The notes beneath the pieces are model-generated. The model did no database searches, was not told where the DNA came from, and saw only the letters and a list, made by a program, of their open reading frames with translations. Positions 1 through 64,000 of a stretch of 64,000 nt of DNA are shown here, piece by piece. Position 1 is the stretch's first letter. Every line of letters starts with the position of its first letter. The stretch is from an uncultured Dehalococcoidia bacterium (GTDB lineage: Bacteria > Chloroflexota > Dehalococcoidia > Lucifugimonadales > UBA1127). A program made the position numbers and the translations under genes. The DNA lies in contig CAJWXP010000004.1 in assembly GCA_913049785.1 (NCBI GenBank), positions 16,419-80,418 of the forward strand, read 5' to 3'.

Positions 1-207
1 GCCGATCTCAAGCTGACCAGAGAGGATGATGACGAACTGTCGCTGAGGCGCGGGATGCCAGTCCTGCACAACTCCCGGGGCCCGGGAGCCGTAGCGGATC
101 TGCGTGACATCGATGCCCTTTGTCCACTCCGTCATCTTGTCCAGGTCGACCGCTTCCCATGTGGCTTTGCCGTCGCCACCGATGTACATTCGATAGGTGC
201 TTCCCAC
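1..207 (-). CDS. cupin-like protein, C-terminus cut by window edge
   Basis: 69 open codons from GTG at 207 with RBS GGAGGATACCA; reads VGSTYRMYIGGDGKATWEAVDL...DWHPAPQRQFVIILSGQLEIG, cupin-like. Confidence 0.6.
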   Translation of the reverse strand, partial: MGSTYRMYIGGDGKATWEAVDLDKMTEWTKGIDVTQIRYGSRAPGVVQDWHPAPQRQFVIILSGQLEIG

Positions 208-248
208 TGGTATCCTCCGTAATGTTGTAATGTTTCTAACGAACACAA

Positions 249-289
249 ACTTCCCGGGCACTATCAATCCCATCAAGTACCCGGGAAGT
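249..289. terminator. hairpin ACTTCCCGGG...CCCGGGAAGT between ligB-like gene and cupin gene
   Basis: 10-bp inverted repeat; weak T tract. Confidence 0.45.
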
Positions 290-313
290 CAGCGTAAGTA
301 TGCTAGCTAAATC

Positions 314-1366
314 CTATTCCCAAACGCCACAGGCGCAACCACAACCAGTGCCAGCAGGCGTACGATATCCAGGTTCGTACACCAGAGTCTCCATCTTGGT
401 GCTACCCATAGCGCCAGCAGTAGCTACCCAGTTCATGATCTCAGTGGTGGCCGACTGCAACCGCACCCTCGGCAGAGTGGTGAGGATCTCAGCGTTGGCC
501 TCTTCCATGCCTTTAAGGGCCAGCCGGTCCAACTCCTCGTCCACCACGAAATGGCTTAGGCCGCCTGTGCAGGCGAAGGCGACTGTCTTGTTCGTATCCC
601 ATGCCTCGATCGACTTACGGACGGCTTGGCCAAGAGCGTAAGCACGTCGAGGGCTGATCCAGTTCGGCGGATAGCACGTGTTGATGGTGATAGGCAGAAT
701 CGGCGGTGTCTTTCCACCAAACCATCGGGCTACGGCAAAGCCGTAGGCATGAGGCAGCCCGAATGGCCGCGGTTGTGTTGAACGCGGCTTCTGCAGATAC
801 CAGCCTGCCGGCCCGATGCTGCCGCCGTATTCTTCCTTCATGTAGCGGGAGTGAGCGACATCAAAGTCCTGGTCCATCAAGGATTCGATCACATGGAGTC
901 CCAGTTCGGAGTCCACCGGGTAATCGAATTCCTTGGTGCCATAGGCCAAGGCTGACATCTTTCGAGCCTCACTCATGTCCGGTGTGATCTTTCGAGGCAA
1001 GACCTTCATCGAATCGCCCCAGTACACGTTGATCGACGGCATGTTGTCGTCGAAGAAGAGCTCGCTCTGGTCGTCACCGAACATCACAACGATGTCTGGA
1101 TTGACCGCCTCAAACCGGTCTTGAAGCTTGTTGAGCCCCTGTTGGATGTTCTCAACTCTGCCGGTAAACGTCTCTACATTGGCCAGTTCTGCAAGCCCTG
1201 GGTCAGCAGTCGCAAGAAGCTCCTCATAGCTGACGAGTTCACCATCTGGGGGTCGAACCAGCTCGCTGTTACGCAGGTCGTTCTGTGCGTGGACTGCCCA
1301 CAGTTCACCGGTCAAGCTCATCAGCGGACTGTGAGACGACGCGAAACCACCGACTATCTTTGCCAT
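314..1366 (-). CDS. class III extradiol ring-cleavage dioxygenase, LigB/protocatechuate 4,5-dioxygenase beta-like
   Basis: ORF 314..1381, likely start MAKIVGGFASSHSPLM; HSP, GDDQSELF and GGLSHF motifs. Confidence 0.8.
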   Translation of the reverse strand: MAKIVGGFASSHSPLMSLTGELWAVHAQNDLRNSELVRPPDGELVSYEELLATADPGLAELANVETFTGRVENIQQGLNKLQDRFEAVNPDIVVMFGDDQSELFFDDNMPSINVYWGDSMKVLPRKITPDMSEARKMSALAYGTKEFDYPVDSELGLHVIESLMDQDFDVAHSRYMKEEYGGSIGPAGWYLQKPRSTQPRPFGLPHAYGFAVARWFGGKTPPILPITINTCYPPNWISPRRAYALGQAVRKSIEAWDTNKTVAFACTGGLSHFVVDEELDRLALKGMEEANAEILTTLPRVRLQSATTEIMNWVATAGAMGSTKMETLVYEPGYRTPAGTGCGCACGVWE

Positions 1367-1544
1367 TGTTCCCCTCCTCAATTCCCGTTTTTGAAGCCGC
1401 CTACCTGGTAAATCTAACCGAAAATTCTCTACCCACCTTCTGGAATTTAGGTGGATTGAGCGACAGTATCTGACTCTATTAGGACATCGTCAAGCGAGGT
1501 GTAGAGAGACAAGTGCGAGTCTCCAAGGCGCCGCTGATCTGCTC

Positions 1545-3785
1545 CTAGCCCTGCCGCTTGGCCCGCAACGCACGGTAGACCTTCTCAGCCGTAATGGGCA
1601 GGTCCTTAATGCGCACGCCGACAGCGTCCTCTACGGCGTTGGCTATGGCCGCTGCCACCGGAATGGTGGCGTTCTCGCCGATGCTCTTCACGTTGTATGG
1701 CCCAACGCCGCTCTCCGACTCCACCAGCACCGTACGAAGCTCAGGGATGTCCTTGATGGTAGGTATCTTGTAGTCGCCGAAGGTCAGGGTGGTCACACGA
1801 CCGTCCTCCACGGCGAGCTCCTCCATCAGCGCGTAGCCAATGCCCTGCATAGCGCCGCCGTTGATCTGACCCTGATGGCCTATAGGGTTCACGATCTTGC
1901 CTACATCGTGGGCGGTGGACAGCGTTAGCAGCTTCACCTCGCCGGTCTCAGGATCCACGGACACTTCAGCAACTTGCGCCACGTAGGCCGTGACGGGCGG
2001 GAGGCTGGCGTCCTGGAACTCTGCCTGGCCCGTCACGGAGTGGCCTGCCTTCTGCAGCAGCTCGTACCAGGAATGGTTCTCCCCGGTGTCGCGGTTGCGC
2101 ACAGCGCCATCGGTGTAGGTGAGTCGGTCTTCGGGAACGCCAAGTTGCTGCGCTGCGGTCTTCAGCAGCTCGGACTTGACCTCCTGGGCCGCTGCGTAAG
2201 CCACCTGGGTGCCGATGCGCGTCACGCGGCTGCCACCGACGCCAGAATCGAAGTCTACGGTGCCGGTGCGCCAAATCTCGAGCCCTATGTGCTCGATGGA
2301 GATGCCCAGCTCCTCGCCTACGACCTGCATCTCCAGGGTGTAGGTACCGGTACCCTGCTCAAACACAGGGGTGCTGAGGAGCACAGAGCCGTCAGGGTTC
2401 ATCGTGATCGCTGCCGTTGACTGACCGCCACCGGGAGGCCTGTCCCCGAGTGCTATGCCCCTGCCGATGTTTGGTGCCTTGGGCTTGCCGTACTCGCCGG
2501 TCTCAACAGCAGCTTCCATGGTCTCCCTGATGTTGATGCCCTGGAAGGTGTGGCCAAGGCCGTCCTCCTCACCAGCGCGGACGACGTTCATACGTCGCAC
2601 TTCCAGCGGGTCCATTCCTAGCTCCCGGGCCACCAAGTCCATCTGCGATTCCATGACAAAGGCCGCCTGGGGCTCTCCCGGGCCTCTCATGTGGCCGCAG
2701 GGGATGTTGTTCGTGTAGACCTGGATGCCCTCGACTTTGACGTTGGGAGTCCGGTAGGGGCCACATGCGTGGGAGAAGCCCATCAGGTTCACGCCGGGCT
2801 TGTATGCACCGTATGCGCCGCTATCGAAGATGCCGCGAACGTGGTGGGCCACCATTGTGCCATCGCGCTTCACGCCGGTCCTCACATACATCGTCGATGC
2901 GTGGCGAGGGTTGGCAGCCATGAACTCATCAACGTAGTCCATGACCATCTTCACCGGGCGTTCACTGTGCTTGGCCAGGTAGTAGCAGAGGGGTATCTCC
3001 ATTGGAGAGCCTTTGCCGCCGAAGTCGCCGCCGATCGTGGCGAAGTTAACCTGGAACCTGTCCTGAGGGAGTTCCGAAAAGTCTGACATCTGCTGTCGGA
3101 GGCTGTAGGGAGCCTTGTTGGACGCCCATATCTGAGCTACGCCGTCCTCGTCTATCCAGACCACGCACGAGTGCGATTCCAAGTATGCCTGGTGCTGTCG
3201 AGGCGTGGTGAAGGTATTCTCAACGATGACATCGGCCTCTGCAAACCCCGCCTCGATGTCGCCCTTGCCCCAGGTGCTGTGGATGAACACGTTTGATGGC
3301 TTCTCCGGTGGCTGCGGGTAGCCCACGTAGCTCACCATGTCCGGATGGATGAACGGCGCGCCGTCCTTCATAGCCTCAAGAGGGTCTAGCTGCGCGGGAA
3401 GCTCTTCGTACTCGATTTCTATGAGGTCGATAGCCGCTTGGGCGATGTCCTCGTCGTCGGCAGCAACGGCTGCGACACGTTCGCCGGCGAAACGCACGTG
3501 ATCCCAGGCCAGGATCGGCACATCGCGGAGACGTCGCCCGTACAGGATGCCTCGAACGTCGTTGCCGGTCAGCACGACGTGGACGCCCGGCAACGCCTTC
3601 GCCGCAGTCGTATCGATGCTCACGATGCGAGCGTGGGGATACGGGCTTCTGAGCGACTTGCCCCACAGGGTGCCCGGAAGGTTGATGTCAGCGGAATACC
3701 TGGCCTTGCCGGTGACCTTCTCCGGGCCATCGACCCGGGCGAGAGGCTGGCCGAATACCTGGCCGAATGCGCTTGGCGTCGTCAT
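1545..3785 (-). CDS. xanthine dehydrogenase/CoxL-family molybdopterin-binding large subunit
   Basis: MTTPSAFGQVFGQPLARVDGPEKVTGKARYSADI..., HMRGPGEPQAAFVMES, KSIGE; RBS AAGGGG. Confidence 0.9.
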   Translation of the reverse strand: MTTPSAFGQVFGQPLARVDGPEKVTGKARYSADINLPGTLWGKSLRSPYPHARIVSIDTTAAKALPGVHVVLTGNDVRGILYGRRLRDVPILAWDHVRFAGERVAAVAADDEDIAQAAIDLIEIEYEELPAQLDPLEAMKDGAPFIHPDMVSYVGYPQPPEKPSNVFIHSTWGKGDIEAGFAEADVIVENTFTTPRQHQAYLESHSCVVWIDEDGVAQIWASNKAPYSLRQQMSDFSELPQDRFQVNFATIGGDFGGKGSPMEIPLCYYLAKHSERPVKMVMDYVDEFMAANPRHASTMYVRTGVKRDGTMVAHHVRGIFDSGAYGAYKPGVNLMGFSHACGPYRTPNVKVEGIQVYTNNIPCGHMRGPGEPQAAFVMESQMDLVARELGMDPLEVRRMNVVRAGEEDGLGHTFQGINIRETMEAAVETGEYGKPKAPNIGRGIALGDRPPGGGQSTAAITMNPDGSVLLSTPVFEQGTGTYTLEMQVVGEELGISIEHIGLEIWRTGTVDFDSGVGGSRVTRIGTQVAYAAAQEVKSELLKTAAQQLGVPEDRLTYTDGAVRNRDTGENHSWYELLQKAGHSVTGQAEFQDASLPPVTAYVAQVAEVSVDPETGEVKLLTLSTAHDVGKIVNPIGHQGQINGGAMQGIGYALMEELAVEDGRVTTLTFGDYKIPTIKDIPELRTVLVESESGVGPYNVKSIGENATIPVAAAIANAVEDAVGVRIKDLPITAEKVYRALRAKRQG

Positions 3786-3866
3786 AGCTGTTCCCCTTGT
3801 CAGCAAAGGCGTCCTAGGCTACCATTCTCGAAACTTTGCGCCCCAGAACTTGGCGAAGGATACCAG

Positions 3867-4340
3867 ATGACTACAGCCGATGCACTCTACACGGTCAACG
3901 TGACGATCAACGGTCAGCCCCACGAGGTCAAGGTGCCTGCAAGGAGGACGCTGGTGGACCTGCTGCGGTACGACCTGGATATGACCGGCACCAAGGAAAC
4001 GTGCAGCGTAGGCGTCTGTGGCGCATGCACCGTTCTCATCGATGGCGAGATCGCAGCGTCGTGCATCACCCTTGCCGTGCAGGCTGACGGCGCAAACATC
4101 ACGACCATCGAGGGTGTGGCGAACGGCGAAGCCCTTCACCCGTTGCAGCAGAGCTTCATCGACCACGGTGGGTTTCAGTGCGGCATCTGCACATCGGGAC
4201 AGATCGTAGCAGCGAAGTCGCTTCTGGACAGCAACCCATCGCCCACAGAGGACGAGGTCAAGGAATGGATGATGGGCAACCTGTGTCGCTGCACGGGCTA
4301 CTACCAGATCATGGAGTCCATCCTGAAGGCGAGCAAGTAG
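3867..4340 (+). CDS. (2Fe-2S)-binding small subunit, CoxS-like
   Basis: CSVGVCGACTVLIDG and CGICTSGQ...NLCRCTGYYQI; start MTTADALYT inside ORF 3438..4340. Confidence 0.92.
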   Translation: MTTADALYTVNVTINGQPHEVKVPARRTLVDLLRYDLDMTGTKETCSVGVCGACTVLIDGEIAASCITLAVQADGANITTIEGVANGEALHPLQQSFIDHGGFQCGICTSGQIVAAKSLLDSNPSPTEDEVKEWMMGNLCRCTGYYQIMESILKASK

Positions 4341-4341
4341 G

Positions 4342-5199
4342 ATGAGAGACTTCATCTACCACGCACCGACAACCATCGACGAGGCGCTTGCCCTGCTGGA
4401 TGAGCACGGCGAGGACGCTCGACCCATCGCCGGCGGCACCGCAATGGTGAACCTGTTGAAGCAGAACATGGTGCTGGCAGACCACCTGGTGGGCCTGGGC
4501 AAACTCCCGGGCCTCCGAGGGGTCTCACAGACCAACGGCAGCCTCCACATCGGCGCGCTGTCTCGACACCGGGAGGTGGAGCTCAGCCCGGAAGTACTAG
4601 CCCACTCCCCGCTGCTGGCCGAGGCGTACAGCAAAGTAGCTACCGTACGGGTGCGTAACATGGCAACGGTTGGCGGTGGGTTGACCCACGCCGATCCTGC
4701 CCAGGACCCGCCACCTTCGTTGATGGTGCTGGACGCTCATGTTGTGCTGACTTCCTCCAAGGGCACCCGGGAACTCCCGGTCAGCGACCTTTTCGTCGAC
4801 TACTATGAGTCGGCACTGGAGCCTGGAGAGCTGCTGACCGAGCTGGTCGTCCCGCAGTCTCCCAAGGGGGCCAAGACGGTCTACTTGAAGTTCCTACCAC
4901 GCACGGAGGACGACTACGCCACCGTGTCGGTTGCGGCTTTAGCAACGGTGGAGAACGGCATCTGCCAGGATATTCGAGTCGCCCTGGGCGCAGTCGGACC
5001 GACGCCGATTCGCGCTACGGCCGTTGAAGCTGCACTCAAGGGCCAACAGGTGACGCCGGACGCTGTTCGCGCTGCCGCCGATGCCGTAGCCGACCAGGTT
5101 GACCCACTGACCGACTTCCGTGGTTCTGACGACTACAAGCGGGACATGGCCGTGGTGTTCACCCGGCGGGCGTTGGAGCAAGTCTTGTTAGCATCGTGA
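4342..5199 (+). CDS. FAD-binding medium subunit, CoxM-like
   Basis: MRDFIYHAPTTIDEALALLDEHGEDARPIAGGT..., ATVGGGLTHADPAQD. Confidence 0.9.
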   Translation: MRDFIYHAPTTIDEALALLDEHGEDARPIAGGTAMVNLLKQNMVLADHLVGLGKLPGLRGVSQTNGSLHIGALSRHREVELSPEVLAHSPLLAEAYSKVATVRVRNMATVGGGLTHADPAQDPPPSLMVLDAHVVLTSSKGTRELPVSDLFVDYYESALEPGELLTELVVPQSPKGAKTVYLKFLPRTEDDYATVSVAALATVENGICQDIRVALGAVGPTPIRATAVEAALKGQQVTPDAVRAAADAVADQVDPLTDFRGSDDYKRDMAVVFTRRALEQVLLAS

Positions 5200-5645
5200 A
5201 GTTTGAATTCGACGTAGTTATAGACGCCCCCCCGGACCGGGTCTGGGCGATTCTCTCTGACATTCCCCTGGCATCCTCAATGATGCCGGGCGTCCAAGAC
5301 GTTACGCTGCATCCGGACGGCACTTATACCGGCAAGGTACGCATACGAGTCGGGCCTATCGGGTTTAACCTGGCTGGCGAAGTCACAGTGAGTGAGGACA
5401 GGGACGCGGGGAAGTGGTCGATGACATCGCAGGCGCAAGACCCGCGCATCGGTGGCGGTGTGACCTCCACAGTAGAGACGATCATCACTGAGCCATCGCC
5501 CGGGAACACCCGGATGCAGGTCAATGCGGACGTTCAGTTCTCCGGCAGGTTGGGGCAGTTGGGTCAGCCGCTGATCAAGAAGAAGGCTGACTCCATGGTC
5601 AAGGAGTTCACTGAGAACCTCAAGAAGGCCGCCACCCAGGGCTAG
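5196..5645 (+). CDS. SRPBCC family protein, CoxG-like
   Basis: MKFEFDVVIDAPPDRVWAILSDIPLASSMMPGVQDV...; 4-bp overlap with CoxM. Confidence 0.85.
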   Translation: MKFEFDVVIDAPPDRVWAILSDIPLASSMMPGVQDVTLHPDGTYTGKVRIRVGPIGFNLAGEVTVSEDRDAGKWSMTSQAQDPRIGGGVTSTVETIITEPSPGNTRMQVNADVQFSGRLGQLGQPLIKKKADSMVKEFTENLKKAATQG

Positions 5646-5675
5646 GCCCTGGACCCACATGCCTGACGGTTACCC
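5636..5675 (+). repeat. stop-centred palindromic repeat, copy A
   Basis: CCAGGGC-TAG-GCCCTGGACCCACATGCCTGACGGTTACC; TAG is the coxG stop. Confidence 0.75.
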
Positions 5676-5766
5676 AACCAGTAACTAGGGACGACCGTAC
5701 AATCGGGGCCAACCGGCAGGGTTGTCATTCTGAGGCGTCGTAGGTGTGCCACCAATTCCAGCTACT

Positions 5767-6129
5767 CTAACTGCGCACAGCGTCCAATATGGCGCGGCCT
5801 GTGGCTTCCCACATGGTGTCGCCGAAGCCTTTGCCCTCTTCCAACTTGTCATCGCCCTGGCGAGAGGTGCGTACGTAAAACACGGTTAGGGGTTCACTAT
5901 TCCTGCGGGGTTTTGCCCCGGGTGAATAGAACTCAAAGGCCCAATCGTCAACCATCATACGGTGCGCCAACGTCGACCACGCCACCGGGTCTGTACTAAA
6001 CTGCGGTGGCGGTGTTGGCTGGAACTCAGTGTTGCTTACCAGTGCCCACATCCAGGGCTTATCGTGAATGATCCGCTCGTAGATGACCTCATCCATGTTG
6101 GGGCCCGCAGGCATGCCACTGTCAGCCAT
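5767..6129 (-). CDS. hypothetical protein
   Basis: start MADSGMPAGPNMDE with AGGAG RBS. Confidence 0.65.
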   Translation of the reverse strand: MADSGMPAGPNMDEVIYERIIHDKPWMWALVSNTEFQPTPPPQFSTDPVAWSTLAHRMMVDDWAFEFYSPGAKPRRNSEPLTVFYVRTSRQGDDKLEEGKGFGDTMWEATGRAILDAVRS

Positions 6130-6270
6130 ATTCACTCCTAACGCAGCCCGCAGCATAGCAAGCCGGTTAGCCGTTCGCAAGGTAATATGTCGTTGACACC
6201 CATCCGATGCCCTTATAGACTGCGAGTGTAGGTAAAGTCCCGATATTTCGGGATAAAACGGAGGTTAGGT

Positions 6271-7593
6271 ATGCTTTCACAAGCTGATAACGATACGCTG
6301 ACTCAGGTAGGCCCAGGAACGACGATGGGCGAGTTGATGCGGCAGTACTGGATCCCCGCAATCATGTCCAGCGAACTCGAGGGCCCCGATAGCGACCCGG
6401 TGCGGGTACGATTGCTGGGCGAGGACTTGATCGCCTTCCGGGACACCAACGGCAGCGTGGGCATCGTTGATAACTACTGTCCACACCGACGCGCCAGCCT
6501 GTTCTTCGGTCGGAACGAGGAGAGCGGTCTCCGTTGCGTCTACCACGGGTGGAAGTTCGATGTGAACGGCGACTGTGTGGACATGCCATCGGAGCCAGCA
6601 GAGAGCAACTTCAAGGACAAGGTGAAGATCAAGGCCTATCGGTGCGAAGAACGCAACGGCATCGTCTGGACGTACATGGGGCCCCGCGAGACACCCCCGG
6701 CCTTGTCCAACCTAGAAGCCAATATGCGCCCTGACCGGGACTACACCGTTTCCACCATTCTTCGGAACTGCAACTGGATGCAGGCCCTTGAAGGTGATAT
6801 CGATACCGCCCACCTGGGATTCCTGCACCTTGGCAGTGCAGACCCCAAGGCGCTTGTACCAGGTTCTACCGACTACTACACCGTGAACGTGCGACACCCC
6901 AAGTACAACGTGATGGACACGGACTACGGCGTCACCTACGCAGCGTTCCGGCCAGCCGAGGAGGACTCTACCTACTGGCGTTTCGCAAACTACCTGCTAC
7001 CCTTCTACACTCAGATTCCTACTGGCAAGCTGGGTCTGATGGTACGTTTCCGGGCATGGGTGCCCATCGACGATACCCATACGATGTTCTGGAGCGTCAA
7101 TGCTACTGCGCCAGAAGTGCAGGGCGGCGGTAGGCGAACAGACAAGAACGGCAAGCTCGTTGGCGGCAGCGCAGGCCAGACAGACTATCTGCCGAACCAA
7201 ACGGGTTGGCTTGGACGATGGAACCTGGCAGCCGATGCGGGCAACGACTACAAGATCGACCGTGAGGCCCAGAAGAAGAACGAGATATACACAGGCATCA
7301 CCGGGATCTTCCTTCAGGATCAAGCGGTCACTGAGAGTATGGGTGCCATTGGAGACCGGTCTCAGGAGCACCTCGGGACCAGCGACTCCATGATCATAAA
7401 GTCGAGGCGTCGTGCGCTTAACGCGGCCAGGGCCCTTCAGGAAGGGATAACACCTCCAGGAGTGGACGATCCGAAGGTCTTCAGCGTCCGCACCGGCGAT
7501 GTGATCCTGCCCAAAGGCGTCGACTGGCTAGAGGGCACCGCCCACCTGCGGGAGGCCTTTGTGGAGCACCCGCAGTTAATGCCGAAGTCATAG
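6271..7593 (+). CDS. Rieske aromatic ring-hydroxylating oxygenase alpha subunit (paralog 1)
   Basis: CPHRRASLFFGRNEESGLRCVYHGWKF Rieske site and EGDIDTAHLGFLH mononuclear iron site. Confidence 0.93.
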   Translation: MLSQADNDTLTQVGPGTTMGELMRQYWIPAIMSSELEGPDSDPVRVRLLGEDLIAFRDTNGSVGIVDNYCPHRRASLFFGRNEESGLRCVYHGWKFDVNGDCVDMPSEPAESNFKDKVKIKAYRCEERNGIVWTYMGPRETPPALSNLEANMRPDRDYTVSTILRNCNWMQALEGDIDTAHLGFLHLGSADPKALVPGSTDYYTVNVRHPKYNVMDTDYGVTYAAFRPAEEDSTYWRFANYLLPFYTQIPTGKLGLMVRFRAWVPIDDTHTMFWSVNATAPEVQGGGRRTDKNGKLVGGSAGQTDYLPNQTGWLGRWNLAADAGNDYKIDREAQKKNEIYTGITGIFLQDQAVTESMGAIGDRSQEHLGTSDSMIIKSRRRALNAARALQEGITPPGVDDPKVFSVRTGDVILPKGVDWLEGTAHLREAFVEHPQLMPKS

Positions 7594-7616
7594 CATTTCA
7601 TCGATGTCAGAAGGAG

Positions 7617-7643
7617 GAGCCTCTTGGTGTAGACCGGAGGCTC
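7617..7643 (+). terminator. rho-independent terminator
   Basis: GAGCCTC...GAGGCTCTTTCTTATTCT after Rieske 1. Confidence 0.6.
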
Positions 7644-7745
7644 TTTCTTATTCTACTGCTCACTGTCACCCGGTAATCTAAATATCTTTGTGGTAGAGTG
7701 GCGAGGAATTTTGAACTTGATAAACAATGTGCCCAAGGAGTGAAG

Positions 7746-8516
7746 ATGGCAGAGATTGACGACGTTCGATACGAGGTAGCTGTGGCCAATCGTGTGCTCT
7801 CAGAAGTAGGTCTGGCTACGGGGGTGCTAGCATCGCTGGGGCACGCCAGCATGAGAGTGCCTGGTGAGCAGGAGAAGTTCGTGGTTAAGGGGCGCGGCTA
7901 CGAGATCGACGCCCTGGCGTTGATGCAGCCCAAGGACATGGTCACCTGCGACCTTGAAGGCAACTGGATCGATGGCCCACCAGGCTCGTCCCAGTGCTTT
8001 GAGATCAAAATGCACTCAGCTATCTACAAGGAACACCCGGAAGTGGACTCCATCGTCCACGTCCACCCCAGATACACGACGATGATGTCTGTGTTGGAGA
8101 GGACGCTTGTGCCTATGTGCAACGAGGGCATCCACCTGGTGCGGACACCGCTGCCAGTCTATCCCCACAGCAAGCTCATCCTGACGGAAGAGGACGGTCA
8201 GAGCGTTGCCAGCACCATCGGCGACTCCCAGGCGGCGCTTCTCCGGGGTCACGGCGCCGTGACTACGGGGACCAGCCTAGAACAGTCCGTGATGAACATG
8301 CTCCAGCTAGAGGAGCAGGCCAAGATGAACTGGTACGCCTACTGTGCCGCCGGGCCCGACTACAAAGGTATCCCGGAGGCGGACATCGTAGAGGCCGATG
8401 CCCAGCCGACGTTGGCTGATCTGCCACATTTCGCAGGAGGGCCGCGGGCTACAGGGAATGCAGGCCCCGGTGGCGCATGGAAGTATTACACTCACCTAGT
8501 AAGCAAAGATTTGTAG
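7746..8516 (+). CDS. class II aldolase/adducin family protein (paralog 1)
   Basis: start MAEIDDVRYEV after AAGGAG; HVHPRYTT, LLRGHGAVTTG. Confidence 0.88.
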   Translation: MAEIDDVRYEVAVANRVLSEVGLATGVLASLGHASMRVPGEQEKFVVKGRGYEIDALALMQPKDMVTCDLEGNWIDGPPGSSQCFEIKMHSAIYKEHPEVDSIVHVHPRYTTMMSVLERTLVPMCNEGIHLVRTPLPVYPHSKLILTEEDGQSVASTIGDSQAALLRGHGAVTTGTSLEQSVMNMLQLEEQAKMNWYAYCAAGPDYKGIPEADIVEADAQPTLADLPHFAGGPRATGNAGPGGAWKYYTHLVSKDL

Positions 8517-8577
8517 TTGTATGTAGTTTTATCGTAGTATGCTAATTCCATAGCTAATCAAGCAGGGGAGGCAGCGC

Positions 8578-9861
8578 TTGGCACAGACCCAAAACGAGCG
8601 TGACGCAGAAGACGCCACAGAAGTCGCCCCACCAGCCGCGCCGAGATGGCAGCAGGCGTTAGGCTCGTTACGTTACAGAGATTACCGTCTAGTATGGATG
8701 ACCTCCATTCTATCGAGCGGTGCGCGATGGATCCAGCAGATTTCGCTGGGATGGCTGGCCTTTGACCTTACGGGCTCGCCTGTACTACTTGGCTCCATCA
8801 TCTTTGTGTATCAAGCGCCATCCGTCGTGCTATCGCCACTCGTCGGCGTACTCGTCGATAGAGTGGACCGTCGGCAGCTCCTCATCGTCAGTCAGCTAGC
8901 TATGGCCGTCATGGCTGTGCTGCTAGCAGTAGACATCGCCCTAGGGTATGTGGAGACGTGGCACCTCTACGTTTTTGCGGCGATCAGCGGGGTGGAGAGC
9001 ACCATCATCCACGTGGTGCGACAGGCGTTGATCCCCTCCGTGGTGCCCCGGGAGGCGTTGATGAACGCCATAGCCCTGAACTCGGCTGCATTGACCAGCA
9101 CGCGCATATTCGGGCCTGCACTGGCGGGGCTGCTCATCGTTGCCCTTGGGGTGGAAGGCAACTTCATTCTGCAGGCCGTGTTGCTGACAGGAGTAGCGAT
9201 AGCAGCGTTCCCGCTACGCATCACACCACCGGAGAGGGAGAGTGGCGAGCATGCTGGTGGTGGTGGCCTCTGGCAAGAGATCGCCGCGGGGCTGCGCTTC
9301 ATCTGGGGCATCGGAACCCTACGTGTGTTGTTCATTGTGCAGTTCATCATGATGTTCGTAGCTATGCCCTTCTCCAACTTCCTTCCGGTGTGGGCGGCAG
9401 ACGTGCTGGCTTTGGACGCAGACGGACTGGGAATCCTCTACTCTGCAGCGGGCATAGGCGCGCTGATCGGCACGATGACCCTGGCTACGGCCGGGAACGT
9501 CCAACGCAAGGGGCTCCTGCTGTTTGCGGTGTCCGTAGGTATGGCGTTGGCGTTGCTGGGACTGGGCGCATCATCTGTGCTACCGGCCTCCCTTGTCTTC
9601 CTGGCGCTGCTGGGCGCGATGCAGTCTGTCTTCTTCGCGGTGAACATGACGTTGGTGCAGAGTCGCGTCCCAGATGGACTGCAGGGGCGTGTCATGAGCA
9701 TCTACAACGTAGGGCATGGCATGATCGCGATGGGTACCCTCACCATGGGCTTCCTGGTAGCTGGATGGGGAGTCCAAACTATCGTAGCTGGCATGGGCAT
9801 AATCGTCATCGCTCTGGTTGTCGTGTGCTTCGTCTCGGTGCCCTCGCTGCGGCGCGTGTAG
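8578..9861 (+). CDS. MFS transporter
   Basis: TTG start with GGGGAGG; about 12 hydrophobic segments, DRVDRRQLL loop. Confidence 0.88.
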   Translation: MAQTQNERDAEDATEVAPPAAPRWQQALGSLRYRDYRLVWMTSILSSGARWIQQISLGWLAFDLTGSPVLLGSIIFVYQAPSVVLSPLVGVLVDRVDRRQLLIVSQLAMAVMAVLLAVDIALGYVETWHLYVFAAISGVESTIIHVVRQALIPSVVPREALMNAIALNSAALTSTRIFGPALAGLLIVALGVEGNFILQAVLLTGVAIAAFPLRITPPERESGEHAGGGGLWQEIAAGLRFIWGIGTLRVLFIVQFIMMFVAMPFSNFLPVWAADVLALDADGLGILYSAAGIGALIGTMTLATAGNVQRKGLLLFAVSVGMALALLGLGASSVLPASLVFLALLGAMQSVFFAVNMTLVQSRVPDGLQGRVMSIYNVGHGMIAMGTLTMGFLVAGWGVQTIVAGMGIIVIALVVVCFVSVPSLRRV

Positions 9862-9977
9862 AACATCGTGCTGGCCAGACCGTGACGCCCATGGGCGCGT
9901 GGTGTACACTTCACCCTGCTCTTATTTGAGACACCTGCGTAGTCTTTCTATAGCTACGACATCGACAGGAGGCAACT

Positions 9978-11609
9978 ATGAAGGGTGGCGCCGCAATCGC
10001 AAAGATTCTAAAGCAAGAGGGGGTGCGATACCTCTTCTGTTTCCCCAACAACGCCATTATTGACGCCACATCTGAGGTTGGCATCCGCCCCATCATTACC
10101 CGGGTTGAGCGCACTGCGGTCGCCATGGCCGTGGGCTATGCGCGCACCAATGGTGGGGACCCCCAAGCCGTCTGCGTATTCCAGGGAGGCCCGGGAATCG
10201 AACACGCTTATGGCGGCATCGCCCATGCATTTTCAGACTCTTCGCCGATTTTGATACTCCCGGGTCAGGCTGGGCAGGCTCGACAGAACATGTCCACCAA
10301 CTTCGATGCAGTCCGCAACTTTGAAGGTATAACCAAGTGGGCTGCCCAGATCAATAGCGCTGAGCGCGTCCCGGACATGATGCGTCGCGGCATCTCCGCC
10401 CTCAGGACTGGCAGGCCAGGACCTGTACTTCTGGAAGTGGGCACAGACGTCGTGAACGCCGCAATGACCGATGAGGAGTTCGAGTACCAGGAGGTCAAGC
10501 GGCGCCGGTCAGCAGGCGATCCAGAGGACATCAAAGAGGTAGCCACAGTGCTGTTGAACGCCGACCTGCCCGTCATCTACGCAGGACAGGGCATCTTCTT
10601 CGCTGAGGCATACAAGGAGCTTCAGGAGCTGGCTGAACTGATCAACGCGCCGGTGATGACTACCACATTGGGTAAAAGCTGCTTCCCAGAAGACCATCCC
10701 CTATCGTTGGGCGCAGGCGGCAACTCCGCTCCCAAGATGGTCCCCGACTTCCTGGCGAAGTGCGACACGGTGTTCGGCATCGGCACCAGCTTCCAGAAGA
10801 CGCTGGCCTCCTACGCCGTACCCAAGGGTAAGACCATCATCCAGTCGACCATCGATGGAGCAGACCTGGACAACGAATATGCTATCGACCACGCGATAGT
10901 CGGGGACGCGAAGCTGGTGCTCCAGGGCCTCATCGACGAGATCAAGAGTCGCAACCCTAAGGGGCGCGACGGCAACGGCATCATCGAAGATGTGAAAGCC
11001 TCGAAAGACGCGTGGATGGAAGAGTGGATGCCGCACCTCACATCCAATGACACGCCAATCAATCCTTACCGGGTCATCTGGGAGCTACGGAACAACGTGG
11101 ACAGGGCGAACACCATCGTCACCCACGACTCCGGCAACCCTCGCGACCAGATGGTGCCCTTCTTTGAGACCATTGCCCCCAAGACCTACATGGGCTGGGG
11201 AAACTCAACGCCGCTGGGCACAGGCCTTGGACTGGCTCTTGGCGCAAAAATGGCCGCGCCAGACAAGTTGTGCGTCAACCTCATGGGAGACACGGCTGCG
11301 GGCACAGCGTTGATGGACATTGAGACGGCTGTGCGGGAGAAGATTCCCATCCTGACTGTCATCATGAACAACAGTGCAATGGGCGGTTACGAGCACAACA
11401 TCCCCCTCTCCGTGGAAAAGTACGGGACCAAGTACCTCTCCGGCGACTACAGTGGCGTCGCAGCTGCTCTTGGCGCCTACACGGAGACGATCACGGACCC
11501 CAATGAGATAGCCCCTGCAATCAAGCGGGCTATAGCGAAGATCGAAGGCGGCCAGACGGCGGTTCTGGAGATCATCACCAAGGAGTTCCCCGTATTCTCC
11601 GGTAAGTAG
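9978..11609 (+). CDS. thiamine pyrophosphate-requiring enzyme (acetolactate synthase-like)
   Basis: MKGGAAIAKILKQEGVRYLFCFPNNAIIDA..., GDTAAGTALMDIETAVREKIPILTVIMNNSAMGGYE. Confidence 0.9.
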   Translation: MKGGAAIAKILKQEGVRYLFCFPNNAIIDATSEVGIRPIITRVERTAVAMAVGYARTNGGDPQAVCVFQGGPGIEHAYGGIAHAFSDSSPILILPGQAGQARQNMSTNFDAVRNFEGITKWAAQINSAERVPDMMRRGISALRTGRPGPVLLEVGTDVVNAAMTDEEFEYQEVKRRRSAGDPEDIKEVATVLLNADLPVIYAGQGIFFAEAYKELQELAELINAPVMTTTLGKSCFPEDHPLSLGAGGNSAPKMVPDFLAKCDTVFGIGTSFQKTLASYAVPKGKTIIQSTIDGADLDNEYAIDHAIVGDAKLVLQGLIDEIKSRNPKGRDGNGIIEDVKASKDAWMEEWMPHLTSNDTPINPYRVIWELRNNVDRANTIVTHDSGNPRDQMVPFFETIAPKTYMGWGNSTPLGTGLGLALGAKMAAPDKLCVNLMGDTAAGTALMDIETAVREKIPILTVIMNNSAMGGYEHNIPLSVEKYGTKYLSGDYSGVAAALGAYTETITDPNEIAPAIKRAIAKIEGGQTAVLEIITKEFPVFSGK

Positions 11610-11700
11610 GCCCTATTTAATTTTAGATCGAGAGCATGGATGTCGCTCCTACCGGGGCGGCATTCATGGATTATCCGGCAGCGTACGCATAGGAGTGCCC

Positions 11701-13215
11701 ATGAGCGTGTCCAATATACCCCTGATCGCACGGGCGGAAGAGCACGGCGATAGGACAGCGATCATCGCGCCAGAAGGCACTTTCACCTACAACCAGCTTC
11801 TGACGGACTCAAACGCTGTGGCCTCATGTCTTCTGGACGGCTCCGACGACCTGAACGAGGCGCGGGTGGCGTTTCTGACACAGCCGGGCTATCAGTACGC
11901 TGCTATCCAGTGGGGTATCTGGCGCGCCGGGGGCATGGCGGTGCCGCTTGCGACATCCCACCCCAGGCCTGAGCTTGAATATATGCTCGAGGACTCCGGA
12001 TCGACGATCGTCATCGCAGACTCCACCTACGAAGCAACACTACGACCCATCGCCAAGGACATGGGTCTGCGGTTCCTGCTGACCTCCGAGTTATTAGAAG
12101 CGTCTCCCGGGTCACTCCCGGGCTTTGGCCCAGAACGCAGGGCGATGATCATCTACACCAGCGGCACGACGAACAAGCCGAAGGGCGTGGTATCCACCCA
12201 CAACACCATTGAGGCGCAGATCACCAGCCTGGTGGAAGCCTGGGGCTGGAGTGCTGACGACCACATCCTCCACGTGCTCCCCCTCCATCACATCCACGGC
12301 ATCGTGAACGTACTGGGCTGCTCTCTGTGGTCGGGCGCCTTGTGCGAGATGTTGACGGCCTTCGATGCAGAGAAGGTGTGGGAGCGCATTGAGAACAGCT
12401 CCATGACGCTGTTCATGGCTGTACCCACCATCTACGCTCGATTGGTCACATCGTGGAACGCAGCCGCGCCGGATCGACAGAAGGCGTTGACGGCTGCGTG
12501 TGCAAAGCTACGACTCATGGTGTCAGGCTCCGCTGCGCTGCCTGTGCAGACGTTGGAGGAGTGGCAGGGCATCAGCGGACACGTGCTGCTGGAACGGTAC
12601 GGCATGACGGAGATAGGCATGGCCCTCTCCAACCCCCTGAACGGTGTTCGCAAGCCGGGGTTTGTAGGTACGCCACTTCCCCTGGTGGAGATGCGACTGG
12701 TCGACGAGGATAAGAAGCCCGTTGAACCAGGCGAAACAGGGGAGATACAGATCAAAGGCCCCTGCGTATTCCAGGAGTACTGGGGCAAGCCGGAAGCCAC
12801 AGCGTCCGAGTTCGTTGACGGCTGGTTCCGCACCGGCGATGTCGCAATCATGGAAGACGGCGCGTATCGTATCCTCGGCAGGAGCAGCGTGGACATCATC
12901 AAGACCGGCGGGTTCAAGGTCTCCGCGCTAGAGATCGAGGACGTGTTACGTGAACATCCCGCCATCTCGGACTGCGCTGTGGTGGGTATGGAGGACCTGG
13001 AGTGGGGCGAGCGCGTCTGTGCAGCCCTGGTGCTGGCCAAAGACGGGTTTCTGACGCTGGAAGAGCTGCGTGACTGGTCCCGGGAGCGGCTTGCACCGTA
13101 CAAGATGCCGAGTCGCATGATCCCCGTCAACGAGCTACCTCGCAACGCGATGGGCAAGGTGGTCAAACCAGACCTGACCAAACTGTTCCTGGAAACCGAG
13201 AAAGCCAGGGTTTAG
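11701..13215 (+). CDS. AMP-dependent acyl-CoA synthetase/ligase (malonyl-CoA synthetase-like)
   Basis: YTSGTTNKPKGVVSTH, GWFRTGDVAIMEDGAYRILGR, PRNAMGKVVK. Confidence 0.88.
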   Translation: MSVSNIPLIARAEEHGDRTAIIAPEGTFTYNQLLTDSNAVASCLLDGSDDLNEARVAFLTQPGYQYAAIQWGIWRAGGMAVPLATSHPRPELEYMLEDSGSTIVIADSTYEATLRPIAKDMGLRFLLTSELLEASPGSLPGFGPERRAMIIYTSGTTNKPKGVVSTHNTIEAQITSLVEAWGWSADDHILHVLPLHHIHGIVNVLGCSLWSGALCEMLTAFDAEKVWERIENSSMTLFMAVPTIYARLVTSWNAAAPDRQKALTAACAKLRLMVSGSAALPVQTLEEWQGISGHVLLERYGMTEIGMALSNPLNGVRKPGFVGTPLPLVEMRLVDEDKKPVEPGETGEIQIKGPCVFQEYWGKPEATASEFVDGWFRTGDVAIMEDGAYRILGRSSVDIIKTGGFKVSALEIEDVLREHPAISDCAVVGMEDLEWGERVCAALVLAKDGFLTLEELRDWSRERLAPYKMPSRMIPVNELPRNAMGKVVKPDLTKLFLETEKARV

Positions 13216-13254
13216 CCAGGGCGCGCCCTGGACCCATATGACCTGACGGCTACC
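13216..13254 (+). repeat. stop-centred palindromic repeat family, copy B
   Basis: CCAGGGCGCGCCCTGGACCCATATGACCTGACGGCTACC immediately after TAG at 13213-13215. Confidence 0.75.
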
Positions 13255-13312
13255 AAAGGATGTCCTACTAATTTGAACGATCTAGGGAAGCATTGAACCG
13301 AAGGGGAGGGCG

Positions 13313-14512
13313 ATGATGAAGTGGGCATCGGCGATATCAGAAAACAATGACCTGGCAGCCGCGCTTGAAGAGTGTGCCGGTCAGGTCACGTCGACATTAG
13401 GGTCGGATTCACCGGTGACCCTGGCAGTCGTGTTCGCATCAGCTACCTACAACGATGCAGCAGCGGACGTTTCACGCATCCTGGGCGAACGTTTCCCAGG
13501 CACAATGATCCTGGGCTGCTCTGGCGCGGGTATCATCGGTGATGCGAAGGAGATTGAGGGCCAGCCGGCTGTTGCCCTGACCGTGGGGCATTTACCCGAC
13601 GTAGAAGCCAAACCCTTCCGTGTCGTATCAGACGAACTCCCGTCTCCAGACGAGCCTCCGGACGCATGGTCGACGCTGCTAGGTGTCTCGCCTGAAGATA
13701 AGCCGCACTTCATTGTGCTGATGGATCCCTTTTCCATGGCAGGAGAGGAGATTCTGTCAGGGCTGGACTACGCATTCCCATCATCCGTGAAGGTGGGTGG
13801 GCTAGCCAGCGGAAGCGGACTACCGGGTGGTCACGCGCTGTTCCTGGGCGACGAGGTCTACCGTGACGGCGCCGTGGGCATCGCGCTGACGGGCAACATT
13901 GTGGTTGAGACGGTGGTGGCGCAAGGCTGCCGGCCCATCGGCGAGCTGAAACGCATCACCAAGGCGGAACGCAACCTGCTGATCGAACTGGACGGTGAGC
14001 GACCGCTGGATTACCTGAAGGATATGTTCAGTAGACTCTCACCGGAGGACCAGAACCTGGTGGGAAACAACTTGTTTCTTGGAATCGCGATGGACCCGCA
14101 GCTTGAGCTGGAAGAGGTGAATGCGGGCGACTTTCTCATTCGGAACCTCATAGGCACGGACCAGGAGAACGGCTACGTTGCTATCGGCGAGTTCCTGCGG
14201 GAAGGCCAGTTGGTCCAGTTCCACATCCGTGACGCCTCCACCTCCTCAGAAGACCTGCAGCGTCAGTTGACGCGGTACATGGAGACCGCAGGCCAGGCGT
14301 CGCCCATGGGTGCGTTGATGTTCCAGTGCAACGGGCGCGGCAAGTACCTGTACGGCAAGGAAAACCATGACTCCGACCTGTTTACGGAGATGTTGGGTTC
14401 CATTCCGTTGGGCGGGTTTTTCTGCAATGGTGAGATCGGACAGGTGAGCGGCACCACGTACTTGCACGGCTACACAAGTTCGTTTGCTTTGTTTAAGGCC
14501 AAGCAGGACTAG
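13313..14512 (+). CDS. FIST N/C domain sensory protein
   Basis: GCSGAGIIGD, GGLASGSGLPGG, GALMFQCNGRGKYLYG, LGGFFCNGEIGQVSGTTYLHGYTSSFAL. Confidence 0.88.
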   Translation: MMKWASAISENNDLAAALEECAGQVTSTLGSDSPVTLAVVFASATYNDAAADVSRILGERFPGTMILGCSGAGIIGDAKEIEGQPAVALTVGHLPDVEAKPFRVVSDELPSPDEPPDAWSTLLGVSPEDKPHFIVLMDPFSMAGEEILSGLDYAFPSSVKVGGLASGSGLPGGHALFLGDEVYRDGAVGIALTGNIVVETVVAQGCRPIGELKRITKAERNLLIELDGERPLDYLKDMFSRLSPEDQNLVGNNLFLGIAMDPQLELEEVNAGDFLIRNLIGTDQENGYVAIGEFLREGQLVQFHIRDASTSSEDLQRQLTRYMETAGQASPMGALMFQCNGRGKYLYGKENHDSDLFTEMLGSIPLGGFFCNGEIGQVSGTTYLHGYTSSFALFKAKQD

Positions 14513-14539
14513 TCCTGCACCTGTATTCCTGTAATTACC
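14503..14539 (+). repeat. stop-centred palindromic repeat family, diverged copy C
   Basis: GCAGGACTAGTCCTGC palindrome containing the FIST TAG stop, tail ACCTGTATTCCTGTAATTACC. Confidence 0.55.
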
Positions 14540-14707
14540 ATTGGAACGTGATATTGCGCAATACATTACAGGTTTGATACTTGTAATATTTCTGTTTGCT
14601 GCCAGGCAAACATTCAAAAATCCGATGCGTTCTCACTATGAAATGCGTCAATTATTGGCTATAGTTTTCATAGTTAATCAGGCTGGACTTCTTAGCAGGA
14701 GCAACGG

Positions 14708-16516
14708 GTGGCGTACAAGGCTATCAGCGACTACGGCCTCATAGGCGATATGCATTCGGCGGCGCTGGTAGGTTTGGATGGTTCCATCGATTGGGCATGC
14801 ATGCCCAGGTTCGACTCTCCAAGCATCTTTGGCGCCATACTCGACGAACACATTGGCGGCCACTTCCAGATAGTACCCGTGGGGACTTACGAATCCACAC
14901 AGCGGTATCTCCCTGACTCGAACGTCCTGGAGACCACCTTCGTCACCTCTACCGGCAGAGTCAGCCTCACGGACTTCATGCCGACCAGCCCCACGCGGTC
15001 CGCCGATCACGTCCCGCACGAGATCCATAGGATCGTGTCGTGTGAAGAGGGCAAGATGGACCTCAAGTGCATCTTCCAGCCACGATTCGACTACGCCCGG
15101 GCTGCCACGCACCTGGAACTCTTCCCCCATGGCGTTCTGGCGTCCAACGCCAGCGAAACGCTGGTGCTCTCCACGAACGTCCCAATGACCGTGGTTGGCG
15201 ATACAGCGGAAAGCCAGTTCCCTCTGGAACGTGGGGATGTCGCCACCTTCATCGCAGCGTACGGCAGGGCCACACCGGTAGCCGTTGGGCTTGGTAGAAG
15301 CGCCTACAGGCTGGAACACACCAAAGAGATGTGGGAACGGATCGTAGAAGAGTTGGACTATCAGGGCATGTGGCGCGACGAGGTGGTGCGGTCGTTCCTG
15401 GTACTTCACCTGCTCATGTATGCACCGACCGGGGCGATCGTTGCTGCACCGACAACATCGCTCCCGGAGAACATCGGCGGTGAGCGCAACTGGGATTACA
15501 GGTACTGCTGGCTGCGTGACTCAGCGTTCACTCTGGGGGTGCTCTACCGAATAGGGGACTTGCATGACGCCAGGCACTTCCTCAACTGGTTGATATCCAT
15601 GTCCGCGGAGCACGTTGATTCGGGTCAGATACAGGTGCTCTACGGGATCACCGCTGACTCAACGCTGGAAGAGACGACCCTTGACCACCTGGAGGGGTAT
15701 CGAGGATCCAAGCCGGTACGCATCGGCAACGGGGCAGCCCATCAGCTCCAACTGGACGTCTTCGGCGAGGTCATCCTGAGCATCAACACCTACATGCGCC
15801 ACGGTGGCTACATCTCCAGCGAGATATGGTCCATCGTCAATGACTTTGCGGAAACCACGTGCGCTTCTTGGCATCTCCCAGATCGGAGTATCTGGGAAGT
15901 CCGTGGCCATGAACGCCACTTCACCTACTCCAAGGCGATGTGTTGGGCTGCTCTCGACCAAGCAATCGAGATCGGTACAGCGACCGGGCACAAGACCGAG
16001 CTAGCCCGGTGGCGTCGCGTTGCAAACGAGATCAAGGCGGAAGTGCTGACACGTGGGTGGAGCGAGACGAAGCAGGCCTTTGTGCAGAGCTATGACAGCG
16101 ATGTGATGGACGCCAGCTCGCTCATCCTGACATGGACCGGTCTCCTGCCGCCAGACGACCCTCGTATCCAGAGCACCCTTGCCAGGACGATTGAAGAACT
16201 GGGTCAGGGACCGTTCGTGCATCGCTACAAGGTTGAAGAGGCTGACGATGGCCTCAAGGGCGAAGAGGGTGCGTTGACCATGCTCTCCTTCTGGCTCATT
16301 GGTGCGCTTATGACCGACGGTCAGGTACAGAAGGCCAAAGAGCTCTTTGAAGAGATGCTGGGCTACGCCAACCATTTGGGCCTGTTCTCTGAGATGATCG
16401 ACCCTCTGACCAAGGAAGAGCTGGGCAATTTCCCTCAGGCGTTCAGCCACATCGGACTCATACACACGGCCAGGAACCTCTCCTGGGCCCTGTCTAATAA
16501 GGGCCAGGGTCTTTAG
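14708..16516 (+). CDS. glycoside hydrolase family 15 protein (glucoamylase/trehalase-like)
   Basis: ISDYGLIGDMHSAALVGLDGSIDWACMPRFDSPSIFGAILD, RYCWLRDSAFTLGVLYRIG, YEEMLGY...FPQAFSHIGLI-type ending. Confidence 0.92.
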   Translation: MAYKAISDYGLIGDMHSAALVGLDGSIDWACMPRFDSPSIFGAILDEHIGGHFQIVPVGTYESTQRYLPDSNVLETTFVTSTGRVSLTDFMPTSPTRSADHVPHEIHRIVSCEEGKMDLKCIFQPRFDYARAATHLELFPHGVLASNASETLVLSTNVPMTVVGDTAESQFPLERGDVATFIAAYGRATPVAVGLGRSAYRLEHTKEMWERIVEELDYQGMWRDEVVRSFLVLHLLMYAPTGAIVAAPTTSLPENIGGERNWDYRYCWLRDSAFTLGVLYRIGDLHDARHFLNWLISMSAEHVDSGQIQVLYGITADSTLEETTLDHLEGYRGSKPVRIGNGAAHQLQLDVFGEVILSINTYMRHGGYISSEIWSIVNDFAETTCASWHLPDRSIWEVRGHERHFTYSKAMCWAALDQAIEIGTATGHKTELARWRRVANEIKAEVLTRGWSETKQAFVQSYDSDVMDASSLILTWTGLLPPDDPRIQSTLARTIEELGQGPFVHRYKVEEADDGLKGEEGALTMLSFWLIGALMTDGQVQKAKELFEEMLGYANHLGLFSEMIDPLTKEELGNFPQAFSHIGLIHTARNLSWALSNKGQGL

Positions 16517-16540
16517 TCCCCTCGCCGCAGCGACATATGC
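16511..16540 (+). repeat. short repeat CTTTAGTCCCCTCGCCGCAGCGACATATGC
   Basis: near-identical to 17122..17150. Confidence 0.6.
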
Positions 16541-16543
16541 CTG

Positions 16544-16969
16544 CTAGCTGCGTTCCCGAGGCACAGCGCCCATGATGGTCCCAACTGTACCGCCAGTGAT
16601 CATCCCCAACACGAAAGACTTCAATGCGGAGATGGTCTCCGTTGTGCCCAGCCCTGGCAAATCTGGGAGTATCGAGAATCCGTCGCTGGAGCTGCTTCCG
16701 TTGTTCACTGAGTCTCCAAGCATCACGCCAGCGCTTGCACCGATGATGACGCCTGTGATCGTTCCTCGCACACCTCTCCCAGCAGCGCCGCCGTACACGC
16801 CGCCCAAAAGGACGCCGACAAGCGTAGCGAGAGGGCCAGCCTCCACGTTGCCCAGGTAGTCAAAGCCTAAATACAACAGGAGTGCCAGAACACCGCCTAT
16901 AGCGGTACCACCCACCATCCCGGCTAGAACCTTCCAGAGTGTCTCTACGTTTATGCCAAACCGTTCCAT
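16544..16969 (-). CDS. glycine-rich membrane protein, hypothetical
   Basis: MERFGINVETLWKVLAGMVGGTAIGGVLALLLYLGF..., glycine-zipper-like segments. Confidence 0.6.
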   Translation of the reverse strand: MERFGINVETLWKVLAGMVGGTAIGGVLALLLYLGFDYLGNVEAGPLATLVGVLLGGVYGGAAGRGVRGTITGVIIGASAGVMLGDSVNNGSSSSDGFSILPDLPGLGTTETISALKSFVLGMITGGTVGTIMGAVPRERS

Positions 16970-17121
16970 ATTCTTCCCCCTCCCAATCACATCGGTTCAA
17001 ACGAATGAAGAATACCACGACAAACGTGCAGGAGACTGGTCTGCGGGTTTATAGCCGGGAGCACATCCGCCGGAGCCCCTTGCCGGAGGGGAACCCCTCT
17101 GGACTCCCCGGGACAATACGG

Positions 17122-17150
17122 CTTTAGTCCCCTCGCCGCAGCGAGATATG
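17122..17150 (+). repeat. short repeat CTTTAGTCCCCTCGCCGCAGCGAGATATG
   Basis: near-identical to 16511..16540. Confidence 0.6.
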
Positions 17151-17198
17151 CTGGCGACGTGTATGCTGACCACGCGCAATAACATGAGGTGACATCAG

Positions 17199-17582
17199 GT
17201 GACGGACAAAGAGGGGATCTCAGAGGCCAACCAACGGTTCTATAGCGCTTTTGAGACGCTGGACATAGAGCAGATGCGTGCGGTGTGGGACGAGGAGTAT
17301 GACGTTACCTGCGTGCACCCGGGATGGCCTCTTATCCAGGGTCGAGGCGAGGTGTTGCAGAGCTGGGCTAACATTTTCACCAACACCATGGTCATGCAGT
17401 TCACCATCACGGAAGCCTCTGTGGTGGTAGAAGGCGATTGGGCGTGGGTGGTGTGTACAGAGGGGCTACGTTCTGTGGTGGATGGAAGGGTCACTGAGGG
17501 GAAGATCGAGGCGACCAATGTCTTTCGAAAGCGTGGAGAGCGGTGGTTGCTCGTGCATCACCATGGCTCACCGGTGATGTAA
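17199..17582 (+). CDS. SnoaL/NTF2-like nuclear transport factor 2 family protein
   Basis: GISEANQRFYSAFETLDIEQMRAVWDEEYDVTCVHPGWPLIQGRGEVLQSWANIF. Confidence 0.85.
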   Translation: MTDKEGISEANQRFYSAFETLDIEQMRAVWDEEYDVTCVHPGWPLIQGRGEVLQSWANIFTNTMVMQFTITEASVVVEGDWAWVVCTEGLRSVVDGRVTEGKIEATNVFRKRGERWLLVHHHGSPVM

Positions 17583-18140
17583 CTAGACCACAGCGGCAAT
17601 GAGCGACTTTCGTCGGTTGATACGGTTGTTGGCGCTGGCCCTGAGTTCCTGAGCGTACTGGACGCGCTCCGCAAGGTAGCCCAGGCTGCACGGCTTAACC
17701 ACGTAGCTGTCTGCACCCAACCTCAAAGCCGTATCGGCAAACTCGGAGCTTACGCAGCCGGTGACCATGACGATGCTTGTGTTGGGGTGGTTGGGTCGAA
17801 TCTCGCTCAGCACCTCTAACCCCGTCTTGGCGGGCATCCGCAGGTCAAGCAGCACCAAATCATAGTCCTGCTACTCCATCTGTGCGATGGCATCGGCACC
17901 GTTGGTCACGCCGGTGGCAACGAAACCCATCCGCTCCAAGAATGTTATGTAGATAGGGAGAAGGGCTGCTTCATCGTCTACCACCAGGGCCGTCTTCACG
18001 GTGGAGGCTGCAACGTTGTTTGCGGAATGGGCGGTTGTTGCTGTTTCGAAGTTATTCATCACCTTCACATTAAAGCGCAAGAGTGTTATCCCCCACATCC
18101 ACCTAAGGAATGACCGCTGCGAGGCATAGCTGAATATCAC
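17583..18140 (-). pseudogene. single-domain response regulator receiver interrupted by in-frame TAG
   Basis: ORFs 17871..18140 and 17583..17858 share a frame; VVDDEAAL...QME-TAG-QDYDLVLLDLRMP...VMVTG...VVKPC. Confidence 0.8.
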
Positions 18141-18214
18141 CCTGACGGATGAGGGGAAACCAACAAAAACAGCCCCGTCCCTATACGAGACGAGGCCGTT
18201 GGGTTATTGGGGGT

Positions 18215-18634
18215 CTATAACGCGTTAAGGATGCTAGACGCCGTGTCGTCCAACTGGTCCCGAGGAATCTCCTGAGGGTATCCAGGGGGATAGCGAAACC
18301 CGAAGCCGTCGTTGGTGTACCGAGGGACAAGATGCAGGTGGGCATGGAAGATTTCCTGCCCTGCCACCACACCATCCGCAACTACCCAGTTCAGCCCCTC
18401 ACATTGGAGCGACGTATACATTGCATCACCGATTTTTCTTCCTGCAGAAGCAATCGATTCTTCCGCTCCAAGCGGGAGCGCTGCCAGATTACTTGCGTGC
18501 GCCTTCGGGATGACTATGACATGACCAGTGGTCGCGGGGTAAAAGTCCATAAACCCAAGGGTATGGTGGTCCTCATACACAACGCTTGCCGGAGCCTGCT
18601 TGGCTACGATGTCGCAAAAGACGCACTCGCTCAT
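18215..18634 (-). CDS. HIT family protein
   Basis: CVFCDIVAKQAPASVVYED... and histidine triad HAHLHLVPR. Confidence 0.9.
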   Translation of the reverse strand: MSECVFCDIVAKQAPASVVYEDHHTLGFMDFYPATTGHVIVIPKAHASNLAALPLGAEESIASAGRKIGDAMYTSLQCEGLNWVVADGVVAGQEIFHAHLHLVPRYTNDGFGFRYPPGYPQEIPRDQLDDTASSILNAL

Positions 18635-18647
18635 ACGTATATGCCCC

Positions 18648-19202
18648 CTAGGCTTCTTTGACCTTCATCAGCCACTTCTGGGCGGCGGCTTCAGGGCTGA
18701 GCCATTCTGCGATCTGCTCATCGCGTCCCTCTCCCAGCTCCACTCCCAGAGCGTTGGCCATACGGGCCATGAAGTTGAAGTTGCAAGTGATGAGGACTAC
18801 GGACAGGATCTGCTCATCAGTCAGACCGGCATCGCGAAGCTTCCCCACGTCGCCCTTGACCATCGCTGACGGCTCTTTGGTCAGCTTGACCGCGAAATCG
18901 AGCATCGCCCTCGTTGTCGGGTCAAGGTCGGCCTTGGTGTAGTCGTGCATGATGTGGCTGGCAAGCACTGGGTCGTCTGAATGCTGACGGAGGAACCCTC
19001 CGTGAGACATTGTTCAGTACCTGCACAGTTGGGCCGCAGACACAGCAGCAGCGATGGCCTCCTCCTGCACCCGTGTAAGCGCAGAAGACCCAAAGGTGAT
19101 GTTGGCGTTGTTGGCGCTGACGGCGTCCATAGCCGCCTGATTGATGGACATTACTCTGATGATGGGTGGCTTCTGATCGTCTGCTTCTCTAATCCAGGAC
19201 AT
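18648..19202 (-). CDS. AhpD/carboxymuconolactone decarboxylase-family (peroxidase-related) protein, putative selenoprotein with CRYU redox motif
   Basis: ORFs 19014..19202 and 18648..19010 share one frame separated by TGA at 19014-19016; combined SAAQLCRY-U-TMSHGGFLR...TRAMLDFAVKLTKEP...FNFMARMANALGVEL. Confidence 0.75.
18984..19006 (-). promoter_or_regulatory. candidate bacterial SECIS hairpin
   Basis: CUC-ACGGAGG-GUU-CCUCCGU-CAG; 7-bp perfect stem plus 2 outer pairs, loop starts with G 18 nt after UGA. Confidence 0.6.
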
Positions 19203-19345
19203 GGTCTACTCCCCTCTTGACCCAAAGCGCGACCATGATACACGAGTTGGTAAATGTTATAGCTGGGTATGGAGATTAGTAGCTGAGCGGCCTTGCAAGA
19301 AGGGTTTTTACTCAAATATATACTAATAATCACACCTCAAACCTG

Positions 19346-19374
19346 TTGACAAAGCTACGCCTAGCTATTATTGT
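19346..19374 (+). promoter_or_regulatory. sigma70-like promoter TTGACA-N17-TATTGT
   Basis: perfect -35, reasonable -10, upstream of DUF5679-like gene. Confidence 0.5.
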
Positions 19375-19409
19375 CGCTACGTCACTAGCTAGAAGAAGGA
19401 GGCGTCAAC

Positions 19410-19550
19410 ATGGAAGCCTATTGCTTCAAGTGCCGAACCAAGCGAGAGATCAGCGGCCCCACCCCCGTTACCCTGAAGAACGGCCGACCGGCCACCCAGG
19501 GAACCTGCGGGACCTGCGGCACCAAGCTCTTCCGCATCGGTAAGAGCTAA
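19410..19550 (+). CDS. DUF5679-like small zinc-ribbon protein (46 aa), below the ORF-track size cutoff
   Basis: MEAYCFKCRTKREISGPTPVTLKNGRPATQGTCGTCGTKLFRIGKS* with RBS AAGGAGG; two CxxC. Confidence 0.88.
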   Translation: MEAYCFKCRTKREISGPTPVTLKNGRPATQGTCGTCGTKLFRIGKS

Positions 19551-19690
19551 AAGCCTTAACAGCAGGTGTTGTGACTCCTCCTTAATGGGAGGAGAGCGGA
19601 AAAAACCGCGCATCACACCTAGGGGAATACCCACACTGTATGCCTCTGTGTTGAAGAATCAACCTTGAAGGCAATAATATGGTGTTGTCT

Positions 19691-19720
19691 CAAGCGGGCT
19701 GCTCTAGAGCAGCCCGCTTG
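19691..19720. terminator. perfect 30-nt palindrome, bidirectional terminator-like
   Basis: CAAGCGGGCTGCTCTAGAGCAGCCCGCTTG. Confidence 0.65.
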
Positions 19721-19793
19721 GTATTTGTCCCGCCCCCACAGGTTTGGTGTATCCTTACCCCATTGACCCACGTGAACGCGCGGAAGGATCCAT

Positions 19794-21056
19794 ATGCTCA
19801 GCATTGAAGACAATAACCTGCTGACACACGTTGGCCCGGGTACACCCATGGGCGAGTACCTCCGCAGGTACTGGGTTCCTACCCTCCTCTCTGAAGAAGT
19901 ACCAGAACCAGACTGCCCTCCCGTACGCGTCACCATCCTGGGAGAATCCCTCATTGCGTTCCGCGACACGAACGGCGTAGTGGGCCTTCTGGACAACTAC
20001 TGCCCACACCGTCGCGCGAGCTTGTTCTTCGGTCGCAACGAAGAATGCGGCCTGCGATGCGTGTACCACGGGTGGAAGTTCGATGCTGCGGGTAACTGCG
20101 TGGACATGCCGTCCGAGCCTGCTGAAAGCAACTTCAAGGACAAGGTGAAGATCGTCGCATACCCGACCCAGGAAGCCGGCGGCGTGGTGTGGGCCTACAT
20201 GGGTCCTTCTGACCACGTTCCGCAGATGCCGGACCTGGGATGGGCGTCATGCCCGGACGAGAACCGATTCCTCACCAAGTGCGTCCAGGAATGCAACTGG
20301 CTACAGGCGTTGGAAGGCGGAATCGATTCCAGCCACATCAGCTTCCTGCACAGCAGCCTGAAGCCTGTCGACTACACGCTGACGGTGTCCAACACCGAGA
20401 CTCAGGGCACTGCGTTGCAGGACAAGTCACCGCGCTTTGTGCTTGATGAGACCGACTATGGTCTGACCATCGGCGCACGGAGAACAACGCCTGACGGACG
20501 GTACTACTGGCGTATCACTCCATGGATGCTGCCATACGGCATGATCGTCCCCGCCGAAGAAGATGCGGTCATGACAGGCAACATGTACGTGCCCGCTGAC
20601 GACAACACCGCTATGGTCTTCCGGGCCTCGTGGCATCCAAGCAGGCCGCTAACGGTCGCAGAGCGCACCGAGTACGAGACGAGCGGCTACTTCCACGAGG
20701 CGGTCATGCCCGTGACCTACCGTGCCTACGCCAACAAGAGCAATGACTACCTCATAGACAGGGCCAAGCAGCGCACGGTGAGCTACAGCGGCATCAAGGG
20801 CATCCAGGCACAGGACATGGCAGTCATTGAGGGCATGGGGACTATCAGCGACAGGAGTAAGGAGCATCTCGGCACGTCAGACTCGGCCATCATCGGAGCG
20901 AGGCGGAGGCTGCTGCGAGAGGTCGCCGACTTCCAGGAGGGCATCGAGCCATACGCACCACAACACGGCGAGCTGTACCGTATCCGGTCAGCCGCGCTTG
21001 AAGCGCCTCAGGACATTCCTCTAAGGGAAGTGGCAGCCGGATCTATGGTCTTGTAG
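19794..21056 (+). CDS. Rieske aromatic ring-hydroxylating oxygenase alpha subunit (paralog 2)
   Basis: CPHRRASLFFGRNEECGLRCVYHGWKF; EGGIDSSHISFLH. Confidence 0.93.
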   Translation: MLSIEDNNLLTHVGPGTPMGEYLRRYWVPTLLSEEVPEPDCPPVRVTILGESLIAFRDTNGVVGLLDNYCPHRRASLFFGRNEECGLRCVYHGWKFDAAGNCVDMPSEPAESNFKDKVKIVAYPTQEAGGVVWAYMGPSDHVPQMPDLGWASCPDENRFLTKCVQECNWLQALEGGIDSSHISFLHSSLKPVDYTLTVSNTETQGTALQDKSPRFVLDETDYGLTIGARRTTPDGRYYWRITPWMLPYGMIVPAEEDAVMTGNMYVPADDNTAMVFRASWHPSRPLTVAERTEYETSGYFHEAVMPVTYRAYANKSNDYLIDRAKQRTVSYSGIKGIQAQDMAVIEGMGTISDRSKEHLGTSDSAIIGARRRLLREVADFQEGIEPYAPQHGELYRIRSAALEAPQDIPLREVAAGSMVL

Positions 21057-21080
21057 GGCCACCACGAATCAACAAAGGAT

Positions 21081-21120
21081 GAGGTCTTCCACTCCCGTAC
21101 TTCCGGGAAGGGGAGACCTC
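21081..21120 (+). terminator. hairpin between Rieske 2 and PEP mutase-family gene
   Basis: GAGGTCT...AGACCTC inverted repeat. Confidence 0.45.
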
Positions 21121-21142
21121 GATTTATGAGAAGGAGACTGAT

Positions 21143-21991
21143 ATGGCAAACGAACGGACGCCCAGGCTACGGGCAATGCTGAACAGCAACGAGATGGTAG
21201 TGGCGCCCTTCTGTTTGAACGCCCTCCACGCCAAGATAGCGGAGTCGGTGGGGTTCAAGGCTGTGTACATGACCGGGTCCGGCACCTCCGCCGAGCACGG
21301 TTTCTCAGACGTAGGCCTGCTGACCCAGACGGAGATGGTGGCCAACGCCCGATACATCGCCAACGCGGTGGATGTGCCGGTGATTGCCGACTGCGATACG
21401 GGCTACGGCAACGCGATCAACGTGCATCGCGCAGTGCAAGAGTACGAGTCGATAGGCGTAAGCGGCATACACATCGAGGATCAGGTATTCCCCAAGAAGT
21501 GCGGGTTTTTCGCAGGCAAAGACGTGATACCCATGGAGGAGCACGTTCAGAAAGTGCGCGCCGCGCTGGACGCTCGGACGGACAAGGACTTCGTCATCAT
21601 CGCCCGGACGGACGCCCTGCAGGTCAACGGCTGGGAGGACGCGATACGGCGCTGCAAGGCGTACTACGAGGCCGGTGCCGACCTGGTGTTTGTGGACGGA
21701 GTAAAGAGCAAGGAAGGCCTGGCGACCTGCGCTAAGGAAATGCCAGACATGCCCAAGGTGTTCAACGGCGCCGACCCCGTAGCTACGACCGGAGAGGTGG
21801 CTGACCTTGGGTTCAAGCTGATGCTGGCGGGCTACACCCTCACGGTGGTCTACGATGCGGTGAAACGTTCCATGACGGAACTGCGGGACACCGGTGCTAT
21901 CAGCACGCCGCAGCATCGGACGGAAATAGCTGACCTGTTGGGTCTGCAGGACATCTACGCCATGGAGGAGAAGTACAAGACCAGGGTTTAA
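21143..21991 (+). CDS. isocitrate lyase/PEP mutase family protein (methylisocitrate lyase or oxaloacetate decarboxylase-like)
   Basis: MTGSGTSAEHGFSDVGLLT, DCDTGYGNAINVHRAVQEYESIGVSGIHIEDQVFPKKCGFFAGKDVI. Confidence 0.9.
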   Translation: MANERTPRLRAMLNSNEMVVAPFCLNALHAKIAESVGFKAVYMTGSGTSAEHGFSDVGLLTQTEMVANARYIANAVDVPVIADCDTGYGNAINVHRAVQEYESIGVSGIHIEDQVFPKKCGFFAGKDVIPMEEHVQKVRAALDARTDKDFVIIARTDALQVNGWEDAIRRCKAYYEAGADLVFVDGVKSKEGLATCAKEMPDMPKVFNGADPVATTGEVADLGFKLMLAGYTLTVVYDAVKRSMTELRDTGAISTPQHRTEIADLLGLQDIYAMEEKYKTRV

Positions 21992-22094
21992 CCCTGGACC
22001 CTGATGCCTGACGGTTACCAGAGCTAAGCTCCGGACTCAAGTTCCTGCGGTTACCCCAGGGCTACGCCCTAGACCCACGTGCCTAGCGGTTACC
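21981..22094 (+). repeat. stop-centred palindromic repeat family, three tandem units (copy D)
   Basis: CCAGGGTTTAACCCTGGACCCTGATGCCTGACGGTTACC (stop TAA at centre), a degenerate unit 22021-22054, then CCAGGGCTACGCCCTAGACCCACGTGCCTAGCGGTTACC 22056-22094. Confidence 0.75.
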
Positions 22095-22152
22095 CCAGTT
22101 GGGTGTATCAAATCGAACTTCTCGCCATGGTGAGCTAGTCGAACTGCAAATA

Positions 22153-22190
22153 GAGAAGGGCTGCTAGGTCATAATCCCAGCAACCCTTCT
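22153..22190. terminator. terminator hairpin
   Basis: AGAAGGGCTGCT...AGCAACCCTTCT. Confidence 0.5.
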
Positions 22191-22215
22191 TGCTTCTATC
22201 TATGTATCAGGCGTA

Positions 22216-23200
22216 TTAGTTGCTGCGTCTTCCTCGTACGACTATGAAGCCGCCACCCAGAACGAAGAACGCGCCTACCAGACCCAGCGCCAGCATCATT
22301 CCAGTGGTGACACCAACATCGCCGGTGTCAGGAGGAGTCGTGGTGTCGACAGGCGCTGCAGTGGGTGTAGGTAGAACACCGCCCGTATCAAGAACCACTG
22401 CATATGTGCCTAAGGTCTGTTGACTGGCAGTCAGTGTCCGGTCAATGACGTTTGGAAGGGCGCTCAGGTTCTCTATCCAGCTGCCACTCGCTGCGTCATA
22501 GATGTATAGGGAAACATTGTCGTCCCTGCCGCCTGCTGCCGCTTTATCGGCTGCGGAATACTTGACGGTTACAGTGACGAACTGGCTGAAGCTGAAGTTG
22601 TTCTGCAGCACGCCACTCTTCATCACTGCCAGGGAAAAGATTTGGGAACCCAGGACCAATCCAGCCGGTGCTAGGCGCTCAGCCGGGATGTCGCCGCAAG
22701 CAGTGGAAGTGCCCGGATTGCCGGCCTGGTGAACGTTGATGTACTGGCTACCGCTCCGAATACTAGAGAGCGAGGCGGCTACGGTCAAGGTCGAGTCCCC
22801 CTGATCCACCCACAAAGCTTGTCAGCGGGTAGTCCACGCCGCCGGGGTTAGCACAGCTGCCCTGGTGGATGTGCATCAATTCGGACTCTAATACCCCTGC
22901 AGAGAGCGTAACTGCAACGTCGGTCTGAGCTCCGTTGGCCGTGAGCGTTGCCCAGCCGGACTGGCCGGAGTCGTTCGCGCCACCCAACGGTATAGAGATT
23001 GAGTCAGAGGATTCAGGGAAGTAACCGATGTCGACGGCTGCCGAGTTCGCTCCATCAGGTGCTTTGACGGTCACGTCCCCGCCAGCAAAGGTGATGGTGC
23101 CGCCGCCAGGCTGGAGTGTCCCAACATGCGAACTGGCCAGAACGCTGCCCGCAGTAACAATGGCCAAGATGGCCAGGGCCATTGCCAGGCCCGCAGTCAA
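22216..23200 (-). pseudogene. secreted CHRD-like repeat surface protein with C-terminal membrane anchor, frameshifted at a G5 run
   Basis: 22763..23200 (signal peptide, HIHQGSCANPGGVDYPLTS) continues in another frame in 22216..22815 (GDSTLTVAASLSSIRSGSQYINVHQAGNPGTSTACGDIP ... MMLALGLVGAFFVLGGGFIVVRGRRSN). Confidence 0.75.
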
Positions 23201-23249
23201 CCCAGGATGGTTTTTTGGTAGGCTCTCAGTGATAGTTAGCTTCGGGTCG

Positions 23250-23714
23250 CTATCCGGCAGAGGGGACGTCCAGTTCCAGTTGCTTCACGCGGTATGTGCC
23301 CTGTCGGATGAAGTCCAGCGCCTCTGAAGGCTCGTCGAACCCCTCGGCGAAGATCTCCAGCTGATTGCCGTCTGGGTCAAGGAAATAAACGCTCTTGGTG
23401 ATGGTGTGGTCGGTGGTGTGGGTGATGGTCGCGCCCATGTCCTCGAGTTTCTGCTTCAGCTGGCTGAGCTCAGGTATCCCACCCTCGATCTGCATGGCGA
23501 AGTGGTTGAGGCCGATCTCGCCTCGCTCAGCGCCTTCCGGGGCCTCGAACACAGCGATGTCGTGGTGCTGCGTACCAAAGGACAGGAAGCATGCCTTGTG
23601 GTTCTCCCTCAGGTCAACGGCCTCCATGCCAAGCACTTCCGTGTAGAACTTCACTGACGCCATCACGTCCTTCACCGCAAGAACCACGTGGGCAACCTTG
23701 TTCACTTTCGGCAT
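23250..23714 (-). CDS. VOC family protein (glyoxalase/dioxygenase-like)
   Basis: NKVAHVVLAVKDVMASVKFYTEVLGMEAVDL..., VYFLDPDGNQLEIF. Confidence 0.9.
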   Translation of the reverse strand: MPKVNKVAHVVLAVKDVMASVKFYTEVLGMEAVDLRENHKACFLSFGTQHHDIAVFEAPEGAERGEIGLNHFAMQIEGGIPELSQLKQKLEDMGATITHTTDHTITKSVYFLDPDGNQLEIFAEGFDEPSEALDFIRQGTYRVKQLELDVPSAG

Positions 23715-23861
23715 TGCATACTCCCTTTTGTCTGCACTTTCTACAGGTAGAGTAGCGACAGGCTACGCCAATTGCAAGAATGGATTGCTTGCACACATCG
23801 CAGGGGCGTGGGACACTGTGGCGATTAAATTATCAGGCTAAATCGTAGGGAGGGGATTCCA

Positions 23862-24626
23862 ATGTACGAAGGTATGATTGCAGAGACCGTTGTCATCCAG
23901 GGCGACAATGGCGACCAGATTGATGCTTACTTTGCCAGGCCCACAGGCCCCGGGCCGCACCCGGGAGTAGTAGTCATCCACCACATGCCCGGTTGGGACC
24001 AGGACATCAAGGAGATCGTGCGGAAGATAGCCGCTCAGGGCTATGCAACCATCTGCCACAACCTTCACCAACGGAACGGGCCGGGAACAGCAGTAGAGAT
24101 GTCTGCAGCCACACGTGAGGCTGGCGGAGTTCCAGACGCCCAGTTCATCGGCGATACCAAGGGCGCGGTACAGTACCTGCTAGCTCAACCTTACTCAAGC
24201 GGCAAGGTCGGCGTCATCGGCTTCTGCTCCGGCGGTCGTCAGGTAGTCATCGCCGCATGTAACATCCCGGAGTTCAACGCAGCAGTCGATTGCTGGGGTG
24301 GCGGCGTGGTTACAGCCAAGGAAGATTTAACCGAGAATGCGCCCAAAGCGCCCTTGGATATGACGGCCGACTTAGGCTGTCCATTACTGGGGCTCTTCGG
24401 CAACGATGATCAGCGGCCCAGCCCGGAGCAGGTGGATCTCCATGAGGCAGAACTAAAGAAGCACAACAAAACGTATGAATTCCATAGGTATGACGGCGCG
24501 GGGCACGCCTTCTTCATCACCAGTCGAGACAACTTCCGCGTAGAAGCGGCTGCTGACGGCTGGGCACGAAGCTTCGCCTGGTTTGAGAAGTACCTGGGAC
24601 CTGTCACATCCAAGGCCCACGCATAA
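23862..24626 (+). CDS. dienelactone hydrolase family protein
   Basis: GFCSGGRQVV nucleophile motif, GAGHAFF. Confidence 0.9.
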   Translation: MYEGMIAETVVIQGDNGDQIDAYFARPTGPGPHPGVVVIHHMPGWDQDIKEIVRKIAAQGYATICHNLHQRNGPGTAVEMSAATREAGGVPDAQFIGDTKGAVQYLLAQPYSSGKVGVIGFCSGGRQVVIAACNIPEFNAAVDCWGGGVVTAKEDLTENAPKAPLDMTADLGCPLLGLFGNDDQRPSPEQVDLHEAELKKHNKTYEFHRYDGAGHAFFITSRDNFRVEAAADGWARSFAWFEKYLGPVTSKAHA

Positions 24627-24665
24627 CCTTAAACAATCAACTATGACCGCCCATAGGAGGCTGAT

Positions 24666-25745
24666 GTGGAAGTATCCAGCAAGAAAGCAACTGAAGAGGA
24701 GCTGCAAAGCTACTACAAGGGGCTTGAGCAATACAACGTCGCGCCCCTCTGGACGGTCATGGCAGACATTCAAGCCCATGAGCCTGCCAGCAAAGTAATA
24801 CCCTATGTGTGGCCATGGAAGGACATACGGCCCCAGGCCATGCGTGCCACAGAGTTGGTGGGAACGGCAGAAGCAGAACGTCGGGTGCTCCGTCTCATGA
24901 ACCCCGGCCTTGGCGGGCGGACTGCCACCACTCAGACACTGTTCGGCGGCATCCAGACGGTGCTGCCGGGCGAGATTTCCCCGGCCCACAGGCACACTCC
25001 TGCGGCGCTTCGATTCATCATCGAGAGCGATGGCGGATACACGGCCGTTGGCGGCGAGCGTTTCCCCATGCTGCCAGGCGACCTTGTCCTCACGCCTCCG
25101 TGGTCATGGCACGATCACGCCAATGACACCAAGAACCCTATGTTCTGGCTGGACGGCCTTGACCTCCCCCTGGTGAACTACCTGGAGATGTCCTTCCATG
25201 ACCAGTATCCGGAGGACACCCATCCTATTACGGAGTCGCCAGGGTCATCGCTGGCCAAGTACGGCAGCATGGCGCTGCAACCCACGTGGATAGAGCGCAA
25301 GGACGAAGGCTCGTCACCATTGATGTACTACCCCTGGGATCGCACTCGCGAGGCACTCGAGAAATTGGCAACAGGCGAGGACGGCAGCCCCTACGACGGC
25401 GTGTTGATGGAGTACACCAACCCCAGCACCGGCGGGCACGCCATGCCGACAATAGCCTGCTTCGTGCAGCTGCTACGGCCCGGCGAACGCACAAAGGCTC
25501 ACCGCCATACCACCAGCTCCATCTACCACGTGGTGGAGGGGAAGGGTCACACGATGGTAGGCGACAAGAAGCTGAGCTGGGAGGACAAGGACACATTCTG
25601 CATACCTGGCTGGGCCTTCCACGAGCATGTCAACGAGTCGCCTACAGAGCCGGCGTTCCTGTTCAGCTACACGGACACACCCGTGATGAAGGCGTTGGGC
25701 TACTTTCGAGAAGAGCCGCACCCGGAGGGAAACATCCCGTCCTAG
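24666..25745 (+). CDS. bicupin, gentisate 1,2-dioxygenase-like
   Basis: two cupin domains: HRHTPAALRFIIESDGGYTAVGGERFPMLPGDLVLTPPWSWHDH and HRHTTSSIYHVVEGKGHTMVG. Confidence 0.88.
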   Translation: MEVSSKKATEEELQSYYKGLEQYNVAPLWTVMADIQAHEPASKVIPYVWPWKDIRPQAMRATELVGTAEAERRVLRLMNPGLGGRTATTQTLFGGIQTVLPGEISPAHRHTPAALRFIIESDGGYTAVGGERFPMLPGDLVLTPPWSWHDHANDTKNPMFWLDGLDLPLVNYLEMSFHDQYPEDTHPITESPGSSLAKYGSMALQPTWIERKDEGSSPLMYYPWDRTREALEKLATGEDGSPYDGVLMEYTNPSTGGHAMPTIACFVQLLRPGERTKAHRHTTSSIYHVVEGKGHTMVGDKKLSWEDKDTFCIPGWAFHEHVNESPTEPAFLFSYTDTPVMKALGYFREEPHPEGNIPS

Positions 25746-25831
25746 TCCATAGAACTACCCCTACGAGATACGAACGGGGCTGGCTCCTCCATAGGACTGG
25801 CCCCGTTGTAATGTTGTAATGAGGTGACGCT

Positions 25832-26320
25832 TTGACCACAGAACCCCAGGCAATCCCCCTGAACGATGACTCCGACTATGGACTCTGCTTTGCGTGCGGC
25901 CCCAAAAACGAGAGCGGGCTGCAGCTCACGTTCGAGCGTCAGGGCAATCAAGTGGTGACTACGTATCAGGGTAAGGCGCAACACCAGGGATTCCCGGGCT
26001 ACGTTCACGGCGCGGTCATCGCTGGCCTGCTGGACGAGGTGATGAGTCGGGTTCCGGTGTTGGAGAACCGATGGGGGATGTCAGCGCGGCTGGAACTCCG
26101 GTTCAGACTGCCTATCAACACGAACGAGCGAGTCACTGCCACGGCGGAGAAGAGCGGCGGGCGTGGCAATATCATCAACACCAAAGCATGGATAACGCTG
26201 GCTGACGGCAGGGTAGCGGTGGAGGCCAAAGGTTCATATGCGTTGCTGGCACAGGAAACTCTTGACGAGATGGCCCGGGACTTCCCGGGGCTTGCTAATT
26301 CTTGGCGTGTGGGGGGCTAG
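25832..26320 (+). CDS. PaaI-like hotdog thioesterase
   Basis: CFACGPKNESGLQLTFE...GYVHGAVIAGLLDEVM. Confidence 0.85.
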   Translation: MTTEPQAIPLNDDSDYGLCFACGPKNESGLQLTFERQGNQVVTTYQGKAQHQGFPGYVHGAVIAGLLDEVMSRVPVLENRWGMSARLELRFRLPINTNERVTATAEKSGGRGNIINTKAWITLADGRVAVEAKGSYALLAQETLDEMARDFPGLANSWRVGG

Positions 26321-26399
26321 GCCCGCCCCAATGAATCGGGGCACCTAAACTCCCTGACGGCAGGGCGGTGCCCTGCACCCATATGACCTGACGGATACC
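26314..26399 (+). repeat. stop-centred palindromic repeat family, two units (copy E)
   Basis: GGGC-TAG-GCCC at the stop of 25832..26320, then CAGGGCGGTGCCCTGCACCCATATGACCTGACGGATACC at 26361-26399. Confidence 0.65.
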
Positions 26400-26431
26400 T
26401 AATCAGACATAGCAAAAGGGCTGCGCCCTGA

Positions 26432-27553
26432 CTACTTAAACGCGGGGATGACCTCTTTACCAAAGAGCTTCACGGACTTCTCCACCAGATCCAGCGGCAT
26501 GTCGCCGAAGCCGTGGGTGGTGGCCAGGAGATCGTACCCGATGTACTTCTGCTGCTCCTGGATCTTCCGCGCAACCGTCTCCGGGCTGCCGATGATGGCA
26601 ACGCCGTTCTCAATGGAGAAATCGTAGGACTGGCCCATCATCTTGAACACTCGGCCTCGCTCCACGTTATCGGGCAGGTCTGACTCCGTTCCCATACCTC
26701 TGGGGCTGGAACCCCAGCCGATCTTTGAGCCGCTTACACGACTACGCCCAAAGCTCCCGCCAGTGGCCATTTCGCCAGCTACCGGTAGCGTCGCGCGACC
26801 TACCAGGTGCTTCTCCGCTTCTTCACGGGCCAGGGCGTCCGTCTCTGCAACATGGACGATGCGTTGAAGGAAGACACCGGGCATGGGGCCGTCATGGTTG
26901 CACTCACGCCACACCTTCCTGTAGTAGTCGAACTTCTCTGCCACTACATCATCAACGTCGATGTTCTGGGACACGTGATAGTTACCCTTGGCGGCAAACT
27001 CCAAAGCGGCTTTGCTGTGAGCGCCCACCCAGATGGGGGGCGTGGGCTTCTGAAAGGGTTTAGGTGCAGGCAGAGCCTCATTGAACTGCCAGAACTTCCC
27101 GTCATATGTGACCTCATCCTGGGTCCAGGCTATCTTGATGATCTCCAACGCCTCCTGGCTCATCGCGCCCCGGGCGTAGAAATCCAGGCCCCATCGCATG
27201 AACTCGTGCTCATGGATGCCGATGCCGGTGCCGAACTCGACGCGACCGTGCGATAGCTGGTCAAGCATGCCGACCTCTTCGGCGAGTCGCAGCGGGTGAT
27301 GGAAAGGAAGCTGCCATATCATCGCGCCAATGCGAAGGACTTCGGTCTCCCGAGCCACCGCGGTCAGATACACGCTGGGGGAGCTGATGAGCTCACGGTT
27401 CTGGTGCTCAATGACGAAGTAGGAATGGTAGCCAAGCTCCTCTACGAGCCGGGCAAGGCCGATATGGCGGTCATAGACCTCAGATATTGAGGAGCCCCCG
27501 TCTACTTCAGACTCCGGGAAACTGTCCCACAACGCAAATCTCAAATCGGCCAT
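26432..27553 (-). CDS. LLM class flavin-dependent oxidoreductase (luciferase-like)
   Basis: LARLVEELGYHSYFVIEHQN..., MLDQLSHGRVEFGTGIGIHEHEF. Confidence 0.9.
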   Translation of the reverse strand: MADLRFALWDSFPESEVDGGSSISEVYDRHIGLARLVEELGYHSYFVIEHQNRELISSPSVYLTAVARETEVLRIGAMIWQLPFHHPLRLAEEVGMLDQLSHGRVEFGTGIGIHEHEFMRWGLDFYARGAMSQEALEIIKIAWTQDEVTYDGKFWQFNEALPAPKPFQKPTPPIWVGAHSKAALEFAAKGNYHVSQNIDVDDVVAEKFDYYRKVWRECNHDGPMPGVFLQRIVHVAETDALAREEAEKHLVGRATLPVAGEMATGGSFGRSRVSGSKIGWGSSPRGMGTESDLPDNVERGRVFKMMGQSYDFSIENGVAIIGSPETVARKIQEQQKYIGYDLLATTHGFGDMPLDLVEKSVKLFGKEVIPAFK

Positions 27554-27784
27554 TCCGTTCCTCCAATATGTCGATGCCAGAGCACCGCTCCCCTAGTCAG
27601 ACGGAGTTTAGCGGTGGGCATAGCGGCAGTCAACGGGACTACAGCGTAGAATGGTGGGCATCCGCCTCACTCGACCCGAGGGTCCCGGTCTCCTGGGCGG
27701 TGAACGAGCCAAGGAAGACAGCCGAAAGGTATGGGAGGCAAGGGCCAAGGCCACCGCAGGCTAGAACCTACCACTGATTTTGTT

Positions 27785-27814
27785 GAAGAGGGGTACCATA
27801 TGGCACCCCTCTTC
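27785..27814. terminator. bidirectional terminator hairpin
   Basis: GAAGAGGGGTACCATATGGCACCCCTCTTC. Confidence 0.6.
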
Positions 27815-27819
27815 TATTG

Positions 27820-28530
27820 CTATGCGATATCGCTTCTCGTTCCCATCACCCTATCACCGTGGAGCCATGCGTAGGCCCATGGGAGATTATCGCGCAAGTA
27901 CGGCAACACCCGGGGGTACATCCAGTAGACGAACAGGAGTTGCGGGAAGGCGATGAGGTAGCTGGCGCCGATGTCTGCAGGCCAGTGGGTGAGGCTCATG
28001 AGTCGAGCAGGGCCCATGAGGGCGATGAAGGTCCAAATCCCCCATGGGATGGCGTTGCGCTGCCAGGGTATCGCCATGTGTCGCCCCGCCAGGAACGCGA
28101 GTGCACCGAAGATCAGGATTACGAACATGACGTGACCGCTGGGATAGCCGCCCACGCCTCCCGCCGTTATCCATTCCAACGATGCTGTAGGCCTTGGGCG
28201 CGCAGCCAGGTCTATCAGGCTGACCGGGGCCGTCAGCAGACCAGCGCCAAACACCGTTGCGCCGGCGTATCTACCCCACGACCACCACGCCACCAGGACT
28301 GTCCCAATCCACAGGGCTGGAGCCGTCTTTCCTGTGACCAGGACGTCCCACACCTCAGCGATTCTGCCCAGCCCATAGCCGTCATGATCGCTGAGCCACT
28401 GGGTGATGGGCACCTCGCCCGCCAGAAGCTGCGAGTTCCGCACGATGGCCGTCAGGGCTGCCGCGCCAATGAGCATCACAGCAATGGAGAGTCCCCATCG
28501 CTGTTCCCATATCCACCTTGCTACTCTCAA
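27820..28530 (-). CDS. PAP2-family membrane phosphatase
   Basis: LAARPRP, GYPSGHVMF, ARLMSLTHWPADI (three PAP2 motifs). Confidence 0.85.
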   Translation of the reverse strand: MRVARWIWEQRWGLSIAVMLIGAAALTAIVRNSQLLAGEVPITQWLSDHDGYGLGRIAEVWDVLVTGKTAPALWIGTVLVAWWSWGRYAGATVFGAGLLTAPVSLIDLAARPRPTASLEWITAGGVGGYPSGHVMFVILIFGALAFLAGRHMAIPWQRNAIPWGIWTFIALMGPARLMSLTHWPADIGASYLIAFPQLLFVYWMYPRVLPYLRDNLPWAYAWLHGDRVMGTRSDIA

Positions 28531-28675
28531 ACCCAGCGTGTCCTTCTAGTCGTATTGGCTGGCAGCCCACATAGGATAGCAAGACTAGCAGCCTTTCGCC
28601 TATGGGCCTCACCCTGTATCCTGTGCCAACCGAGGCCCGCAAACAGAAACATTCAGGTATTAGGTAGGGGGAGAC

Positions 28676-29430
28676 ATGCCACTCACAGGAAAGATCGCAG
28701 TAGTAACCGGGGCAAGCAGGGGAATCGGGCGTGCCCTGGCAAAGGCGCTCTCGCGGGACGGCGCAACTGTAGTCGTTGTAGCGCGACCCTCGGGCGATGG
28801 CTCGACATCGACATAGAATGCCCTCGACGAGACCGTCAAGGAAATACAAGATGCTGGGGGAACCGTCCACGGCTATCGATGTAACCTCACCAAGGAAGAC
28901 CAAATACGTCAGCTGGTGGAGCGCATCAACTCGGAGGTGGGGCAGGTGGATATCCTGGTGAGCAACGCGGCCATAGCAGGCGGCGGATCCGTACCGGATT
29001 TGACGTCAGCGCCTGGGACGCCATGATGGCCACTAATGTACGTGCGCCGTTCCTGCTGAGTCAGCTTCTGCTGCCCGGGATGATGGAGCGCAAGCAGGGA
29101 TCTATTGTGAACATCACCTCGCGAGTGTCAGAGCGGGAGATCCACAGGGTCTTCGCGTATTCAACTTCGAAGGCAGCGCTCAATCGACTCACCCTCAACA
29201 CGGAGGCGTTCGCCAAGGAGGCGAATGTGGCGGTGAACGCGCTGTGCCCCGGGCGCATCAAATCGGACGACGACCGTAAGCTCAACCCAGGTGCTGCTGT
29301 GGCGTCTGACGTGGACCAGGAACCGACCGAATCCGTGGCTCCACCGGTAGTCTGGCTTGCCGGGCAGGACGCCTCATTCACCGGGAACATCGTCTATCGG
29401 GAGGAGTTCGGCAAATCCTGGGGAGTGTAA
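28676..29430 (+). pseudogene. SDR family oxidoreductase with in-frame TAG and a frameshift
   Basis: [26 protein letters not shown]...STST-TAG(28814)-NALDETVKEI...DILVSNAAIAGGGSVP, frameshift near 28994, then GFDVSAWDAMMATNVRAPF...AYSTSKAALNRL. Confidence 0.85.
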
Positions 29431-29489
29431 GGGCCAAAACGTCCAGGCTGCCATCAACCGTGAACAATGGACAGAACAAGGTGTGGGCA

Positions 29490-30308
29490 TGACTGAAGAA
29501 GCCAAGCAGGCAAAGACGAAAGCGGCTGAGACCTACAACGCCGCTGCTGACCACTTTGACGACCCTCCACTGGCATTCTGGGAGCGGATAGGAAGGCGTA
29601 CGGTAGAACGGGTTAACTTACAACAGAGTTCATCAGTGTTGGATGTGGCTTGCGGTACCGGCGCATCTGCACTCCCGGCAGCGACAATGGTTGGGCCAAT
29701 GGGGTCAGTAATAGGTGTCGATCTGCCTGACCATATGCTGGTACTTGGGAGGGCAAAGGCTAAAGAGCGTGGTCTCGCAAACATCATCTTCCGGCACTGG
29801 GGACATGACGGCGTTGGAGTACCCTGACGGCCATTTCGACGCAGTTGTGTGCGTTTTCGGCGTGTTCTTTGTGCCGGACATGGAAGGACTGGTGAAGGAA
29901 CTTTGGCGTGTAGTGAAACGTGGCGGGAAGTTGGCTATTACCACTTGGGGCTCAGACTTCTTTGAACCGATGTATACGCAATACAGGGAGGCCATCAGAG
30001 AAATGCGTCCTGACCTCTACTCGGCGTTCAACCCTTGGGACAGAATCACTACAATCCCACAAGTAGAGCGGTTGCTGCACAATGGTGGTGTCCCAAACCC
30101 GGTTGTTGAAGCAGAAGACAGTGTTCAGCCCCTAGCGATGCCGGAAGACTGGTGGACTGTGGCCCTCGGATCAGAGCTGCGTGGGACGATCGACGTGATG
30201 GAAGCCGCACAGGCCGAGCAAATCAAGGCCAACAATACCGCATGGGCCAGAGAGAATGCAGTCTCCAGGATCAGTACCAATACGATCTACGCGGTAGGAA
30301 CGAAATAA
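29490..30308 (+). pseudogene. class I SAM-dependent methyltransferase with one frameshift
   Basis: MTEEAKQAKTKAAETYNAAADHFDD...VLDVACGTGASALPAA...ANIIFR / TGDMTALEYPDGHFDAVVCVFGVFFVPDMEG; frames join near 29792-29798. Confidence 0.8.
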
Positions 30309-30313
30309 AAGCG

Positions 30314-30347
30314 GAAGCCCGCGCTCCCTGTTGGGAGCGCGGGCTTC
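30314..30347. terminator. perfect 15-bp terminator hairpin between convergent genes
   Basis: GAAGCCCGCGCTCCC-TGTT-GGGAGCGCGGGCTTC. Confidence 0.75.
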
Positions 30348-30373
30348 GTCTATTGCAGGTTCGCAGCTAGGCG

Positions 30374-31339
30374 CTAGAGATACTCAGACAGGATCTTGTT
30401 GGTATCAGCGCCTGGTGTTCGTTTCGCCAGAATCTTGAGATAACCGTGCTTCTCCTTAGCGACAGCTATGTCCTTAGCTACTACGCGATACTGCTCCTTG
30501 AATACCCCACGGCCGTTGAACGGGCAGACCATTAAACAGATCTTGCAGCCCCAGAGGTGCTGAAAGAGTGGTCGGCATGCAGCAGTGTCCACGTAGAACC
30601 GCTCAACACCTTTTATGACCTTCTTTTCAGGAGAGATCGCGTCTGCGGGGCAGAACCGTGTGCAGACGGTGCACCGCGTGCACATATCGTCGATGCCGTA
30701 GTCCTTGGGGCCATCGACGACCAAAGGCATATCGGTGGAAACGAGACCCAGCCTGATGGATGAGCCTAGCGTTGGGCTGATGAGGGAGCCGTGCTTACCA
30801 AGCTCTCCCAGGCCAGCGAGGTAAGCAAAGGGCACATGTGCGTACTCACCCTGGTTGGGGTGGCCGGTTGCCTGATAACCGAAGCCGCCGATGTAGCGAG
30901 CCAACTGGACGCTGACATCCAGCATCTTGAAGTACACGCGGTGTACTTCCGTTTGGGATGCCTGCCCGATGTCAGCCATCGAGTCGTATTTCATGTTCAT
31001 GGCAAAGGCGATGACCCGGGTGTGAGGGAGAGGGTCACGGTCAGTGAACGTGAAATCCTCATTCATGTCAGCGATGCCGACGTCGTCTGCTCCAAGGGAC
31101 TTCGCGTACTCTTTGATGTGCTCTGTGAGCGCGGCCCAGTCCGTAACTTCAGACTTGTTAGGGTTTACCGGCGCTGTACGTTGGGGAAACAAGACCTCAC
31201 GTTGTAGCCAACCGTACTTGTTCGCTGCTGGGGGGAATTGTGCTCTGAAGGCCAGAGATTCATCCTGCGGACCCATTGAGCCGTCCTGAAGGTAGCGAGT
31301 AGGCCGTTCAGCATTGACTACATCAATGATCTTTCCCAA
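30374..31339 (-). CDS. reductive dehalogenase/QueG-like double 4Fe-4S protein without Tat signal
   Basis: CTRCTVCTRFCPADAI and GCKICLMVCPFN cluster motifs; no N-terminal signal. Confidence 0.8.
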   Translation of the reverse strand: MGKIIDVVNAERPTRYLQDGSMGPQDESLAFRAQFPPAANKYGWLQREVLFPQRTAPVNPNKSEVTDWAALTEHIKEYAKSLGADDVGIADMNEDFTFTDRDPLPHTRVIAFAMNMKYDSMADIGQASQTEVHRVYFKMLDVSVQLARYIGGFGYQATGHPNQGEYAHVPFAYLAGLGELGKHGSLISPTLGSSIRLGLVSTDMPLVVDGPKDYGIDDMCTRCTVCTRFCPADAISPEKKVIKGVERFYVDTAACRPLFQHLWGCKICLMVCPFNGRGVFKEQYRVVAKDIAVAKEKHGYLKILAKRTPGADTNKILSEYL

Positions 31340-31461
31340 AATATCCTCCTAACCGTCCATCGGTTCCTTCAATCCGTAGCTGATAGTAGCAGGCGTCCTA
31401 CAAAGACTCAAGACATCCTAGCTACACTAGTCTATTCCAATCCGTTACGTCCAACATTCCA

Positions 31462-31499
31462 AAAGGAATCCCGACCCTTGTTCGAGCCGGGATTCCTTT
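31462..31499. terminator. terminator hairpin
   Basis: AAAGGAATCCCG...CGGGATTCCTTT. Confidence 0.65.
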
Positions 31500-31520
31500 G
31501 TTCGACTTATCTAGGAGAGC

Positions 31521-32831
31521 TTAGGAAATCGGTTGCGCCTTGCCCAGCTCCGCCTGCTCTTCAAGGAGCTTGAAGAAGTCGCCCTGCGTGTCCACCACAT
31601 CTATGGCTCGAACAGCAAAGACTTCTGGGTGTGAGGGGGCGTAGGGCTCAACGCCCTCCTGCAACTCTCGCGCCATACGAAGCAGGATGCGGCGACCGGA
31701 GATGATGGCAGTATCGCTAGTGCCAAGGTGTTCCTTGGTGCGATCGCCGATGGAACCCATACTGTCAGTCATAGCCATGTCCTGCTCACGCCCACTGGCA
31801 ATGCCGGTATAGTTGACCGTACGTTGCATGTCCCGGTCAATCAAGAAGTCATTGTGCATCTGACGCTCAGGCTGCCAGGTATCGACAACAGAGCCGTCTG
31901 CAAACTCGTACTTCACACGCAGCAGTTTCTCAGGACTTACATTCATCAACTTCCTTTGCTCGTCTGTAAACGGTTCATCGGTGCTGACCGAGTACTGGAA
32001 CACCGAGATGTGCTCGTCGTCCATGGGCACCCAGCAGCGGCCTCCTTCCCGGTCACCGGGGTTGGGGATGAGGCTGTAGAAAGGTAGAATGAACTGGGTC
32101 ACGCGCCAGTAGTACTCGCCGTCACCCACGTCTCGTCGTGAGCCATAAACGAAGCCATAGTCGGTTTCCTTGACCGTGAGTTGCGGCGCGCCGTCCATGT
32201 TGTTCATTGGCTGCCCGTTCTTCATCCGACGAGCGAGGTTCTGTCGCGGCGCTTTGCTGAGGTCGAACCACCGATGGTTGAAGGACACGTGGGACGTATC
32301 AATCTCACCCTCTGTGGACTGCATGTAGTTGGACTCTTGCAGCCAGCGACGTACGTTCCGATGAGTTTCCGGAACCGTTGCCCACTCCAACTGCGGTAAT
32401 TCTGGCATCGTCTCTATAGGGCCCATGTAGATCCAGATACAGCTTCCGTAGTCACGTGCGGGGTATGCGGTGATCTTGACCTTGTCTTTGAAGTTGCTCT
32501 CTGCTGGCTCTGAAGGCATGTCTACGCAGTCGCCGTTCACATCGAACTTCCAGCCATGGTAAACGCAGCGGAGGCCGCACTCCTCATTCCGACCGAAGAA
32601 CAGGCTGGCACGTCGGTGGGGGCAGTTCACGTCCAAAACGCCGACGTTGCCATCGGTATCGCGAAAGGCCACAAGGTTCTCGCTGAGGACCTTGATACGA
32701 ACGGGAGCACAGTCCGGTGTGGGCAACTCCTCGCTCAACAGCACCGGCTGCCAGAATCGACGAAAGAGGTCTCCCATCGGAGTACCCGGGCCTGTTCGGG
32801 TCAAAAGGACATTATCTTCAGCGGTGAGCAT
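31521..32831 (-). CDS. Rieske aromatic ring-hydroxylating oxygenase alpha subunit (paralog 3)
   Basis: start MLTAEDNVLLTRTGPGTPMG inside ORF 31521..32903; CPHRRASLFFGRNEECGLRCVYHGWKF; EGEIDTSHVSFNH. Confidence 0.93.
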   Translation of the reverse strand: MLTAEDNVLLTRTGPGTPMGDLFRRFWQPVLLSEELPTPDCAPVRIKVLSENLVAFRDTDGNVGVLDVNCPHRRASLFFGRNEECGLRCVYHGWKFDVNGDCVDMPSEPAESNFKDKVKITAYPARDYGSCIWIYMGPIETMPELPQLEWATVPETHRNVRRWLQESNYMQSTEGEIDTSHVSFNHRWFDLSKAPRQNLARRMKNGQPMNNMDGAPQLTVKETDYGFVYGSRRDVGDGEYYWRVTQFILPFYSLIPNPGDREGGRCWVPMDDEHISVFQYSVSTDEPFTDEQRKLMNVSPEKLLRVKYEFADGSVVDTWQPERQMHNDFLIDRDMQRTVNYTGIASGREQDMAMTDSMGSIGDRTKEHLGTSDTAIISGRRILLRMARELQEGVEPYAPSHPEVFAVRAIDVVDTQGDFFKLLEEQAELGKAQPIS

Positions 32832-32910
32832 GAATTTCCTCCCAAATGTTTGCCTTGGCTTGATTGGAGAAAGTATACACCCGTTCACAAACGCATGGAT
32901 CACCGGGCGA

Positions 32911-34419
32911 TTATGTGGCCGTTATGCTGCGGAGCCACTCAAAAACGGCCCACGTAGCCTCCAGGTCTTCCCGGTTGTACTTCACAATCTGATTCATGAC
33001 GTCTTTGCGAATGGCTTCGTCATCAGACTCCAATGCCAGGGCATAGTTCACGATGGCCCAGTTCCCGCCGTACTCGTCCATGGTGCGCTTGTAGCCGGCC
33101 CGCAATTCCACAAGCTTCAACGTGTACGAGGGGTCCGGCAGAGCGAAGGAGTGCTGGGTAATCGGCAGCAGATCCACAAGGTTCTCACGTATACGCAGCG
33201 CGATGCCCCTTTTGTCCCCGTACCGGTCAAGGTACTGGTTGATCTTGGTCTTCTCATAGCTGCCCCAGTGGAGGATTGGCAGGTCTCCGTGGGCAGCGAA
33301 CACGGCCTGGCAGTTATCAAGGAATTCAAACCAACCCTCCCGGTCACCACCTTCATGGAACCCGGCAAGCGCAGGGGTGAAGTCGCCACCGTCCTCACCG
33401 TACAGCTGGGTTCCCCACAGGTACGCCTGTTCATCGTCATCGAGGTAGCCGGGCATGCCTTCGATGTCGAACACGATGTAATTCGGCGATTCCGGAAACT
33501 GGGGTGGACTAAGATGCTGCACCTCGCCGGTGATACGCGCTCTGGCGTGTGCCATGACGCTCTCTGCCAGCTTGGCCCCTACCTTCTGCATGCGCTGGCC
33601 CCAGGGACGCTGGGCTGCCGCCAGGGTTGAGACATCGTACCGTTCCAGCAATTGCGTCACGGTATCGACCTTCTCTTCTCGGAGGTACCGTGCGAACCCT
33701 TGGTCAACTCCCGGGAGGATCGCCACGTCCTGATCTTTGATCGCCCGGTCCCAGCACCGCTTCTTGTAGGCGCAGTCGCTGCACTTGCTCCATCCCACGG
33801 GCTCATATGGCTCTTCAGGCAGTGCGCCCAGTTGAAGCACCTCACTGAGGGCGTTCATTGCACTAGCGCCGTCGTCATCGGGCAGCATGGCCACCGTACT
33901 GTCTCCAAGCAAGAGCTGAAGCCCCGCGGCAGGCACACCAAAGGCCTGGTTGAACAACCACCCATAGAGGCTGAGCTGTCGCAGGATCTCCGGGTGCCTG
34001 TTGCCCTCAACGTTCCGGGCCAGCTTCACATCGCGGATGACGTACAAGCCGTCCTGCAGGAGCAACAGGTCTGGTATGCCGACCACCCGGTGGTCTCCCA
34101 ACTCCGGTGGCGCATCGGCGATGAGCACAGGCTGATAGATGACAGGTGTCAGTTCGTTAACCAGGCGTTGTGTGTCAGCCCACTTCTCATCCAGTGTGTT
34201 GCCCTCCGGCTGGACGTAGTCGCCCAGGGTCTCCAGGTATTCCGACTCGTGCCGCATCCCCAGCTCCATGAGCATGGTCGAGAAATCGCCCTGCTCCGCC
34301 TGAGGCTCACCTTTCGCGAGCAGGTAGACGCGCAGATTACACTTGCTGGGCTGATAGAGGTTGTGGATGTCTGATGCCGAAAGGTTCAATGTTGCATCCC
34401 TCGAATCTAGACTGCACAT
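32911..34419 (-). CDS. TM0106-family RecB-like nuclease with RNase H-like domain
   Basis: SKCNLRVYLLAKGEPQ, GIPDLLLLQDGLYVIRDVKLAR (PD-ExK-like), CSDCAYKKRCWD, YIVFDIEGMP... Confidence 0.8.
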   Translation of the reverse strand: MCSLDSRDATLNLSASDIHNLYQPSKCNLRVYLLAKGEPQAEQGDFSTMLMELGMRHESEYLETLGDYVQPEGNTLDEKWADTQRLVNELTPVIYQPVLIADAPPELGDHRVVGIPDLLLLQDGLYVIRDVKLARNVEGNRHPEILRQLSLYGWLFNQAFGVPAAGLQLLLGDSTVAMLPDDDGASAMNALSEVLQLGALPEEPYEPVGWSKCSDCAYKKRCWDRAIKDQDVAILPGVDQGFARYLREEKVDTVTQLLERYDVSTLAAAQRPWGQRMQKVGAKLAESVMAHARARITGEVQHLSPPQFPESPNYIVFDIEGMPGYLDDDEQAYLWGTQLYGEDGGDFTPALAGFHEGGDREGWFEFLDNCQAVFAAHGDLPILHWGSYEKTKINQYLDRYGDKRGIALRIRENLVDLLPITQHSFALPDPSYTLKLVELRAGYKRTMDEYGGNWAIVNYALALESDDEAIRKDVMNQIVKYNREDLEATWAVFEWLRSITAT

Positions 34420-34494
34420 AGTATAGCCCCGCTCCGTGACAAGGCAGACGCGTTTCCAGTATGCTGGTGCGATCGCACAACCAGGGGAGAAGGC

Positions 34495-34836
34495 ATGAAC
34501 TGGTCATGGAACGACACCGATCCCGTCGAACCGATTGAAGACCTGGCGGCAGACACGCTGTTGGACTTCATTGCGCGGCTGGCAGAGACGGGCGACGAAG
34601 AAGGCTATTTCAGTCGCGAGATCGAGATGAACCTGGTGTGGAGGGAGGCCGATGCTCAGGTGGCCTTTGCAAAGAGGGGTCGCGAGACCGCAGAGATCAG
34701 CAAGAGGCTCTACGCAGCGCGTGCCCACGTCTACGATGCCCACTACCTGGTTGGCGCTCGACAGGGCGTTGAGGCAGCAAAGAAGATCCAGGAAGTCATC
34801 AGGACGCTCTACGGTACCGAGGCCGAGACCAAGTGA
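34495..34836 (+). CDS. hypothetical protein
   Basis: ORF MNWSWNDTDPVEPIEDLAADTLLDFIARLAETGDEEGYF..., between annotated genes, AGGGGAGAAGGC upstream. Confidence 0.6.
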   Translation: MNWSWNDTDPVEPIEDLAADTLLDFIARLAETGDEEGYFSREIEMNLVWREADAQVAFAKRGRETAEISKRLYAARAHVYDAHYLVGARQGVEAAKKIQEVIRTLYGTEAETK

Positions 34837-34880
34837 GGCCATCAGCCTCTTCCTTCTAAACCCCTTCACCTTCGTTTGTA

Positions 34881-35735
34881 ATGCGACACCCTACGGTAAG
34901 GCGGAACACCTTGGAACTTGAACCCGGCATCCACCAACTAGCCCACGGACTGAAGCCCTTCGGCATCCCCGCACCCAACGTTTACCTGATACAGGGTACG
35001 GACGCGTCCATGTTTATCGACTCTGGCTGGGACAACGAGGACGACCACGCCGCACGAATGGCCTACCTTAAGGATGTCGGTGGCCCACCACTGACGGGGG
35101 TACTCATCACTCACAGGCACGGCGACCACGGCGGCGGCGCACTGCGCATCCATCAGGACACGGGCGTTTCAACATCGGCGCACAGGCTGGACCAGCAGGC
35201 GATAGAGGCTGAACGGTTCGGAGGCGCGGCAACCCTCGACAGCATTCTCGACGGCGGAGAGTCGTTCGACCTGGGTGGCCTGACGCTACAAGTGGTCCAC
35301 ACGCCCGGGCACACGGTGGGTAGCCTGACGGTGCTCATCCCGGAGCGGAACGTGATGTTGTCCGCAGACACGGTGCTAGGGATGACCACCACGGTGGTGC
35401 GACCAAGTGAAGGCGATCTTGGTAAGTACGTTGAGAGCCTGCATATGCTACGTGCTCTGAAACCCGGGTTAATCTACCCGGGTCATGGCGAGCCGCTGAT
35501 AGACCCGGACGACCGCATCCGGCAGCTCATCGATCACCGTATACACCGTGAAGAACAAATCCTGGCCGAGCTCTCCAAGGCTCCTCAGAGCATCGATCAG
35601 CTTTTCCAGACCATCTACCCGAACCTGCCGGAAGAACGACAGCGCATCGGCAAGGAGCAGGTTGAGAGCCAGCTCATCAAGCTGACAAACGAAGGGCGCA
35701 TTGTCGCCGATGGTGAGGTCTACGCCCTAAAGTAG
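34881..35735 (+). CDS. MBL-fold metallo-hydrolase
   Basis: THRHGDHGGG, HTPGHTVGSLTV, PGHGEPL. Confidence 0.92.
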   Translation: MRHPTVRRNTLELEPGIHQLAHGLKPFGIPAPNVYLIQGTDASMFIDSGWDNEDDHAARMAYLKDVGGPPLTGVLITHRHGDHGGGALRIHQDTGVSTSAHRLDQQAIEAERFGGAATLDSILDGGESFDLGGLTLQVVHTPGHTVGSLTVLIPERNVMLSADTVLGMTTTVVRPSEGDLGKYVESLHMLRALKPGLIYPGHGEPLIDPDDRIRQLIDHRIHREEQILAELSKAPQSIDQLFQTIYPNLPEERQRIGKEQVESQLIKLTNEGRIVADGEVYALK

Positions 35736-35773
35736 AGACATGCACATAGTCGCCGGAAGCGTTTAGAGAACAA

Positions 35774-35837
35774 AGAAACAGCCCCCACCCGTGCCCTCCC
35801 CCTGAGGGGGAGGAATTAAAGGAGAGGGCTGTTTTTA
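35774..35837. terminator. terminator-like long hairpin
   Basis: AACAGCCC...GGGCTGTTTTT with inner CCTCCCCCTGAGGGGGAGG. Confidence 0.6.
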
Positions 35838-35885
35838 CGTAACCAGGTTTTACAGACTTAGTGTACCGCCACGCCTAAATTGCAC

Positions 35886-36818
35886 CTACTTCAGGCCGAC
35901 GACCTCCGCCACCGCTTCCACATGCTCCACAAAGCGGCCCACAGGGTGCAACAGCAGGTGATTGGGTCCGGTTGCTGCTACCAAAGCTTCCAGCTGCTCC
36001 CGAACCTCTTCCGGCGTTCCGCAGATACCCTGTTCTGCAGCACTATCGCCGGTTCCGTAGACGGACTGACAAAAGTTCGTCATCTCCGCAAGCCCCTCAC
36101 CGGGCTTCTCGCTTATAGACACGTAGATGCGCTTGGACGTGGGGAACGTGGCCGGGTCCTTGCCAATCGCTTCAAGCTCCTTCCGGAGGATAGCGACCTC
36201 GCCCGGGTACTTCGATAGCGGGCTACCCCCGGCACCCATCCAACCATCGGCGATGGCCGCCGTCCGCTTGAGCACCGCAGGGGCACCACCACCCATCCAT
36301 ATAGGAATGTGTGGCTTCTGTATCGGCTTCGGGTCCATCGTCGCGCCCTCAAGCTGGAATATCTCGCCCTTGAAGTCGACCACAGGCTGAGTCCAAAGCG
36401 CCTTCACCAACTCCACACCCTCAGTAAAGCGCTTCACCCTTCGTTCCAGCGGAAGGCCGAATGCGGCATACTGCTTTGGATCGGCCCTACCGATGCCCAG
36501 CCCAACTGTGACTCGTCCGTTGCTCACCTGGTCGAGGCTGCCGTAACGACGCGCTACGTGCGCTGGGTGTTGAAGGGGGAATACGACCACTGACACACCG
36601 AGCCTGATGGTGTTGGTCACGGCGGCGACATAGCTCAGGAGCACGGATGGCTCCAAAGTGTTGTTCTTCCCGAAGGTGCTCTCCGTGGTCCACAAATCAC
36701 GGAACCCTAGTTCCTCTGAACGTTGTGCCACGGTACGAACCTGGTCCATGTCTATAGGGTTGCTCAGGAAAGCCTGCGGTGTCGCCATACCAACGGCGAT
36801 GGTGTCTTTCAGGGCCAT
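35886..36818 (-). CDS. LLM class flavin/F420-dependent oxidoreductase
   Basis: RSEELGFRDLWTTESTF, SLDQVSNGRVTVGLGIGRADPKQYAAFGLP. Confidence 0.88.
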   Translation of the reverse strand: MALKDTIAVGMATPQAFLSNPIDMDQVRTVAQRSEELGFRDLWTTESTFGKNNTLEPSVLLSYVAAVTNTIRLGVSVVVFPLQHPAHVARRYGSLDQVSNGRVTVGLGIGRADPKQYAAFGLPLERRVKRFTEGVELVKALWTQPVVDFKGEIFQLEGATMDPKPIQKPHIPIWMGGGAPAVLKRTAAIADGWMGAGGSPLSKYPGEVAILRKELEAIGKDPATFPTSKRIYVSISEKPGEGLAEMTNFCQSVYGTGDSAAEQGICGTPEEVREQLEALVAATGPNHLLLHPVGRFVEHVEAVAEVVGLK

Positions 36819-36838
36819 TCTTCGTTTGCTCCTTGTTG

Positions 36839-37414
36839 TTACGCGACTACCGTCGCGCTCTCGGTCTCCAAATCATAGCTGTGCCGAACCACTCCGGTCA
36901 GCTTCTGCCCTTCAAGTCGAATGACCACAGAAGGGCCATCGTTCACGTTCTTCTGCGCATGGATCGCGCCAGGCATGAAGAACGCTACCTCGCCGGGCTT
37001 CTGTATCCACTGGCCTGCCTCATCAAGATGGGGAACCATGCGGTCGGGCTCGTGGAACGCCCATCGCCATGTCGTCTGTTGTATCGCGCCGGAGTAGACC
37101 CCATACACCACCCATGCCGCGCCGTGGTCGTGGGGGTGGACTCCTACCGTAGCGCCGGTCTTGGATTGGGCATTGCACATCAGCCAGAACCCGGGTGCCG
37201 GGTGGCCATACTGGTCGTCGTAGTGAAGGCTCACTACGGCTGTGCCAGTCTCCGGTATCTCAAGTTTTCCATCGAGGAGGTTTGGTACTTGCAGGAGCTT
37301 CTCCATGTGCCCCGCGATGGCCTGGGCCTGTACCTTGGCATCGTCTGAGACAGCAAAAACCTTGCGGGCGTCTTCAATGAAGGCTTCCAACGTGTAGCCT
37401 GTAGTCTGTGTCAT
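36839..37414 (-). CDS. cupin-like/hypothetical protein
   Basis: start MTQTTGYTLEAFIEDARKV with GGAGG; VHPHDHGAAWVVYGVYSGAIQQTTWRW. Confidence 0.7.
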   Translation of the reverse strand: MTQTTGYTLEAFIEDARKVFAVSDDAKVQAQAIAGHMEKLLQVPNLLDGKLEIPETGTAVVSLHYDDQYGHPAPGFWLMCNAQSKTGATVGVHPHDHGAAWVVYGVYSGAIQQTTWRWAFHEPDRMVPHLDEAGQWIQKPGEVAFFMPGAIHAQKNVNDGPSVVIRLEGQKLTGVVRHSYDLETESATVVA

Positions 37415-37509
37415 AGCGTTCCTCCAACCTGTTAAATCCCTCTTCACGACGAGGAAAGTTCACTATATGCTGGGCTCATAACCCAGTCAAACGAGATCGG
37501 AGACGCGTC

Positions 37510-38349
37510 ATGGCTTCAGCGCTGACCGTATGGCTGAATGAGATCAATGCCCACGAACGAGAGACCGCTGCGATCCGTGGCGACGAGGCGGGCCACGGGC
37601 ATGGTCACAGGCACGGACATGGGGGCGGCGGAAACCGGGCTCCGGCGCGTCGGGACGATCCCGATAGGGCTGACGACCCTGTGCTGAACGCTCTATACGA
37701 GGTTGTGGATGCATCCACAACAGTGCTGGACGTGGGCGGCGGCTCCGGGCGATTTGCCATTCCCCTGGCATCTCGAGCCAAGCATGTCACGGTGGTAGAG
37801 CCGTCGGTCGGCTCGATGGAAGAGCTGGAAAGCATTGCTGCAGAGCGAGGCATCACCAACATCACCGCTGTCGCGTCCGACTGGGATGTCTCAGAAGTAG
37901 AGCCTGCCGATATCGTTCTGTGCTCTGTTGTGCTGCACCACGTGCCAGACGCTGAGCCGTTCATCTTGAAACTGGCGCAGAAAGCCACAGATCGTGTCGT
38001 TGTGGCCGAGATGGTGGAGTTCCCGGGCATCATAGAGATACCCTTTTGGGAGCGGGTCTACGGCTCAGCCCCCACTCCACTCCCGGGCCTGCCGGAATTG
38101 GTGAACGTGCTCTGGGAAATGGGCATCTACCCAGACGTGACCATGTTCCCACCGAAGCCCGTACTGCTGGATGACGACAGGGCCTCTACGGCTGACCAGC
38201 TACGTCGCAGACTGGGCGTGGTGGCTGACACGGCTGAGAGCGAGCGCCTTGAAGCTGCCATCGCTGAGTTGCTTCAAGAGACGCCGGACGGTCTCACCGT
38301 CAAGGGTGTGAACCCTCGACGGCAGGGCATCATCACCTGGCGGCCGTAG
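37510..38349 (+). CDS. class I SAM-dependent methyltransferase with N-terminal His/Gly-rich linker
   Basis: GHGHGHRHGHGGGG then TVLDVGGGSGRFAIPLA...DIVLCSVVLHHVPD. Confidence 0.85.
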   Translation: MASALTVWLNEINAHERETAAIRGDEAGHGHGHRHGHGGGGNRAPARRDDPDRADDPVLNALYEVVDASTTVLDVGGGSGRFAIPLASRAKHVTVVEPSVGSMEELESIAAERGITNITAVASDWDVSEVEPADIVLCSVVLHHVPDAEPFILKLAQKATDRVVVAEMVEFPGIIEIPFWERVYGSAPTPLPGLPELVNVLWEMGIYPDVTMFPPKPVLLDDDRASTADQLRRRLGVVADTAESERLEAAIAELLQETPDGLTVKGVNPRRQGIITWRP

Positions 38350-38378
38350 CGGAAATGCTGTTCTATAGGTGGCAAACT

Positions 38379-38408
38379 AAACGACCAGACCCGAAGGCCC
38401 GGTCGTTT
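38379..38408. terminator. terminator hairpin
   Basis: AAACGACC...GGTCGTTT. Confidence 0.55.
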
Positions 38409-38448
38409 ACAAACATCGATATTGTTGTGGCCTAGAAATAAGCCCAGC

Positions 38449-38676
38449 CTAGCTCAGGGGAAGCAGACCGACTTCTAGGGAAATCCGTGCTCCGCGCTGT
38501 CGACCAGCTTGATAGAGTTGGCCAACGATGTGGGCAGCGTTCTCAGGGTCCATACAAATGGACTTGCCGGTCGCTCCCTTGTTTGTCTCGTCAACTATGC
38601 TGACCCTGACCTGGTCGTTCAGGCCTTCAAGCCGCTGTACCTTGATCTGGATGTGCTCTTCTGTCATCTGCATCAT
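38449..38676 (-). CDS. hypothetical small protein
   Basis: 75-aa ORF MMQMTEEHIQIKVQRLEGLNDQVRVSIVDETNKG..., AGGTAACC upstream. Confidence 0.5.
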   Translation of the reverse strand: MMQMTEEHIQIKVQRLEGLNDQVRVSIVDETNKGATGKSICMDPENAAHIVGQLYQAGRQRGARISLEVGLLPLS

Positions 38677-38804
38677 TTCTGGTTACCTCCGCTGTAAGAG
38701 ACGCTCCCCCTGGGGAATGCGTTTCCGTTGTTCTAGTGCAAAACCAATAATAGAACATGCGTTTCTTATTTGTCAACTCATTTGTTCTAATTCATATGTA
38801 AAGA

Positions 38805-38836
38805 GAGCCCCTCACCGAGGTTTCAGTGAGGGGCTC
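38805..38836. terminator. terminator hairpin
   Basis: GAGCCCCTCAC...GTGAGGGGCTC. Confidence 0.6.
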
Positions 38837-39439
38837 CTAGCCAGGAAGGTCGTTACTCAAGAACTGGGAACCGCTTGACCAGCCTCCGAGTCCGAGATAC
38901 TGACCGCCACCCACCAGCAGGATACCCTGGAAGATGAGGCCGTATATCACGTGCTCGTCCGTTACGGGGTTGTGCTCCGGAAGGATGGATGCCGCTGTGA
39001 ACATCAGCGCCTCCATTGCAATTCCACCGGCTGCCGCCAGTCTCACGCCCATCCCCAACATCAAGGGTAGACCGATGAACAGGAGACCCGGCATGAACAT
39101 CCACTCGACTGCTTCGTTTGTCGCCATGCGCTGGTAGAACCCGGCGAAAGGACCGGTGGCACCGAACTTAAGGAACCCGAATGTGGGGCTTCCGCCGTTG
39201 ATCCAGGCGCTCTCTCTAGCTGTTGCGAACCCGAACCCGAAGAGCTTGTCCAGGAAACCCCAGAAGAAGATCCAACCGATACCGATGCGCAGCGCGCCCC
39301 AGACATACTTGTCCAGATGGCGAGGCTTCCGTGCAAACTTCTCCTTGAGCGACACTAAACCCTTAAGGTCGTCACTACCCAGCGTCCCTGCCTGTTCCCT
39401 CTCTCTCATCGTGGTCATTTCGGTCTCCTTCCTGGCCAC
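38837..39439 (-). CDS. DoxX-like membrane protein
   Basis: ALRIGIGWIFFWGFLDKLFGFGF..., several TM segments. Confidence 0.7.
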   Translation of the reverse strand: MARKETEMTTMREREQAGTLGSDDLKGLVSLKEKFARKPRHLDKYVWGALRIGIGWIFFWGFLDKLFGFGFATARESAWINGGSPTFGFLKFGATGPFAGFYQRMATNEAVEWMFMPGLLFIGLPLMLGMGVRLAAAGGIAMEALMFTAASILPEHNPVTDEHVIYGLIFQGILLVGGGQYLGLGGWSSGSQFLSNDLPG

Positions 39440-39572
39440 CCGGCCGTCCCTTCCTCAATTTCTTCACTCATAACTTATCGACGTGATTAAAATCACATAA
39501 CCTATAAATGGATAGCTGAGGGGTAGTGATGATCAGGAGGGATTTGTGGCGCGACTACTCAAGGGGGGTAGG

Positions 39573-39610
39573 GCAGGGTACATCCTGCACCTCTATGCCT
39601 GGCGGTTACC
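39573..39610 (+). repeat. stop-centred palindromic repeat family, copy F (not at a recognised + strand gene end)
   Basis: GCAGGGTACATCCTGCACCTCTATGCCTGGCGGTTACC. Confidence 0.6.
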
Positions 39611-39681
39611 AAAGGTAGTTCATGAGGAGTTTGCCTTGCCCTGATCCTCCAAATCGAAGGAGGTCCGTCGGTAGTGCTCGC

Positions 39682-40437
39682 CTAACCCTTGCCCTTGGAG
39701 CCGTTCAGACTCGGCACCAGCGACTTGAAGTACTCGTACGCATGGGAGGCGCGACGCGTCCAATCAGGGAGCCATTCCTCAGCGTAACCGTCTGGCAGGG
39801 GCGTCGGCGTGCCCACGATGGTCGCAATCAACTGCATGATGGCGGCGCGTTCAAGGTAGATCGTGTTGGTGACCGCGTGGTCGATGGACTCCCCTACCAC
39901 CACAACGCCGTGCCCTCGCAGCAGCACGCCGGTGCGGTCGCCCAGGCAGTCGGCCACAGCCTCGCCATCCTCTCGCGTCGTGATGAGTCGCGGGTGCGGG
40001 AAGATGGGCGTCTCCGGCGCAAAGGGGATCGACTGGTTATACAGCGGGATGATGGGAGTATTCCCAGCTCCTATAGACGTCGCGATGATCTGGTGGGTGT
40101 GGACCACGGAGTTGACGTCGGGTCGGGCGAGCATGATGGCAACGTGGATCATCGCCTCACGCGGAGGCAGCGGCGCGACGATCGTCCGGCCCTTCTGCAG
40201 GCTGGGGTTCCACTGGCTACCGGTCCCTGATGCGTATGCCTCAAGGTCCACCACGACGATGTCCTTGGCAGTGACCTGGTTATGGGCCTTCAGCACAGGC
40301 TTGATGAGCATCTGGTTGGTGCCCGGGATGCGAGCGCTGACGTGGCCGTGGAAGTCCACCAGACCTTCATGATCAAGGATATGAGAACTCTCTGCCACCT
40401 GTTTCTTGAGCCTGTTTATCTCCGCCTGCGATGCCAT
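39682..40437 (-). CDS. class II aldolase/adducin family protein (paralog 2)
   Basis: start MASQAEINRLKKQVAE; VVHTHQIIATSIG, GVLLRGHGVVVVG. Confidence 0.88.
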   Translation of the reverse strand: MASQAEINRLKKQVAESSHILDHEGLVDFHGHVSARIPGTNQMLIKPVLKAHNQVTAKDIVVVDLEAYASGTGSQWNPSLQKGRTIVAPLPPREAMIHVAIMLARPDVNSVVHTHQIIATSIGAGNTPIIPLYNQSIPFAPETPIFPHPRLITTREDGEAVADCLGDRTGVLLRGHGVVVVGESIDHAVTNTIYLERAAIMQLIATIVGTPTPLPDGYAEEWLPDWTRRASHAYEYFKSLVPSLNGSKGKG

Positions 40438-40527
40438 GCTCTGCCCCTCTCCATATCCAAATGTTCCGGCAAGGCTAACACACTCCCGCCGAGGGTATGC
40501 CGCCCTGATAAACCCCAACCATGAAAT

Positions 40528-40559
40528 AAAAGGGGTGGACTCAATGAGCCCACCCCTTT
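40528..40559. terminator. terminator hairpin
   Basis: AAAGGGGTGG...CCCACCCCTTT. Confidence 0.55.
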
Positions 40560-40582
40560 GTCGTATCGAATTATCAGACGGT

Positions 40583-41581
40583 CTAGCGGTCTCTGGGGAG
40601 GTCCTCTCCAGTGAATGCGAAGGTTGAACCCAAACCACGCTCTTTCGCCCACTCGTACGCCCACGTCGCCAGGAAGAGGTCATGGACGTTGCCGCCTGTG
40701 AGGTCGTAGATCACCGTGTCGTCGGGCTTACGACGGACATCAGCAGTGCCGTCCATGATGGGGCCAAGCTCCGTGACATCGTCCTTGGAAAAGAGGCCCT
40801 TCTCAATGAGGCCGCTGTACGGTGGTCTTGGTGCCGGCTCCTCCGCCAGTGCGTGCCAGCTGACCGTTGCCACGCGTGATTGCAGCACGAACTCCTCAGT
40901 GAGCTGGCTGGCAGCCATAGAGATGACCAGCGCGCCGGGCTTCACCCAGGGTATCTCCAGCAGTGGCTCTTTCACATCGAAGTGGCCGGGGGCACACAGA
41001 TCCACGATGTCCGCGTCCGTCACTGCCTCTTCAATTGAACCCACGGCTTCCACGTCTATGCCATGGATCTCAGACATTCTGGCAGCAAAGGACTCACGGT
41101 TGGCCACCGTTGGGCTGTACACGCGAATCAACTCCAGGCCAGGGACAGTGTTCTTGATGGACTGCACCTGAGGCGGCGCCTGCCATCCGGAACCCAGGAG
41201 TCCCATTACCTTGGCTCCCTTGGGGGCCAGGTATTTTGCAGCGACACCTGCAATGGCACCCACGCGCAGCGAATTCAGGACGCCGTAGTCCATCAGCGCC
41301 ATCATCGATCGAGTGGTGCCATCGAAGAGCATGAACGCCCGGGTGTGCGGCGGGTTGCCGAAGAGTCGAAGGCCCGTCAGCGTCTCTGTCCCCGCTGCCA
41401 TCGCAACGCGCAGTCCCTCAAACTCGCCAGGGTTCCTATCCACCATTCCCTGGAAACGGGTCTTTCCCTGATCGTGGGCCCGGATTGCGCGTTCTACACA
41501 GTCAATGGGGCCGCCGGCGTAGGTGGGGTCTTCTCGCAGAGGTCGGAAGTCATTATCAGAGAGCATCAATACATCTGGCAT
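40583..41581 (-). CDS. ornithine cyclodeaminase/mu-crystallin family protein
   Basis: RVGAIAGVAAKYLAPKGAKVMGLLGSGWQA, DIVDLCAPGHFD. Confidence 0.85.
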   Translation of the reverse strand: MPDVLMLSDNDFRPLREDPTYAGGPIDCVERAIRAHDQGKTRFQGMVDRNPGEFEGLRVAMAAGTETLTGLRLFGNPPHTRAFMLFDGTTRSMMALMDYGVLNSLRVGAIAGVAAKYLAPKGAKVMGLLGSGWQAPPQVQSIKNTVPGLELIRVYSPTVANRESFAARMSEIHGIDVEAVGSIEEAVTDADIVDLCAPGHFDVKEPLLEIPWVKPGALVISMAASQLTEEFVLQSRVATVSWHALAEEPAPRPPYSGLIEKGLFSKDDVTELGPIMDGTADVRRKPDDTVIYDLTGGNVHDLFLATWAYEWAKERGLGSTFAFTGEDLPRDR

Positions 41582-41743
41582 AGTGGGGGGAGTATACACC
41601 CACTCCACAAACCACAAACACCACATTTATGCCTCACTGAGATTTTGTTTATGCCAGAGCCCACGCGCCCGTAGCTAATGGACAGGCTACGCCCCTCCCC
41701 CTACACTGCTGAGCAGTCTTCAGTGTGACCCAAGGGGAGTGGA

Positions 41744-43027
41744 GTGCTCAGCGGGCTACCAACATCCTTCCAAACAAACTTAGGCCGTGGCATGTTCTAC
41801 GGCTGGCGCATCGTGTTGTTGTTATCGCTCACGCGGTTTGTGGCGTCGGGCGTCGGCATGAACGCTCGCAGCCTTCTGGTGCTTCCTCTAGAAAAGGACC
41901 TGGGGGTTACCAGGGCAGAGATATCCCTCATGTTCACGGTAGAGGCACTGGTCATCGCCGCTACGGCACCTCTGGGCGGCTGGCTGATGGACCGCTATGG
42001 CGCCAGGCGAATCATGGTAGTAGGGCTCCTCATCTCCACTGGCGGTTTCTTCCTTCTTTCCATCGCGCAGTCGCTCTGGCAGGTCATCGTCATCATTGCG
42101 CTGCCCCTGGGGCTGGCCTACAACTGGTCCATCCTGAATGCAGGCGCGCCCATCCTCAACAACTGGTTCAACCTGAAGAAAGCGAAAGCGATTGCGTTGC
42201 TCAGCGTGTTCCACGGTGCGGGGGCTGCGTTGCTACCATTGATGGCGCTGGGTATCTCCACCTTTGGCTGGCGGTGGGCTACTGCCATTGGCGGGATCGC
42301 CTTCATCACGGCTGCGCTACCGTCCATGATCTTCACTCGAAGCACCCCTGAAGAGATGGGCCTGACGCCTGACGGGATAGAGCAAGCCACTCCGCATTCT
42401 CCCGGCCAATCCGGTGCAGGCGCAGAGGGTACGGACTTGCGAGAAGCCATGGGGAAGCCCTTCTTTTGGGTTTTGGGCATCGGCACGGCGTGCATGCTCT
42501 TTGCGAACTTGAGCGTCATCGCCCACTTCGTCGCGATCCTGGTCTCCAAAGGCTCCACCGAGTCCACGGGGGCTGCTCTCTTGAGCGTGCAGTTCGTAAT
42601 GGCCGTCCCATTCGTGATCATAGGCGGTTGGGCAACGGACCGGTTCGGCGGTGCGAAGGTGCTGGTAGGGGTCATGGTGGGAGTGACTGCCGGAGTGGCC
42701 GTCCTGTTATGGGCCACAGACATCTGGTCATACGTCATCGCCACGGTGCTGCTTGCTTCCGGAGGGGCAGTCTGGCCTGTCCTGTGGGCGGGGTTAGGTT
42801 ACGTGTACGGGAGAGCCCACTACAACGTGATCCGCCTGTCCATCTACTCCATCCTCATCCTTGGTATGTCCACGGGACCGTTCTTCGCGGGGCTTTCATT
42901 CGACCGCACTGGCGACTACTCGGCATGGTTGACGACGCTGCTATTTGTCTGCGCCGCAGGTATCCTGACGTTGATTGTCGCCGCATGGGCTGAGGGGTCT
43001 GCCAGCAAGAAGCCTCAACGCGCCTGA
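41744..43027 (+). CDS. MFS transporter (monocarboxylate transporter-like)
   Basis: MFYGWRIVLLLSLTRFVASGVGMNARSLLVLPLEKDLG..., DRYGARRIM. Confidence 0.88.
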   Translation: MLSGLPTSFQTNLGRGMFYGWRIVLLLSLTRFVASGVGMNARSLLVLPLEKDLGVTRAEISLMFTVEALVIAATAPLGGWLMDRYGARRIMVVGLLISTGGFFLLSIAQSLWQVIVIIALPLGLAYNWSILNAGAPILNNWFNLKKAKAIALLSVFHGAGAALLPLMALGISTFGWRWATAIGGIAFITAALPSMIFTRSTPEEMGLTPDGIEQATPHSPGQSGAGAEGTDLREAMGKPFFWVLGIGTACMLFANLSVIAHFVAILVSKGSTESTGAALLSVQFVMAVPFVIIGGWATDRFGGAKVLVGVMVGVTAGVAVLLWATDIWSYVIATVLLASGGAVWPVLWAGLGYVYGRAHYNVIRLSIYSILILGMSTGPFFAGLSFDRTGDYSAWLTTLLFVCAAGILTLIVAAWAEGSASKKPQRA

Positions 43028-43052
43028 TCCCTGCTACACTGCCTCGATTGAT

Positions 43053-44375
43053 ATGGAAGAACGCGCAACATCGTCCCCCACAAAAATGTTCCACGGATGG
43101 TGGATCGTCGCCACGTCGTTCGTAGGCGCAGGTGTGGGCATGGGCATCGGCGGAGTGGGCCTTGGGGTATTCGTCGAACCGATGACAGAAGACCTTGGCT
43201 GGTCCCGGGCGGCAATGGCCGGGGTGTTCATCATCAGAGCCATTGTGATGGGGGTGCTTGGCCCTCTATTGGGGCCGCTGGTAGACAGGCGAATGGGAGC
43301 GCAGACGCTCTACGTCTCGGGCGGTTTCATAGCCGGAGCAAGCATCATGATGCTTGCTCGAGTCGACACCATCTGGCAGTTCTATATTCTTTTCGGCATC
43401 GGTTGGAGCGTGGGTCAGCTAGCCTTTGGCGGCAACCTGCTCACCGGGCCCATCGTAGCCAAGTGGTTCATCCGCAAACGTGGCCGTGCAATGGGCATGT
43501 ACACCATGGGCATCCCCGTTGGCTCCATCGTGTTCGTGCCGATCAATGCTGTCCTGGTGACCACCTTCGGCTGGGAGACATCTTGGATCATCCTGGGTTT
43601 GACCACGTGGGTCCTGACGATCCCGCTGGCAGCGTTCACCATGCGTCGACAACCAGAAGACATGGGCTTGCACACCGACGGGGACTCCGACGATGAACAC
43701 GAACGAGCGTTGGCTCAGCATGCTGGTTTGACCGCTGCCCTTCATCGCGTTGACTGGACGCTTTCTCAAGCGCTACGGACCCCTACCCTCTATGTCCTGC
43801 TGGTAGCCTTTTTGTTCATGGGGATGGCGATGGGCATCTTCACCATCCACCAGATCCCGGCGATCACGGACAAGGGTTACAGCCTTGGTATTGCCACCGC
43901 GGTGAGCATCACGCTCTCTTCGTGCTCACTGATGGTGAAACCCATAGTCGGCTTTTTATCGGAGAGGATGCCGCCCAGGTTTCTAGCATCGGTCTGCTTT
44001 TCCCTTGGAGCCTCCAGCCTCGTAGTGCTGGGACTGGCAGACACGTTATACTTGCTCTTCCTGTTTGCGGTGCTCTACGGGTTTGGTGCTGGCGCCGCCG
44101 CGGTATTCCAGAACGTCATCTGGGCCGATTATTACGGTCGCAGGCACCTGGGAGCGATACGCGGAATGATCGCTCCCATCACCGCTATGGGAGGTGGTAT
44201 CAGTCCCTTCATTGCAGGGTGGATGTTCGATAGGACAGGGAGCTACGACACCATCCTGTTCACGATGGGCGCTGGGGCGTTCGTCTCGGCCGGGCTGATG
44301 TTGCTGGCCAGGCCCCCCAGGGCGCGTTTCGAAGAGCTGGAGCCAAGCAGCACGACCCCAAATGATCGACGATAG
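43053..44375 (+). CDS. MFS transporter (monocarboxylate transporter-like)
   Basis: MFHGWWIVATSFVGAGVGMGIGGVGLGVFVEPMTEDLGWSR. Confidence 0.88.
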   Translation: MEERATSSPTKMFHGWWIVATSFVGAGVGMGIGGVGLGVFVEPMTEDLGWSRAAMAGVFIIRAIVMGVLGPLLGPLVDRRMGAQTLYVSGGFIAGASIMMLARVDTIWQFYILFGIGWSVGQLAFGGNLLTGPIVAKWFIRKRGRAMGMYTMGIPVGSIVFVPINAVLVTTFGWETSWIILGLTTWVLTIPLAAFTMRRQPEDMGLHTDGDSDDEHERALAQHAGLTAALHRVDWTLSQALRTPTLYVLLVAFLFMGMAMGIFTIHQIPAITDKGYSLGIATAVSITLSSCSLMVKPIVGFLSERMPPRFLASVCFSLGASSLVVLGLADTLYLLFLFAVLYGFGAGAAAVFQNVIWADYYGRRHLGAIRGMIAPITAMGGGISPFIAGWMFDRTGSYDTILFTMGAGAFVSAGLMLLARPPRARFEELEPSSTTPNDRR

Positions 44376-44430
44376 CGCTTAGAGACCCGTTGGATCAGGT
44401 TTAGCAAAATTACGGCTACGTGAGGTAATC

Positions 44431-45714
44431 ATGACAACGCCATCAGAGACCGCCTTCACCATAGACACCTCCAGTATCAAGTACGGCGTGGGGGTAACGC
44501 GGGAGGTCGGCTATGAGATCAACCGCATGGGCGTAAAACGGGTCATGGTTATCACTGACCCCAAGCTCACGGACAGTGCTCCTGTGGCAACCGTCATGGA
44601 ATCGATTCGCGCGGCTGGCGTGGACCCTGTGTTGTTCGATCAGGTGAGCGTGGAGCCCACGGACATCTCCATGAAGCAGGCCATCGCCTTTGCTACCGCG
44701 GGCAACTTCGATGGCTACGTGGCCGTCGGTGGCGGCTCGAGCATCGACACGGCAAAGACGGCGAACCTGTACGCGACCTACCCTGCGAACTTCCTTGTGT
44801 ACGTCAATGCGCCCATCGGCGAGGGGAGGCTGGTGCCCGGGCCGCTGAAGCCGTTGATCGCCATCCCAACCACCACGGGAACAGGCAGCGAAACGACAGG
44901 CGTAGCCATTTTCGATTTCCTGGAGATGAAGGCGAAAACGGGTATCGCGGATCGGGTCCTTCGACCTGACATGGGGCTCATCGACCCTGAAAATACACGC
45001 AACCTGCCCGGGATGGTGGTGGCTTGCAGCGGCTTTGATGTGCTGTCCCACGCGCTGGAGTCGTTCACCGCGTTGCCGTTCGACCAGCGATCTGCGCCGG
45101 AACACCCGGGCGCCAGGCCATCGTACCAGGGCTCCAACCCCATCAGCGATATCTGGGCGTTAAAAGCCGCCGAGATGGGGGCCAAGTACATCGTCAGGGC
45201 CGCTCAGGACCCCACGGACCATGAGGCGAGGGGTCAGATGCTTCTGGCTGCAACGTATGCGGGCATCGGGTTCGGAAACGCCGGATGCCACGTCCCTCAC
45301 GGCATGTCGTACGCGGTCTCCGGCATGGTGAAAGAGTTCGTGGCTGAAGGGTACCCCGTGAACCACCCGCTCGTTCCCCACGGTATGTCGGTCATCTTGA
45401 ATGCGCCGGCAGTGTTCCGGTTCACCGCCCCCACAAACCCGCAACGACATCTCCAGATAGCGGGAGTCATGGGGGCGGACATCGCCGATGCCACAGACGA
45501 GGATGCGGGTGAGGTCTTGTCCGGGCTACTCAGCAAGTTGATACAGACCCTTGGGCTGCCTAACGGCCTGGGCGCTGTGGGCTACGAACCTGACGATGTG
45601 ACCGATCTAACCACCGGAACGATGCCCCAGCAGCGGGTGTTGCGCATCTCCCCTCGGCCTGTCACGGACAGCGACATCCGTCAGTTATTCCTTGATTCTT
45701 TGCGCATCTGGTAA
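44431..45714 (+). CDS. iron-containing alcohol dehydrogenase (hydroxyacid-oxoacid transhydrogenase-like)
   Basis: VGGGSSIDTAKTANLYATYP, PTTTGTGSETTG, GFGNAGCHVPHGMSYAVSG. Confidence 0.9.
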   Translation: MTTPSETAFTIDTSSIKYGVGVTREVGYEINRMGVKRVMVITDPKLTDSAPVATVMESIRAAGVDPVLFDQVSVEPTDISMKQAIAFATAGNFDGYVAVGGGSSIDTAKTANLYATYPANFLVYVNAPIGEGRLVPGPLKPLIAIPTTTGTGSETTGVAIFDFLEMKAKTGIADRVLRPDMGLIDPENTRNLPGMVVACSGFDVLSHALESFTALPFDQRSAPEHPGARPSYQGSNPISDIWALKAAEMGAKYIVRAAQDPTDHEARGQMLLAATYAGIGFGNAGCHVPHGMSYAVSGMVKEFVAEGYPVNHPLVPHGMSVILNAPAVFRFTAPTNPQRHLQIAGVMGADIADATDEDAGEVLSGLLSKLIQTLGLPNGLGAVGYEPDDVTDLTTGTMPQQRVLRISPRPVTDSDIRQLFLDSLRIW

Positions 45715-45718
45715 TGCC

Positions 45719-47032
45719 TCAACCGCTAGGTTCCCTCGACTCTGGCGCTGCCTCCAGGGTTTCCACCGGTATTTTGGGAGGGGCGGCAAGCATAAAGACT
45801 GCACCGGTGAAGGCATAGCCGATCATCACTGCCACAAAGATCAAGAAATAAGAGCCCATCGCGTCATAGGCTATTCCCACCGCCAAAGGGCCCACTGCTG
45901 AGGTCAGCCCCTGGAACGGACGCATGTACCCGGTAATCGCGCCGATATGCTCCCTACCGAAGTAGTTCGCCACGATCAACGGTCTGAGGATGAACGATCC
46001 CCCCATGGTCAGGCCAAAGAAGATCACGAAGAAGAAGAGCATGAAGGGCCCCAGCACGTAGATAAGGGCCATCACACTGATAGCCGTCAACAATGACTGG
46101 ATGACTATGAGATGTCGTATGGAATGCTGGTCGGCCAGGGTGCCCCAGATGATTCGAGCGGTGACAGAACAGACTCCGTACACAGAAATTGCCAGGGTGG
46201 CTGTCTTCGTTGAGAAACCCTCGCCCTCCAGGTACGGAATCCAATTTGCCTGGAAGCCCTGTTGTCCCAGGCCGCCCAGGGCAACGGCAAATATGATGAG
46301 CCAGAACGCCGGTGTATGAAGGGCCTGCCTCCCGGTGAAGCTGAACTCCCTGCCCGATCTCCTGGCAGATTGATTCGATGTAGTAGGTGCTGCCTGCTCT
46401 GGCACCTCTGCTATGCCGTCTGGATGTAGCCCCATGTCCTCTGGCCTTGTTTTCACAAGGAAGGAGAGGGGAACCAACAGCACCAGGGCCAGAACACCCA
46501 GGAAGAACCACGCATCGCGCCACCCCAGCCAGGTGATCAACCCCAGAATGGCGATAGGAAAGACGAGCGGGCCTGTGCCTCCGCCCATCGACGCGATTCC
46601 TAGCGCAAATCCCCGCTTGCGGACGAACCATTTGGGAAGGATGGTCTGGGTCAGGATGCCGCCAGCGCCTAAAGCCCCAATGGAGCCAAATACCCCGAAA
46701 AAGAGGTAGAACTCCCAGAGGCTGTCCACGTACTTCAGCGCTATAAGAGATATTCCCAGGATGATGGACCCGGCAAGCATCAATACCCTTGGGCCATTCT
46801 TGGTGTCACGCCATGGGCCGACAACGGGCGATAGCAGGCCGGTCAGTGCCGTGCGGATGGTCAGTGCCGCCATGAACGACGTTCGGGACCAGCCAAGCTC
46901 GTCCCCCATGGGGCTGACGAAGACGCTCACACCCCAAATGCCAATGCCCGTCTGGAATGCGCCGCTTATCAGGGAGACGCCTACCAGATACCAGCCATAG
47001 AAAATCTTGTGGCTCTCTGTCCTAGTTTCCAT
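45719..47032 (-). CDS. MFS transporter (monocarboxylate transporter-like)
   Basis: IFYGWYLVGVSLISGAFQTGIGIWGVSVFVSPMGDELGWSR. Confidence 0.88.
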   Translation of the reverse strand: METRTESHKIFYGWYLVGVSLISGAFQTGIGIWGVSVFVSPMGDELGWSRTSFMAALTIRTALTGLLSPVVGPWRDTKNGPRVLMLAGSIILGISLIALKYVDSLWEFYLFFGVFGSIGALGAGGILTQTILPKWFVRKRGFALGIASMGGGTGPLVFPIAILGLITWLGWRDAWFFLGVLALVLLVPLSFLVKTRPEDMGLHPDGIAEVPEQAAPTTSNQSARRSGREFSFTGRQALHTPAFWLIIFAVALGGLGQQGFQANWIPYLEGEGFSTKTATLAISVYGVCSVTARIIWGTLADQHSIRHLIVIQSLLTAISVMALIYVLGPFMLFFFVIFFGLTMGGSFILRPLIVANYFGREHIGAITGYMRPFQGLTSAVGPLAVGIAYDAMGSYFLIFVAVMIGYAFTGAVFMLAAPPKIPVETLEAAPESREPSG

Positions 47033-47064
47033 TGCCTCATTATCGGCAGCAGATATCCACTGCC

Positions 47065-47550
47065 CTATGAAATCGAAAGATCGTTAATGAACGAGCAATT
47101 GGGGATCTTGGCCAGCTCGGTCGGGGCCATCTTGACCTTGGACATCCTATTGCCAGAGCCCACAATGATGTACGGCTGAGCCTTTAGCGCTTCATCGACA
47201 TACAAAGGCAGGTCAGCAGGGAGGCCGAAGACGGTCACGCCACCGATCTCCATCCCGGTGAGCTCCCGGGTCTCATCCGCAGAGGCGAAAGACAGGCGTG
47301 AAGCCCCCATCAAACGCTTCACCACGTGGTTGACATCCAACTTCGTCGATGCCTGCACAAGACAGGCGCTATAAACCTTCTCGCCTCGAGTGGACGTGAC
47401 GATGATGGTGTTGGCACTGGTCTCCAGCGGGTACCCGTACTCCCGGCAGAACTCCGCGGTGTCTGCGAACGCAGGGTCGCACGGGATGATCTCATGGGTG
47501 ATAGCCAGCGAAGCGAGAGCTTCAGCGACGTTGGGGTGCGGTTCGTTCAT
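47065..47550 (-). CDS. YbaK/EbsC family aminoacyl-tRNA deacylase-like protein
   Basis: MNEPHPNVAEALASLAITHEIIPCDP..., KRLMGASRLSFASADETRELTGMEIGGVTVFGLP. Confidence 0.85.
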   Translation of the reverse strand: MNEPHPNVAEALASLAITHEIIPCDPAFADTAEFCREYGYPLETSANTIIVTSTRGEKVYSACLVQASTKLDVNHVVKRLMGASRLSFASADETRELTGMEIGGVTVFGLPADLPLYVDEALKAQPYIIVGSGNRMSKVKMAPTELAKIPNCSFINDLSIS

Positions 47551-47732
47551 GGGTGTTCCCGGGCCACTCCTCACGGTAATAGCGTTGAGTGTACGGTCGA
47601 CCACGAGGCTGTCAACCCGATGTGTCCGCCCAAACCCCGTGAACAAGCTCGATTTTACCCTGGCAACCAGACCTCCCGGTGCCATACCATGCTCATCGAT
47701 ACCCCCACGCAACGAGAGGTAACACCTAGCCA

Positions 47733-48614
47733 ATGAAGATCCATGTCATTGATGGCACATACGAATTGTATCGAGCGCACTTCTCCACACCGCCAAGCCA
47801 GTCGCCAGACGGTCGACCGGTAGCGGCGGTGAAGGGCCTCATGCGCTCCATGTTGAACCTGCTGCGTCAGGACGATGTGACCCACGTGGCCTGCGCGTTC
47901 GACCACGTCGTGGAGTCGTTCCGCAACGATATGTTCGATGGGTACAAAGACGGCCGTGAGGTGCCTGAAGACCTCCAAGGCCAGTTCGGGCTTGCAGAGC
48001 AGGCTGTTGCCGCACTGGGCATCGTGATTTGGCCGATGAACGAGTATGAGGCAGACGACGCCTTAGCCACCGCTGCTGCACGATGGGGCGTCCACCCTCA
48101 GGTAGACCAGGTGGTCATCTGCTCCCCTGACAAAGACCTGACCCAGATGGTCAAAGGCCAGCAGGTGGTGTGTCTGGACAGGCGACAATCGATCGTGTAC
48201 GACGATGCAGGCGTGGTGGAGAAGTTCGGCGTGGAGCCTGCTTCCATACCTGACTACCTGGGGCTGATGGGTGACAGTTCAGACGGTTTTCCCGGCATAC
48301 CCAGGTGGGGCGCAAAGACCGCCTCACAGCTACTCGCGCAGTACAACCACATTGAGAATATCCCGTTGGACAGTTCCGAGTGGACGGTGAAGGTCCGCGG
48401 TGCGGAAGCGGTGGCAGCCAGCCTAAAAGAGAACTATGAAAAGGCGTTGTTCTATCGCGAATTGGCGACGCTCCGCACCGATGTGATGCTGGCGGAGACT
48501 CTTGAGCAGCTAATGTGGCAGGGTGTGAACCGGGGCCGGTTTGACGCTCTCTCCAACGAGTACGGGTTCTCCGCTGACATGATCCGAACCCATGAATGGA
48601 ACGAACGCACCTAA
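47733..48614 (+). CDS. stand-alone 5'-3' exonuclease (PolA N-terminal/flap nuclease-like)
   Basis: IHVIDGTYELYRAHF, EYEADDALATAAAR, SPDKDLTQMV, GDSSDGFPGIPRWGAKTA. Confidence 0.88.
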   Translation: MKIHVIDGTYELYRAHFSTPPSQSPDGRPVAAVKGLMRSMLNLLRQDDVTHVACAFDHVVESFRNDMFDGYKDGREVPEDLQGQFGLAEQAVAALGIVIWPMNEYEADDALATAAARWGVHPQVDQVVICSPDKDLTQMVKGQQVVCLDRRQSIVYDDAGVVEKFGVEPASIPDYLGLMGDSSDGFPGIPRWGAKTASQLLAQYNHIENIPLDSSEWTVKVRGAEAVAASLKENYEKALFYRELATLRTDVMLAETLEQLMWQGVNRGRFDALSNEYGFSADMIRTHEWNERT

Positions 48615-48682
48615 AGGCTCTCGCCCCCAAGTGCGTTCGTAATTCGCCTATGCACATGTGACCAGCCGTTGGACTCTATCTA

Positions 48683-49966
48683 TTATTCCGTCGCTACCGC
48701 AAGCTCACCATTCGCCTCAAGGAAATCCGTAAAGTCGCTCTGTGGCGCGGTGAAGTCGATGCTCCGAACCTTGTAGAGGTCACCGTGGGTCGCTGCGACC
48801 GGCTCAATCCCCTCCTGCAGGTCCTTGGCCATCTGGATGAGACGCCGACGTGCCGTGATGATGGCCTTATCGGTCGTGCCCAGGTGCTCACCCTCTCGGT
48901 TGGAGATCAACCCCATGCTCTGGGTCATTGCCATGTCCTGATGTCGGATACCTTCGATGCCTGTGAAGCTCCGCTCACGCTGAACGGTTCTATCCATCAG
49001 GAAATCGTTCTCCGGGTTCGCTTCCATCCGGAAGGTATCTGTTATTGAACCGTCCGGCAACGTGTGTGTCGTCGGAAAGATCTTGAACTTGGAGCGTCCG
49101 AGGCTCCGCTGCTCCTGAGTAAGTGGTGCTTCCGGATTGTAGGAGTACTCAAAGGCTGAGATGTGCTCATCGTCCTGGGGGAAGTACATGTGCCCACCCC
49201 TAGGCCAGGAGTTGTTTGCAATCAAAGAATACGCAGGGAGCAGCCACTGGGTTACCCTCCACCAGCTAGCATCACCGGTCTCACCGGCGTCGCGCCTGGC
49301 GCCGTAGATGAATCCATAGTCTGTCTCTTTGATGGTCAGGTCAGGGGCACCCTTCTTGCTTCCAGCAAACTGTGCTTCAGTTGCACGCTGGCCCTTCTCA
49401 AAGGTGCTGTGGAGGTAGTTGATGTGGGCCGAGTCGATCTCGCCTTCCACGGCCTGCATGAAGTTGCTGTCCTGGGTCCAGCGAGTCACCATGCGGTGGC
49501 TGTCAGGAACCCGAGCCCACTCAAACTGGGGAAGCTCAGGTTTGAGGTCTGCCGGCCCCATATAGGCCCAGATGACGCTGCCAAACTCCTGAGTGGGGTA
49601 GGCCGTGATCTTGACCTTGTCTTTAAAGTTGCTCTCTGCGGGCTCTGACGGCATGTCCACGCAGTTACCGTCGATGTCGAACTTCCATCCGTGGTAGACG
49701 CACCGAAGTCCGCATTCCTCGTTCCGTCCGAAGAATAGGCTAGCTCTGCGATGGGGGCAGAAATTATCTACCAGGCCAACGTTTCCGTTGGTGTCACGGA
49801 ACGCTACCAGGTTTTCGCTTAGGACCTTCAATCGGATAGGAGGGCAGTCCGGCTCAGGGAGCTCTTCTGCCAACGCCACAGGAATCCAGAACCGTCGAAA
49901 CAGGTCTCCCATTGGGGTTCCCGGGCCTGTCTGGGTAAGGATATCGTTATCGTACGCTGAAAGCAT
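48683..49966 (-). CDS. Rieske aromatic ring-hydroxylating oxygenase alpha subunit (paralog 4)
   Basis: start MLSAYDNDILTQTGPGTPMG inside ORF 48683..50020; CPHRRASLFFGRNEECGLRCVYHGWKF; EGEIDSAHINYLH. Confidence 0.93.
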   Translation of the reverse strand: MLSAYDNDILTQTGPGTPMGDLFRRFWIPVALAEELPEPDCPPIRLKVLSENLVAFRDTNGNVGLVDNFCPHRRASLFFGRNEECGLRCVYHGWKFDIDGNCVDMPSEPAESNFKDKVKITAYPTQEFGSVIWAYMGPADLKPELPQFEWARVPDSHRMVTRWTQDSNFMQAVEGEIDSAHINYLHSTFEKGQRATEAQFAGSKKGAPDLTIKETDYGFIYGARRDAGETGDASWWRVTQWLLPAYSLIANNSWPRGGHMYFPQDDEHISAFEYSYNPEAPLTQEQRSLGRSKFKIFPTTHTLPDGSITDTFRMEANPENDFLMDRTVQRERSFTGIEGIRHQDMAMTQSMGLISNREGEHLGTTDKAIITARRRLIQMAKDLQEGIEPVAATHGDLYKVRSIDFTAPQSDFTDFLEANGELAVATE

Positions 49967-50020
49967 GCTTTTCTCCTTATCGCTGAGGGTTATAAGCTGG
50001 GTATTTTCCGCTACTGACAC

Positions 50021-51085
50021 CTAGGGTCGGAACGTCGCAAACGTCTTGTTAGAGTTGGAAATCCAGGATTCCATGAACACCGCGTCTGTGGGCTTCCTGT
50101 CCAGTTCCGCCATTGCACCGACAAGACAGAACCAGTTTAGCAGCTCATGGTGGCCTCGGCCTTCCGCTTCCTCAATGGTCGTATTGCGCCACGTGTCCCA
50201 ATCGCCCGCGCACAGCGCCTCGAAATAGCGCTTGTCCGACTCGACATCGGGAAACAGCAGCGAGTTCTTGGCAGTGAGGAAGGAGTGGGACCAGCTGCTT
50301 GATGCGATGATCGCCACTCTCCAGGGGCTGGCCGCGGCCGCCCGTGCGATGGAAGCACCAAGGGCGAAGCACCGCCACGGTTGAGGCGGTGGCGGTGCAA
50401 GCTCATCTTCGTCGGCGAAGAGCTCGGCTGCCTCAGAGGGCATCAACGGTCGTCCCTGGGCCCCCACCAGCCATCGGCCGTACGAGTTCACAGAAAACGG
50501 TACGACGGAATAGGGAAACCCTTTGCGGTCGAAGTCCAGATACAGGATGGAATTCAGGAACGCATGCCCCAATCCGTGGGCGTGGAGCGGTTTGTACGCA
50601 TAAGCGACCTCGAAGCCGTCGGTGAGCAGCGACGTCGCCAGGTATTTACCCGCCTTACGGTGGCCGTTGATCACGAACTTCTTGTCGTCGGGCTCGTTCC
50701 ACCAGTTCTTGCCTCTGGTGTTGTGGAGCCACGGCTGCACCTCTACCTGGTCATAGGCCAGGATAGCAAAAGGAGGAACGATGTCCTCTTTGAAGTTCTC
50801 ATATTGGTCATCGCCGAAGATGAGCACGAAGTCGGGCTGAAAGTCGTCCAACTCCTTTCGGGCGATCCTAAATCGCTCGATCATTGCTTGACGATGCTCC
50901 TCAGAGTGGGTCAGCCCTTCATCGTCGCCCCACTGCTCTCGCATAGTAGGGTTCCAATTCTTCGGGTCACGCAAGTACTCCGGTAGTCCGGGGTCTTTCA
51001 ACGTCGCATTAAAACGGCCCACCAAAGGGTTCTGAACGGTCAAGCCCGGATAGTGGGTAATGCCGAGTCCTAGAATCTCCCCCAT
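50021..51085 (-). CDS. LigB-like class III extradiol dioxygenase (paralog 2)
   Basis: MGEILGLGITHYPGL, VLIFGDDQYENF, SSSWSHSFLTAKN. Confidence 0.82.
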   Translation of the reverse strand: MGEILGLGITHYPGLTVQNPLVGRFNATLKDPGLPEYLRDPKNWNPTMREQWGDDEGLTHSEEHRQAMIERFRIARKELDDFQPDFVLIFGDDQYENFKEDIVPPFAILAYDQVEVQPWLHNTRGKNWWNEPDDKKFVINGHRKAGKYLATSLLTDGFEVAYAYKPLHAHGLGHAFLNSILYLDFDRKGFPYSVVPFSVNSYGRWLVGAQGRPLMPSEAAELFADEDELAPPPPQPWRCFALGASIARAAAASPWRVAIIASSSWSHSFLTAKNSLLFPDVESDKRYFEALCAGDWDTWRNTTIEEAEGRGHHELLNWFCLVGAMAELDRKPTDAVFMESWISNSNKTFATFRP

Positions 51086-51109
51086 CTTTTCCTCCTCTGA
51101 CTGATGCCG

Positions 51110-51304
51110 TTAGCTTGCGGCTTGTAGCCACTCTTCATTCAACGAGTTGGCCAACTCGCCACCATCATCCATGCGGATCTCATACACCGCGCCGAAGTAC
51201 TGTTCACTAGAGGACTCGATGACGCCCTTCTTCCCCTGATACTTCTTTAGGGCCTCTGTTCCTTCTGAAACCAAGACATGGTCGCCAACATTGAACTTCG
51301 CCAT
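51110..51304 (-). CDS. small KOW/SH3-like hypothetical protein
   Basis: MAKFNVGDHVLVSEGTEALKKYQGKKGVIESSSEQYFGAVYEIRMDDG. Confidence 0.6.
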   Translation of the reverse strand: MAKFNVGDHVLVSEGTEALKKYQGKKGVIESSSEQYFGAVYEIRMDDGGELANSLNEEWLQAAS

Positions 51305-51367
51305 TTCTGCCTCACAGTAGCTAAATTAAGTTGATTGGGATTATATACCAATACGTCCAAGAGTCAC

Positions 51368-52729
51368 CTATGCAAGCGCCCCCATGGGATCCCATGGGGG
51401 AAGAATGATCGGCTCAAGGTCAAAGGCCTTCTTCAGCTCTTCAGGTAAATACTTCTTTGGAACCGCAATCTCAAACATATGTTCAGCGAACCAGGAGTCG
51501 TTCATCATGAAGAATCCCTTATCGCCCACTTTGTCGTCCCAACTGTTCTCCACCCTCCACCGCTTGGGCTTGCCATCAACCATGTCCACGCCTGTGAACA
51601 ACATTGCGTGCGTCATGCTGGTCTGGTGATACTCCAATCGTGACGCTTTATCCATGGAGAACTCTGCTCCGTACACACTCTCGTAGTCGAACAACTCGGC
51701 ATCCCAGATTCCAAGGTCACGGTCCATCTGCTTACCCGTATCGCAGCCCATCCAAACCGGTAGACCGTCCTCCAGTTGTTTGGCTGTCAGGTCCTTCATC
51801 AGCTGGATGTCCACATTCAGATACTTGATGGGTGGGCCGTCCAGGATGTTGCCCAAATATCTGACTGTGTAGGTCTTCCCTATCTCGCTCGTAGGCCTTG
51901 GGTCATGCACCAGGCACACATACTCGTCCAGCGGAGTCGTTACGTACTTGTCAGCGAACTCTATTGGGGAAATGTCCCCGTCCCTGCGGAACTCATCGTC
52001 CTTGTCCTTCCATTGCCAGAAAAACGATTCTGGTGGAGTACCCAGATGGATGCAGAGCATCTGGTAGACCGTGCCAACCACCTCATCCTTAATCCTCCGC
52101 AGTTCGTCCGGGCCCGCCTCAGCGGCGTACATGTCCCGAATACGCTTGGAGCCCTGTCGCACCTGGTAGTTCAGCATGGTGTTCAATCGAGAGGAGTTGC
52201 TGGAACTATCGGTCTCTACCATGACTGTCTTGGGTACCACTCCGTACTTCTTGACCAACGAGACGAACATGTCCCACTGTCCCCCATCCTCTATTGGGCG
52301 CTGCAACAACCATGCAACGGTGCGATCATCCACAGGGAGATCAGCAGTCTCAATGATGGCTTCCAGAACGAAGTTGGCCCGTTCCAACTTGTCCCAGAAC
52401 ATGAGGTAGCTCTGACTGAACTCGAACTCTTTGAGGTTAAGTTCGTTCCGGGTGTCTGAACGCACCAGGTTGAGCCCGGCGAACATCCAACATCGCCCGG
52501 TCCTCGACTGGTTGGTGACCTTCCAACTATCCAGCACTGTCGAGAAGCTGTGGGAGGCTTCAGCCACAATGGACTGCTGCATAGCAATCTGATTCACGTC
52601 ATGCCTGGAAACGGCGTTCTGCATGAGCTGCTTAGTGGGGTCAGAGGCGAACTTATCTCGATACTCTTTTACACTACTTGGAGTCAGCGCTTCAGTAATT
52701 TGTTTGTCTTCAGAATCTGACGCACCCAT
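51368..52729 (-). CDS. pepC: C1 peptidase, aminopeptidase C/bleomycin hydrolase family
   Basis: NQSRTGRCWMFAGLN active Cys, MTHAMLFTGVD active His, RVENSWDDKVGDKGFFMMND active Asn. Confidence 0.9.
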   Translation of the reverse strand: MGASDSEDKQITEALTPSSVKEYRDKFASDPTKQLMQNAVSRHDVNQIAMQQSIVAEASHSFSTVLDSWKVTNQSRTGRCWMFAGLNLVRSDTRNELNLKEFEFSQSYLMFWDKLERANFVLEAIIETADLPVDDRTVAWLLQRPIEDGGQWDMFVSLVKKYGVVPKTVMVETDSSSNSSRLNTMLNYQVRQGSKRIRDMYAAEAGPDELRRIKDEVVGTVYQMLCIHLGTPPESFFWQWKDKDDEFRRDGDISPIEFADKYVTTPLDEYVCLVHDPRPTSEIGKTYTVRYLGNILDGPPIKYLNVDIQLMKDLTAKQLEDGLPVWMGCDTGKQMDRDLGIWDAELFDYESVYGAEFSMDKASRLEYHQTSMTHAMLFTGVDMVDGKPKRWRVENSWDDKVGDKGFFMMNDSWFAEHMFEIAVPKKYLPEELKKAFDLEPIILPPWDPMGALA

Positions 52730-52868
52730 TGGTCCCCTCCCCGTTCTCCTGGATTGTCGATATTGTAGACCCCGGCATACACGTGTCAACGGCGAGGGCA
52801 GTTCAGGGCCGCCGGTTGGACCGTGATAGAATCCGCCCATCAATCTTGCGAGGGAGGCTCTCATTTCG

Positions 52869-53261
52869 TTGACCTTGAACGAAGCGAACCAGGTGATTCA
52901 AGGGACCATTGCCAAAGCTGAGGAAATGAACATCAAAATCAATGTTGCCGTCTGCGATGCCGGTGGAAGGCTCATCGCCTTCTCCAGGATGGACGATGCC
53001 ATTTGGGTGGGCGTCTACGGTTCACGGGGCAAAGCAGTGGCATCGGCTGGTTTCGGACGAGCAAGCGGGTTGCTGCAGGAGCGTGCCGGCTCGCCCATCA
53101 TCAGTGGTATCGTCGCCGGCGAGGGTGGGCACATGATTGTCAGTCAGGGCGGAGTGCCCATCGTTCGAGACGGGCAGGTCGTAGGCGCTTGCGGAGTGGG
53201 TGGCGGCACAAGTCAGGAGGATGAGGACTGTGCAGTAGCCGGGGTTGCAACGCTGGGATAG
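52869..53261 (+). CDS. GlcG/HbpS-like heme-binding family protein
   Basis: LNEANQVIQGTIAKAEEMNIKINVAVCDAGGRLIAFSRMDDA, ACGVGGGTSQEDEDCAVAG. Confidence 0.88.
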   Translation: MTLNEANQVIQGTIAKAEEMNIKINVAVCDAGGRLIAFSRMDDAIWVGVYGSRGKAVASAGFGRASGLLQERAGSPIISGIVAGEGGHMIVSQGGVPIVRDGQVVGACGVGGGTSQEDEDCAVAGVATLG

Positions 53262-53280
53262 AAGCCATACACCTGCGTCT

Positions 53281-54687
53281 CTAATCACGATCGAACAGGG
53301 GCGGTCTCTGTGTGTGCCATGGAGTTGCCTGTTCATAGGCTTGAGCGATTCTCAGCACCATCGCCTCATTGAAAAGCTGCCCGGCGATTTGGAGCCCTAT
53401 GGGCAAGCCATCCTGAGTGAACCCGCAGGGCACGGATATCGCTGGAAGCCCAGAGACATTGAACAAGCTGGTGAACTGAGGTCTGCTGGCTCGCGATTGC
53501 GGATCATAGCCCTCAAAGAGGGCCGGGGGTGTTGCGACCGTCGGCATGACAAGGCCGTCTACTGTGGTCAGGAGTTCCCGCATCTGCGACACCACTGAAC
53601 CCTTCAAACGCTGGGCTTCAATGTAGTCTGTGGCGTTGAACCCCTCAGCATCACGTAAGCGGGGCAGCACATTATCGCCGAGTAGTTCAGGGGCCGTTTC
53701 CAAGGTCTTTTTGTGATAGGCCAGTGCATCCGCCCCGAAAATCACGCCGCTCGCTCGCCGTGCGTCGTCGAATGGAGCCTGAACATCGGCGATCTCAATC
53801 CCGCTATCCTTCAGCGTTTGGATAGCGGCCTCGAAGGCTTTCATGACCTCGCCGTCGACACCCTCACCCTCGTTGAACCAGTGGCGCGTCACCCCGACAC
53901 GAAGCCCGCGTACACCAGAGTCCAGCATACCCAGGTAATCGTCTACAGGCTGATTCGCGCTGCCGTAGTCGTGCGGATCGAACCCAGCCATCGCCTGAAG
54001 CATGAGAGCGCAATCCCTCACATTGCGCCCCAATGGTCCAACGTGGTCCAGAGACCAACTTAGTGGGATCACGCCGTCGCAACTGACTCGCCCGTACGTA
54101 GGCTTCAATCCAACGATGCCACATTGACTGGCCGGCGATCGGATGGATGCGCCGGTGTCAGACCCCAATGCGGCCATGCATAGACCACCAGCTACGGCAG
54201 CTCCTGAACCACTGCTGGACCCTCCAGGGCGGTAGTCCGGGTTCCAGGGGTTGCGGGCAGGGGGGAACGGTGAGTCAGAGCTGATGTTGGGCATAGCGAA
54301 CTCCTGCAATGCCAGCTTGCCCAAGAGCACGGTTCCCGCCTCTTTCAATCGAGACACCACGGCTGCGTCCTCGTCCGGCACCCATTCGATCAATGCACGT
54401 GATTGGGCCGTGGTCCGGATGCCTTTGGTGGCAAAGAGGTCTTTGAGCCCTATCGGAATTCCGTGCAGTGGCCCTCTGTCAATGCCTTTGCTGAGCTCAG
54501 CCTCTGCCACTTTAGCCTGGGCTATTGCCTCATCGCCCGTCACCAAGAGAAAGCTTTGGATAAGAGGGTCGAGTCGCTCGATACGAGCTAGGTAGGTTTG
54601 GGTCAGCTCTACAGGGGAGAGTCGCTTGCTCCGGAACAGCGCCCCTGCCTCGGCGATGGACAGGTAAGCGACATCGACCGATTCCAT
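53281..54687 (-). CDS. amidase (GatA-like)
   Basis: GIPIGLKDLFATKGIRTTAQS, GGSSSGSGAAVAGGLCMAALGSDTGASIRSPASQCGIVGLKPTYGRVS. Confidence 0.9.
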   Translation of the reverse strand: MESVDVAYLSIAEAGALFRSKRLSPVELTQTYLARIERLDPLIQSFLLVTGDEAIAQAKVAEAELSKGIDRGPLHGIPIGLKDLFATKGIRTTAQSRALIEWVPDEDAAVVSRLKEAGTVLLGKLALQEFAMPNISSDSPFPPARNPWNPDYRPGGSSSGSGAAVAGGLCMAALGSDTGASIRSPASQCGIVGLKPTYGRVSCDGVIPLSWSLDHVGPLGRNVRDCALMLQAMAGFDPHDYGSANQPVDDYLGMLDSGVRGLRVGVTRHWFNEGEGVDGEVMKAFEAAIQTLKDSGIEIADVQAPFDDARRASGVIFGADALAYHKKTLETAPELLGDNVLPRLRDAEGFNATDYIEAQRLKGSVVSQMRELLTTVDGLVMPTVATPPALFEGYDPQSRASRPQFTSLFNVSGLPAISVPCGFTQDGLPIGLQIAGQLFNEAMVLRIAQAYEQATPWHTQRPPLFDRD

Positions 54688-54715
54688 AGTCGTTTTCTCC
54701 TTGAAGCAATCAATC

Positions 54716-54757
54716 GGTGTGGGAGAGGCCTTAGCTTAGCTCCGGCTCTCCCACACC
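54716..54757. promoter_or_regulatory. strong hairpin between tRNA-Pro terminator and amidase start
   Basis: GGTGTGGGAGAGGCC...GGCTCTCCCACACC. Confidence 0.45.
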
Positions 54758-54812
54758 GGGTCAGACAACCAGAGCCGACCATACAGCCCGAACCAGACGC
54801 GGTCAACGTAAT

Positions 54813-54844
54813 AAAAGAAGGGCACCTTAGGGTGCCCTTCTTTT
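54813..54844. terminator. bidirectional terminator downstream of tRNA-Pro
   Basis: AAAAGAAGGGCACC-TTA-GGGTGCCCTTCTTTT. Confidence 0.8.
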
Positions 54845-54850
54845 ATGTAC

Positions 54851-54927
54851 TGGTCGGGGAGCCGGGATTCGAACCCGGGACCTCTACGTCCCGAACGTAG
54901 CGCGCTACCATGCTGCGCTACTCCCCG
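54851..54927 (-). tRNA. tRNA-Pro(CGG), CCA encoded
   Basis: CGGGGAGTAGCGCAGCATGGTAGCGCGCTACGTTCGGGACGTAGAGGTCCCGGGTTCGAATCCCGGCTCCCCGACCA; all arms pair, anticodon CGG. Confidence 0.95.
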
Positions 54928-54977
54928 ATTATCGGCCAAAACCGGCCCTTTTTTGTTGTCGTTATATCAACGTCGGT

Positions 54978-55019
54978 GTCCCGAACGTAGCGCGCTACCA
55001 TGCTGCGCTACTCCCCGAT
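54978..55019 (-). repeat. perfect 42-bp duplicate of the 5' half of tRNA-Pro
   Basis: identical to 54888..54929; spans acceptor 5' strand through anticodon loop. Confidence 0.9.
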
Positions 55020-55048
55020 GTTCTTAAACCCTTCTAGAGGGTATTCCC

Positions 55049-55054
55049 ATTATA
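55049..55054 (-). promoter_or_regulatory. TATAAT -10 element upstream of tRNA half and tRNA
   Basis: + strand ATTATA about 32 nt upstream of the half-tRNA first base; -35 weak. Confidence 0.5.
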
Positions 55055-55079
55055 GGGTGGCGGTCAGCTTGAAGCCAGC

Positions 55080-55832
55080 CTAGTCCTCGTCTTCCTCTTC
55101 GTTGGAACTCTCTTGGGGCTGGTCAGCCGGTTGTGCGTTGGATGGTCTTGGGTTGGGTCGCGGAGACCCTTCTCTTCCAGAGCTTTCCCCGTTGCGAGGC
55201 ATGATGGTTACCTTGCGGTCTTCACCCTCGCCAAGGCTCTGGGTGGTCACTTTGGGGTGGTCCGCCAGTGCGACGTGGATGGCTCGTCGTTCAGCCGGGT
55301 TCATGGGCTCCAACGTGAAGGAGCGTCCAGACCCAGCGACCCTATCCGCTATCCGCAACGCAAGACCGCGGAGAACCTGGGTCCTACGATGGCGATACTG
55401 CTCTACGTCCAACATGATCCGGCCTTCAGCCTGATCTGGAGTGCGGCTCAGCAACAGGTTCATCATGAACTGCATGCTACGTAGGGTCTCGCCTCGCCTG
55501 CCGATGAGGAGTCCAGAATCATCGCCAGTGATCTCAATCAGTTGCGTGTCTGGAGAGTCGTCAGGTGGCTTAGAGATGGTGGAGACAGCATCAACACCCA
55601 TGGTCGTCAGGAAATTGTCCACAATGACCTTGGCTGCCTGGACAAGCCCGCCACCCTCTGCTAGCGCGGTCCCTCGAACCCGAGCGGGTTCACCACCAAT
55701 CCCGAAGATGCCAGACTTACCTTGACTGAGAACCTCTATTTCTACCTCTTCGCGTCTTGCGTCGAGCTGCTTTAGAACCAGCTCGATTGCTTCTTCCACC
55801 GTCTTGCCGTTCGCTTCCACGCTGTCCGTCAT
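55080..55832 (-). CDS. jag: Jag-N/KH/R3H RNA-binding protein (KhpB)
   Basis: VEANGKTVEEAIELVLKQLDARREEVEIEVLSQGKSGIFGIGGEPARV, LIGRRGETLRSMQFMMNLL, R3H region. Confidence 0.92.
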   Translation of the reverse strand: MTDSVEANGKTVEEAIELVLKQLDARREEVEIEVLSQGKSGIFGIGGEPARVRGTALAEGGGLVQAAKVIVDNFLTTMGVDAVSTISKPPDDSPDTQLIEITGDDSGLLIGRRGETLRSMQFMMNLLLSRTPDQAEGRIMLDVEQYRHRRTQVLRGLALRIADRVAGSGRSFTLEPMNPAERRAIHVALADHPKVTTQSLGEGEDRKVTIMPRNGESSGREGSPRPNPRPSNAQPADQPQESSNEEEDED

Positions 55833-56640
55833 CGTTCTGCTCCTCCGCCGGTTCGGCAATCACTTCTGCTTCACCTTGATCTGAAACAGCTGCCGCGGGA
55901 GCGGCTTGTGGCGCCCGCGATAGTCCCCCTAAACCGGTAGTAAAATACTGAATGGCAACACCCATCAGGTTTGAGACAACCCAATACAACGCCAACCCAC
56001 TTGGGAACGAGAATGAGAAGAAAATAAACATCAGCGGCATCATCCACAGCATCATCTGCTGGGTCTGCTGCTGCTTAGGATCCTGGCTGGGATAGGTCAT
56101 CATCTTCTGCTGCAGCCACATGGACGCGCCTACCATCAAAGGCAATATGAAGGACGAGTCCGGTACCGATAGGTCCAACCACAAAAAGCTGCTGTCTACA
56201 GGTACGGCGGTATGGACCATGGGAAGCCAGCTATACAGCAGCTTGGACAGATCCGACAGGTTCTCCGGGCTTGATGGCAACACCCTGATCAACGCCCAAT
56301 ACAACCCGATCCAAATAGGCATTTGGATGACCATGGGCCCCAGACAGCCAATGGGGTTTATGCCGTTCTCTTTGTAGATCCGGAAGGTCTCTGACGATAT
56401 CTTCTGTCTATCGTTTTTAAAGCGAGCTTGAAGCGCTTTCAACTGCGGCTGTACGGTGGACATTGCTCTTGTGGACTTGATCTGCTTCAACGTGAGCCTC
56501 ATGGTGATGAGACGAATGAGCACGGTTAGCCCAATGATGCTGAGCCCAAAATTCTTGAATAACAACAGATACAGAAGCACCAGACTGTTGGCCAGTGGCC
56601 GCATCAGTACTTCTCTGAATATGTCCCCAATGATTTCCAA
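55717..56640 (-). CDS. yidC: YidC/Oxa1 membrane protein insertase
   Basis: FGLSIIGLTVLIRLITMRLTLKQIKSTRAM...; basic C-terminal tail. Confidence 0.92.
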   Translation of the reverse strand: MEIIGDIFREVLMRPLANSLVLLYLLLFKNFGLSIIGLTVLIRLITMRLTLKQIKSTRAMSTVQPQLKALQARFKNDRQKISSETFRIYKENGINPIGCLGPMVIQMPIWIGLYWALIRVLPSSPENLSDLSKLLYSWLPMVHTAVPVDSSFLWLDLSVPDSSFILPLMVGASMWLQQKMMTYPSQDPKQQQTQQMMLWMMPLMFIFFSFSFPSGLALYWVVSNLMGVAIQYFTTGLGGLSRAPQAAPAAAVSDQGEAEVIAEPAEEQNDDGQRGSERQDGGRSNRAGSKAARRKTRRGRNRGSQSR

Positions 56641-56656
56641 TATCGTTCCTTGCTAG

Positions 56657-57823
56657 CTACTGGTCGGTGTCATAGGTCCAGAGTTCAATGCGTCGCTCAG
56701 CGTCCAGGGCGTGAACGATGCCATCGACGTCGATGATGTAGACACGCTCGCCCTGGCTGGCGATGTCCGCCCGAACTTTCTCGCCTACACCGAACGACCA
56801 TTCCTCACGACCGTCCACGAGGCTGAGTTGGTGGACTTGCTTAGCGTCAGTGGCCACTATTAATGTATCTGAAAGAATAACCGGGGCAGCCATGACCGGG
56901 CCACTGACCTCTGCCGGACTTGACCAGCGCATTCCAAGGTTGAGGTCAAGGGCATAAACGTTGCTGCCGAGGGTTGCTGCGTAAATGGTGCTACCGTCTG
57001 AGACCATTCCTGCCCAGAACCAGTTGTCCCCGGAAAACTCCGCCTTCTGCTCTCCAGTTGCAGCATCCAGTGCGTAGATCTTCCTGTCCAGAGCACCCAC
57101 ATAGACGGTGCCATTGAGTACCAGAGGGCTTCCGACAACAGCTCCACCGACCTTAAAACTCCATCGCTCTTCGCCGTCTTCTGCGTTTACTGCATACACG
57201 GTGTGTTCCAAAGTACCAAAGTAGAGGGTGCCGTTTGACGCGGTTGCTGCCGACCATATCTTCCCGTCTGCCTCAAACTCCCTCCATGCAGTTCTGGGGA
57301 GCGCACGCTCGTCCGCCTCCAGTGTCAGCGCATAAAGGAATCCATCAGTGGTGCTGACCACCAGGGTGTTCCCGATGAGGGTTGGTGAGCCGACTACCGG
57401 GCCTGGTACAGGCGCTGCCCAGTTCCTAGTACCCGTAGTGGAATCTATTGCAAAGAGGTTGGCGTCAATATCATCATCGTCTTCGGGGTCTCCATACGTG
57501 GCCACGAAGATGCTGGTAGTGCCCGTAAAGCCGTCCCCGGCGAATGCTCCCAGCACGGGAGCGCCATACACCGGGCCTAACTCATCTTCATTCTCGGGGG
57601 GATGTGGGCCCCAAATCTTGGCAGGGTTGCCTCGACCACCCTCAGCATCGTCAGAGATGTCCAGCGCAATCACACGGCCTTCACCGGATGCTACATAGAG
57701 GACATCGCCTTCAATGGTCACCCCAGACCAGGCGTCTGCGCCAAATCGGTTGAGGCCACAGGCGGCAACAAGGGGTAGAAGCAATAACACAAGGATGGGA
57801 ATCCACTGAATGCGACGCTTCAC
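56657..57823 (-). CDS. PQQ-binding-like beta-propeller repeat lipoprotein
   Basis: lipobox-like LLPLVAACG; repeated LYVASGEGRVIALD, VYAVNAEDGEERWSFKVGG, YVGALDRKIYALDAATGEQ. Confidence 0.9.
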   Translation of the reverse strand: MKRRIQWIPILVLLLLPLVAACGLNRFGADAWSGVTIEGDVLYVASGEGRVIALDISDDAEGGRGNPAKIWGPHPPENEDELGPVYGAPVLGAFAGDGFTGTTSIFVATYGDPEDDDDIDANLFAIDSTTGTRNWAAPVPGPVVGSPTLIGNTLVVSTTDGFLYALTLEADERALPRTAWREFEADGKIWSAATASNGTLYFGTLEHTVYAVNAEDGEERWSFKVGGAVVGSPLVLNGTVYVGALDRKIYALDAATGEQKAEFSGDNWFWAGMVSDGSTIYAATLGSNVYALDLNLGMRWSSPAEVSGPVMAAPVILSDTLIVATDAKQVHQLSLVDGREEWSFGVGEKVRADIASQGERVYIIDVDGIVHALDAERRIELWTYDTDQ

Positions 57824-57881
57824 CTACGAATATCCTTTTCCGGGCGCACTAAGGCTGCCCAACAAGTACGGCACATTAACG

Positions 57882-58112
57882 CTACTCAGCGATGGAGTTG
57901 GTCTCCGGGACCGGGTCATACCCTTCCCCACCTACGGGGTTGCATCGACCCAACCGACGGGCCGCCAGTAAGGTACCCTTGAACAAACCGTGGCGATCGA
58001 CCGCCTCATACGCATAGTCGGAGCAGGTAGGGTAGTATCGGCACCTGCTTCCCAGGATCGGGGAAAGCAATCGTTGGTACCCTCTAATCAGTACTAAACC
58101 CAGTCGTTTCAC
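57882..58112 (-). CDS. yidD: membrane protein insertion efficiency factor
   Basis: [59 protein letters not shown]. Confidence 0.95.
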
Positions 58113-58140
58113 CGTAACCGCCCCCTACTCAGGACCCGAC

Positions 58141-58488
58141 CTACACTCTCATCTTGGCCCGCTCTAGAAGAGCGAGGAAATCAGCTTTCAACCCCTGGAA
58201 CGGCACCTCTGCCGCGCTGGGTCTGGCAGATACGACAACGTCGTAACCTGGAGCCACCCCGGCCTGCCGTACGATCTCTCGAAGTCGTCGTTTCACCCGG
58301 TTTCGCACTACGGCGTTCCCAACAGCTTTACTCACTGCGAAGCCTATGCGGTACACGTCCCTGCCGTTAGGTGTGGTTCTCAAGGACAGGTGTTGGGATC
58401 CCCACCTGCGGCCCGCTGCAATCGCTGCATCAAAGTCCGCTTTCCTGGTGAGTCTCAGTTCCCGTGGCAGCATCGTCGTTATGTGCAC
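58141..58488 (-). CDS. rnpA: ribonuclease P protein component
   Basis: RIGFAVSKAVGNAVVRNRVKRRLREI. Confidence 0.95.
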   Translation of the reverse strand: MHITTMLPRELRLTRKADFDAAIAAGRRWGSQHLSLRTTPNGRDVYRIGFAVSKAVGNAVVRNRVKRRLREIVRQAGVAPGYDVVVSARPSAAEVPFQGLKADFLALLERAKMRV

Positions 58489-58541
58489 CTCAGCGCCCGT
58501 TTTTATTACTCGATAACGAGAGGTGAGGAATGCGCCTTCGC

Positions 58542-58688
58542 CTAGCTGCTGACGTGCTCGCGACCCTTTAGGCGGCGACGCTTCAACACAAGTCGGCCCT
58601 CACGAGTACGCATACGCACTCGAAAGCCGTGGGTGTTCTTTCGATATCGGGATTTCGGTTGAAATGTCCTCTTTGTGTTCTGTCCCAC
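58542..58688 (-). CDS. rpmH: 50S ribosomal protein L34, below the ORF-track cutoff
   Basis: GTG start: [48 protein letters not shown]. Confidence 0.93.
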
Positions 58689-58836
58689 TTGGATATCTCC
58701 CTATGAGTGCCCACCCCTTCGGCATCTAATGCTGGACGCACCAAGGATGTCCTGTTGTTTCTTAATACGGAGAGATTATAGCACCGGCTTCACGATGCGT
58801 CATCCTGCGTGACTATCAACAGCTATCTAGCAACAG

Positions 58837-59757
58837 CTATCTGGCCAACACCAACACTACCACCACTGTGGCCAGCCACAAGAACACCGTAGCCATGAGC
58901 GGCCTATCGCTGAGGAACATCTCCTCCGGGGTCTCACCGGCGTTGTGGTGGTAAAGCAGGTGCAGATAGCGGTACAGGCCGTAGGCCATTATGGGTATCG
59001 TGACGGCCATAGTGCGATTGTCTGGCAGGTTAGATGCGGTGATGGTGTACGCAACGTAGGTGATGAAAACACCACCAGCCACCAGTGTTATGAGCCTGTT
59101 CAACAGAGTCCTGGAATAGTCTTTAAGCACATGTCGCTGCTGGGACGCAGCCTCTTCCGCGCCCGCCATCTCACCACGTCGCTTCCCAAATCCGATGAGC
59201 ATCGCTCCCAGGCTGGTGACGGCGTAGAGCCACAGGGAGATGGGCACCTGGATGACCACAGCACCACCAACGGCCCGGAGCACGTAGCCGGTGCTCAGCA
59301 CCAGCACGTCGATCACTGCCACCTGCTTCAGCTTGATGGAATAGGACAGGGTCAGCGTCAGATAGACCAACACCACGACGCCAAACCAGGGTTCAAGGAG
59401 AAACGACAGCCCGATACCGACGATGAACATCCCAAGGGCGATCAATACCGCTTGGCGAGGCGAGACGAGGCCTGCTGCGATGGGTCTGTAACGCTTCAAG
59501 GGGTGGAGCTTGTCCTGGGGGGCATCGATGAGGTCGTTTATCAGGTAGGTGGCGCTGGAAAGAAGACAGAAGAGGAGGAAGGCCGCAGTGGCTATGCCGA
59601 AGACCTCCAGGCTCTCTCCCCACTCGCCGAGGTCCCAACGCTCGTTGATGGTGAAGATGAAGGCAAGGTAGATGATGCCGTTTTTAGCCCACTGCCTGGG
59701 TCGCATGGCCCGCAGGAGGCTTCTGAGAAACACAGTATTCTCTTTCGCGCTTATCAT
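58837..59757 (-). CDS. UbiA-family decaprenyl-phosphate phosphoribosyltransferase-like
   Basis: RAMRPRQWAKNGIIYLAF, YLINDLIDAPQDKLHPLKRYRPIAAG. Confidence 0.88.
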   Translation of the reverse strand: MISAKENTVFLRSLLRAMRPRQWAKNGIIYLAFIFTINERWDLGEWGESLEVFGIATAAFLLFCLLSSATYLINDLIDAPQDKLHPLKRYRPIAAGLVSPRQAVLIALGMFIVGIGLSFLLEPWFGVVVLVYLTLTLSYSIKLKQVAVIDVLVLSTGYVLRAVGGAVVIQVPISLWLYAVTSLGAMLIGFGKRRGEMAGAEEAASQQRHVLKDYSRTLLNRLITLVAGGVFITYVAYTITASNLPDNRTMAVTIPIMAYGLYRYLHLLYHHNAGETPEEMFLSDRPLMATVFLWLATVVVVLVLAR

Positions 59758-59865
59758 CACATGAGCAATCATAGAGGAGGCAGTGCTTCCAGCCAATGTT
59801 TCTAAGCTCGCCCTTATGCAAAAAACGCTACCATAGGGACAAATAGTCAGTCCAGGGAAAGAAGA

Positions 59866-59895
59866 ATGGCGAAGCAGCGTAAACGGCAGACTTAG
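59866..59895 (+). other. mini-ORF MAKQRKRQT* duplicating the tlyA start
   Basis: ATGGCGAAGCAGCGTAAACGG vs ATGGCGAAGCAGAGAAAGCGC at 59954. Confidence 0.6.
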
Positions 59896-59953
59896 TCTGC
59901 ACCAAGCTTACGGAGAGTGGTCTCCTCAAATCATTGGATATCAGGGAATAATC

Positions 59954-60685
59954 ATGGCGAAGCAGAGAAAGCGCATAGACGTCCTGTTGGTAGAACGCGG
60001 GCTCGCTCTCACGCGGAAGAAGGCGCAGGCGCTCCTCATGGCCGGGCACGTTACCGTTAAACAACAGCCTGTCACCAAAGCTGGGACCCTGGTCGACGTA
60101 GAGTCGGACATGGCCGTGAAGGAGCAGCTTCGGTACGTCGGTCGTGGTGGCGAGAAGATGGCCGGTGCGCTGAGCGACTTCGGTATCGATCCCACTGGCA
60201 TGGTGGTGCTGGACGTGGGCGCTTCCACCGGCGGCTTCACGGACTGCCTGATACAGCGGGGGGCAACAAGGTCCTACGCGCTGGACGTGGGCAAGGGGCA
60301 GATCCACAACAAGCTGATACAGGACCCCCGGGTGGTGGTCATTGAAGGTGTCAACGCTCGTAATCCCTTTGACCTGCCTGAGCTAGTGGACATTGGCGTA
60401 GCAGACGTCTCGTTCATCTCTTTGCGATTGGTAGTCCCGGAGATGGTGAAGCACTTGAAGCCAAGCGCGTACTTGGTGCTGCTGGTGAAGCCTCAGTTTG
60501 AAGCCGAGCGAGGCGAGGTGGGCAAAGGCGGGATAGTGCGCGATGGGTTTGTGCACGCACGGGTGCTGGGGCGTTTCACATCTTGGGCCATCGACAAGGG
60601 CTATCGACTCAGAGGCCTGACGACCTCGCCGTTGTTTGGCGATGCGGGGAACAAGGAGTTCTTCGTCCTCCTCCAACCAGGCTGA
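59954..60685 (+). CDS. tlyA: TlyA-family rRNA methyltransferase/hemolysin
   Basis: MAKQRKRIDVLLVERGLALTRKKAQALLMAGHVTV (S4 domain), LDVGASTGGFTDCLIQRGA. Confidence 0.93.
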   Translation: MAKQRKRIDVLLVERGLALTRKKAQALLMAGHVTVKQQPVTKAGTLVDVESDMAVKEQLRYVGRGGEKMAGALSDFGIDPTGMVVLDVGASTGGFTDCLIQRGATRSYALDVGKGQIHNKLIQDPRVVVIEGVNARNPFDLPELVDIGVADVSFISLRLVVPEMVKHLKPSAYLVLLVKPQFEAERGEVGKGGIVRDGFVHARVLGRFTSWAIDKGYRLRGLTTSPLFGDAGNKEFFVLLQPG

Positions 60686-60706
60686 GCCTGGACCCATGCT
60701 GACGGG
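60677..60706 (+). repeat. stop-centred palindromic repeat family, copy G
   Basis: CCAGGC-TGA-GCCTGGACCCATGCTGACGGGG; TGA is the tlyA stop. Confidence 0.65.
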
Positions 60707-60762
60707 GTGTTCTCTAGCCGTAGCCGTTTGGAATAGACTAAAATCCTTAAACCTATCGAGTC

Positions 60763-60790
60763 CGTCATTCTGAGCGAGGCGAAGAATCCG
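60763..60790 (+). repeat. dispersed GTCATTCTGAGCGAGGCGAAGAATCC-type repeat
   Basis: CGTCATTCTGAGCGAGGCGAAGAATCCG; partial match TGTCATTCTGAGGCG near 5722. Confidence 0.5.
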
Positions 60791-60839
60791 TAACCCCCTC
60801 GATGAGTCGCCAGCAGATCGACAACATATGGAGCAATGA

Positions 60840-61205
60840 ATGGAGTCTGACAAAATCATCCTCTCCGGCATGGTCTTCTACGGGTATCACGGCGTCTCGT
60901 CAGAAGAGCGGACGCTGGGACAGCGGTTTATCGTCGACCTAGAGATGGAGGTCGATTTACGCCCCGCCGGGTTAAGCGACGACCTTGCCGATGCCATCAA
61001 CTACGCTGAAGCGAACCAGCTTGTGAAAGAGATAGTAGAGGGAACGCCCAAGAACCTGTTGGAAGCAGTAGTGGAAGAGGTGGCTCAACGGGTGCTCTCC
61101 GGGTTTGCCGTCACAAGCGTCAAAGTTCGGTTGACCAAGCCATCGCCACCCATCCCGAGCGCAGTCATGAATGGGGCCTCCGTGGAGATCATCCGGAGGC
61201 GGTAA
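60840..61205 (+). CDS. folB: dihydroneopterin aldolase
   Basis: MESDKIILSGMVFYGYHGVSSEERTLGQRFIVDLEMEVDL, AVVEEVAQRVL, VRLTKPSPPIP. Confidence 0.93.
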   Translation: MESDKIILSGMVFYGYHGVSSEERTLGQRFIVDLEMEVDLRPAGLSDDLADAINYAEANQLVKEIVEGTPKNLLEAVVEEVAQRVLSGFAVTSVKVRLTKPSPPIPSAVMNGASVEIIRRR

Positions 61206-61476
61206 TGGATCACAGATCCAAGGGCAATTCCCCTTGACGCCACAATAGGCGGAGGCCTATACTACTCGATGGACTCTTTCAGAGGGCAGAGAATGCAGGT
61301 CAACAGCTAAAGCACATCAATGGAGCGATCCTCAGGCGGTGGCCGGGGGGTTCCCCCGATCGCCGTTTTTGTGTCTTTAGCGCGGAGCATCCCTCTGGAT
61401 CAAACGCACGTTACCAACAGAAGAGTAAGTAGTAAAGTTGTTTTTATTGTAAGAGCATCTTCGAGCCTTGTAGTGG

Positions 61477-64000
<2,524 letters not shown>

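Follow-up and report, generated by a model that had tools for sequence, protein, structure and literature searches.

In tRNA-dependent lysogeny, the host tRNA is split and not rebuilt, and the phage supplies a replacement tRNA (PMC10865867). The system has been documented with tyrosine integrases, mostly of actinobacteriophages, and has also been suggested for prophage Lj965 (PMC10865867). With integrases of the archaeal pTN3 type, attP instead contains a tRNA 5' half from which the gene is rebuilt, and targeting of the 5' half is described as unique to one archaeal integrase group and seldom met in bacteria (PMC8371274), in keeping with the remark in an earlier note on the DNA studied here that a copy of the 5' half is atypical. 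It is well known that partial copies of tRNA genes occur next to genomic islands (PMC9897764; Islander, PMC4383910).

The locus that we analyzed resembles each of these in part. As beside islands, a displaced tRNA fragment would mark the end of an element, but here the displaced part is the 5' half, it lies only 48 bp from the full gene, and no island stands between the two. The junction is in the 5'-half or anticodon region of the tRNA, as with pTN3-type integrases, whereas the right junctions found in related genomes are without a 5' half. The closest working parallel is tRNA-dependent lysogeny, with its split, unreconstructed tRNA and its replacement, both of them putative in our case. It differs in that the arms here look like those of serine recombinases, a collapsed scar remains, and the tRNA adjoins the left arm behind the host promoter. 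The scar may work like tRNA-dependent lysogeny, but we do not class it as a member, since tyrosine integrases are the agents documented for that system and the replacement tRNA of our case is putative.

The tRNA-Pro locus in the window

The window is a stretch of 64,000 nucleotides from the genome of an uncultured Dehalococcoidia bacterium (G000). Within it, positions 54888-54929 and 54978-55019 are exactly identical over 42 nt and lie 90 bp apart, and an exact repeat of this length at such a short distance is far beyond chance. The first copy falls at the start of a tRNA-Pro(CGG) on the minus strand (54851-54927; ARAGORN call, Rfam 67.1 bits), and sequence comparison, ARAGORN, and Rfam thus agree with the duplication and the tRNA identity given in the earlier note. 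The displaced copy contains tRNA nt 1-40 and two upstream bases, AT. It ends where the anticodon loop gives way to the 3' strand of the stem, of which it includes one base; the note had rightly limited it to the 5' half through that loop. Along the minus strand, jag (coding for a Jag_N/KH/R3H protein) is followed by TATAAT, the half, the 48-bp spacer, the full tRNA, a terminator hairpin, and an amidase gene. The TATAAT that had been noted upstream of the half is present (55054-55049), but it precedes the half by 29 nt and not by about 32. The features are as follows, G003 being a genome of the same genus and G039 one of a different family.

54978..55019, minus strand: displaced tRNA-Pro 5' half, an exact 42-nt repeat that is missing from the same locus in G003; we read it as the native 5' half at the left junction of an element
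54954..54977, minus strand: 24-bp arm-like motif ACCGACGTTGATATAACGACAACA immediately after the half, common to 20 other spacers (leave-one-out score 19.5, background mean -27.9, sd 9.2)
54930..54953, minus strand: rest of the 48-bp spacer, unconserved in alignment with G003 and G039
54888..54929, minus strand: 5' half within the full tRNA, matching the displaced copy as an exact repeat
54851..54927, minus strand: full tRNA-Pro(CGG) by ARAGORN and Rfam, its 5' part putatively of element origin
55049..55054, minus strand: TATAAT-like -10 box of the native promoter, seen in the sequence and kept in G003
54811..54846, minus strand: native terminator-like hairpin 3' of the full tRNA, a 16-bp inverted repeat with a homologous hairpin in G003

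We checked essentially all of the 45 tRNA matches in G000 and found no exact upstream 5' half besides that of tRNA-Pro(CGG); nor were copies of the spacer seen elsewhere in this genome. An apparent second 3' half near window position ~41,050 is a chance match within a protein gene. On contig C18, a degenerate tRNA-like fragment (47 nt, 81% identical) is found 74 bp upstream of a full tRNA-Ala gene (L131:1425-1500); it has a different anticodon arm and is without the T arm and the 3' acceptor strand. On contig C20, a 30-bp segment distant from tRNA genes (3186-3215; L003:1501-1530) matches the anticodon stem-loop of tRNA-Pro at 93% and is possibly a decayed tRNA-Pro remnant; there are no element features there, and we rejected it as the trace of an element.

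Empty and filled sites in related genomes

At the same locus, G003 has the same jag, -10 box, leader, and tRNA-Pro(CGG), followed by a homologous terminator, and has neither the half nor the spacer. No match to the half-plus-motif pattern or model was found in G001, G002, or G004, the remaining members of the genus, and half tRNAs noticed in G001 and G004 proved to be contig ends. These comparisons suggest that either G000 holds a 90-bp insertion or the other members of the genus have lost it; clean loss is conceivable because recombination between the 42-bp repeats would remove 90 bp. Downstream of the terminator, the flanks of G000 and G003 differ. The amidase gene (window 52869-54687) stands between tRNA-Pro and an HbpS-like gene and is missing there in G003, and G002 has another gene 3' of the tRNA, the downstream flank being variable within the genus and the jag side conserved.

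A second polymorphism was found in genus g63, where we compared 19 genomes at the tRNA-Pro(TGG) locus. In G134, G137, and G126, the leader is separated from the tRNA by half, motif, and spacer, while most of the others have the tRNA alone and G144 retains a truncated spacer. Decayed halves are present at other places in G143 and at a second locus of G136. Both genera, the pair G003 and G000 and genus g63, thus show the empty and filled forms of one site that mark an integration scar.

Across the same class of Chloroflexota, we found about 20 further loci with a tRNA-Pro 5' half, a spacer of ~27-90 nt, and a full tRNA-Pro. G039 carries the half of its own tRNA-Pro, then a spacer of 48 nt, and then the beginning of a tRNA. 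Pattern and model searches recovered the layout within the order in G046, G058, G065, G083, G166, G208, G134, and G136 and elsewhere in the class in G254, G349, G374, G385, and G424 (G596 and G385 being one genome, judging from identical match positions); weak matches in G090, G211, and G450 were unrelated or plain tRNA. The motif model matched 10 of the 247 genomes of the order, and a full tRNA-Pro lies shortly downstream of the order matches examined; because the model contained the anticodon loop, the tRNA half at these matches is partly there by construction, but the downstream full tRNA-Pro is not. The affected genes include tRNA-Pro(TGG) in G134, G136, G046, G126, and G137. The half copy is therefore present in relatives from several families, contrary to the possibility, raised in the earlier note, of its absence from all of them.

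A close direct repeat is what a simple tandem duplication or an assembly artefact would leave, and a few of the homologous cases lie at contig ends. We consider this explanation hardly credible, as the spacer is no evident copy of the flanking DNA, its start is common to the spacers of other families, and the homologous layouts come from many independent assemblies, including G126, where the filled site is in a single-contig genome.

The crossover position appears fixed, the half ending at the anticodon loop in G000 and in every relative examined, while the total spacer length ranges from 27 nt (G254) to about 90 nt (G126) as the part beyond the motif varies. Two tandem units are found in G083, G166, and G254, with the distal half more decayed in each: the identities of distal and proximal halves to the full tRNA are 77.5 vs. 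97.5% in G083, 72 vs. 100% in G166, and 34 vs. 95% in G254. Such graded decay is expected if units arose by serial insertion or by unequal recombination and then decayed neutrally, and it is not what a conserved RNA gene would show. The half and the full tRNA are different alleles in G137, G134, G374, and G424 and identical in G000, G058, G126, and the proximal unit of G166. The two alleles of G137 have only short identical runs in common in their 3' halves.

These patterns bear on the reading of the locus as a functional tRNA half or decoy RNA within the pre-tRNA leader, the earlier note having suggested a genome-encoded tRNA half or a decoy. The native promoter would transcribe the half, and in the predicted fold the distal half pairs with the tRNA 3' strand and can compete with the true 5' half, a fold for which we claim no function. 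Yet the feature is sporadic rather than conserved, most relatives being without a half at the same locus and the motif model finding so few genomes in the order, and distal halves as well as many single ones have decayed. We regard a functional half or decoy as very unlikely.

Arm motif and mirror-image junctions

The first 24 nt of the spacer form a motif in 21 spacers, with the consensus aCCGA.GTtGACATTACgGCAcaA. The 21 spacers have leave-one-out scores of 10.8 to 29.3, whereas the background averages -27.9 (sd 9.2); the range is partly selected because the spacers were gathered by searches using parts of the motif; G000 and G039, which have CCGACGTTGAYATWACSAC in common, were found by tRNA similarity alone. 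The ideas that the spacers are copies of promoter regions or contain a second, inverted arm failed across families.

On contig C171 of G385, a tRNA-Pro 3' half without its 5' half is preceded by TGCAGTAATGTAGTGTTCAG, which is nearly the reverse complement of the arm motif. A pattern for such right junctions matched six places, three in G385 and one each in G353, G335, and G310, and the reversed control pattern had zero matches in 380 genomes. As the pattern was derived from the one C171 example with part of the arm fixed, the matches are partly selected; GCA, which lies outside the fixed pattern, is present or one base off in five of the six, and G310 is the weakest right junction. When the left motif is joined to the inverted right motif, with ends taken from different loci, the product is a hypothetical attP whose arms are inverted about AC. 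This arrangement, with a dinucleotide at the center, is that of the sites of large serine recombinases (LSRs). In G310 and at two of the places in G385, a tRNA-Pro, decayed in the G385 cases, precedes the orphan 3' half at a distance of 1.1-3.3 kb, and other genes lie in the interval. The intervening genes code for an enoyl-CoA hydratase in G310 and for DUF4382 and thrombospondin-repeat proteins on contig C18 of G385, and on C171 there is an aminotransferase-like frame, so identified by inspection only.

The right junctions help to weigh two further explanations. The first is an element whose attachment site, as with pTN3-type integrases, is a 5' half; it would insert at the anticodon loop and restore the 5' half itself, and its interior would later be deleted to leave 48 bp. 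The position of the junction, at the anticodon loop, and the exact identity of the 5' half in G000 agree directly with this, and 5'-half targeting has a precedent (PMC8371274). We nevertheless consider it unlikely, as a pTN3-type attP should carry the 5' half and what precedes the 3' half at the right junctions is the arm, so that in four genomes the 3' half is an orphan with its 5' half unrestored. The allele differences between half and full tRNA in several genomes also stand against it, and it leaves unexplained why only short spacers remain in every case found. Still less probable, in our judgment, is a tiny nonautonomous element of about 90 bp, or an insertion that duplicated a long target site, entering in this form and moved in trans. 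Short spacers with a common end motif at all filled sites found would suit such an element, and a long duplication automatically yields exact identity; against this stand the allele differences between half and full tRNA and the length of the spacers, which varies about threefold; further spacer copies were not noticed in G000, and the orphan 3' halves are left unexplained.

A site-specific integration event of one variant or another, with the half tRNA and spacer as its scar, is highly probable, and site-specific insertion as such is well supported. Among the options of the earlier note, the scar is thus the one favored by the empty sites, the decayed copies, the conserved attachment-arm-like motif, and the mirror-image junctions elsewhere.

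Recombinases and a proposed model of integration and collapse

The only recombinase adjoining a right junction is in G335, where an intact LSR frame of 511 aa with resolvase, recombinase, and zinc-ribbon domains (PF00239, PF07508, PF13408) begins, according to which start codon is taken, about 45-85 bp from the junction; there is no tRNA-Pro within the 16 kb read around that junction. Features in common with LSR sites and elements are the inverted arms with their central dinucleotide and, beside this one right junction, an intact LSR gene. The scars differ in that the target is the tRNA-Pro anticodon loop, recombination is predicted only, and no LSR gene lies near the window, nor near most scars.

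A complete element with both junctions and a recombinase was not found, and left and right junctions were not seen together in one element. In phage and viral collections, no element matched by motif, by an attP, or by the G335 recombinase; the matches on viral contigs were chance matches in coding DNA or ordinary tRNA-Pro genes. A tyrosine integrase, which in tRNA-dependent lysogeny goes with a core of about 10 bp, seems improbable as the agent: G000 has just two PF00589 proteins, each with a similar match in G003, and none near tRNA-Pro, and the G335 recombinase is of the serine type.

LSR genes end convergently at the 3' end of tRNA-Pro(CGG) in G083 (L181:1-1532, degraded) and G016 (L212:2350-2872, an open reading frame). 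A family of LSR genes in this order ends convergently at what we take to be the tmRNA (ssrA) 3' end (L187, L207, L196, L197, L199). We downgraded the G083 gene as a candidate agent since several of its relatives end at that presumed tmRNA and it is 24% identical to the G335 LSR, and the G016 gene on the same grounds; the G083-type LSR has no match in G000.

In the model that we propose, an integrative element with inverted arms of ~24 bp around a central dinucleotide would enter the anticodon loop of tRNA-Pro and give the order native 5' half, left arm, element, right arm, and native 3' half. The element's own tRNA-Pro would lie just inside the left arm, within reach of the native promoter. 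Homologous recombination between the 3' half of this tRNA and the orphan native 3' half would then delete the interior and leave the promoter, 5' half, left arm, full tRNA, and native terminator. Tandem arrays could form by repeated rounds or by unequal recombination, and the left arm would be lost if the two 5' halves recombined, with a structure of the G310 type as the result. The allele differences between half and full tRNA fit replacement, but their exact identity in other genomes needs a closely matching, host-like donor or gene conversion, and the short identical runs of the G137 3' halves make recombination between alleles less easy. The element was probably moved by an LSR. For the window scar, we infer the LSR identity, the element-borne replacement tRNA, and the collapse step, and to the three combined we give about even credence.

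More tentatively, and with somewhat less confidence than that, a class-wide family of serine-recombinase elements may split tRNA-Pro (CGG and TGG) at the anticodon loop and replace it in cis behind the host promoter, recombination between tRNA halves collapsing the elements into scars and the arrays of decaying halves recording successive invasions. If so, the tRNA-Pro of these Chloroflexota would have been repeatedly split and replaced by mobile elements, tRNA-dependent integration would extend from tyrosine-integrase phages to serine-recombinase elements and to another phylum, and the decaying arrays of tRNA halves would be a readable log of past invasions. The reconstructed attachment site of ~50 bp and its tRNA-Pro target make the proposal directly testable. 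For annotation, half-tRNA copies at such loci are likelier to be scars than tRNA-half genes.

The genome with the most right junctions, G385 (JABMQN MAG), has several tRNA-Pro fragments and 32 tyrosine recombinase matches, often clustered two or three per contig. On its contig C231 (L075:3504-5969), an SMC/RecF-like ATPase that resembles defence ATPases (LmuB and PtuA profiles) lies downstream of a tRNA-Pro carrying a half-plus-arm scar and is possibly element cargo.
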